Below, one piece after another: positions 1-31,909 of a stretch of 31,909 bases of DNA; positions within the stretch are counted from its first letter, which is position 1; each line of letters begins with the position of its first letter. The translations under genes and the position numbers were made by a program. Source of the stretch: a virus; IMG/VR virus record IMGVR_UViG_3300047551_002575, positions 1 to 31,909 of that record; one strand, written 5' to 3'. A model generated the notes under the pieces. That model made no database searches. It saw only the letters and a list, made by a program, of their open reading frames with translations, and was not told the DNA's origin.

Positions 1-18
1 TGATATGTTGCTGCAAGA

Positions 19-1068
19 TTGCAGTCATCTACATCTAACTCCAAATCATCTCCTGGAGTAAAGAAAACTAATCCAAGAGCAACTACTGGAGTAAAACCAC
101 CAAGACCAACTCCATCTGCAAATAGATCAACTACTTACACTACTACTGGTGGTAGAGAACAATTTACTATAAAAACTCCAGAGGTTGAAGCAGAAATCCG
201 CCGCCAAAGAGCGGCAAGAAGAGAAGCAAGAGCAGCAGCATATGATGCTAAGACTAACAAATCTTCAAGTGCATTAGCAAAAAGACAATCATCAAGTTTA
301 ACAACCACAGGAAAACCATCTTCTTCTGCAATAGTACCTGCAGAAAAACTTCCCACAGGTGCAAAACCATCTAGCAAATGGGCAAAAATAGGAAAATTTG
401 CTGGTCCAGCATCCGCAGCACTTGATACTGTAACATCTACTGCAGATGAAAGAGCAAAGGGATCTGGATGGGCAAGATCACTCGCTAAGGGTGCTACAGT
501 CGCTGCTGGAGGACTCGCAGGAGGCGCTCTGGGCGCTCTTGGGGGAGGTGGTCTTGGCAGTGCTGCTCTTGGTACTGCAGGCTCTATTGGGGGTGCAAAA
601 CTTGCAGGAAGAGCATTTGATACTGCTGCTGGAGCAAATGCAAAAGAAAGAGCAGCAATGGCAAAAGCAAATCGCCAAAGACAAGCAGGAACTGCGATTA
701 AAGGTATTGGTGGTCAAACAACATTTAGTCAGAAAAAACCAGGTGGTCCTGCTTTTATGTCAACTGGTTCCGGATCACAAAGAAAAACAGTTCAACTTGC
801 TAAGACTGGTGTAGTTCAAAGAGGTTCTCAGTCAACTGCGGGACATCTTGCATTTAAAGGTGGTAAAGCAGTTTATAAAGCAGGCCCAAGTGCCCAATCT
901 CTTGCTAAAACTTCCTCAAATCCATTAGAAAGAATTGGCAGATCTTTATTTGCTGGTGCTTATAAAAAGCATGATGCTGCAAAAGCACAACAAGCATTGG
1001 CGAAAGCACGTCAATCTGATGCTGCTCGCCAAAAGGCATTAGGAGTAAAAGCACTTCCTGGCAAGTGA
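19..1068 (+). CDS. Basic Ala/Gly/Lys-rich low-complexity protein (start uncertain)
   Basis: I do not recognise a family. The reading frame is rich in Ala, Gly, Lys, Ser and Thr. It has a charged Arg/Ala/Glu helix-like stretch at about residues 56-75 and a glycine/alanine hydrophobic patch around residues 157-200 that could insert in or associate with a membrane. The C-terminal third is basic. There is no ATG near the start: the only usable start is TTG at 19, and an in-frame TGA lies at 1-3, the very edge of the window. The codons between them (4-18) read naturally into the protein, so the gene may really begin upstream and be interrupted, or may be joined by a frameshift. A late promoter and the next gene follow within 45 bases. 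The next protein has a similar composition in its middle, so the two may be functionally linked. Confidence 0.6.
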   Translation: MQSSTSNSKSSPGVKKTNPRATTGVKPPRPTPSANRSTTYTTTGGREQFTIKTPEVEAEIRRQRAARREARAAAYDAKTNKSSSALAKRQSSSLTTTGKPSSSAIVPAEKLPTGAKPSSKWAKIGKFAGPASAALDTVTSTADERAKGSGWARSLAKGATVAAGGLAGGALGALGGGGLGSAALGTAGSIGGAKLAGRAFDTAAGANAKERAAMAKANRQRQAGTAIKGIGGQTTFSQKKPGGPAFMSTGSGSQRKTVQLAKTGVVQRGSQSTAGHLAFKGGKAVYKAGPSAQSLAKTSSNPLERIGRSLFAGAYKKHDAAKAQQALAKARQSDAARQKALGVKALPGK

Positions 1069-1072
1069 TTTT

Positions 1073-1080
1073 TATAAATA
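1073..1080 (+). promoter_or_regulatory. T4-type late promoter (TATAAATA)
   Basis: This is an exact match to the T4 late promoter box, placed 30 bases before the ATG at 1111. It lies between two genes of the same strand. The box overlaps the left arm of a perfect inverted repeat (see the next entry). Confidence 0.7.
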
Positions 1081-1099
1081 CCTTTATAAAAAGGTATTT
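1076..1099 (+). repeat. Inverted repeat overlapping the late promoter
   Basis: AAATACCTTT (1076-1085) and AAAGGTATTT (1090-1099) are perfect 10-base complements around the four-base loop ATAA. The left arm contains the last bases of the late promoter box. RNA starting at this promoter would begin at or after the loop and lack the left arm, so only read-through RNA from upstream could form the hairpin. Confidence 0.6.
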
Positions 1100-1110
1100 A
1101 ATTTATAACC

Positions 1111-2628
1111 ATGTCTAGAATTTCGCAAGACTTTATTAACGATCTTGGTTTTTTATATGAGAACATTCATGTAAAAGACCAAGATTTTTTAAATGAAGAA
1201 TCTGAATATTACGATGAAGAAACTGCAGAACTGACAGAAGATATTATTCTTTCTTTAGCTTTGGCAATGTTTTCTGAGGGATATACTGCTGAAACTTTTG
1301 TTAAGTTTTTAGCGAGTTCTGATGAAGAAGTTATTTTAGAAAAATATTTAAGTACGGATATAAATTTTATTTCTGAAGAAGCAATTTATAATGATTTTGT
1401 TGAAGAGCAGTTTGAACTTCTTGAGATTGCTGGATTAATAAAACTTTTAGGAAGAGGTGCCAAAGCTGTTGCTAGTGGAATTAAAGCAGGAGCAAAAGCA
1501 ACCAAAAGTGCTGTTAAAACAGGAGTTACAAAAGCAGCAACTGCTGGAGTAGAATCAAAAATTGGTAAAAAACTTGTAACAAATAAAGGACCTAATATTT
1601 CTGGTCCATTTAAAAATGTATCTGGAAGAACAGGTTCTGCACAGGATAGAAGAACAGCTGCTTTAGAAAAACTTTCAAAAAGACAAGCAACTAAAGCAGG
1701 TATAGAAGTTCCAAAAGGATCATTAAATCCAACACAAGCAACCGAATTAATAAAACAAGCAAGAACTGCAAGAGCAATTCAAGGTGTAAAGACTGCTGCA
1801 AAGGGTGCTTTAATAGGAGGTACTGGTGTTCTTGCTGGATATATGGGAGCAAAACTTGGAGGTGCAGGTGGAGATGGTAAGGTAGGTCCTGCAATTGTAG
1901 GACCAAAGATTGTAGGACCAAAGATTGTAGGACCAAAGATTGTAGGACCTAAATCTTCATCTCCTTCAGGTGGTGGTGGATCTAATTCTTCAGGTGGTGG
2001 TGGATCTAATTCTTCAGGTGGTGGTGGATCTAATTCTTCAGGTGGTGGGGGTGGGTCTTCTACATCTTCTTCAGGATTTGCAAAACCAGCACCATCATCA
2101 ACAACACCTAAAAAACCAGAAGGTGGAACTGCCATGCAGCAATGGGCGAAAAAATATCCAGAACTCGCTGCTAAGGTGAAACCTGGTCAGTCTGGATATG
2201 AAGAAATTTCTGCAATGAGAGATAAACCAGGTCCTAATGAAAAACAGGATCAAACTCCAACAACTGGAAAACCAGAAGCACAAATTGATAAATCATCTGT
2301 TGAGGCGGATATTAAGAAAGAACAGGAAAGATTAAAGAAAAAAGCAGAGCAAACCACAACTAAAGAGTCCTATGATGCTTATGATGTAATTATTGAATAT
2401 TTAATTGATACTGAACAAGTTGATACTCTTGAAGAAGCACATTATGTAATGTTAGAAATGAATGAAGAAACAGTTGGAAATATTATTGAACAATATGAGA
2501 ACTATCTTCTTGCTGAAGAAATTGAAGAATGGGTAAATGATCTTGTAGAAGAGGGTTATGATTTTTCACAATATACCTGGGATGATGTGGTTGAGTATTA
2601 TATAAGTGAATTAAGTAATCTTGACTGA
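1111..2628 (+). CDS. Modular repeat protein with Gly-Ser linker, function unknown
   Basis: The 505-residue protein has four visible parts. Residues 1-110 are acidic and helical. Residues 110-250 are Ala/Lys-rich with a hydrophobic stretch. About residues 262-320 are tandem repeats: VGPKI four times, then GGGGSNSS three times and a partial copy. The C-terminal 190 residues contain a conserved-looking module (MQQWAKKYPEL) and end in an acidic helical region (TLEEAHYVMLEMNEE) of a kind I associate with cyanophage hypothetical proteins. The layout suggests two folded or helical ends joined by a flexible spacer, as in a structural or internal virion protein, but that is inference. A late promoter precedes it and a strong terminator follows, so it may be transcribed alone late in infection. 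Confidence 0.8.
   Translation: MSRISQDFINDLGFLYENIHVKDQDFLNEESEYYDEETAELTEDIILSLALAMFSEGYTAETFVKFLASSDEEVILEKYLSTDINFISEEAIYNDFVEEQFELLEIAGLIKLLGRGAKAVASGIKAGAKATKSAVKTGVTKAATAGVESKIGKKLVTNKGPNISGPFKNVSGRTGSAQDRRTAALEKLSKRQATKAGIEVPKGSLNPTQATELIKQARTARAIQGVKTAAKGALIGGTGVLAGYMGAKLGGAGGDGKVGPAIVGPKIVGPKIVGPKIVGPKSSSPSGGGGSNSSGGGGSNSSGGGGSNSSGGGGGSSTSSSGFAKPAPSSTTPKKPEGGTAMQQWAKKYPELAAKVKPGQSGYEEISAMRDKPGPNEKQDQTPTTGKPEAQIDKSSVEADIKKEQERLKKKAEQTTTKESYDAYDVIIEYLIDTEQVDTLEEAHYVMLEMNEETVGNIIEQYENYLLAEEIEEWVNDLVEEGYDFSQYTWDDVVEYYISELSNLD
1894..1953 (+). repeat. 15-bp tandem repeat coding VGPKI
   Basis: The unit ATTGTAGGACCAAAG is repeated four times in frame (1894, 1909, 1924, 1939); the last copy has diverged at its end. 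Within the preceding gene it gives four Ile-Val-Gly-Pro-Lys blocks. Confidence 0.9.
1966..2051 (+). repeat. 24-bp tandem repeat coding a Gly-Ser linker
   Basis: Three identical 24-base units (1966-1989, 1990-2013, 2014-2037) and a partial fourth encode GGGGSNSS-type blocks. Identity at silent positions points to recent expansion by slippage or recombination. Confidence 0.9.
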
Positions 2629-2653
2629 TAAACTTATTATACCATAAGTTCAA

Positions 2654-2677
2654 GGGGGTTGACAAGACCCCCTTTTT
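2654..2677 (+). terminator. Intrinsic terminator with TTGACA in its loop
   Basis: GGGGGT (2654-2659) pairs with ACCCCC (2667-2672), followed by five T. It closes the transcript of the linker protein. The sequence between the arms contains TTGACA (2659-2664), a perfect -35 hexamer. A weak -10 (TAGACT, 2683-2688) lies 18 bases downstream, so a promoter may be superimposed. Confidence 0.85.
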
Positions 2678-2707
2678 ATTGCTAGACTCGCTTTGTCCCG
2701 GTTAAAG

Positions 2708-2715
2708 GATAAATA
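2708..2715 (+). promoter_or_regulatory. Probable late promoter (GATAAATA)
   Basis: It matches the T4 late box at seven of eight positions and lies 21 bases before the ATG at 2737, just after a terminator, where the next transcription unit needs a start. Confidence 0.5.
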
Positions 2716-2736
2716 ATAGCTCTGTAAGTATAATAA

Positions 2737-3186
2737 ATGAGCTATGAGAATCCTTGGAGATTCAATAGAGAAATTTTTGAGTCTTCTGATATTCAAGATA
2801 ATTTTGGTTTTGTATATCTTATTTCTTGTAATAAAACTGATCGCAAATACTGGGGTAGAAAGTATTTTTGGTCTTTTAGAACTCCTCCAGGAAAGAAGAG
2901 GAAAGTAAAACAAGAATCAGATTGGAAAAAGTATTATGGTTCTTGTCCAGAATTAAAAGAAGATATAATAAAATATGGTAAAGAATGTTTTGAAAGAATA
3001 ATAATCTCTGTCCATAAGACAAAAGCAGAGTGTAATTATGAAGAGACAAGGCAACTTTTCCTAAATAATGTATTGAAAGAGTCTCTTGACGATGGAACTC
3101 CTGCGTACTACAATAGCAATATTCTAGGACGCTACCTGCGAAAAGACTATGGAAATTTTGGAAAAGACTCTACGGCAATCACATGA
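2737..3186 (+). CDS. SegE-like GIY-YIG domain protein
   Basis: The motif pair GFVYLIS (about residues 24-30) and KYWGRKYF (about 37-44) matches the degenerate GIY-YIG signature of the T4 SegE-type family. A basic KKRK segment and a C-terminal alpha/beta region with a Glu (KECFERII) follow, as expected for that fold. Family members are homing or stand-alone endonucleases, but many phage copies have no demonstrated activity. At 149 residues it is about one nuclease domain with no obvious extra DNA-binding repeats. It begins the wall-enzyme operon, and its last 38 bases overlap the next gene. Confidence 0.6.
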   Translation: MSYENPWRFNREIFESSDIQDNFGFVYLISCNKTDRKYWGRKYFWSFRTPPGKKRKVKQESDWKKYYGSCPELKEDIIKYGKECFERIIISVHKTKAECNYEETRQLFLNNVLKESLDDGTPAYYNSNILGRYLRKDYGNFGKDSTAIT

Positions 3187-3346
3187 TTGGGCAGTTGACC
3201 GCATACATTTCCTATGTGAAGAAAATATTGAAGATGCCCGTGCGATTCAATCTGAATTCAGTGAATGGTTGAATCCAAATATTTTAGAGCATGATATATT
3301 TTCATTAGAGTACATAGGAGAAGAAGATGACTTTAGATCTTCATAA
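3149..3346 (+). CDS. Small acidic protein, unknown
   Basis: A 65-residue acidic, helical protein without signal peptide or membrane segment. It overlaps the 3' end of the GIY-YIG gene by 38 bases and the start of the C39-like gene by 20 bases, in the coupled style of this operon. No family recognised. The overlaps on both sides make it less certain than its neighbours, but without it there would be a 140-base gap in an otherwise gapless run. Confidence 0.6.
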   Translation: MEILEKTLRQSHDWAVDRIHFLCEENIEDARAIQSEFSEWLNPNILEHDIFSLEYIGEEDDFRSS

Positions 3347-3998
3347 CTTTTTTAAATTTTACGATGATAGTAATTCAAATCATGTTGCAGCAGTTCAATG
3401 GTTAGAGGATAATCTTCCTGCTCAATTTCTTGATGACTCAGAAACAGATTGGATTGGAATTTTTAGAACTAAACCCCCTACACCAGCAGTTCTAGAAGTT
3501 CCTTATTTTAATCAAGTAGATAACTACAGAGATGCACATAGAACTTGTAACAGTTCGTCATGTGCTATGTGTCTTGCTTTCCTCAAGCCAGGCAGCATCA
3601 AAGGTGATGATGAATACGTTAAGAAAGTATTTGCAATTGGTGATACGACTGATCATTCCGTACAGACGAAAGTTCTGGCAGGTTATGGTGTTAAGTCACA
3701 CTTTAGTTACAATTTATCTTTTGCTGATATTGATAAAAGTCTGGACTCTGGGAAACCCGTTGTTATTGGCATACTCCATAGGGGTTCTCTTTCTGCACCT
3801 ACTGGTGGGCACATGTGTGTTGTAATTGGAAAGACACCTGATGGTAAAGGATATTATGTTAATGACCCATATGGTTCATTAAATGATAACTATACTGGTC
3901 CTGTGACAAATGGTAAGAAGACCATTTACACCAAAGCAGTTCTCAAGCATCGTTGGTGCCCAGGAGGTAATGATGGATGGGGCAGAATCTTCGACTAG
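3327..3998 (+). CDS. C39-like cysteine peptidase with shared N-terminal domain
   Basis: Residues 1-46 form a module also found at the start of the lysozyme at 4097 (LHNFFKFYD, then AVQWLEDNLP, then DW-I-R). After a Pro-rich linker, residues 57-185 resemble the C39-like papain-fold peptidases. The likely catalytic Cys is in NSSSCAM (C79), the His in GGHMCVV (H162) and an Asn/Asp in YYVNDPYG (N179/D180). C39-like enzymes cut Gly-containing or peptide cross-links; here the sensible target is the peptidoglycan stem peptide or a phage protein. The start ATG follows GAAGAAG, a good ribosome site. No signal peptide is visible, so it would need the holin or virion to reach the wall. Confidence 0.75.
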   Translation: MTLDLHNFFKFYDDSNSNHVAAVQWLEDNLPAQFLDDSETDWIGIFRTKPPTPAVLEVPYFNQVDNYRDAHRTCNSSSCAMCLAFLKPGSIKGDDEYVKKVFAIGDTTDHSVQTKVLAGYGVKSHFSYNLSFADIDKSLDSGKPVVIGILHRGSLSAPTGGHMCVVIGKTPDGKGYYVNDPYGSLNDNYTGPVTNGKKTIYTKAVLKHRWCPGGNDGWGRIFD

Positions 3999-4119
3999 AT
4001 TTAAAGCAAAGATGCTTAAAGTGATTAAAGAACTTACAAATAGTGGAAAACATCTAGAAGCAAACGAACTTTATCAAAGGTATTTTGGAGACAACAATGG
4101 CAAGAATCGATCTACATAA
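3973..4119 (+). CDS. Small basic helical protein, unknown
   Basis: A strong AGGAGG (3962-3967) sits five bases before this ATG. Another ATG at 3970 is directly in front but too close to the ribosome site. The 49-residue product is helical and rich in Lys and Glu (KMLKVIKELTNSGK). It begins inside the end of the C39-like gene and ends 23 bases inside the lysozyme gene, which suggests translational coupling. No family recognised. Confidence 0.65.
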   Translation: MDGAESSTRFKAKMLKVIKELTNSGKHLEANELYQRYFGDNNGKNRST

Positions 4120-4774
4120 CTTCTTCAAGTTTTATGACGAGAAGAATCCTAATCACGTTAAAGCAGTTCAGTGGTTGGAAGATAATCTTCCAGTCAAGTA
4201 TCTGGAAGATAATATTGATTGGGCGGAGATTTACAGAGGAAAAAAGGGTAGTGCGGCACCAGCATCAGCACCAGCACCCGCTGCTGCCGCTCCAGTGGCA
4301 GGTGGTGATGATATGCCTATGATGGGCATTAAGTTGATTAAAGAGTTTGAGGGATGTCATTTAAATGCATACCCTGATCCTTTGACTGGTGGACTTCCAA
4401 TCACTATTGGTTGGGGTTCAACGAGAGATAAGAATGGTCAACCATTCCAAATGGGAGATAGTATTACTCAGGCAGAAGCAGATGAACTTCTGATTACTCA
4501 ATGTAAGAATCAGTTTCTCCCATCACTTCGCAAAATCCCACATTGGAATGAAATGTCAGATGGAAAAAGAGGCGCTCTGCTCAGCTTTGCTTATAATCTT
4601 GGTGCCGGTTTTTACGGTGGTGATAACTTTAATACTATTACTAAACGCCTGAAGAATAAAGAATGGGACTTAGTTCCTGATGCTCTTTATCTTTACCGCA
4701 ATCCTGGATCTAATGTAGAAGCAGGACTAGCACGTAGAAGAAAAGCAGAAGGTGAAGCTTGGAAAAAAAGTTAA
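4097..4774 (+). CDS. GH24 phage lysozyme (endolysin) with shared N-terminal domain
   Basis: Residues 1-47 are the same module as in the C39-like protein. Residues 50-72 are an Ala/Pro linker. Residues 77-226 are a GH24 muramidase: IKEFEG (catalytic Glu near residue 85), PITIGWG, then LLSFAYNLG and the GLARRRKAEG ending typical of T4/P22-type lysozymes. The enzyme cleaves the MurNAc-GlcNAc bond. I chose ATG 4097 because GGAG lies seven bases upstream; the longer frame starts with TTG and has no support. The shared module suggests both wall enzymes are brought to the same place, for example the virion or the wall. Confidence 0.9.
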   Translation: MARIDLHNFFKFYDEKNPNHVKAVQWLEDNLPVKYLEDNIDWAEIYRGKKGSAAPASAPAPAAAAPVAGGDDMPMMGIKLIKEFEGCHLNAYPDPLTGGLPITIGWGSTRDKNGQPFQMGDSITQAEADELLITQCKNQFLPSLRKIPHWNEMSDGKRGALLSFAYNLGAGFYGGDNFNTITKRLKNKEWDLVPDALYLYRNPGSNVEAGLARRRKAEGEAWKKS

Positions 4775-4817
4775 TCTTACTCACTAACTAAAAATGAACA
4801 AAAAGAAGGAAAATAAA

Positions 4818-5216
4818 ATGTCAACATTGATTCGTATTTTAATTCTGAGTTGGTCTGCTGCTCTTCTTACTGCAAGTTATGCTGGTGCTTTATCTAAGAT
4901 GGATCCAACTTTTATTGCTACCGTCTTTACTGCATCTGCTGCTACCTTTGGTATTAATACTATGAAGAAGGGTGGAGATGATGATGATGATAAGGATGAA
5001 AAACCAGTAAAAAGGGATCAGTTTGTAGAAACTCCACCTTCTCCCCCACAAAGAGTAGAACCTGTTTGGGAAGAACCAGTTCAAGAAAAAACTGAAGGAT
5101 TACCTTTAGTTAATACTGGATATTCTGAAACATCAGATACTTCACTTGAAGAAAGAGTTGAAGCACTTGAAGCAAAAGTTGATGAAGAAAAACCATTTCA
5201 AAGAGGAGACCTCTGA
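4818..5216 (+). CDS. Small membrane protein, holin candidate
   Basis: Residues 4-26 and 31-48 (after a short MDP turn) are hydrophobic, followed by KKGG and a run of Asp. The remaining 80 residues are acidic and Pro/Glu-rich. Two membrane segments with a charged tail directly after a lysozyme gene fit a holin, but I cannot identify a holin family, so this is inference from position and topology. ATG 4818 is preferred over 4794 because AAGGAAA precedes it. The stop overlaps the next start (TGATG). Confidence 0.6.
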   Translation: MSTLIRILILSWSAALLTASYAGALSKMDPTFIATVFTASAATFGINTMKKGGDDDDDKDEKPVKRDQFVETPPSPPQRVEPVWEEPVQEKTEGLPLVNTGYSETSDTSLEERVEALEAKVDEEKPFQRGDL

Positions 5217-5320
5217 TGTCTAAATCCCCAAACAAAGGTAAAAAAGGATCTAATGGATCCAAGCAAAATCAAGGTAATGCGACTGCTAAAAAAGCAAAAA
5301 ATGGAGGTAAGAAAAAGTAA
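5216..5320 (+). CDS. 34-residue basic peptide
   Basis: The ATG overlaps the previous stop. A GAGGAG ribosome site lies within the small hairpin AGAGG-aga-CCTCT (5202-5214). The product is almost entirely Lys, Gly, Asn and Ser (KGKKGSNGSK and similar) and ends in KKK. It may bind nucleic acid or membranes; nothing more can be said. Very short, but the overlaps at both ends (TGATG, TAATG) and the spacing support it. Confidence 0.65.
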   Translation: MSKSPNKGKKGSNGSKQNQGNATAKKAKNGGKKK

Positions 5321-5493
5321 TGTTACTTGAAATTCTTATTGCAGGTAACTTGATGATTGGACCTAATTTATGTGCAGTTGATTTTATACATAAAGGACAA
5401 CTTTATACAGTTGAATACAAATGCCAAGAGAATGGAACACTCCAAAGAGGGAGTGTTGGAACGCTCCCATCCACAACATACTCAAAGCCATAG
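5320..5493 (+). CDS. 57-residue protein with hydrophobic N-terminus
   Basis: The start overlaps the previous stop (TAATG), and GGAGG lies nine bases upstream of it. Residues 1-20 are hydrophobic (LLEILIAGNL) with a Cys at 18, so it may be membrane-associated. Its last 73 bases overlap the next gene in another frame. No family recognised. Confidence 0.55.
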   Translation: MLLEILIAGNLMIGPNLCAVDFIHKGQLYTVEYKCQENGTLQRGSVGTLPSTTYSKP

Positions 5494-5621
5494 ATAATCA
5501 CACCCGTCTTCACATGGAGACGGGTGATATTTGGCATGAAGAACAGGCCCAGATGTTGAGAAAATATGTAAAAGACTTGAAAGTCTGGATACACAAACAA
5601 GAAGGTTGGTGGAACGAATGA
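5421..5621 (+). CDS. Small Trp-rich helical protein, unknown
   Basis: A 66-residue product with an unusual Trp/His-rich composition (EWNTPKRECWNAP, then WIHKQEGWW). It starts inside the previous gene with only a weak ribosome site and ends in an ATGA overlap with the secreted HEXXH gene. The composition is protein-like rather than a frame shadow. No family recognised. Confidence 0.6.
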   Translation: MPREWNTPKRECWNAPIHNILKAIDNHTRLHMETGDIWHEEQAQMLRKYVKDLKVWIHKQEGWWNE

Positions 5622-6364
5622 AAAAGTTACTCACTTCATTTGGTTTAATTTTATCATTATCATTTCCTGCAATAGCATCATCTTTAGCACCAAAACAACC
5701 AACGGTTAGACCTTATAGTGCAGAGGCAATGGGTTGTATGATCCTCCTAGAATGCACTGAAGGAATTGAAAAACTCACGGTAGATTCTGAACTACTAAAG
5801 GATCCAGATTTTGATCCATTCAGAGAAGAACTGAAAAGAATTATTAATGCTCTTGATGGTGTAAATGTTCCCGTGTATGTTGCACCAGAAAGATATTTTA
5901 CTCCAAGAACAGTAGGATTATATAAACCAAACTACAATCGTTTCTTTGTGAATGAAACTCTTCTTAAAGACCCCAGAGAGTTTCTTGGAACGATGAGACA
6001 TGAAGGATGGCATGTAGTTCAAGATTGTATGGGTGGTGGATTGCAAACATCCTTTATGGCACAGGTGCATCAGGATTCTGAAATACCTGCATGGGTAATG
6101 AAGCAGACTAGACTAACTTATGAATCAATGATGCAAAGTCTTGCTATTCCTTGGGAAGCAGATGCTAACTGGGCAGAAGAACAATCTAATGTAACTGCCG
6201 AAAAGTTAGAAATGTGTTCTAAAGGACCACTATGGGAACAAATTAGACCAACACCAATGACTATGGATTGGTTAATTGGATGTGGATGGATGAAACCACA
6301 AGAAGGTAAGTATCCTTATTATCCAAATAAAAAAGTAGAGTATTGTACGGAAGGTAAATATTAA
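5618..6364 (+). CDS. Secreted protein with HEXXH motif, putative metallopeptidase
   Basis: Residues 1-22 are a signal peptide (MKK, hydrophobic core, then AIASS). The mature part contains HEGWH (128-132), preceded by GTMR and followed by VVQDC, which matches the zinc-binding HEXXH helix of metallopeptidases. A downstream Glu/Asp that could be the third ligand lies in EADANWAE. Several Cys (40, 46, 137 and near the C-terminus) suggest disulphides in the periplasm. ATG 5618 (ATGA overlap with the previous stop) places the signal peptide correctly. It would act in the periplasm, perhaps on host envelope proteins. The family itself is not identified. Confidence 0.65.
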   Translation: MKKLLTSFGLILSLSFPAIASSLAPKQPTVRPYSAEAMGCMILLECTEGIEKLTVDSELLKDPDFDPFREELKRIINALDGVNVPVYVAPERYFTPRTVGLYKPNYNRFFVNETLLKDPREFLGTMRHEGWHVVQDCMGGGLQTSFMAQVHQDSEIPAWVMKQTRLTYESMMQSLAIPWEADANWAEEQSNVTAEKLEMCSKGPLWEQIRPTPMTMDWLIGCGWMKPQEGKYPYYPNKKVEYCTEGKY

Positions 6365-6513
6365 TGGATTTTCCTTGGGGAGTTGTCACAATATTGGGTT
6401 GTGGTCTTATTTTTACTCTATATGTAATTTACTACATACTAAAATTAGCACACGAGGAAATGAGAGATGAAAAATTTAGCAATCATTCTATCAACGACAA
6501 GTCTTCTCATTAG
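6364..6513 (+). CDS. 49-residue single-pass membrane protein
   Basis: It starts with TAATG overlap. Residues 4-28 are one hydrophobic span, followed by a charged cytoplasmic or periplasmic tail (AHEEMRDEK). The last 47 bases overlap the next membrane-protein gene in a different frame. Two overlapping small membrane genes next to lysis enzymes recall spanin pairs, but no lipobox is visible, so this is only a suggestion. Confidence 0.6.
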   Translation: MDFPWGVVTILGCGLIFTLYVIYYILKLAHEEMRDEKFSNHSINDKSSH

Positions 6514-6679
6514 TGGAGCACTTTGTTATGGTGCTTATGTGACTTATAAAAAGGCAGAAGCAATCCTCAACAATCCAGAAGAGTTTGTTGGTAAGGTTGT
6601 GGAGAACCAAGTCAATAAAGCATTTGAAAAATTACCTATTCCAAAACTAAATACCAAAGAATTCAAATTACCATTCTGA
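6467..6679 (+). CDS. 70-residue membrane-anchored protein
   Basis: Residues 3-26 form an N-terminal membrane anchor or uncleaved signal. The rest is an amphipathic, basic helix (EFVGKVVENQVNKAFEKLP). Its start lies inside the previous small membrane gene, and GAGGAAATGAGAG upstream gives a ribosome site. Together with that gene it could form an inner-membrane pair. Its stop overlaps the nuclease start (TGATG). Confidence 0.65.
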   Translation: MKNLAIILSTTSLLISGALCYGAYVTYKKAEAILNNPEEFVGKVVENQVNKAFEKLPIPKLNTKEFKLPF

Positions 6680-7107
6680 TGCAAGAAAAAGATCCTTACG
6701 TTTATCGTATTCGTTCAGTTCATAAAGTAGTTGATGGTGACACTATTGATGCTGATATTGATCTTGGGTTTGATATCTCACTCACTAAAAGAATTAGACT
6801 TGCTGCTGTAGATACACCAGAAAGTAGAACTACAGATGCATATGAAAAGAAATTAGGTTTAGAATCAAAAGAATGGTTGAAGAATAGAATGCAATTTGCT
6901 AAAGATATCATCATTAAAACCGAACTTCCCGATAGTACAGAAAAGTACGGTCGTATTATTGGTCATTTGTATATCAATGGGGAAGAAACTTCAGTTAATA
7001 ATCAAATGATTGCTGAAGGATATGCTTGGGAATATGATGGGGGTACAAAGAAAAAAGATTTTGCTCTCTTATTGGAGAAGAGAAATGCAAACAAAGGAAC
7101 TGTCTGA
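6679..7107 (+). CDS. Staphylococcal-nuclease-like (TNase) protein
   Basis: The core motifs are present: VDGDTIDADIDLGF near residues 17-30, then RIRLAAVDTPESR near 39-51, then KYGRIIGHLYI near 89-99. These carry the Asp, Arg and Glu residues of the calcium-dependent SNase active site. The family cleaves DNA and RNA. At 142 residues it is one SNase domain. No signal peptide is evident, so it probably acts in the host cytoplasm. Degrading host nucleic acid is plausible but inferred. Confidence 0.85.
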   Translation: MQEKDPYVYRIRSVHKVVDGDTIDADIDLGFDISLTKRIRLAAVDTPESRTTDAYEKKLGLESKEWLKNRMQFAKDIIIKTELPDSTEKYGRIIGHLYINGEETSVNNQMIAEGYAWEYDGGTKKKDFALLLEKRNANKGTV

Positions 7108-7237
7108 AGAAGAACTTGTTCAAAAAAGAAAGGAATCAAGATTTAATAACTTTCTTCTTGACTCCTTATATAATATAATTGCTTATATACCAGCAGCAAT
7201 TATTACTTGGGTTGTTTCAAATTTAAATTTAGAATGA
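7085..7237 (+). CDS. 50-residue C-terminally anchored membrane protein
   Basis: ATG 7085 follows GGAGAAGAG, a good ribosome site, and lies within the 3' end of the nuclease gene. The product has a charged N-terminal half (ELSEEELVQKRKE) and a membrane span at residues 30-45. It ends the plus-strand operon and overlaps the convergent minus-strand gene by nine bases. Confidence 0.65.
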   Translation: MQTKELSEEELVQKRKESRFNNFLLDSLYNIIAYIPAAIITWVVSNLNLE

Positions 7238-8113
7238 TAATCTAGCAGCAAGTTTTTTTGCTACTTTTTTAGCAGGGGCAAAGAGAGATTTAAATCTTTC
7301 TTTGCCTTCTTTTGTAAATTTATTTTTTATTACATCATCAATAATAATTTTGTTATCAATCTCATAGAGAGCATTAATTTCAACTTGATCACGAATATAT
7401 TGCTCTACATTAGACACTTGTTCTACAAGGCGAGTTCCTTCTGCAGAATATTCAAAAATATCAACATGACCTTCTTCTGCCATTACATAATGAAGAACGG
7501 GTTTAACTTGTTTGATTTTAATTTTAAACTTATTCTTTGTTGCTTCTTTAATTAATGGTTCTGCGGCATTCTTGAGGGCGTTTAATGCCGTTGTTGCAAC
7601 CATAGTAGATGCTGTAGTAACTACGGCGACAGCACCAGCCGTAGCAACAAGAGAAGGGTCAGGTAGATTAATATTGACTCCATAAACAGAAAAGGTTGGT
7701 TGAGGTTTATCTGCTGGAACTTCTGCAATGGGAGTAGGTGCAGGAGTTTGGGTGAAGGGGGTTTGAGCAACTTGAGGCAGTTGAGGAGGGGGGGTAGTAT
7801 CAGGTAATCCCCTCTCTTTTGGTTTCTCTTCTTGTGATTGCTTTTGACGTTCTGCATTTACTGCAGCATCAAACTCTGCTTGAGTCGGAACATTAATAAC
7901 TGGATATTTAATCGCAGTATTTGGAACATCAACAACAGGAACTTCTAGACCACGAACAACTGGTTGTTCAACATCACGGATTGCTGGTCTATCTATGGTT
8001 GAAATTACAGAAGGACCAGCAATTTTATTGATGTTTGAATTTGGAACGTTGATCGGATTATTTCCGATTATGGGTTTTAAATTTGGGTTATCAATTAGTT
8101 CTATTGGTTCCAT
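7229..8113 (-). CDS. Pro-rich protein with membrane segment, last of an exported set
   Basis: The start at 8113 (MEPIEL) has GAGG nine bases upstream; longer starts run into the previous gene. Residues 1-70 are rich in Pro, Asn, Val and Ile. A Pro/Gln/Thr-rich linker spans about 90-140. SVYGVNINLP near 145 resembles the SGTNI element of the two paralogues upstream. A hydrophobic Ala/Val/Thr stretch follows and may cross a membrane. The C-terminal 100 residues are charged and end in a basic helix (KKVAKKLAARL). No family recognised. It is cotranscribed with three signal-peptide genes and probably works with them at an envelope or in the virion. Confidence 0.75.
   Translation of the reverse strand: MEPIELIDNPNLKPIIGNNPINVPNSNINKIAGPSVISTIDRPAIRDVEQPVVRGLEVPVVDVPNTAIKYPVINVPTQAEFDAAVNAERQKQSQEEKPKERGLPDTTPPPQLPQVAQTPFTQTPAPTPIAEVPADKPQPTFSVYGVNINLPDPSLVATAGAVAVVTTASTMVATTALNALKNAAEPLIKEATKNKFKIKIKQVKPVLHYVMAEEGHVDIFEYSAEGTRLVEQVSNVEQYIRDQVEINALYEIDNKIIIDDVIKNKFTKEGKERFKSLFAPAKKVAKKLAARLSF
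7243..7270 (+). terminator. Possible terminator at convergent gene ends
   Basis: TAGCA (7243-7247) pairs with TGCTA (7259-7263), followed by C and six T. The stem is short and the loop is itself T-rich, so this is weak. The position just past the last plus-strand stop is right. Confidence 0.35.
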
Positions 8114-8675
8114 TAACCACATCCTCAACTTTGGGGTATTTCACGACAACATCAGCACAAACTTTGTAGTAAGGACTGTCTGGATGGAACATCACTCCAT
8201 TCTTATATGCTTCACCACACTTCAATAATCTTACAAGTTCAAAATCTAAACGTGCTTTGTCAGTTTCTACTTGTTGTCTAGCAATTTCGGTTGCTGCTCT
8301 TTTTCTACATAAATCCATTAGATTTCCATCTAATGGAATATTAAATCCAGCAGAAATACCCCAGTTGCCATTACGTGATGCAAAGGTTTCTGGATCATCG
8401 CTAGAATTATTGCTACTCATTAAGAAAGGTGATACTGAAAAAGTTGCTCCTTGGCAACTTACTCCACCGCCATAAGTATTAAGTGCATAAGGTCCTTGTA
8501 GAACTTGAACTGCTTGGTTAGTTACATTTCCTGTAGCACTTGCACTTGGTCCAGCAATATTTGTATTACTAGGTGCAGGAGTGCTTTGAGCAAATGCAGT
8601 TCCTGTTGAGATTATTGCGTAAAGACAGAAATTGATGTAGTGGTTGATTGGGTTTCTGTAGTGCGATCTATCCAT
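8091..8675 (-). CDS. Exported protein of the minus-strand set, unknown
   Basis: The only ATG is at 8675, which overlaps the previous gene by 64 bases. The N-terminus has a polar leader, then a hydrophobic core and TAFAQ, a good signal-peptidase site near residue 30. The mature part has NTNIAGP, a Gly/Ser/Asn-rich segment, two Cys and a helical C-terminus (RAATEIARQQVETDK, then RLLKCGEAY). The CRKRA and LLKCGE parts suggest a disulphide-stabilised helical domain. No family recognised. Confidence 0.75.
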   Translation of the reverse strand: MDRSHYRNPINHYINFCLYAIISTGTAFAQSTPAPSNTNIAGPSASATGNVTNQAVQVLQGPYALNTYGGGVSCQGATFSVSPFLMSSNNSSDDPETFASRNGNWGISAGFNIPLDGNLMDLCRKRAATEIARQQVETDKARLDFELVRLLKCGEAYKNGVMFHPDSPYYKVCADVVVKYPKVEDVVNGTNRTN

Positions 8676-8977
8676 GTTTCTTTTGCCACTCCAGGGCCAA
8701 GATACGTCTCACTAAATTGAAATGGGGCACCTTGAGTCATGATGGAATAATTAGCACCCCTTTGAGGGATACCTGGAATGTTAATGTTAGTTCCAGATAC
8801 AGTATATGATTCGCCAGTAGTGTATTCAACTTGACGAATAGTTTCTATGACTTTTGTTGTTGATTCTGTTGTTGCATTAATTGTGCCTCTAGTAAAATTA
8901 GGCACAACACTTTCAGCATAAACGGGAGTACAAGTGACTCCCGCCGCCAAAAGCAAAGCGGGAGTTAAATGTCTCAT
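8612..8977 (-). CDS. Exported SGTNI-motif protein (paralogue A)
   Basis: Residues 1-21 are a signal peptide ending VYA. Mature features are SGTNI (61-65), a Tyr at 78 and PFQFSE (85-90). The same order and spacing occur in the gene just upstream, so the two are paralogues. Predominantly Thr, Ser, Gly and beta-prone. The start overlaps the upstream stop by four bases. I do not recognise a named family. Confidence 0.75.
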   Translation of the reverse strand: MRHLTPALLLAAGVTCTPVYAESVVPNFTRGTINATTESTTKVIETIRQVEYTTGESYTVSGTNINIPGIPQRGANYSIMTQGAPFQFSETYLGPGVAKETWIDRTTETQSTTTSISVFTQ

Positions 8978-9435
8978 TTGAATACGCTTAATTCAATAGA
9001 TCTTTGAGCAGTGGCGGTTGTTCCTGCACCACCAGCAGTAACAGTAGGAACACCAGTTGGCGAAAGAGTACCTGCAAGAGTTCCTTTCTCACCACCAACT
9101 TGAGTTACACTATCTCCATAGAGATTTGGAGACCCAATTACACCATTGGTAACTGTTTGATTGGTGACAGGAGTATCGGCAGCATTGAAACTTTCTGAGA
9201 AAGTAAATGCTTGACCTGGAGTATTGATATCATAAGTTCCTGCTCCACCTACACCACCAAAAGATGTAGATTGGATATTGGTTCCTGATGCAGAATAAGA
9301 AGCACCGATTCGGGTTGATTGAACTGCAGCACCATCAACTTTCAATTGTACGGAGTCAGTGATTCTTGATGTGATTTCAGCAGCATTAACTGGTATTGCG
9401 AAGAATAACGAAAAGGCTAATAGAAGTCTTTTCAT
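8974..9435 (-). CDS. Exported SGTNI-motif protein (paralogue B)
   Basis: The ATG at 9435 follows AAGAAA and gives MKRLLL, a signal peptide cleaved at VNA-A (18-19). A longer frame would start with GTG and add a polar leader. Mature features are YSASGTNI (47-54), a Gly-rich turn, YDI near 68-70 and FTFSES (77-82), matching paralogue A. The C-terminal half is Gly/Thr/Val-rich, consistent with beta strands. First gene of the four-gene minus-strand set. Possible roles are periplasmic or virion surface; unknown. Confidence 0.75.
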   Translation of the reverse strand: MKRLLLAFSLFFAIPVNAAEITSRITDSVQLKVDGAAVQSTRIGASYSASGTNIQSTSFGGVGGAGTYDINTPGQAFTFSESFNAADTPVTNQTVTNGVIGSPNLYGDSVTQVGGEKGTLAGTLSPTGVPTVTAGGAGTTATAQRSIELSVFK

Positions 9436-9473
9436 TTTCTTATTGTGAATAAACACTATAAGTATTTAGTTTT

Positions 9474-11420
9474 TTATTTTGGTATTATTGGAAGATAAAA
9501 TACTCTTGTTGATGTTTGTCTATTTGATGGTGCCGTATAATTTGTTATTCTATCTATTTCTTCCCAATTATTGCCATCATTTGATCCATACAAAATCCAT
9601 GATTTTGGATCTTGATTTGCATCATTATCTGCTGTTGTCCACTTATATCCTGTAATATTTAATTGTGTTTGAAGATCAAATGTTACTATAGATGTTAGAG
9701 TCGAATCTGTAAATTTTGAAGTTGTAATATAATCTATTAAATTATTTGGATTGGAACCAGTTGCACTAGAAATTGATGTATTATTTTTATATATTATTTC
9801 GGAATGGTTATATAAAAATTTAAATTCTGATACTTGAATTGATGATGAATTTCTTGCATTGGATATTTCCCACTTAATGTATCTATAGGTAACATATAAG
9901 TCTTGAGTATCTGTTGATGGAAATTGACGACTAAATCTTGGACCCCAAATTAATCTAACAGCACCAGATCCTCCATCTTCTATTGTAGCATCGGATGGTA
10001 CATCAGCTCCACATCCACCACCACCATAATTACCGGGTCTTGAAGGTAAATATGGGGAATTATCATATGAGGATGATGTTGCATCTTCTCCATTTGATCC
10101 TCCTTTACCTCCATCTCCATCTGTTAACGTATAAGATCCTCCATTACCACTGTTTCCTTCTCCATAAACACCTACACCACCTCCACATCCAGCAGTATCT
10201 CCACTTCCACATCCACCACCTCCACCTCCACCTCCACCAGATCCTGCTGAACCATTTTGTGCGTTTCCACTTACAATATTTCCTCCATTTCCACCAGGTC
10301 CTGTATAACCACCTGCTCCCCCTCCACCACCAGCATCACTAGAAGAACCTCCTCTTGATCCTCCACTACCACCATTTCCTCCACCAGTTCCTACGTAAGA
10401 TCCTCCAGTTCCAGCAGAATCTCCGTTTGTCTGTCCTCCTTGACCACCATTCCCAGCAACTGTAGATGAATTTATAAAATAACTTTGTCCACCAGTTCCT
10501 GCTCTAGAAATTGATCCTGTGTCGCTAAATGCTCTTAATCCTCCAGAACCAACACTAATAGTGTAAGTATTTCCTGGAGTTACTGATATATTATTTCTCC
10601 ATCCTAATCCACCTCCTCCTGCTCCAGAAGATCCACTACTACCTGCTGCTGATCCTCCTCCACCACCAATACATACTGCCGAAACCTCATAAACTCCTTC
10701 TGGACAAGTCCAATTGTAATTAGATGCTTGTGATGTTATTATTCTATAACCTCTAGATGCTTCTAGTGGAAAATTTTTAAATAATCTTGATCTATCATGA
10801 AATCCATCATAAGTATTGGCATGAACTTGGGATATATGCAAATCCATATATGATGGACCAGAAGCACTTTGCCTTTCGTAAAAAGTTATTGACCATATTA
10901 ATGGAGAACTTTTTGAACTATGAAAACCAGTATATGTTAATTTTACAGTTCTATCTGGATATATTCCAGAATCTGTTCTTATACAACCATTGTATCCATA
11001 AGTTGTAAGATCTCCAGTTGCTCCATAAAAAGAATTTAAAGTACTAGCGTTTATAAAAATTTTGTTATATGGTATACTTCCTGATATATTAAAATTTGGA
11101 CTAGAATTATGAGTATATGATCCTGTAGATTGAAATATTAAGCAACTATCTGCAGTTAATCTAACACTGTCCCAGTCTATTCCATTATATCTAACGCTAA
11201 ATGGTAAAGATATATATGAGTCTGTAAGAAGTTGATTGCTGTAAGCTAAACCACTAGTTAGGTTTGTTTGATTTAAATTTCTTGCTACACCTGTTGGTAT
11301 TTGTACAAAAGGTATTGGAATAATTTCTGTTCTAGTATATTCAAATAATTCTTGACCAGTTTCAATTGTATTTGAAACTGAAGATGTTCTTACTGATAGT
11401 AAATTTTGAATTATTGTCAT
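9474..11420 (-). CDS. Fibre-like protein: N-terminal domain, Gly-rich core, discoidin-like tip
   Basis: Three parts are visible. Residues 1-235 are beta-rich and resemble the fibre-like protein at 19424 (sheet-type motifs such as ISLPFSVRY and TFYERQ). Residues 240-505 are glycine-rich with long GGGGG runs, as in phage adhesin Gly-rich domains, starting after YNWTCPEGVYEV. Residues 515-648 resemble an F5/8-type (discoidin) carbohydrate-binding module, with W-TTADND and SWILYGSNDGNNWEEI. This is the layout of a receptor-binding tail fibre or adhesin. It lies right after the collagen-like gene and is probably cotranscribed with it. Confidence 0.8.
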   Translation of the reverse strand: MTIIQNLLSVRTSSVSNTIETGQELFEYTRTEIIPIPFVQIPTGVARNLNQTNLTSGLAYSNQLLTDSYISLPFSVRYNGIDWDSVRLTADSCLIFQSTGSYTHNSSPNFNISGSIPYNKIFINASTLNSFYGATGDLTTYGYNGCIRTDSGIYPDRTVKLTYTGFHSSKSSPLIWSITFYERQSASGPSYMDLHISQVHANTYDGFHDRSRLFKNFPLEASRGYRIITSQASNYNWTCPEGVYEVSAVCIGGGGGSAAGSSGSSGAGGGGLGWRNNISVTPGNTYTISVGSGGLRAFSDTGSISRAGTGGQSYFINSSTVAGNGGQGGQTNGDSAGTGGSYVGTGGGNGGSGGSRGGSSSDAGGGGGAGGYTGPGGNGGNIVSGNAQNGSAGSGGGGGGGGGCGSGDTAGCGGGVGVYGEGNSGNGGSYTLTDGDGGKGGSNGEDATSSSYDNSPYLPSRPGNYGGGGCGADVPSDATIEDGGSGAVRLIWGPRFSRQFPSTDTQDLYVTYRYIKWEISNARNSSSIQVSEFKFLYNHSEIIYKNNTSISSATGSNPNNLIDYITTSKFTDSTLTSIVTFDLQTQLNITGYKWTTADNDANQDPKSWILYGSNDGNNWEEIDRITNYTAPSNRQTSTRVFYLPIIPK

Positions 11421-11421
11421 T

Positions 11422-11904
11422 TTAAGTTAATCCAGAACCAGCAATTACAAAGGATGGTTGAAATCCTCCAACTACACAGAGTATGGTACATAAACCTCTT
11501 CGCGCTAGAGTTCTTGTTCCCACACTCGAAGTTCCTGCCAAATATAAAGTTATGACTTGTCCAGACTTTGTTGATATAGTTATATTTGAGTCAGAATTAT
11601 TAAATATAGTAATAGTGTCTCCGACCGAAAATACAGAAGCAGGAATAATTACGTTTGCTGTTGTAGACACATGTTTTCCAGAATCTAGTGCTACAAGTTC
11701 ATACTGAGCAGATTGTGAGTTTTGTGGTACACCAGTTAATACTCCTCCAATTAATCCTTGAATTCCCTGAGTACTTTGAAGTCCTTGGTTTCCTTGTAAT
11801 CCTTGAGCACTTTGAATACCTTGATTTCCTTGTAATCCTTGAGTACCTTGAATACCTTGCAATCCAATAAAACTATTACCAAGTAATCCGGATAAAGTTG
11901 CCAT
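11422..11904 (-). CDS. Collagen-like short fibre protein
   Basis: Residues 11-50 are Gly-X-X triplets dominated by Gly-Leu/Ile-Gln (GLQGIQGTQGLQ), a collagen-like trimer-forming stalk. Residues 65-160 form a compact beta-rich domain, with TITIFNNSDSNITIS typical of phage fibre heads. The stop is one base from the next start. The two gene products could form a combined fibre. A late-type promoter lies 26 bases upstream of the ATG. Confidence 0.8.
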   Translation of the reverse strand: MATLSGLLGNSFIGLQGIQGTQGLQGNQGIQSAQGLQGNQGLQSTQGIQGLIGGVLTGVPQNSQSAQYELVALDSGKHVSTTANVIIPASVFSVGDTITIFNNSDSNITISTKSGQVITLYLAGTSSVGTRTLARRGLCTILCVVGGFQPSFVIAGSGLT

Positions 11905-11929
11905 TTATATTATCGATACTTTTTATTTT

Positions 11930-11937
11930 TATTTATT
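11930..11937 (-). promoter_or_regulatory. Probable late promoter for the fibre genes
   Basis: Read on the minus strand this is AATAAATA, seven of eight to the T4 late box, 26 bases before the ATG at 11904. Confidence 0.45.
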
Positions 11938-11945
11938 TGATAGAC

Positions 11946-11975
11946 TTGACAAAACCTAAATATACCCTGTATTAT
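11946..11975 (+). promoter_or_regulatory. Sigma-70-type promoter (TTGACA-18-TATTAT)
   Basis: A perfect -35 (11946-11951) and a -10 TATTAT (11970-11975) preceded by TG, spacer 18. It is divergent from the fibre genes' late promoter and drives the structured leader and the hydrolase gene. It should be recognised by the host polymerase, so expression may be early. Confidence 0.7.
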
Positions 11976-11980
11976 GGAAG

Positions 11981-12075
11981 ATCCCTTAGCAGGGATTACA
12001 TCATGAGATTTTGATGTGATTTTAGAGCCGTGGAAGGTGCCCTTCGAGAGTTGGGTGTACCCCCCTTCTATACGG
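11981..12075 (+). other. Structured 5' leader with alternative hairpins
   Basis: Between the promoter and the ATG at 12098 there are several pairings. ATCCC/GGGAT (11981-11985/11992-11996) and ACATCA/TGATGT (11998-12003/12012-12017) form hairpins. CCGT/ACGG (12028-12031/12072-12075) encloses GAAGG (12033-12037), which can pair with either CCTTC at 12041-12045 or CCTTC at 12064-12068; GGGT/ACCC (12053-12056/12059-12062) lies inside. Mutually exclusive pairings suggest a regulatory leader or a small RNA, but no known riboswitch is recognised. Confidence 0.5.
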
Positions 12076-12097
12076 ATGTAGAGTTCAATTAAAATTA

Positions 12098-12751
12098 ATG
12101 CAATCTATCTTTACAGTAGCTCTGCCCCTTTTGGCAACGGTTACAACCAGTACGGCAACACTGCCATTCTCTAGTTATAAACTGCAAGGTCCTCCTCCTC
12201 CAGTGGATGAAAAACCTTACACTATTATTAAAGAGTTTGAACCAGAGACGACAGCAATCCGCGAGGTTGCACCAATAAAGTCAAAAGAGAAAAGGCTAAT
12301 TTGTAAAGGGTGTTCAGAACATGAACAACTTGCTCTTGAATATTTTCAAGATCAAGGAATTAAAGACAGAAACGCCCTTGCTACCATCATGGGCAACATT
12401 AAGCAGGAATCTATGTTCGTGCCTAATATTTGTGAAGGTGGTAGTAGGACCAGATACCATAACTGCTGGCGTGGTTATGGTCTGATCCAATGGACATCTG
12501 CCGATCGTTATTATGGATTGGGTGATTTTGCTAAGAAGTATGGTGGAGATCCATCATCTCTTCAAACGCAACTTCGTTATCTTACAAATGAAGTTCAGTG
12601 GCAACGTATAGTAGACAGAATGAAAACACCTGGTAAGTCTATCGATCGTTACATGAACTATGCGTATAGTTGGATTGGTTGGGGCATTCATGGTGCCCGC
12701 ACATCTTATGCACATGAATATGCTAACCGACTGATCACGGTAGAAGTTTGA
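12098..12751 (+). CDS. Secreted tail-lysozyme-type peptidoglycan hydrolase
   Basis: Residues 1-20 are a signal peptide. Residues 30-68 are a Pro/Glu-rich linker. Residues 72-217 match the phage tail lysozyme/lytic transglycosylase type: ATIMGNIKQES (catalytic Glu at 104), RGYGLIQWT (126-133), then SSLQTQLRYL. The enzyme cuts the glycan strand of peptidoglycan. A signal peptide on such an enzyme is notable: it could reach the periplasm by the host Sec system rather than through a holin. There is no clear ribosome site before the ATG, and the long structured leader may control it. Confidence 0.8.
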   Translation: MQSIFTVALPLLATVTTSTATLPFSSYKLQGPPPPVDEKPYTIIKEFEPETTAIREVAPIKSKEKRLICKGCSEHEQLALEYFQDQGIKDRNALATIMGNIKQESMFVPNICEGGSRTRYHNCWRGYGLIQWTSADRYYGLGDFAKKYGGDPSSLQTQLRYLTNEVQWQRIVDRMKTPGKSIDRYMNYAYSWIGWGIHGARTSYAHEYANRLITVEV

Positions 12752-12768
12752 TACAATAGAATAAAGTT

Positions 12769-12796
12769 GGGGAGAATTATTATCTCTCCCCTTCTT
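12769..12796 (+). terminator. Intrinsic terminator after the hydrolase gene
   Basis: GGGGAGA (12769-12775) pairs perfectly with TCTCCCC (12785-12791), loop nine bases, followed by TTCTTGT. Confidence 0.7.
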
Positions 12797-12837
12797 GTAT
12801 ACATATAGAAGTAAATTTTTTTTTAATGGAGTACATT

Positions 12838-13029
12838 ATGTCAATTACAGTACAGCAAATTACCGAAGCATTTGAAACTTGGCAAACTGAAGATGAAAAG
12901 TTTGTTAATGGAAATGGTGCAGCAGGTACACGCGCTCGCAAGGCCCTTCAAGAAATTTCTAAACTTGTCAAGGCACGTAGGTTGGAGATTTCTGAAGAGA
13001 AGAACGCTCGTAAGACAGTAACGGCTTGA
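12838..13029 (+). CDS. Small Hc1-like histone-type protein
   Basis: The ATG at 12838 has GGAG nine bases upstream; an in-frame ATG at 12826 overlaps that site and is less likely. The 63-residue product has NGNGAAGTRARKALQEI, then KLVKARRLEI. This resembles the N-terminal part of the chlamydial histone H1-like Hc1 family (a Gly-Asn-Lys-Ala-Ala core, then a helix with spaced Arg/Lys), but it lacks the long Lys/Ala tail. If so it would bind DNA or RNA. The similarity was recognised by eye only. Confidence 0.6.
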   Translation: MSITVQQITEAFETWQTEDEKFVNGNGAAGTRARKALQEISKLVKARRLEISEEKNARKTVTA

Positions 13030-13055
13030 CGAGTTGGGGGGTAATACCTTATAAT
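13026..13055 (+). promoter_or_regulatory. Promoter of the first tRNA block (TTGACG-18-TATAAT)
   Basis: The -35 TTGACG (13026-13031) overlaps the stop of the histone-like gene. The -10 is a perfect TATAAT (13050-13055). Confidence 0.7.
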
Positions 13056-13056
13056 A

Positions 13057-13141
13057 CTCTCATGGGCAGGCGAGGTTCCAACCCTCCTGTAAGACCCTCC
13101 CCTCCTATGCCTCTCAACGATGCACAAACCAGGAGGTCTAT
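13057..13141 (+). other. Non-coding leader before the tRNAs
   Basis: No gene. CCTCCT (13101-13106) pairs with AGGAGG (13131-13136), and a second CCTCCT copy lies at 13084-13089 as a competing partner. It is probably the 5' part of the tRNA precursor. Confidence 0.45.
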
Positions 13142-13213
13142 GGGACTGTCGCCTATTGGTTAAGGCCCACTGCTTATAACGGTGTGAAGAGGGTTCAATT
13201 CCCTCCAGTCCTA
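13142..13213 (+). tRNA. tRNA-Ile (TAT)
   Basis: Acceptor GGGACTG pairs with CAGTCCT (one G-T). D stem GCC/GGC. Anticodon loop CTTATAA gives TAT, which reads ATA, a codon rare in GC-richer hosts but common in this AT-rich phage. T arm GAGGG-TTCAATT-CCCTC. Confidence 0.85.
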
Positions 13214-13236
13214 TTGGCAATATTTTATTGCCTTAT

Positions 13237-13310
13237 GTCTTGGTAGCTCAGATGGATAGAGCCACTCACTTCTAATGAGTTGGTCGGGGGTTCGAGTCCC
13301 TCCCAAGACG
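13237..13310 (+). tRNA. tRNA-Arg (TCT)
   Basis: Acceptor GTCTTGG/CCAAGAC. Anticodon stem ACTCA/TGAGT with loop CTTCTAA, anticodon TCT, reading AGA, the dominant Arg codon in the neighbouring genes. T loop TTCGAGT. Confidence 0.9.
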
Positions 13311-13496
13311 CTTGGAGTTTATCTCCATATATAATATTGATAGAGGGTAAGTCCCTGTTATATCCTTATGAGATATATCACACTTACTCCATCAAAAAGT
13401 AGGAAGTGCAACCCCTCTCGCTGGTCCTAGTATTCTGCGTCTAGATGAAGGGAAAGGTGATTCTGTCCGCACATAGAAATCCCTCCTACCACCATT
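13311..13496 (+). other. Structured non-coding spacer in the tRNA cluster
   Basis: No credible gene. Pairings seen: GGAG/CTCC (13314-13317/13323-13326); AGAGGG (13342-13347) with CCCTCT (13413-13418), enclosing GTAAGT (13347-13352) with ACTTAC (13382-13387) and an inner TATATC/GATATA; then a second domain with two CTAG repeats around 13430-13445 and AGGGA/TCCCT near 13449 and 13480. T4 also encodes stable RNAs of unknown function among its tRNAs; this may be comparable. Confidence 0.45.
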
Positions 13497-13568
13497 CCGT
13501 TGGTAGTCTAGTGGTCAGGACAGGCAGACAATGCACTTGGAGTTCGGGTTCGATTCCCGACCAGCGGC
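13497..13568 (+). pseudogene. Degenerate tRNA (acceptor, D and T arms intact, anticodon arm unpaired)
   Basis: CCGTTGG (13497-13503) pairs with CCAGCGG (13561-13567). The D arm (TAGTCTAGTGG-TCAGGAC) is of the Glu/Asp type. The T arm is perfect (TCGGG-TTCGATT-CCCGA). The 17 bases where the anticodon arm should be do not form the five-pair stem, so no anticodon can be read with confidence. Total length is normal. Either a decayed tRNA or a tRNA-like RNA with another role. Confidence 0.65.
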
Positions 13569-13598
13569 CCACACAACACACAACACAGGAGTAAACAA

Positions 13599-13796
13599 AT
13601 GACACCTTACGAATTACGGTTTGAAATTTTTAAGCAAGCATATGCTCATGCTAATGATGAATATCTTGCTCGATATAATATAGTTGATAATCATAATCAA
13701 AATACTGGAAGTAAATGGGATTATCCATCATTTCCTTCTTATGAAAAAATTGAACAACTTGCTGAAAAAATTAATAACTTTGTAAGTTCCAAGTAA
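13599..13796 (+). CDS. Small acidic protein within the tRNA cluster, unknown
   Basis: A 65-residue product with a good ribosome site (CAGGAG, ten bases before ATG). Helical ends and a polar middle (NHNQNTGSKWDYPSFPSYEKIEQL). No signal, no membrane span, no recognised family. It is flanked by tRNA-like sequences and followed by a hairpin. Confidence 0.7.
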   Translation: MTPYELRFEIFKQAYAHANDEYLARYNIVDNHNQNTGSKWDYPSFPSYEKIEQLAEKINNFVSSK

Positions 13797-13802
13797 AATA
13801 GT

Positions 13803-13818
13803 GGGGTGGCAACACCCC
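13803..13818 (+). repeat. GC-rich hairpin after the small gene
   Basis: GGGGTG (13803-13808), loop GCAA, CACCCC (13813-13818). There is no T run, so it is more likely a processing or pause structure than a full terminator. Confidence 0.5.
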
Positions 13819-13827
13819 CGTTAGTAT

Positions 13828-13900
13828 TCCCCTATAGCTCAATTGGCAGAGCACGGTGCTGTTAACACTGGGGTTGTTCGTTCGAGTCGGACTGGGGGAG
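13828..13900 (+). tRNA. tRNA-Asn (GTT)
   Basis: Acceptor TCCCCTA/TGGGGGA (one G-T). Anticodon loop CTGTTAA. T arm GTTCG-TTCGAGT-CGGAC. Confidence 0.9.
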
Positions 13901-13902
13901 TT

Positions 13903-13974
13903 GCCCTTGTAGCTCAGTGGTAGAGCGCGGCTTTTGTAAAGCCGATGTCGCAAGTTCAAATCTTGTCGGGGGCT
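13903..13974 (+). tRNA. tRNA-Thr (TGT)
   Basis: Acceptor GCCCTTG/CGGGGGC (two G-T pairs). Anticodon stem CGGCT/AGCCG with loop TTTGTAA. T arm GCAAG-TTCAAAT-CTTGT. Its last base is the first base of a promoter -35 box. Confidence 0.9.
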
Positions 13975-14002
13975 TGACATAATACTTATTATGTCTTATA
14001 CT
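13974..14002 (+). promoter_or_regulatory. Promoter overlapping the tRNA-Thr end (TTGACA-17-TATACT)
   Basis: A perfect -35 starts on the tRNA discriminator base. The -10 TATACT (13997-14002) is at optimal spacing. It would drive the cloverleaf RNA and tRNA-Gly. Confidence 0.65.
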
Positions 14003-14025
14003 TCTTTGGTGTGAAGGAAGTACGC

Positions 14026-14096
14026 TGAGAGTGATGCCAAAAGTAAGGCACCCCGACAAGGGATACAATAGAAGGATGAAAAACCTTCCACTCTCA
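14026..14096 (+). ncRNA. Cloverleaf-shaped non-coding RNA between tRNAs
   Basis: TGAGAGTG (14026-14033) pairs with CACTCTCA (14089-14096), eight perfect pairs. After one base comes TGCC-8-GGCA (14035-14038/14047-14050), placed like a D arm. A short CCC-5-GGG (14052-14054/14060-14062) follows, and then GAAGG-8-CCTTC (14071-14075/14084-14088), which abuts the closing stem as a T arm does. It lacks the TTCRA T-loop and a seven-base anticodon loop, so it is not an ordinary tRNA. Its own promoter lies just upstream and tRNA-Gly follows four bases later. Confidence 0.55.
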
Positions 14097-14100
14097 CATT

Positions 14101-14172
14101 GCGGAGTTAGTTCAGTGGTAGAACGCTATCCTTCCAAGTTAGATGTCGTCGGTTCGAATCCGATACTCCGCT
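14101..14172 (+). tRNA. tRNA-Gly (TCC)
   Basis: Acceptor GCGGAGT/ACTCCGC. Anticodon loop CTTCCAA, stem with one T-T mismatch. T loop TTCGAAT. Confidence 0.9.
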
Positions 14173-14189
14173 TCTTAATCAAATCTTAG

Positions 14190-14218
14190 TTGACAAAAGA
14201 CTCAAAGTGCTCTAATAT
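14190..14218 (+). promoter_or_regulatory. Porin promoter (TTGACA-17-TAATAT)
   Basis: Perfect -35 (14190-14195) and a five-of-six -10 at ideal spacing. It starts a leader of about 135 bases before the porin ATG. Confidence 0.7.
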
Positions 14219-14226
14219 ACTATCCA

Positions 14227-14336
14227 ATCTTAAGATAACCTTAAGATCTTCTAAATAGTGGAACTTGATTGATGCCTCAACTACTCGCATCAATCTTGTG
14301 AATCAATCACTAGGGATTATTCCCTCAGTGTATAAT
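14227..14336 (+). promoter_or_regulatory. Porin 5' leader with two perfect hairpins and a second -10-like box
   Basis: ATCTTAAG/CTTAAGAT (14227-14234/14240-14247) and GATTGATG/CATCAATC (14267-14274/14288-14295) are perfect eight-base pairings. TATAAT at 14331-14336 may belong to a second promoter, though no good -35 precedes it. Stable 5' hairpins often protect abundant mRNAs from decay. Confidence 0.5.
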
Positions 14337-14360
14337 GTCGTTTAGTACTAAAAACTTTTT

Positions 14361-15827
14361 ATGAAACTCAAACAACTGATGCTTGCACCTGTTGCTCTGG
14401 GAATGGTTGCTCCTGTTGCTGCGAATGCCGCAGATCTTAACATGGCAGCAGTCAACCAATACTCCACTGAGCAGGTTACAAGCGTTTCGCAACTTTCTGA
14501 TGTGCAGCCTACTGATTGGGCATATCAGGCACTCAGCAACCTTGTAGAGCGTTATGGTTGCGTTGCTGGTTATCCTAACGGCACCTTTGGTGGTGGTCGT
14601 GCCATGACTCGTTATGAGGCAGCAGCACTTCTGAATGCATGTCTTGATCGTGTAACTGAAAATACTGATGAACTCAAGCGTCTTGCTAATGAGTTCCGTG
14701 ATGAACTGACCGTTATTCAAGGTAAAGTTGTTGGTCTGGAAACTAAAGTTGCTGCTCTGGAAGCAACTCAGTTTTCCACTACTACCAAACTGCGTGGTGA
14801 AGCAAACTTTGTTCTTGGTGGTGTAGATAATTACCAAACCAAGGATGGTGACATTACTCATACCGCATTCAATTATGATCTGCGTCTGAACCTGGACACT
14901 TCATTCACTGGTAAGGATCTTCTCCGTACTCGTCTGCGTTCTTCTAACTTCAGTAGCAATCCTTTTGGTTCTAGTTCTTCCCTGTTCAAACTGGACAAGG
15001 CAGACAATACCACCAGCGAAGTTGGTAATAACGTAGTTATTGACCGCTTGTTTTATCAGTTCCCTGCTTTCAATAACAAAGCAACTCTGACTGCTGGTGC
15101 CGCAGTTCGTAACACTGAAATTGCTTGGATGCCTTCTGCTTATAAGTCTGGCATTCTTGACTTCTTTGCTGTTGCTGGTACTCCAGGTGTTTATAACAAG
15201 GCAACTGGTGCTGGTTTTGGTGCTCAGTATAGTAAGAAAGGTCTGATTGCTGGTGTAAACTATGTTGCTCAAAGTGGTAACAATAGTGAAACTGGGGTAT
15301 TTGATGAGACTGGTGCTCTGAATACTCTGGCACAAATCGGTTATCGTGGTAACAACTGGGGTGCTGCATTTGGTTATCGTTATGGTACTGAAGGCACTCG
15401 CGTTCGTACTTACAACGGTCTGAATGGTGCTTCTGGTACTCTGGTTCCTGGTCAAACCTCTAACGGTTATGCCCTGAATGCTTACTGGCAACCTCAGAAA
15501 TCGGGTATTGTTCCTTCTATCTCCACTGGTTATGGTTGGAACTCTGTGAGTGGTACTGCTAGCGATGCTACCGATAGTCAGTCTTGGTTCGCTGGTCTTC
15601 AGTGGGAGGATGTATTTGTTGGTGGTAACTCTGCTGGTATTGCTATTGGACAAGCACCTACTGGTGAAAACCTTGAGAAGTCTACTCTTCTTGAGATCTT
15701 CTACAAGTATCAAGTGTCCGATAACATCAGCGTCACTCCTGCTATTATTTACGGAAGTGATAACCAACGTCTTGCTGACAACTCTTCTAATTGGGGTGGT
15801 GTGATTCAAACGACCTTTAGGTTCTGA
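14361..15827 (+). CDS. Cyanobacterial-type outer membrane porin with SLH domain
   Basis: Residues 1-23 are a signal peptide (cut ANA-A). Residues 45-95 are an S-layer homology domain (DWAYQALSNLVERYG, then GYPNGTFGG and RYEAAALLNAC) that binds peptidoglycan. A short coiled coil at 98-120 leads into a beta-barrel of the OprB/Som porin type, which ends in Phe (TTFRF), the usual outer-membrane insertion signal. It matches the layout and length of the major Som porins of marine Synechococcus. Codon use differs from its neighbours: CTG, CGT, GGT and AAC dominate instead of TTA and AGA, as in highly expressed genes or recent host origin. It has its own promoter, leader and terminator. Replacing or supplementing host outer-membrane transport during infection is a reasonable inference. 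Confidence 0.9.
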   Translation: MKLKQLMLAPVALGMVAPVAANAADLNMAAVNQYSTEQVTSVSQLSDVQPTDWAYQALSNLVERYGCVAGYPNGTFGGGRAMTRYEAAALLNACLDRVTENTDELKRLANEFRDELTVIQGKVVGLETKVAALEATQFSTTTKLRGEANFVLGGVDNYQTKDGDITHTAFNYDLRLNLDTSFTGKDLLRTRLRSSNFSSNPFGSSSSLFKLDKADNTTSEVGNNVVIDRLFYQFPAFNNKATLTAGAAVRNTEIAWMPSAYKSGILDFFAVAGTPGVYNKATGAGFGAQYSKKGLIAGVNYVAQSGNNSETGVFDETGALNTLAQIGYRGNNWGAAFGYRYGTEGTRVRTYNGLNGASGTLVPGQTSNGYALNAYWQPQKSGIVPSISTGYGWNSVSGTASDATDSQSWFAGLQWEDVFVGGNSAGIAIGQAPTGENLEKSTLLEIFYKYQVSDNISVTPAIIYGSDNQRLADNSSNWGGVIQTTFRF

Positions 15828-15837
15828 TATACATATG

Positions 15838-15861
15838 GGGGGTTGACAAACCCCCTTTTTT
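15838..15861 (+). terminator. Porin terminator with TTGACA across its loop
   Basis: GGGGGTT (15838-15844), loop GACA, AACCCCC (15849-15855), then six T. A strong intrinsic terminator that shares bases with the next promoter. Confidence 0.9.
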
Positions 15862-15871
15862 AGTGTATTAT
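15843..15871 (+). promoter_or_regulatory. Promoter inside the terminator (TTGACA-17-TATTAT)
   Basis: The -35 (15843-15848) is formed by the stem-loop junction of the porin terminator. The right arm and T run form the 17-base spacer, and the -10 TATTAT is at 15866-15871. The next ATG is 22 bases further on. Confidence 0.65.
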
Positions 15872-15892
15872 ATTTAACGAGTTAGGAGTTTT

Positions 15893-16087
15893 ATGTCTCT
15901 TATTTCCCAGCGAGATAGGCAACTTGCTATTGAAGCATTAGTATATTATCGTGATGATATACTTCGTAAAGATCAGGCATGTAAAGAACTCGGTATTTCT
16001 GACGTTCAATTAAATGATGTTGCTATGATGGAACTGAACGCTCTTATCAACTGGGTCAAATTGGAATATCAAAAAAATGAAAATTAA
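15893..16087 (+). CDS. Small helical protein, unknown
   Basis: A 64-residue product with AGGAG eight bases before ATG. It is helical and mixed-charge, with a segment (RKDQACKELGISDVQLND) that resembles a short helix-turn-helix, as in small phage DNA-binding proteins, but this is only a shape resemblance. It overlaps the next gene by 11 bases. Confidence 0.7.
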   Translation: MSLISQRDRQLAIEALVYYRDDILRKDQACKELGISDVQLNDVAMMELNALINWVKLEYQKNEN

Positions 16088-16241
16088 TCTTTGGTATTGT
16101 ACAGAAATGAAGATGTGGCGTTGGACTTTAACTGACGATCATAGACCTATCATTAAACAAGAGTCAGGTCAAAGAGAAAATCTTCGTGATGCTATGAATG
16201 ATGTAGCAAATACTGTAGAATATCTGATGAGTCAATCTTGA
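16077..16241 (+). CDS. 54-residue Trp-rich protein, unknown
   Basis: The start lies inside the end of the previous gene. The product has WYCTE, then MWRWTLTDD and an acidic helical C-terminus (LRDAMNDVANTVEYLM). The strand-like then helical pattern suggests a small folded domain. It ends six bases before tRNA-Val. Confidence 0.65.
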   Translation: MKINLWYCTEMKMWRWTLTDDHRPIIKQESGQRENLRDAMNDVANTVEYLMSQS

Positions 16242-16247
16242 CTTTTC

Positions 16248-16319
16248 GGGCGATTAACTCAGCGGTAGAGTGCGCTCCTTACAAGTGTGAAGTCACTGGT
16301 TCGAATCCAGTATCGCCCA
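16248..16319 (+). tRNA. tRNA-Val (TAC)
   Basis: Acceptor GGGCGAT/ATCGCCC. Anticodon loop CTTACAA; the stem has a T-T mismatch at the same place as in tRNA-Gly. T loop TTCGAAT. Confidence 0.9.
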
Positions 16320-16320
16320 T

Positions 16321-16342
16321 TATAAATACTTCAAAAGTATTT
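16321..16342 (+). promoter_or_regulatory. Late promoter within an inverted repeat (TATAAATA)
   Basis: An exact T4 late box (16321-16328), 20 bases before the Dps-like ATG. AAATACTT (16324-16331) and AAGTATTT (16335-16342) form an eight-base stem with a three-base loop. This is the same arrangement as at 1073. Confidence 0.7.
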
Positions 16343-16348
16343 GGTTAG

Positions 16349-16912
16349 ATGGAAGGTTTATACAAATTATTGAGTGATATTCATTCAAATCTTTTTGTTT
16401 TATTTCATAAGACTTGGGTTTTTCACTGGAATGTTATAGGTCCTGATTTCCAACAACTTCATACCTTATTCGGTGAACAATATGAATCTATGTTTGAAGA
16501 GATTGATCGTCTTGCTGAACATATGAGATTTTTGAATATTCGCCCAGTTGGAACTCTTACAAGAATTGTAGAGGTTTCTACAGTTGGACAAGGTTCGGAT
16601 ATTGTTCAAATTGATGAACTTGGACAAAGGCAAATTGTTCCAGGTAAACCAGTTGTGAAAGCGGAAGATATGGTTAAAAGACTTCTTGCGGATAATTTAA
16701 TCTTTTTAGAACTTTTAACAGAAGCATCTGAAGCAGCTGGAGAACAAAGATCATATTCAACTGAAAATATTCTTCAAGATTTAATGGAGTCTCACGGTAA
16801 GTTTGTATGGATGTTGCGTTCAATAACTGAAAAATCTCAAAAAATGTCTATAGAGGATGTTGCAACTGAAGTACTTCCACAAGAACAACCTATACAACCT
16901 CAAATTCAATAA
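16349..16912 (+). CDS. Dps-like ferritin-family protein
   Basis: The N-terminal half carries the Dps ferroxidase pattern: KTWVFHWNV (His26), LHTLFGEQYE (His38), then EIDRLAEHMR (Asp53, Glu57), at the spacing known from Dps. The family stores iron with H2O2 and often shields DNA. Residues about 70-95 (EVSTVGQGSDIVQ and following) are an extra loop not usual in Dps. The C-terminal tail is Gln/Pro-rich rather than Lys-rich, so DNA binding is not assured. The exact late promoter suggests late expression, perhaps protection from oxidative damage or packaging with the virion. Confidence 0.8.
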   Translation: MEGLYKLLSDIHSNLFVLFHKTWVFHWNVIGPDFQQLHTLFGEQYESMFEEIDRLAEHMRFLNIRPVGTLTRIVEVSTVGQGSDIVQIDELGQRQIVPGKPVVKAEDMVKRLLADNLIFLELLTEASEAAGEQRSYSTENILQDLMESHGKFVWMLRSITEKSQKMSIEDVATEVLPQEQPIQPQIQ

Positions 16913-16939
16913 TACTGATATTTAATTGATTGATTAGAA

Positions 16940-17197
16940 ATGGAAAATTTAAGAATCAGATGTCGCTCCTGTGGTAAGGAGATTGAAGGGCATCATAGTA
17001 AAACTGTATCATGTGGTTGCCCTAATATGGCAACTATTCGCGGTGATAAGATTTCGGCAGTTGACTTATCTAATATTGTTATGCTAAACTCTTATCATAC
17101 AAAAACAAAGTCTAGTGTTCTTACCAATGAAGATATTCAGTGGCAAGAAGCACGTCGTCAACGTAAAGTTAGACGATTAGATTTTGAAGTCCGTTGA
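16940..17197 (+). CDS. Small zinc-ribbon-like protein
   Basis: CRSCG (8-12) and CGCP (25-28) give a CxxC...CxC set able to bind one zinc ion, with HH at 18-19. The rest is polar, with a basic C-terminus (EARRQRKVRRLDF) fit for RNA or DNA binding. No named family recognised. Confidence 0.7.
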   Translation: MENLRIRCRSCGKEIEGHHSKTVSCGCPNMATIRGDKISAVDLSNIVMLNSYHTKTKSSVLTNEDIQWQEARRQRKVRRLDFEVR

Positions 17198-17208
17198 GGA
17201 CTTATTTT

Positions 17209-17293
17209 GGCGAGATGACTGAGTGGTTTAAAGTGGACGCCTTGAAAGCGTTTGAGGTGAAAGCCTCCGTGGGTTCGAATCCTACTCTCGCCG
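17209..17293 (+). tRNA. tRNA-Ser (TGA)
   Basis: Acceptor GGCGAGA/TCTCGCC. Anticodon stem GACGC/GCGTT with loop CTTGAAA. The long variable arm typical of tRNA-Ser is present (TTGAGGTGAAAGCCTCC). Confidence 0.92.
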
Positions 17294-17353
17294 TTTAAGA
17301 AATGTTACTAAATTTTAGATTTTTTTAATCTATATTTTTGTATCAACACAAAG

Positions 17354-17381
17354 TTGACACTCTCCAAATACTGACTAGCAT
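17354..17381 (+). promoter_or_regulatory. Probable promoter for the gnd block (TTGACA-16-TAGCAT)
   Basis: Perfect -35, weak -10. The -10 lies within ACTAG-cataa-CTAGT (17374-17388), an inverted repeat that could serve as an operator. The first ATG is 26 bases downstream. Confidence 0.5.
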
Positions 17382-17407
17382 AACTAGTAGTATTCAACCT
17401 AAAACCT

Positions 17408-17557
17408 ATGGATCAGCACACCTACGACAATTGGGTGAAGATCAAGGAGACTTTCGAAGCCTCTGGAAACATGAATAATATGTTTTATAAGAGAGCGGTT
17501 GAAATAGTCAAAACCAGAAGAGATCCTCTTGCAAAGTTTCTTGGAGATGAAAAATGA
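17408..17557 (+). CDS. 49-residue basic helical protein
   Basis: The ATG at 17408 is the first start after the promoter. Helical, with a basic second half (YKRAVEIVKTRRDPL). Its stop overlaps the start region of the next gene (ATGATG). No family recognised. Confidence 0.65.
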   Translation: MDQHTYDNWVKIKETFEASGNMNNMFYKRAVEIVKTRRDPLAKFLGDEK

Positions 17558-17760
17558 TGGAACCATTTGACGATGATTATGTAACTCGTACAGAAGTACA
17601 GGAGATGATTGATGCAGCAATACGACGACACAACCGTAATGCTTCTATCATTAGTATGTGCGTCGGTTGGGTGGTTCTTGCTCTATTTGCTGAGGGACTT
17701 TTAAGATTGATTGGTGTTATTCCACCATTACTTCCATTTCTCAAGATTACTTTGAACTAA
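17557..17760 (+). CDS. 67-residue membrane protein
   Basis: An acidic N-terminus (EPFDDDYVTRTEVQEMID) and a long hydrophobic C-terminal half with one or two membrane spans broken by IPPLLP. An adjacent in-frame ATG at 17554 is equally possible. The stop overlaps the next start (TAATG). Confidence 0.7.
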   Translation: MEPFDDDYVTRTEVQEMIDAAIRRHNRNASIISMCVGWVVLALFAEGLLRLIGVIPPLLPFLKITLN

Positions 17761-17873
17761 TGGCAACAATTACAGAAGAAGATTTACAAAAATTAAACCG
17801 AATAGTTTTTCAACAAAAAATGGAAGAACTATTTGAAGAACCATCTACTTATGAGGATGAAGAAGATGATTAA
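17760..17873 (+). CDS. 37-residue acidic peptide
   Basis: TAATG overlap with the gene before. Ends in EDEEDD. Helical. It overlaps the following membrane peptide by eight bases. Too small to assign. Confidence 0.6.
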   Translation: MATITEEDLQKLNRIVFQQKMEELFEEPSTYEDEEDD

Positions 17874-17952
17874 AACACTTTTAATTTCGACTCTAATATA
17901 TGGGTCAATTATAGGATTGTGGATTTATTGGGGACTTACACACGCTTATTAA
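17866..17952 (+). CDS. 28-residue single-span membrane peptide
   Basis: It starts inside the previous ORF. Nearly the whole peptide is one membrane span (LLISTLIYGSIIGLWIYWG). It resembles in size the tiny subunits of photosynthetic membrane complexes, but I cannot match it to one. It directly precedes gnd. Confidence 0.5.
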   Translation: MIKTLLISTLIYGSIIGLWIYWGLTHAY

Positions 17953-17962
17953 AGGTAATTAT

Positions 17963-18997
17963 ATGAAAGTAGGATTAATAGGACTTGGAAGAATGGGCGA
18001 AGGCATGTCTCGCCGTATGATGAAAGCAGGAATAGAAGTCTGGGGTTATCGGAGAAATTATGAAAAAGCAAATGAAGCATATGAAAAGGGATATGTGGAT
18101 GGAATTGCAACTACTATTGAAAATCTTGTTAAAGTAGTAAAGAAAAATAAAAATGGTAGACCACAACCAGGAGTTTTTCAGATGGTTGTTCCTGCCGAAA
18201 CTGTAGAGGAGACAATTAATGAGTTACTACGATATTGTAGTGAGGGAGATATTATTATTGATCATGGCAATAGCAATTTTAAAGACAGTCGGAAAAGAGC
18301 AGAACGTCTGGCAAAATTGGGTATCCAATATATTGATTGTGGTACTAGCGGTGGTGTTTATGGTCTGGATCGTGGATACTGTCTTATGGTTGGTGGCGGA
18401 AATACTGCGGTCGCCACTTGTGCGAGCATTTTTGATGCCCTCGCTCCAGGAATCATCGCTGCCCCAAGGACTCAATTTGACTCGGACGTAACTTCTGCTG
18501 AGTTTGGTTGGTTACATTGTGGTGGTCCAGGTGCAGGACACTTTGTGAAGATGGTGCATAACGGCATTGAGTATGGTATTATGCAAGCATATGCAGAAGG
18601 ATTTAATATCTTAAAGAATGCAAATAATGGAGCACAGTATGTTAGAGAAGGAGATGCTGAAGTTGCTCCAATGGCAGATCCAGAATCTTATTGCTATGAC
18701 ATTGATGTTGCTGAAGTTGCTGAGTTATGGCGTCGTGGTAGCGTGGTTGGCAGTTGGTTACTTGATCTTACTGCTGATGTGCTACGCAGGGATGGCAGCC
18801 TTAAACAGTTCTCTGGAGGAGTATCCGACAGTGGTGAGGGTCGTTGGACTGTTTCTGCCGCTGTGGACCTGGGGGTTCCCGCTCCTGTTATTACTACTGC
18901 CTTATTTGAAAGATTTAACTCACGCAATCTCGGATCATTCGGAGCAAAAATCTTGAATGGTATGCGTTATATGTTTGGAGGACATCATGTTAGGTAA
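17963..18997 (+). CDS. gnd: 6-phosphogluconate dehydrogenase (decarboxylating)
   Basis: It converts 6-phosphogluconate to ribulose 5-phosphate, CO2 and NADPH or NADH in the oxidative pentose phosphate pathway. GLGRMG (7-12) is the nucleotide-binding loop. DCGTSGG (125-131) binds substrate. GAGHFVKMVHNGIEY (190-204) holds the catalytic Lys196 and Asn200. At 344 residues it is the short Gnd type rather than the 470-residue form. Gnd is a known cyanophage auxiliary metabolic gene thought to supply NADPH and pentoses for phage DNA synthesis. The ribosome site AAAGG is eight bases upstream. It sits after four tiny ORFs and overlaps the next small gene. Confidence 0.95.
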   Translation: MKVGLIGLGRMGEGMSRRMMKAGIEVWGYRRNYEKANEAYEKGYVDGIATTIENLVKVVKKNKNGRPQPGVFQMVVPAETVEETINELLRYCSEGDIIIDHGNSNFKDSRKRAERLAKLGIQYIDCGTSGGVYGLDRGYCLMVGGGNTAVATCASIFDALAPGIIAAPRTQFDSDVTSAEFGWLHCGGPGAGHFVKMVHNGIEYGIMQAYAEGFNILKNANNGAQYVREGDAEVAPMADPESYCYDIDVAEVAELWRRGSVVGSWLLDLTADVLRRDGSLKQFSGGVSDSGEGRWTVSAAVDLGVPAPVITTALFERFNSRNLGSFGAKILNGMRYMFGGHHVR

Positions 18998-19106
18998 AGC
19001 ACTTATTTTTGTTGCTATTCCTTTTGTACTGTCTACACTGTATTTCGGAACACGAGGAGGATACTATGATTCCGAAGACTATAAGGGAAATGGAACCGCA
19101 CATTAG
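18987..19106 (+). CDS. 39-residue membrane or exported peptide
   Basis: It begins within the end of gnd, with GGAGGA six bases before the ATG. Residues 4-20 are hydrophobic and the tail is polar (RGGYYDSEDYKGN). It overlaps the next gene by 41 bases. Confidence 0.55.
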   Translation: MLGKALIFVAIPFVLSTLYFGTRGGYYDSEDYKGNGTAH

Positions 19107-19293
19107 GCAAAGATATCATTTTGCAATGTCTGCTTTTTCTAGAATGTATGGAGTGAAAGTTGCAATGAATGATATTCACATTAGGCAGTTTTGTATTGAA
19201 TGGTCTTATTGGGATGCTCATGCACCTTTGAGTGGTTTAGATGAGACAGACCAATACTTTTATTATGAGTATAAAAACTGGAGAGGTATATAA
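19066..19293 (+). CDS. 75-residue aromatic-rich protein, unknown
   Basis: ATG 19066 follows GAGGAGG by six bases, which decides the start over a longer frame. The product is soluble and rich in Tyr, Trp, His and Phe (FCIEWSYWDAHAP, YFYYEYKNW). Helical at the N-terminus. No family recognised. Confidence 0.7.
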   Translation: MIPKTIREMEPHIRQRYHFAMSAFSRMYGVKVAMNDIHIRQFCIEWSYWDAHAPLSGLDETDQYFYYEYKNWRGI

Positions 19294-19297
19294 AAAA

Positions 19298-19414
19298 ATG
19301 AAATATTTGATTGTTTATTTACTGAATAATAATTTATTTTTAGGAATTTTGTGCTACTTTTTGGTTATGGTACCAATTTTTGGAATTATAATTATACATA
19401 AAGATAAAAAGTAA
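19298..19414 (+). CDS. 38-residue membrane peptide
   Basis: Almost entirely hydrophobic with a Lys-rich end (HKDKK), positive-inside. It fills the gap before the fibre-like gene. No clear ribosome site, so less certain. Confidence 0.5.
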   Translation: MKYLIVYLLNNNLFLGILCYFLVMVPIFGIIIIHKDKK

Positions 19415-19423
19415 GTATAAAAA

Positions 19424-20596
19424 ATGCATTTTTCTTTGTATTTTAATTATATTTATCCTGGTGTTCGGGATAGTGGTTTTGATACACATTATATTGAAAT
19501 TTCTAATATACCTGGAGATATATCTACTACTACTTTTGAATCTATTGGTTCAATTACAAATCCGGATGGAAGCAAACCTGTTATTAAATTTTTTATAAAA
19601 AAATTTAATTCTTATTTTGAATTATTGGGTCAATTTACAATAAATCAAACTGAAGTTTATTTACCTTATGTAACTTTTAGAGAAACTTTTTCAACGGAAC
19701 AAATGCCTGGAAGTGGATTTACTAAATCTTTTGACCTTTATGCTGATAATTTATTTGAAGTCCTAACTAATACAGCTACTGCAACTCCGATTTCTTCTCC
19801 ATCATTTCAAAATGTTTCTGGATGGACAGTACTTGCTAATCCAACATATCCATTACCAGAGTCTCCTTATGCTTATGCTGGAATAGAAGATTATCGAAAT
19901 AATGGAGTTTGGGAAGTTGATTTGCCATGGTTTATTAATTATTCTGGTTATTCCCACAATAGATTATGGATTTCAACTAGAGGATTTCTAAGTTTTGAAA
20001 ATAATATATACAGAACTACTACAAGTAATCCAACAGGTGCTCTTTTTTCTACTAACACAATAGTTGTATGTGGATCAAATACATTTTTGGGAACTGATCT
20101 TGTATATAATTGTTTACAAGTACAATATGTTACAATCGGATCTGCTCCAAATAGAAGATTTGTTGTTAGATATGTTGGACAGATAAGAAAGAGTAATGTC
20201 CTGGTATGGCAAGATTTTAGATGGGAAATAGTTTTTTATGAAAGTGATAAAACTAAATTTGATATTATTGTTGATCCAAATAATACAGGGAGACAGTTTG
20301 ATACCTATAGATGTTATTCTCGTGATAATACACCTTATGCTGATCTTACACCACCTTCCACTACTAGTATTACAGGAACTGCAATAGTTAGAAATAGACG
20401 GTCTTGTAATGATATTCTTACTTATGTAAATTCTGCAGGAACAACTGTGAATTATTATTATGGAAATACTTCGAAACTGGCTGTTGCATATAACTATAAC
20501 GAACAAAGACCTATTACTTTTACTTATGCTAATAATGATCAACAATTTTACTATTCTGGGGGTCAATTTGGAATTTATACATCTCCACCTGTTTAA
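19424..20596 (+). CDS. Fibre- or adhesin-like protein
   Basis: A 390-residue, beta-rich, Asn/Thr/Ser/Tyr-rich protein without signal peptide. Residues about 165-290 (VDLPWFINYSGYSHNR, then FRWEIVFYE) resemble the N-terminal domain of the Gly-rich fibre at 9474-11420, so the two probably share a fold used in phage receptor-binding proteins. The N-terminal 130 residues may be an attachment or baseplate domain. The ribosome site is weak. It lies well away from the other fibre genes and on the opposite strand. Confidence 0.65.
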   Translation: MHFSLYFNYIYPGVRDSGFDTHYIEISNIPGDISTTTFESIGSITNPDGSKPVIKFFIKKFNSYFELLGQFTINQTEVYLPYVTFRETFSTEQMPGSGFTKSFDLYADNLFEVLTNTATATPISSPSFQNVSGWTVLANPTYPLPESPYAYAGIEDYRNNGVWEVDLPWFINYSGYSHNRLWISTRGFLSFENNIYRTTTSNPTGALFSTNTIVVCGSNTFLGTDLVYNCLQVQYVTIGSAPNRRFVVRYVGQIRKSNVLVWQDFRWEIVFYESDKTKFDIIVDPNNTGRQFDTYRCYSRDNTPYADLTPPSTTSITGTAIVRNRRSCNDILTYVNSAGTTVNYYYGNTSKLAVAYNYNEQRPITFTYANNDQQFYYSGGQFGIYTSPPV

Positions 20597-20609
20597 ATTT
20601 ATTAAAAAA

Positions 20610-20617
20610 TATAAATA
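20610..20617 (+). promoter_or_regulatory. Late promoter (TATAAATA) abutting an early promoter
   Basis: An exact T4 late box directly followed by TTGACA. It also lies in an inverted repeat, AATATT-gac-AATATT (20614-20628). It could transcribe tRNA-Pro and the downstream small gene late in infection. Confidence 0.6.
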
Positions 20618-20647
20618 TTGACAATATTAAAATATGTGTGTTATTAT
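20618..20647 (+). promoter_or_regulatory. Sigma-70-type promoter for tRNA-Pro (TTGACA-18-TATTAT)
   Basis: Perfect -35 (20618-20623) and a five-of-six -10 (20642-20647). It touches the late box just upstream, giving a dual-phase promoter. Confidence 0.6.
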
Positions 20648-20679
20648 GTACTTAGATTCATTTTGATGACTTGAAACTA

Positions 20680-20754
20680 CGGAGTATCGCCTAACTTGGT
20701 CATGGCACCTGCTTTGGGAGCAGGAATAATCTCGGTTCAAATCCGAGTACTCCG
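20680..20754 (+). tRNA. tRNA-Pro (TGG)
   Basis: Acceptor CGGAGTA/TACTCCG. D stem GCC/GGC. Anticodon stem CCTGC/GCAGG with loop TTTGGGA. T arm CTCGG-TTCAAAT-CCGAG. Confidence 0.92.
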
Positions 20755-20779
20755 ATGTCCAGTTTCTTTACTGGCACAC

Positions 20780-20808
20780 TTGACTAAATATGGTCAAACT
20801 CTTATAAT
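20780..20808 (+). promoter_or_regulatory. Strong promoter (TTGACT-17-TATAAT) with an operator-like repeat
   Basis: Near-consensus promoter 23 bases before the ATG at 20832. TTGAC (20780-20784) and GTCAA (20793-20797) form an inverted repeat over the -35, a candidate operator. A hairpin CCAGT/ACTGG (20759-20763/20770-20774) lies just upstream. Confidence 0.7.
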
Positions 20809-20831
20809 ATACGAGTAATTCAAAAACTACA

Positions 20832-21047
20832 ATGTCTCTGATCGAAAAATTCAAGAAAGATATTAGTACTCTTCGTTCTGCTGCTAATGGAGAAATCTAC
20901 CTTGATGTAAAGAATCCTAAACTTTATAAAAAGGTTTTCCGTTATTATCAAAATGAAGGAGTAGTTTTTTCTGGAGAACCTCTTGATGATTATGAAATGT
21001 TAATGGAATATTTAGAAAGTGATCTCGAATCTATTGAAGTTTTTTAA
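20832..21047 (+). CDS. 71-residue acidic protein, unknown
   Basis: Mixed helix/strand pattern with an acidic end (EYLESDLESIEVF) and YLDVKNPKLYKKVFRYY in the middle. Its own near-consensus promoter and position suggest early expression. No family recognised. Confidence 0.75.
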   Translation: MSLIEKFKKDISTLRSAANGEIYLDVKNPKLYKKVFRYYQNEGVVFSGEPLDDYEMLMEYLESDLESIEVF

Positions 21048-21055
21048 TATTTTTT

Positions 21056-21640
21056 ATGTCATATCAAGGAATTAGAGTACAAGATAATACAAATTTTTTA
21101 CATTTGGGTGGTAACTGTGTAGAAGGAGATCCTTATACATATTCTCCTTCTGTTTGGAAATATTTAATAGATAGATTCTCAATAGAATCTATGTTAGATG
21201 TTGGTGGAGGTTTAGGTTATTGTGCAAATTTCTTCTTTAAACGGGGAATAAAAACAGTATCGATGGATGGATTAGATAAAAATATAAAAAATGCATTTTA
21301 TCCAACAATTAAATGGGATTTACTAAACGGTCCATTTATTACTTCTGTGGACTTAGTTCATTGTCAAGAAGTTGTTGAGCATCTTGAAGAAAAATATGTT
21401 CAAAATTTAATAGAAACATTTAAATCTGGAAGATACATTTGTATGACACATGCTGATGTAAATCAACCTGGAGAACATCATGTAAATTGTCAATCAACTG
21501 AATACTGGATTAAAATTATGGAAAATAATAATTGTTATTTATTGGAAGAGGATACTAAAAGAATTAGAGAAACTGCTTCTAAAGATAATTCTGGATATCT
21601 TATTTCTACAGGGTTAATATTTTGCAATAGAGATTTTTAA
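21056..21640 (+). CDS. SAM-dependent class I methyltransferase
   Basis: LDVGGGLGYCANFF (46-59) is the SAM-binding motif I; SMDGLD (about 68-73) is the acidic motif II. VDLVHCQEVVEHLEE (102-116) matches motif IV of small-molecule or sugar methyltransferases, and THADVNQPGEHH (141-152) could hold the catalytic or metal site. At 194 residues it is a single domain. It sits beside the glycan cluster and may methylate a sugar, but its target is not shown by the sequence. The structured RNA follows directly. Confidence 0.75.
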   Translation: MSYQGIRVQDNTNFLHLGGNCVEGDPYTYSPSVWKYLIDRFSIESMLDVGGGLGYCANFFFKRGIKTVSMDGLDKNIKNAFYPTIKWDLLNGPFITSVDLVHCQEVVEHLEEKYVQNLIETFKSGRYICMTHADVNQPGEHHVNCQSTEYWIKIMENNNCYLLEEDTKRIRETASKDNSGYLISTGLIFCNRDF

Positions 21641-21832
21641 CAGTTAGACCTGAAAAGTCTTAAAACTTACTCTGGTGGAGTCAAGTATGACCCTATATGT
21701 CCTCGTCGGACTGGACATAAAATATGCCGACTGGTGTGGATGGGGAAACCCCGCCTAGTTTCTTATTTCTAGTTAAAAAATAAGTGGCGAGCCTGAGTTA
21801 CTGGAGGTGGGTTGCATAAACTCACCTTTTTT
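21641..21832 (+). ncRNA. Structured RNA with pseudoknot upstream of the fucose operon
   Basis: About 190 bases without a gene. Pairings by eye are: GTTAGAC with GTCT and AAC (21643-21649/21657-21666); TATGTCC/GGACATA (21696-21702/21713-21719), whose loop GTCGG (21705-21709) can pair with CCGAC (21727-21731) to make an H-type pseudoknot; GGGG-AAA-CCCC (21742-21752); CTTATTT/AAATAAG (21762-21768/21778-21784), enclosed by CGCC/GGCG; and a terminator at the 3' end. It could be a free RNA or a leader that controls gmd. No known riboswitch class is recognised. No promoter was identified at its 5' end, so it may be processed from the methyltransferase transcript. Confidence 0.55.
21806..21832 (+). 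terminator. Intrinsic terminator before gmd
   Basis: GGTGGGTT (21806-21813) pairs with AACTCACC (21819-21826, one G-T), loop GCATA, then six T. Confidence 0.8.
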
Positions 21833-21840
21833 AGTATAAT
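21812..21840 (+). promoter_or_regulatory. gmd promoter overlapping the terminator (TTGCAT-17-TATAAT)
   Basis: A perfect -10 TATAAT (21835-21840) follows the T run. The -35 is TTGCAT, only three of six, within the hairpin loop. The geometry equals that at 15843. The ATG is 20 bases downstream. Confidence 0.55.
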
Positions 21841-21860
21841 GATAAAAAGTACTTTGCTTT

Positions 21861-22862
21861 ATGAAAGTAGCATTAATTACAGGGATTACGGGACAAGACG
21901 GATCATACCTTACAGAACTTTTATTAGAGAAAGGATATGAAGTTCATGGTATTATTCGACGTGCCTCATTAATTAATACACATAGGATTGATCATATTTA
22001 CGATCAAATTAAACTTCATTATGGAGATCTTACCGATTCTACCAATCTTGTAAGAGTTATTCAGCAAGTTCAACCAGATGAAATATATAATCTTGGTGCT
22101 CAAAGTCATGTCAAAGTTTCTTTTGAAATGCCAGAATACACTGGGCAAACTGATGGATTGGGAACACTTCGCATTCTTGAAGCAGTTCGACTTCTTGGAA
22201 TGGAAAGTAAAACTAGAATCTATCAAGCATCTACTTCTGAGATGTTTGGTAAGGTTCAAGAAATCCCGCAGAAAGAAACAACGCCTTTTTATCCTCGTTC
22301 ACCTTATGGAGTTGCAAAAGTTTATGGATACTGGATCGTCAAAAACTACCGAGAATCTTATGGACTACACGCAAGTTCTGGAATTCTTTTCAATCACGAA
22401 TCCCCTAGAAGAGGAGAAACTTTTGTCACAAGAAAAATCACTAGAGGATTATCATCTATTTCAACTGGGCAACAAGATATACTATATCTCGGGAATTTGA
22501 ATGCAAAACGTGATTGGGGACACGCTAAGGACTTTGTAGAAGCGATGTGGTTGATGTTACAACAGGATGAGGCAGATGATTATGTAATCGCTACAGGAGC
22601 GCAGTATTCGGTGCGTGAGTTTGTTGAGGCAGCATCTCCTTATTTCGGAATGAGTATTGCTTGGGAAGGTGAAGGATTGGATGAAGTTGGTATTGATAAA
22701 CTCACAAAAAGAACGGTTGTTAAAGTAAGTCCTAAATATTTTCGACCTGCTGAAGTAGAAACCTTATTAGGTGATCCTACAAAGGCAAAACAAAAATTAG
22801 GTTGGGAACCTAAAATTTCATTTGAACAATTAGTTGAGGATATGTGCATTTATGGACAGTGA
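21861..22862 (+). CDS. gmd: GDP-mannose 4,6-dehydratase
   Basis: It converts GDP-D-mannose to GDP-4-keto-6-deoxy-D-mannose, the first step to GDP-L-fucose and GDP-rhamnose-type sugars. [10 protein letters not shown] (7-16) is the NADP-binding loop of the short-chain dehydrogenase fold. The catalytic set is T125, E127 (in ASTSEMFG), Y149 and K153 (YGVAK), at the same spacing as in the E. coli enzyme. [10 protein letters not shown] is also typical of Gmd. Length 333 is slightly below the usual 345-370. First gene of the glycan operon; the next gene's start lies inside its 3' end. Confidence 0.95.
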
Positions 22863-23778
22863 TTCTAGAGTATTAGTTGCTGGTGCTCATGGTATGGTTG
22901 GATCGGCAATTGTAAGAAACCTTGAGAGTAAAGGTTACACTAACATCATTGAAGGAACTCGTGATGAAGTTGATTTTGAAAATCAAGATGATACTGAAAA
23001 ATATTTTTGTTCTAAAAAACCAGAATATGTTTTTATTGCTGCTGCTAAAGTTGGTGGTATTATGGCAAACAAAACACGTCCTGCAGAATTCATTTATGAG
23101 AATTTGATGATTCAATCAAATATTATCAATACATCATATAAGTGTGGAGTAAAAAAGTTAGTTTTCCTTGGATCATCTTGTATTTACCCAAATCATCCTA
23201 ACATTCCAATTACGGAAGATCAGTTAATGACTGGTCCTTTGGAACCCACTAATGATGCTTATGCAATCGCAAAGATTGCTGGTATTAGAATGTGTCAGGC
23301 ATATCGCCAACAATATGGATTTAATGCAATTTCTCTACAACCAACTAATTTGTATGGTGTGAATGATAATTTCGATCTAGAATCTAGTCATGTAATTCCA
23401 GGAACTATGCGTAGAATGCATGAGGCAAAGTTAAATGGAGATTCTCAATTTTTTTGTTGGGGTGATGGTTCTCCTCTTCGTGAGTTTTTGTATATTGATG
23501 ATATGGCGGAAGCATGTTATATTTGCATGAAAAAGTATAATGATTCGGATATTATTAATATTGGTACTGGATCCGATATTACAATTAAAGAACTTGCTGA
23601 AACCATTGCTGATATTACGGGATTTACTGGAGATATTAATTGGGATACTGCAAAACCAAATGGAACTCCTAGAAAAGTATTAAACGTAGATAAAATTAAA
23701 TCTTTAGGGTGGGAACCAAAAATTAATCTTCGAGAAGGTATTGAAAAAACTTATGAATGGTATAAAACATGCATTTAA
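22852..23778 (+). CDS. fcl: GDP-L-fucose synthase
   Basis: It epimerises and reduces the Gmd product to GDP-L-fucose using NADPH. GAHGMVG (11-17) binds the cofactor. LGSSCIYP (106-113) gives S108 and C110, and DAYAIAK (135-141) gives Y137 and K141, matching the S107/C109/Y136/K140 set of E. coli Fcl. The start at ATG 22852 overlaps gmd by 11 bases; the longer frame from 22834 lies further inside gmd and is less likely. The pair is complete and appears functional. Confidence 0.95.
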
Positions 23779-24224
23779 TATCTCATCGTGGAAATATTTT
23801 AGGTTCATTTCCAGAGAAAGAAAATAATCCTACGTATATTGATTGTGCAATTAATAGTGGATATGATGTAGAAATTGATATTCATTTGATTGATAATCAA
23901 TTTTGGTTAGGTCATGATGAACCTCAATATAAAATTACTGGCGAATGGTTAACTGAACGTGTATCTAGTTTATGGATTCATTGTAAGAATATTGACGCTC
24001 TTTATTATTTTTCTGCTAATCAAAATAATTATAATTATTTTTGGCATCAAAATGATGATTTTACCTTAACTAGTAAAAATTATATTTGGACATATCCTGG
24101 AAAAGAATATACTACAAGATCTATTATTGTAATGCCTGAATGGAATACTGATATAGATGGGTTAGGAAGTTTAAAAAGTTTAAACTGTCATGGAATTTGT
24201 AGCGATTATGTTGGAGTAATATGA
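23769..24224 (+). CDS. GDPD-like phosphodiesterase-family protein
   Basis: SHRGN (5-9) and EIDIHLID with LGHDEP around residues 36-53 match the HRG and Glu-x-Asp metal motifs of the glycerophosphodiester phosphodiesterase fold. Members in polysaccharide clusters occur without a proven role. At 151 residues it is shorter than typical GDPDs (about 230 or more), so it may be a reduced version. It overlaps fcl by ten bases and the next gene by four. Confidence 0.65.
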   Translation: MHLISHRGNILGSFPEKENNPTYIDCAINSGYDVEIDIHLIDNQFWLGHDEPQYKITGEWLTERVSSLWIHCKNIDALYYFSANQNNYNYFWHQNDDFTLTSKNYIWTYPGKEYTTRSIIVMPEWNTDIDGLGSLKSLNCHGICSDYVGVI

Positions 24225-24958
24225 AAAATTTAGCAATAGTTACATGGACTAATAGTGAATATGAAGATGTATTTCCTGCATATTTTGGAAATCTTAAAAA
24301 ATATTGTTTTGAATTTGAAAAAAGTTATGTACTTATTAATAAATTATCTGAAGTAATTACTGATGATCATTTACAATTAGTAAATAATGAAAATGATTCA
24401 TACACTCAAAGACTTCTTGCATGTTTTGAGTATATAACTGAAGATTATATTCTTTATATGCAAGAAGATTTTATTTTATATGATTTTGTTGATGTTGAAG
24501 AGTTTAAAAGATGTTTTAATTATTTAAAAGAAAGTGATTGTTCGTGCATTAGAATGATTCGTTCAAATTGTAATTCATTAACTAATTTAGTTAATGAAAA
24601 AATATATAAAATTTTGCATGATGAAGTTCCCGATCTTTCTTTTACCCAGCAACCATCTATATGGAAAAGGAAAGATTTTGTTGAAGTAATATCTAAATTA
24701 AATCCAAAAACATATAGAGATCTTGAATCGTATGGATCTTATGATGCTAGTAAAATGATGATGAATATGGGAATGTACTCATCATTTTATTTTGATGAAA
24801 AATCTGAACCAAGAGGTGGACATTTTGATAGTAAGATATTTCCATATATTGCTACTGCATTGAGTAAAGGTAAATGGAATAAAACAGAGTATTCTAAAGA
24901 AATTAAATTTTTAAGTAAAGAATATAATATAAATCTTGAAAGTAGAGGATGTATATAA
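24221..24958 (+). CDS. Putative glycosyltransferase (GT-A type)
   Basis: A Rossmann-like start (LAIVTWTNSEYEDVFPAYF), then EDYILYMQEDFILYD (around 74-88), which looks like a GT-A metal-binding acidic motif, followed by a C-terminal part with SEPRGGHFDSK. No signal or membrane span. Its place between fcl and the HAD-nucleotidyltransferase fusion supports a sugar-transfer role. The family is not identified. Confidence 0.6.
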   Translation: MKNLAIVTWTNSEYEDVFPAYFGNLKKYCFEFEKSYVLINKLSEVITDDHLQLVNNENDSYTQRLLACFEYITEDYILYMQEDFILYDFVDVEEFKRCFNYLKESDCSCIRMIRSNCNSLTNLVNEKIYKILHDEVPDLSFTQQPSIWKRKDFVEVISKLNPKTYRDLESYGSYDASKMMMNMGMYSSFYFDEKSEPRGGHFDSKIFPYIATALSKGKWNKTEYSKEIKFLSKEYNINLESRGCI

Positions 24959-26334
24959 TGAATAAATTGGTAATTTTTGATCTCGATGGAGTTCTTATTG
25001 ATAGCAGAGAAATGCATTATGAAGCACTTAATCGTGCCTTAGGAAATATTTCTTGGGATTATGTAATTAGTAGGGAAGAACATCTTAGTTTATATGATGG
25101 TCTTCCTACTTCTAGAAAACTTTCAATGCTTACTGAAAAGAAAGGACTTCCAATAGATAAACATCAAAAAATTTGGGAAGATAAACAAAAAGAAACTATT
25201 GAAATTTTTTCTGATTTGGAAAATGATTATGAGTTGATGCATTATTTTCAGCAGTTGAAAAATAGAAATTATCAAATTGCTGTTGCTAGTAATAGTATTC
25301 GTAACACTGTAAAATTGGTTTTACTTAAATTAGGAGTGTTAGAATTCGTTGACTATTATGTAAGTAATGAAGATGTAACTCGCAATAAACCATTTCCTGA
25401 AATGTATTGGAAGTGTATGATTGCTTGTAATGCACTTCCCAAAGATACTGTAATTTTTGAAGATAGTCATATTGGTAGACAAGGTGCTATCGATAGTAAA
25501 TCTCATCTTATTGCTATTGAAAATAGGAATGATCTAAATCAAGAAAAAATTAATAAAGTATTTGAAATATTTACATCTAAAAAACCTACAATTGTACCTT
25601 GGAAATCTGATAAAATGAATGTTCTTATTCCTATGGCAGGTGCTGGTAGTAGATTCTCCAGTGCTGGATATACATTCCCCAAACCATTAATTGAAGTTAA
25701 TGGTAAACCTATGATTCAAGTAGTGGTTGAGAATTTGAATATTGAAGCAAACTATACTTTTATTGTTCAAAAAGAACACTATGAGAAGTATAGTCTCCAA
25801 TATCTTTTGAATTTAATTGCCCCCAACTGCAATATTGTTCAGGTTGATGGAATTACTGAAGGTGCTGCCTGCACCACATTACTTGCCAAAGAGTTCATTG
25901 ATAATGATGCTCCTCTTGTAATGGCAAACTCTGACCAGTTTGTGGAATGGAACAGTAATGAATGTCTATATGCATTTAATGCTGATGGCATTGATGGTGG
26001 TATTGTTACTTTCAAAGCAACTCATCCCAAGTGGTCTTATGCAAAACTTGGTGAAGATGGATTTGTTTCTGAGGTCGCAGAGAAAAAACCAATTAGTGAC
26101 AATGCAACTGTTGGAATTTATTATTGGAGTAAAGGATCTGATTACGTGAAATATGCCGAACAGATGATTGAAAAAAATATTAGAACTAATAATGAGTTTT
26201 ATGTTTGTCCTGTATTTAATGAAGCAATTAGTGATGGTAAAAAAATCAGAGTAAAGGATATTGATCGTATGTGGGGTATTGGAACTCCAGAAGATCTTAA
26301 TTACTTTTTAGAATACTATAAAGGAGAATTTTAA
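24958..26334 (+). CDS. Fusion of HAD phosphatase and sugar nucleotidyltransferase
   Basis: Residues 1-215 are a HAD-like hydrolase: FDLDGVL (7-13) with the nucleophile Asp8, VASNS near 115-120, a Lys before PFPEMYW, and FEDSHIGRQGA near 170-180. Residues 220-459 are a nucleotidyltransferase: IPMAGAGSRF, then PKPLIEVNGKPMI and MANSDQFVEW. One protein could dephosphorylate and activate a sugar, for example a heptose- or mannose-type pathway, but the substrate cannot be read. ATG 24958 is chosen because AGAGGA lies nine bases upstream. TAATG overlaps on both sides. Confidence 0.85.
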   Translation: MNKLVIFDLDGVLIDSREMHYEALNRALGNISWDYVISREEHLSLYDGLPTSRKLSMLTEKKGLPIDKHQKIWEDKQKETIEIFSDLENDYELMHYFQQLKNRNYQIAVASNSIRNTVKLVLLKLGVLEFVDYYVSNEDVTRNKPFPEMYWKCMIACNALPKDTVIFEDSHIGRQGAIDSKSHLIAIENRNDLNQEKINKVFEIFTSKKPTIVPWKSDKMNVLIPMAGAGSRFSSAGYTFPKPLIEVNGKPMIQVVVENLNIEANYTFIVQKEHYEKYSLQYLLNLIAPNCNIVQVDGITEGAACTTLLAKEFIDNDAPLVMANSDQFVEWNSNECLYAFNADGIDGGIVTFKATHPKWSYAKLGEDGFVSEVAEKKPISDNATVGIYYWSKGSDYVKYAEQMIEKNIRTNNEFYVCPVFNEAISDGKKIRVKDIDRMWGIGTPEDLNYFLEYYKGEF

Positions 26335-27032
26335 TGACTTTAGAAGATCAGTATACATTGATGCAAAAAAATTTTTATGAAGATCAAGCATCTAATATGG
26401 CAATAAGTAATCATGGAGAACATAATTCTAATCCAGATTATTGGGAAATTCTTTTACATCCTCTTAGTCAAGGTGATTGGTCTGATAAAATTGTTATGGA
26501 TTTTGGATGTGGGTGTGGAAGAAGTGTTATTAATATTTTAGAAAATTTTAAAGTTAAAAGAATTGATGGATTAGATATTGGGGAAAATAATATAAAATAT
26601 TCTACTAAATTATTAGAGTCTACAAGTTTTCATAATTATAATTTTTTTGTTACTGATGGGCAGTCATTGCAACCTGCATTATCAAATGAATATGATTTTA
26701 TTTTTTCAACAATTGTTCTTCAACATATACCAGTTTATAATATTAGAAGAAAAATTTTAGAAGATATGTTTAGATGTTTAAAAATAAACGGACAAATATC
26801 CATTCAGATGGGATATGGTGATGTAAGTAAATCAAATCTCAGTGAATATTATGCTAATTATGTGAATGCTTCTGGTACAAATGGTTCATTTGATGTTGAA
26901 GTTTCTGATGAGAGGCAAATTATTGATGATTTGTTAAATATTGGTTTTGTTGATATTGAAACAGTTATTCGTCCTTCATGGTCAGATAATTCACATTCTA
27001 ATTGGATATATTTTAAAGCTTTTAAAAAATGA
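26334..27032 (+). CDS. SAM-dependent methyltransferase of the glycan cluster
   Basis: IVMDFGCGCGRSVINIL (about 52-68) is motif I; RIDGLDIGENNIKYS (about 75-89) binds the SAM ribose. FIFSTIVLQHI (about 118-128) is the motif IV region and KINGQISIQMGYGD follows. A class I methyltransferase of the type that modifies sugars or lipids. Coupled by overlaps to both neighbours. Confidence 0.8.
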   Translation: MTLEDQYTLMQKNFYEDQASNMAISNHGEHNSNPDYWEILLHPLSQGDWSDKIVMDFGCGCGRSVINILENFKVKRIDGLDIGENNIKYSTKLLESTSFHNYNFFVTDGQSLQPALSNEYDFIFSTIVLQHIPVYNIRRKILEDMFRCLKINGQISIQMGYGDVSKSNLSEYYANYVNASGTNGSFDVEVSDERQIIDDLLNIGFVDIETVIRPSWSDNSHSNWIYFKAFKK

Positions 27033-27763
27033 GAGTCGCACTTTTATTGCATGGTTATTTTAATTCTTTAACAGATTCAACTTCAAAAGGTATTGATGGA
27101 TTTGAACATATCAAGACTAATATTTTAAACAAAGTATCAACGGATGTCTTTATTCATAGTTGGCAACCAGAATTAAAGGACTTTTTAATCAATTTATATA
27201 ATCCAATTAAAATAGTTACTGAAAAACAAATTGATTTTTCCAGTATTGTTAAAGATAGAAATTTAGATATTGGGAATTATTGGCAGTCAATTGGCAGACC
27301 TCCTGAAAATAAGTTGTCATACTTGTATTCTTTAACTAGAGTTTTTAAACTTTTGAGGGAATATGAAGATAAGAATAAAAAATATGATATTGTTATAAAA
27401 GGTAGATTTGACTTGGGTAGAATAAACAGAAACACTTCTGGCCCTGGCATGTATAATCCATATCCAGTTCAGTGTATAAATTTTGACCCATCTTTAGATA
27501 TGAAAAAAATTTATGCTGCAAATTGGCAATATATTGATGTAGGAATACCTGACATGTGGTGGTACTCTAATTCTGATAATATGAAAGTTTTTTGTAATTT
27601 ATATGAAGTGTGTTATAATGAGTATATGAAAATTGGAAGTAAATATTATAATCAACTTGAAGATAAACATGATTTGTTAAATACTATTAGGTTATTAAAA
27701 CAATTTTTTATTGATAATAATTTGTGGGATAAGATAGAATTATTAGAAACTTATTGGGAATAG
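27029..27763 (+). CDS. Putative glycan-modifying protein, glycosyltransferase-like
   Basis: VALLLHGYFN at the start and DVFIHSWQPE near 39-48, then KYDIVIKGRFDL near 118-129, form a pattern I associate with poorly characterised proteins of capsule and O-antigen clusters, where the RFDL segment would be the acidic motif of a GT-A fold. No catalytic role can be assigned with confidence. It is an ordinary member of this operon by base composition and spacing. Confidence 0.6.
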   Translation: MRVALLLHGYFNSLTDSTSKGIDGFEHIKTNILNKVSTDVFIHSWQPELKDFLINLYNPIKIVTEKQIDFSSIVKDRNLDIGNYWQSIGRPPENKLSYLYSLTRVFKLLREYEDKNKKYDIVIKGRFDLGRINRNTSGPGMYNPYPVQCINFDPSLDMKKIYAANWQYIDVGIPDMWWYSNSDNMKVFCNLYEVCYNEYMKIGSKYYNQLEDKHDLLNTIRLLKQFFIDNNLWDKIELLETYWE

Positions 27764-27765
27764 AT

Positions 27766-28569
27766 ATGATTGAACATGATTACACAAAAGATTTTGATAA
27801 ACTTAAAAATAAGTTATTAAATTCTGAAAACTTTGCTTTTCTTAGATTTTCTGATGGTGAAGGTTATATTCTTTATGATCAGTTTTTGCAGTTAAATGAT
27901 AATCACTATAAGATAGGTGATGTCGTTGGATATGCATCTTACGGAAAAGAAGAACAGAAGTTATTTGATCCAGAGAAACATTCTTTCTATCGTCAAAAGT
28001 TGATTGAGTCCTTGGAATATGTTGCTCCAAATTACTATAAAGGAATTCCAGTTCGCACAAGTTGCGATGCTTGTGGTTTTATTTTTGATGAAATTGTAGA
28101 AAATGCTGGAGGAGATAGTGAATGTTTAACTTTTGCTAATCTTTGGAATAATGCAAACTATCCAAGATTTATTGAAGAAATAGTTCCTATTTTTTCTGAT
28201 AAAAAAATAATAATGATTGTTAATGAATGTGCAAATATTTCTAAACTTCCTTTTAAAGTTGTAAAAGATTTTAGAGTTGGAACTAATTGTTTTGTCAATA
28301 ACTATGATATAATAGAAGAGATCAAGACTTATATCTCCGAAAATTCTATTGTTGATCATGTATTTTTAGTTTCTGCTGCTAGTCTTAGTAATCTTATTGT
28401 TCATCAATTATATCAAATAAATTCAAATAATACTTATATTGATATTGGCAGTACTCTAAATCCAATAATGGATATGACTGGATGGAAAGGAACTAGAACA
28501 TATCTAAATCAATATTGGAGTGATAATGGAGAAAAAACTCAACTTGAAATTATAGATGTCTGGACTTGA
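27766..28569 (+). CDS. GT-D-fold glycosyltransferase-like protein
   Basis: FAFLRFSDGEGYIL (about 23-36) resembles the RFGDGE motif of the GT-D glycosyltransferase family, whose Asp-x-Glu binds metal and sugar nucleotide. Later blocks (KIIMIVNECANIS, then VFLVSAASLSNLIVHQLY and YIDIGSTLNP) fit the same fold, where a conserved DIG-type segment closes the domain. Start ATG 27766; the longer frame begins with TTG inside the previous gene. It probably transfers a sugar onto a growing glycan. Confidence 0.7.
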   Translation: MIEHDYTKDFDKLKNKLLNSENFAFLRFSDGEGYILYDQFLQLNDNHYKIGDVVGYASYGKEEQKLFDPEKHSFYRQKLIESLEYVAPNYYKGIPVRTSCDACGFIFDEIVENAGGDSECLTFANLWNNANYPRFIEEIVPIFSDKKIIMIVNECANISKLPFKVVKDFRVGTNCFVNNYDIIEEIKTYISENSIVDHVFLVSAASLSNLIVHQLYQINSNNTYIDIGSTLNPIMDMTGWKGTRTYLNQYWSDNGEKTQLEIIDVWT

Positions 28570-28572
28570 AAA

Positions 28573-29592
28573 ATGAAATTAGTACCAAACTGCAAAAAAT
28601 ATTGGGAATTTATTAGGGAACTAAGATTCCACCCAGAAAATATTTCTGGGTTTGTGATTGCCGAAGAAGTATCTACTGAACAGCAAACACAATATATGCA
28701 AAAATATAATGATAATTATTTTATTTGTTTAGATGAAACTGAAACACCTGTTGGATTTATAGGAGAAGTTGATAATGATATTAGATTAGCAGTTCATCCT
28801 AGATATAAAAATAAAGGTGTAGGAAAATTTATGTTGGATGAGTTCATGAAAACTCATCCATTTGCAACTGCTAAAGTATTGCATGATAACATTGCAAGTC
28901 TTAAAACTTTTTATTCTTGTGGATTTGTTTCTCATAAATTTGATGGAAAGTTTTTTTATCTATCAAAAACTGAACATGGTTATTATAAAATAAAGCATAA
29001 TCCATATAAGATTGTGCAAATGTTTGAAGAGTCAATTGCAGATTATACTGGAGCTCCATATGCAATTGCTTTAGATTCTTGTACTAATGCTCTTTTCTTA
29101 TGTTGCAAGTATTTGAATGTTGATGAGGTTTCAATACCATCAAAAACATATCTTTCTGTTCCACAATCTATTATGCAATCTGGTGGTAAAATAAAATGGG
29201 ACGAGAGTAGAAATAATTGGACAGGAACTTATCAATTGCAACCTTATCCTATCTGGGACTGTGCAAAAAGATTAACTTCTAATATGTACATACCTGGATC
29301 TTTTATGTGCCTTTCATTTCATATCAAGAAAACTTTAAAGATAGGAAAAGGTGGAATGATTCTTACTGATAATTTAGATGCAGTCGATTGGTTTAAAAAG
29401 GCAAGATATGAGGGAAGAAGTGAAAAAATGTATCATGAAGATAATATTGAACGTATAGGGTGGAACATGTATATGACTCCTCAACAAGCTGCACATGGTC
29501 TATGTTTACTTCAAAATTATCCTCTTCATGTTCCAGATTTGGGAGAAAATAATGGGTATCGTGATCTAAGAGAATTTGCATTGTTCAGATAA
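28573..29592 (+). CDS. Fusion of GNAT acetyltransferase and short DegT-type aminotransferase
   Basis: Residues 1-135 are a GNAT domain: RLAVHPRYKNKGVGKFML carries the acetyl-CoA loop. Residues 140-339 are DegT/EryC1/StrS-like: DYTGAPYAIALDSCTNALFL, then SIPSKTYLSVPQSI, WDCAKRL and SFHIKKTLKIGKGGMILT with the PLP-binding Lys in the usual place. The aminotransferase part is about 200 residues, half the normal 370, with the C-terminal half missing. Together they could make an N-acetylamino sugar, or the second domain could have become a binding or regulatory part. Confidence 0.75.
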   Translation: MKLVPNCKKYWEFIRELRFHPENISGFVIAEEVSTEQQTQYMQKYNDNYFICLDETETPVGFIGEVDNDIRLAVHPRYKNKGVGKFMLDEFMKTHPFATAKVLHDNIASLKTFYSCGFVSHKFDGKFFYLSKTEHGYYKIKHNPYKIVQMFEESIADYTGAPYAIALDSCTNALFLCCKYLNVDEVSIPSKTYLSVPQSIMQSGGKIKWDESRNNWTGTYQLQPYPIWDCAKRLTSNMYIPGSFMCLSFHIKKTLKIGKGGMILTDNLDAVDWFKKARYEGRSEKMYHEDNIERIGWNMYMTPQQAAHGLCLLQNYPLHVPDLGENNGYRDLREFALFR

Positions 29593-29595
29593 ATA
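29588..29595 (+). promoter_or_regulatory. Possible late promoter (GATAAATA)
   Basis: Seven of eight to the late box, 37 bases before the ATG at 29633, in the only sizeable gap of the glycan operon. It overlaps the previous stop codon. Confidence 0.35.
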
Positions 29596-29632
29596 TCAAT
29601 CTAAATATTAAAAATGAGGTGATTTAAACTCT

Positions 29633-30403
29633 ATGTCTAAAACTATTACTGTTGTATTAAATGGATATAAAAGGCAAAATCTTAAAGAACAAGTTGATGC
29701 CATTAGGAATCAATCAGTTCCAGTTAAGGAAATATTTTACTGGCAAAATACAGTTCCAGAATTTAATTATGATGAGGAAACTTATTCTGGATTAAATGCT
29801 GCTCTTAGTAATTATAATTATGGAGTTTGGGCAAGATTTGCATATGCTTTAAATGCTAAAAGTGATTATGTTTGTGTTTTTGATGATGACACTATTCCAG
29901 GAAGTAGGTGGTTAGAAAATTGTTTGAATACTTATGAAACTCATCCAGGACTCTTAGGGGGAATTGGACTTAGGTTTAAAAATGGAAATTATGAATTAGA
30001 TCAACTTTCTAACGGAAAATACACAAGATATGGTTGGGAGAGTAATCCAGAGTGTGTAGGTCAAAATAGTGAAACTGTTGAAGTTGATATTGTTGGACAC
30101 TCTTGGTTTTTTTCTAGAGATCTTCTTTCTATTTTTTGGAGAGAACTTCCTGAAGAGCATTGGACAATGTTGTGTGGGGAAGATATTCATTTTTCATATA
30201 TGCTCCAAAAGTATACTAATTTAAAAACTTATGTTCCACCACACCCTTCTAATGATACTAGTATGTGGAGTAGTTTAAAAGCAATTCAATATGGTGCTGA
30301 TCAATATGCAACTGCTTATACCACTCTTTCCAGTGGAGAGATGAAGAGATATTTGCAACATTGTATTGATAATGGATTTGTTCTTTACAGAGATAGGAAT
30401 TGA
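29633..30403 (+). CDS. Family-2-like glycosyltransferase
   Basis: ITVVLNGYKR (4-13) is the strand-1 nucleotide-binding region and DYVCVFDDDTIPGSRWLENC (about 79-98) the DxD metal site of GT-A enzymes. LLGGIGLRF (about 110-118) and a later GEDIHFSYMLQKY segment hold the acceptor side and catalytic acid. The soluble 256-residue domain probably adds a hexose. AGGTG precedes the start. Confidence 0.85.
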   Translation: MSKTITVVLNGYKRQNLKEQVDAIRNQSVPVKEIFYWQNTVPEFNYDEETYSGLNAALSNYNYGVWARFAYALNAKSDYVCVFDDDTIPGSRWLENCLNTYETHPGLLGGIGLRFKNGNYELDQLSNGKYTRYGWESNPECVGQNSETVEVDIVGHSWFFSRDLLSIFWRELPEEHWTMLCGEDIHFSYMLQKYTNLKTYVPPHPSNDTSMWSSLKAIQYGADQYATAYTTLSSGEMKRYLQHCIDNGFVLYRDRN

Positions 30404-30412
30404 TTGTTTTTT

Positions 30413-31207
30413 ATGATATCATTTAATAACATAGGTAATCTTGGAAGATTGGCAAATCAAATGTTCCAATACGCTTCTTTGAAGGGTATTGCTAAACATA
30501 AAGGGTATGAATTTTGTATACCTCCTAGAATTGTGTTCGGTCAGAACTATGATTTGGTTAGAAATTCTGATGTAATTTTGTATGATGTTTTTGATTTAGA
30601 AAACAAAAATAATATTGGTGTAACTAATAATCAAATATGTTATGAAAGAATGCATGAATTTGATGAAGAGCAGTTTAACAATTTTCCAGATAATGTAGAT
30701 TTATTCGGTTATTATCAGACAGAAAAATACTTTAAGCATATTGAAGATGAAATAAGAAAAGATTTTACATTTAATCGTGAAACTATAGAACAATGTAAAG
30801 AACAAATTTCTACAATTGGAAATGAGGTAATTTCTTTACATATTAGAAGAGGTGATTATTTGATTGATTCTAATCATCCAGTTCAACCTATTGAATATTA
30901 TGAAAAGTCTTTATCTGAAATGCCAGATTTACCAGTTATAGTTTTTTCAGATGATTCTGAGTGGTGCAATAGACAAGACATTTTTCAATCAGAAAAATTT
31001 ATAATTTCTGTGGACAATAGAACTGATATTGATTTATGTTTGATGAGTCTTTGTAAATATCATATTATAGCAAACAGTTCTTTTAGTTGGTGGGGAGCAT
31101 GGTTAGCAAATAGTGAAAAAGTAATTGCTCCTAAAAATTGGTTTGGTGGAAGTTGTATAGATAAAGATGTTAAAGATATGCGATTTCGAAATTGGGAGTG
31201 GATGTAA
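30413..31207 (+). CDS. GT11 alpha-1,2-fucosyltransferase-like protein
   Basis: GNLGRLANQMFQYA (7-20) and SLHIRRGDYL (141-150) are signature blocks of family GT11, followed by VFSDDSEWC and NSSFSWWGAWLA near 195 and 225. These enzymes transfer L-fucose from GDP-L-fucose to a galactose-type acceptor. The donor is exactly what gmd and fcl upstream supply. ATG 30413 is chosen; the open frame extends back to TTG 30404 right after the previous stop. No membrane span, so cytoplasmic. Confidence 0.9.
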   Translation: MISFNNIGNLGRLANQMFQYASLKGIAKHKGYEFCIPPRIVFGQNYDLVRNSDVILYDVFDLENKNNIGVTNNQICYERMHEFDEEQFNNFPDNVDLFGYYQTEKYFKHIEDEIRKDFTFNRETIEQCKEQISTIGNEVISLHIRRGDYLIDSNHPVQPIEYYEKSLSEMPDLPVIVFSDDSEWCNRQDIFQSEKFIISVDNRTDIDLCLMSLCKYHIIANSSFSWWGAWLANSEKVIAPKNWFGGSCIDKDVKDMRFRNWEWM

Positions 31208-31909
31208 ATGATTAATATTTGGTATGATTCACCATATCCAAAGAATACTGTTAGAGGTCCTGTTAAAGTAATATCTAATTTAATAAGATCACTTGAGGAT
31301 TGTGGAGTAGAATATTCAATAAATCATGAAAAATATGAACATAATTTTATGATTTATTGGAATAGTGATACTTATTTTAAATTGAATAATAAAAACTCTT
31401 TACTTATTGGACCTCAAGTTTGGTTGTGGGATACAAACTTTCATCATGAATATGAATATTCTAAAATAATAGTTCCTTCTAAATGGGTAAAAAATTTACA
31501 CAGTAAGTATTTTCCACAACTAAATTTACTAGTTTGGCCAGTTGCAATATATAAACCAGACTTGTATGATGTTAGTCAAAAAACCGAATGTTTAGTTTAT
31601 TATAAAAATAGACCAGTTGAACATTTAAATTATATTTTACAAAAACTTAATGATAAAAAAATTTCATATGTTGGGTTAGAATATGGTAATTATAGTCAAG
31701 ATGAATTTAAAGAAGTTTTAAGTGAAGTTAAATATTGTATTATTATTGACAATACTGAAAGTCAAGGAATAGCAATACAAGAAATGATGTCATTGAATAA
31801 ACCTTTATTTGTATGGGATCAAGATATTTGGGATTACATGGGAAATGAATACATACATGAAGCTACTTCTATTCCATATTGGTCAGAAGAATGTGGAGAG
31901 TATATAAAA
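31208..31909 (+). CDS. GT-B (GT4-like) glycosyltransferase, cut by the window edge
   Basis: The frame is open from ATG 31208 to the last base, 234 codons. MINIWYDSPYP opens a GT-B domain. IIVPSKWVKN and LVWPVAIYKPD are typical of the domain boundary. DNTESQGIAIQEMMSLNKPL matches the nucleotide-sugar-binding E-x7-E region of family 4. The C-terminal end is missing. Confidence 0.75.
   Translation, partial: MINIWYDSPYPKNTVRGPVKVISNLIRSLEDCGVEYSINHEKYEHNFMIYWNSDTYFKLNNKNSLLIGPQVWLWDTNFHHEYEYSKIIVPSKWVKNLHSKYFPQLNLLVWPVAIYKPDLYDVSQKTECLVYYKNRPVEHLNYILQKLNDKKISYVGLEYGNYSQDEFKEVLSEVKYCIIIDNTESQGIAIQEMMSLNKPLFVWDQDIWDYMGNEYIHEATSIPYWSEECGEYIK

Follow-up and report, generated by a model that had tools for sequence, protein, structure and literature searches.

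What kind of RNA is encoded in a short gap between two genes of a viral genome, and does it act on the gene behind it or belong to the gene in front of it? The question is raised by an IMG/VR virus record of 31.9 kb (the window), where the gap from a methyltransferase-like open reading frame (stop codon at 21640) to gmd (start at 21861) is 220 nt long and where positions 21641-21832 are non-coding according to the ORF list, as the preliminary description of the locus had already stated. The upstream CDS (21056..21640) is an ORF call with a Pfam match to Methyltransf_23 at 23.3 bits, which is below the 27-bit cut-off (E 5.8e-5). The first downstream gene is gmd (GDP-mannose 4,6-dehydratase, 21861..22862; PF16363, E 3.5e-155), followed by an fcl-like NAD-dependent epimerase (22837..23778; PF01370, E 3.6e-63), which by its position is a GDP-L-fucose synthase. 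These genes, and all features of the gap described below, lie on the plus strand.

When the window is searched with cmscan, the full wcaG model of Rfam (RF01761, model positions 1-98) is matched at 21697..21798 with 75.9 bits, at a gathering cut-off of 42 and with an E value of 1.2e-12 over the whole window. The Rfam search that the preliminary description had proposed returns, in other words, a known RNA, and since the window matches RF01761, the claim that no class fits the element fails. The setting is also that of wcaG, in that the relatives are Synechococcus phages and gmd and fcl stand downstream. The element in the window is an ordinary member of the known wcaG family, which it resembles in sequence, structure, cyanophage setting and exopolysaccharide-gene neighbourhood. 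Weinberg et al. (2010, PMC2864571) described the family in marine metagenomes and cyanophages, typically near exopolysaccharide or high-light genes, and proposed it as a candidate riboswitch, a view that has been repeated without experiment in later cyanophage papers (PMC9964418, PMC9602691, PMC10665884, PMC12197685). Rfam gives RF01761 the type Cis-reg, i.e., treats it as part of the 5' UTR of the gene that follows. What the papers found do not describe, and what is therefore new with respect to the searchable literature, is that the RNA is an array of modules, that it is docked to the upstream stop codon and that it is followed by a promoter overlapping a terminator; the literature on Syn9 non-coding RNA and on exonuclease-resistant RNA in phages yielded nothing usable.

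The Rfam model spans only the last two modules of such an array, and the 5' modules lie outside it. In the window there are three modules, in the order A-C-D, and the first of them starts 5 nt past the stop codon of the methyltransferase-like CDS. Module A (21646..21693) is matched at 21645-21693, with 51.9 bits and an E value of 1.2e-14, by an independently built model R1, made from 30 A modules of which none is from the window. Its hairpin joins AGAC (21646-21649) to GTCT (21657-21660) across the loop CTGAAAA, from which U21651 forms a tertiary pair with A21669, and is followed by TGGTGGAGTCAAGTATGACCC with the stem GUCA/UGAC. Module C opens with an H-type pseudoknot (21696..21731), where the seven pairs of S1 connect TATGTCC (21696-21702) with GGACATA (21713-21719) and where S2 connects the loop GTCGG (21705-21709) with CCGAC (21727-21731). 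Then comes the C anchor TGGTGTGGATGGGGAAACCCCGCC (21732..21755), a bulged hairpin within RF01761, with a GGGG/CCCC stem at 21742-21752. The terminal module D has a second H-type pseudoknot (21755..21784), in which S1, CTAG (21755-21758) with CTAG (21769-21772), is interleaved with S2, CTTATTT (21762-21768) with AAATAAG (21778-21784). The D anchor GTGGCGAGCCTGA (21784..21796) is the conserved 3' end both of RF01761 and of the arrays. Behind it lie a predicted intrinsic terminator (21803..21832), with an 11-pair stem (21803-21829) and a T run, and a predicted sigma70-type promoter (21812..21840), with TTGCAT (21812-21817) and TATAAT (21835-21840) separated by 17 nt, so placed that TTGCAT begins within the terminator hairpin.

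Much of this structure had been noticed before: the seven-pair hairpin and its loop pairing with CCGAC, two more stems (GGGG/CCCC at 21742-21752 and CTTATTT/AAATAAG at 21762-21784) and a proper terminator are all present. The D pseudoknot, the 5' module at 21646-21693 and the promoter-like TTGCAT-17-TATAAT had been missed. The minimum free energy of folding of the stretch is -55.9, compared with -46.9 +/- 4.0 for shuffles (z = -2.25), and the structure in the window exceeds chance.

How far this architecture is shared follows from the relatives. Viral contigs were scanned with an exact pattern, which gave at least 120 stretches, the core was found by BLAST in 66 phage records, all of them Synechococcus phages or 'Cyanophage' entries, and the loci were aligned by eye and by script. 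In these loci, modules of about 54 nt follow one another in tandem, with a peak in their spacing at 52-55 nt, and wcaG makes up the 3' end of the resulting array. Each module consists of a pseudoknot, or of a hairpin with one tertiary pair, and then of a conserved UGGU-hairpin anchor, and four anchors are distinguished: B is CTGGTCGG..., A is TGGTGGAGTC...GACCC, C is TGGTGCGGATGGG...CCCGCC, and D is GTGGCGAGCC or GTGGCGTGC. Their order is nearly constant, (B)(A)-C-D, and among 173 unique arrays ACD occurs 66 times, CD 43 times, BACD 38 times and ABCD 11 times, with D always last because the arrays were selected for D. Pseudoknots and hairpins with 7-nt loops interchange in front of the same anchor. 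Single modules also occur at other gene junctions, where they lie behind one gene's stop codon and ahead of the ATG that follows, and for many isolated B modules the sequence is CTGGTCGGGAGCAAACCCCTT-ATG, with the start codon of the next gene directly behind the module.

Covariation among the relatives, a check that the preliminary description had called for, supports the pseudoknots of the arrays. In the D pseudoknot, 99.7% of the alignment cells are paired and 7 of 11 pairs have changed on both sides, and its covariation score is reached by no shuffle. Because the search pattern fixed some columns of the D alignment, the invariance of these columns is uninformative; the covarying columns lie mostly outside the pattern. 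The G-U pairs in the D pseudoknot imply that the RNA has the sequence of the plus strand. In a helix search, 78 of 80 D modules were found to contain an H-type pseudoknot, as did 10 of 160 shuffles; for the C anchors, one lies upstream in 110 of 156 cases, compared with 20 of 312 shuffles. Many different complementary S1 and S2 stems occur among the C and D modules, and relatives of C carry compensatory changes such as ATGCCC/GGGCAT together with GTCGT/ACGAC. The A and B modules mostly have a hairpin with a 7-nt loop in place of the pseudoknot. The helix search found no ordinary pseudoknot in these type I hairpins, where a single covarying loop pair alone is supported: loop base 2 and the base four positions ahead of UGG form a C-G or U-A pair in 99% of 80 unique sequences. 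Counts of this kind are inflated by related sequences.

Three other ideas about the origin or role of the modules were rejected. A sponge for CsrA was considered, as GGA is frequent in loops and anchors, but by inspection the first loop in the window (CUGAAAA) and the D anchor lack it. A coding role was considered on account of a frequent GGAG...ATG in module A, but this ATG lacks conservation and the reading frames stop after a few codons. When 84,980 species genomes were searched with one exact pattern of the C anchor, none of the 34 matches was cyanobacterial by title, and they were taken as chance rather than as a sign of host origin. Small ORFs have been annotated across arrays in Syn9 (gp208, L256 2917-3075), Syn1 (Syn1_206, L261 3034-3123) and S-BM3 (SBM3_00091, L003 3024-3113), and are probably spurious. 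At two loci (L005 2768-2974, L259 3085-3285) a small gene (MATKGTAAKSASG...) has modules on either side, and upstream of it, in the module gap, stands a CTAAATA site that resembles a late promoter.

The second part of the question, to which transcript the RNA belongs, turns on what the arrays have as constant neighbours. In 151 of 169 arrays (89%), the distance from an ORF stop codon to the first anchor downstream of it is at most 45 nt, as it is for 13.7% of random positions. Where a CDS is annotated to end near the array in an isolate locus, the start of the first module falls between -19 and +9 nt relative to the stop codon, which in arrays can lie inside the first hairpin; a few arrays start just behind a tRNA. 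At the other end, an intrinsic terminator follows 93 of 105 arrays, or 143 of 169 (about 85%) in a wider set. Of the 93 arrays with a terminator, 85 have a -10 box, mostly 2-8 nt past the stem, and a -35-like hexamer stands exactly 17 nt before the -10 (TTGCAT in 48, TTTACA in 14 and TTGACA in 9 cases). The promoter score is 9.5 or more within 100 nt downstream of 75% of the 169 arrays, compared with 10% of shuffles, and upstream of 7% of them. The sigma70-type promoter is usually spaced by 17 nt and overlaps the terminator hairpin. Just after the array in Syn9 (L256) and in S-CREM1 (L010) there is a perfect TTGACA-17-TATAAT, and no terminator T run was found behind the array at these two loci; some arrays have a tRNA or a gene directly behind them and no terminator. 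At one locus (L104), about 700 nt past the array, a terminator and a promoter overlap in the same way (GAGTTGACTAAACTC...TTTTTTTGTATAAT) with no array before them.

From family membership, modularity, pseudoknots, stop-codon docking, terminator and promoter-like sequence, as obtained by sequence comparison, we infer that the promoter is used and what the element does. The A-C-D array would be the 3' end of a transcript that reads through the upstream methyltransferase gene. Transcription would end at the intrinsic terminator just past the last module and restart at the sigma70-type promoter, part of which lies within the terminator hairpin. With the promoter downstream of the array, the predicted start of the gmd mRNA is near 21847 and the element would not be included in it. 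Promoter, terminator and any discrete RNA are predictions in this scheme, and we hold the scheme itself, wcaG as a 3'-end element of the upstream transcript with terminator and predicted promoter before gmd, with about even confidence. The predicted promoter between array and gene argues against a placement of wcaG in the 5' UTR of gmd.

As to function, serial pseudoknots at operon ends and gene junctions would block exonucleases, and this would either protect the upstream mRNA or leave a stable 3'-derived RNA during infection. Enterobacterial REP elements and the exonuclease-resistant RNAs known from RNA viruses block exonucleases in this way. They are like the array in their 3' UTR or intercistronic position and in their serial compact structures; the likeness is one of position and structure, and there is no homology to the window array. 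Such a mechanical nuclease barrier is rated the most likely mechanism, albeit tentatively. The 3'-end element may otherwise act in antitermination, as a decoy or as a small RNA released by processing, and it may be a discrete regulatory RNA, the other reading of the preliminary description. Tandem repetition of a pseudoknot, two to three times, is also known from STAXI (Weinberg et al. 2010, PMC2864571), whose taxa and gene contexts differ from those of wcaG, and Rfam gives no STAXI match in the window at the gathering threshold or at E values up to 5.

Two alternatives are each judged unlikely. Type III antitoxin RNAs bind a toxin ribonuclease, and their loci consist of tandem pseudoknots followed by a terminator. 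In outline the serial pseudoknots and intrinsic terminator of the array resemble such ToxI-like loci, and an excised array might then act in trans as a decoy or counter-defence RNA, by binding a host RNA-binding protein, a toxin ribonuclease or a defence system. An abiF RNA (RF03085, 49.3 bits) lies in the same window at 13101-13137, beside the tRNA cluster, and another near wcaG in S-CREM1 (L010 3757-3793); Phd-type antitoxin genes are close by as well. Against a decoy, the modules differ from each other where type III antitoxins have near-identical repeats, gmd and no ToxN-type toxin gene stands downstream, and the arrays, which adjoin an ORF stop codon, show no upstream promoter signal of their own beyond background.

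The array could, alternatively, be a processive antiterminator in cis, which would modify RNA polymerase to pass the terminator into the downstream operon. EAR (the epsC motif) and the put RNA of phage HK022 are processive antiterminators of this kind, and EAR, compared here for its possible action alone, is like wcaG a structured RNA tied to exopolysaccharide operons. The terminator just behind the array at most loci, the long polysaccharide operons often found downstream and the serial modules within and at the end of operons would all suit such a role. Yet a promoter-like sequence directly downstream makes readthrough unnecessary, some arrays have no terminator, and the window array is modular, stands at an operon end and has no sequence or Rfam model match to EAR/epsC.

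A 5' leader of the sugar operon that works as a metabolite riboswitch or attenuator, with terminator formation controlled by a ligand (a nucleotide sugar, for example), is judged quite unlikely. Part of this earlier proposal holds, since there is a structured, pseudoknotted RNA with a terminator directly behind it, adjoining gmd and fcl, and wcaG is listed as a riboswitch candidate by exopolysaccharide and high-light genes (PMC2864571). Of about 163 downstream ORFs, moreover, 77 are of the epimerase/dehydratase type and 24 are cytidylyltransferases, so that about 100 are sugar-nucleotide genes. This enrichment is the best remaining argument for a cis-regulator, and it is not explained by a pure 3'-end element, except via shared genomic location. 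A riboswitch that acts on gmd must be part of the gmd mRNA, and usually it has an alternative pairing with the terminator. The complementarity of the terminator arms to their own array does not exceed that to the arrays of other phages, and no attenuator pairing of array and terminator above the level of swapped arrays was found. A riboswitch on gmd is disfavoured because this alternative pairing was not found and because a promoter-like sequence is conserved between array and gene. Attenuation before gmd is further weakened by the variable copy number of modules and the interchange of their pseudoknots, by the fact that the conserved neighbour is a stop codon on the upstream side and by the varied genes behind the arrays, which include tRNAs or hli genes in S-PM2, Syn9, S-CAM1, S-IOM18 and S-BM3; the genes upstream of the arrays are varied too.

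Very unlikely, finally, is an intercistronic control that couples or represses translation through modules that overlap a stop codon and end beside the start codon of the next gene, a reading for which the many isolated B modules reading CTGGTCGGGAGCAAACCCCTT-ATG and the stop codon inside the first hairpin speak, and against which stands the terminal D array, the most conserved form, which has no gene of the same transcript behind it.

The remainder of the window has some features of its own. Nine tRNA genes were found with ARAGORN at 13141-20755, including those for Ile(TAT), Arg, His(ATG), Asn, Thr, Gly, Val, Ser and Pro. One ORF (14361-15827) combines S-layer homology and OprB carbohydrate porin domains (Pfam), which is unusual for a phage. 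A ferritin-like protein (16349-16912) and a 6-phosphogluconate dehydrogenase (17963-18997) are probable auxiliary metabolic genes, and there are two possible fusions, of a HAD hydrolase with a MobA-like NTP transferase (24949-26334) and of a GNAT acetyltransferase with a piece of a DegT aminotransferase (28573-29592).

For the family as a whole, the reading as a 3'-end element means that the annotation of wcaG as a cis-regulator before exopolysaccharide genes is probably wrong and that wcaG is probably not the metabolite sensor it was taken for; the better reading is a structured RNA of the upstream transcript, placed at its 3' end or between its cistrons. The more specific proposal, that wcaG is no riboswitch and is instead the 3' end of a stop-codon-docked, serial-pseudoknot RNA that protects or releases stable phage RNA, or acts as a decoy in trans, is put forward with somewhat less than even confidence. 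The 5' modules, which make up a large part of many wcaG RNAs, are absent from the Rfam model. The cis-regulator annotation in cyanophage genomes and recent reviews may rest on a neighbourhood effect, and the RNA would then belong to the preceding transcript. If arrays indeed protect or release RNA, they would be a DNA-phage counterpart of the exonuclease-resistant 3'-UTR RNAs of viruses.
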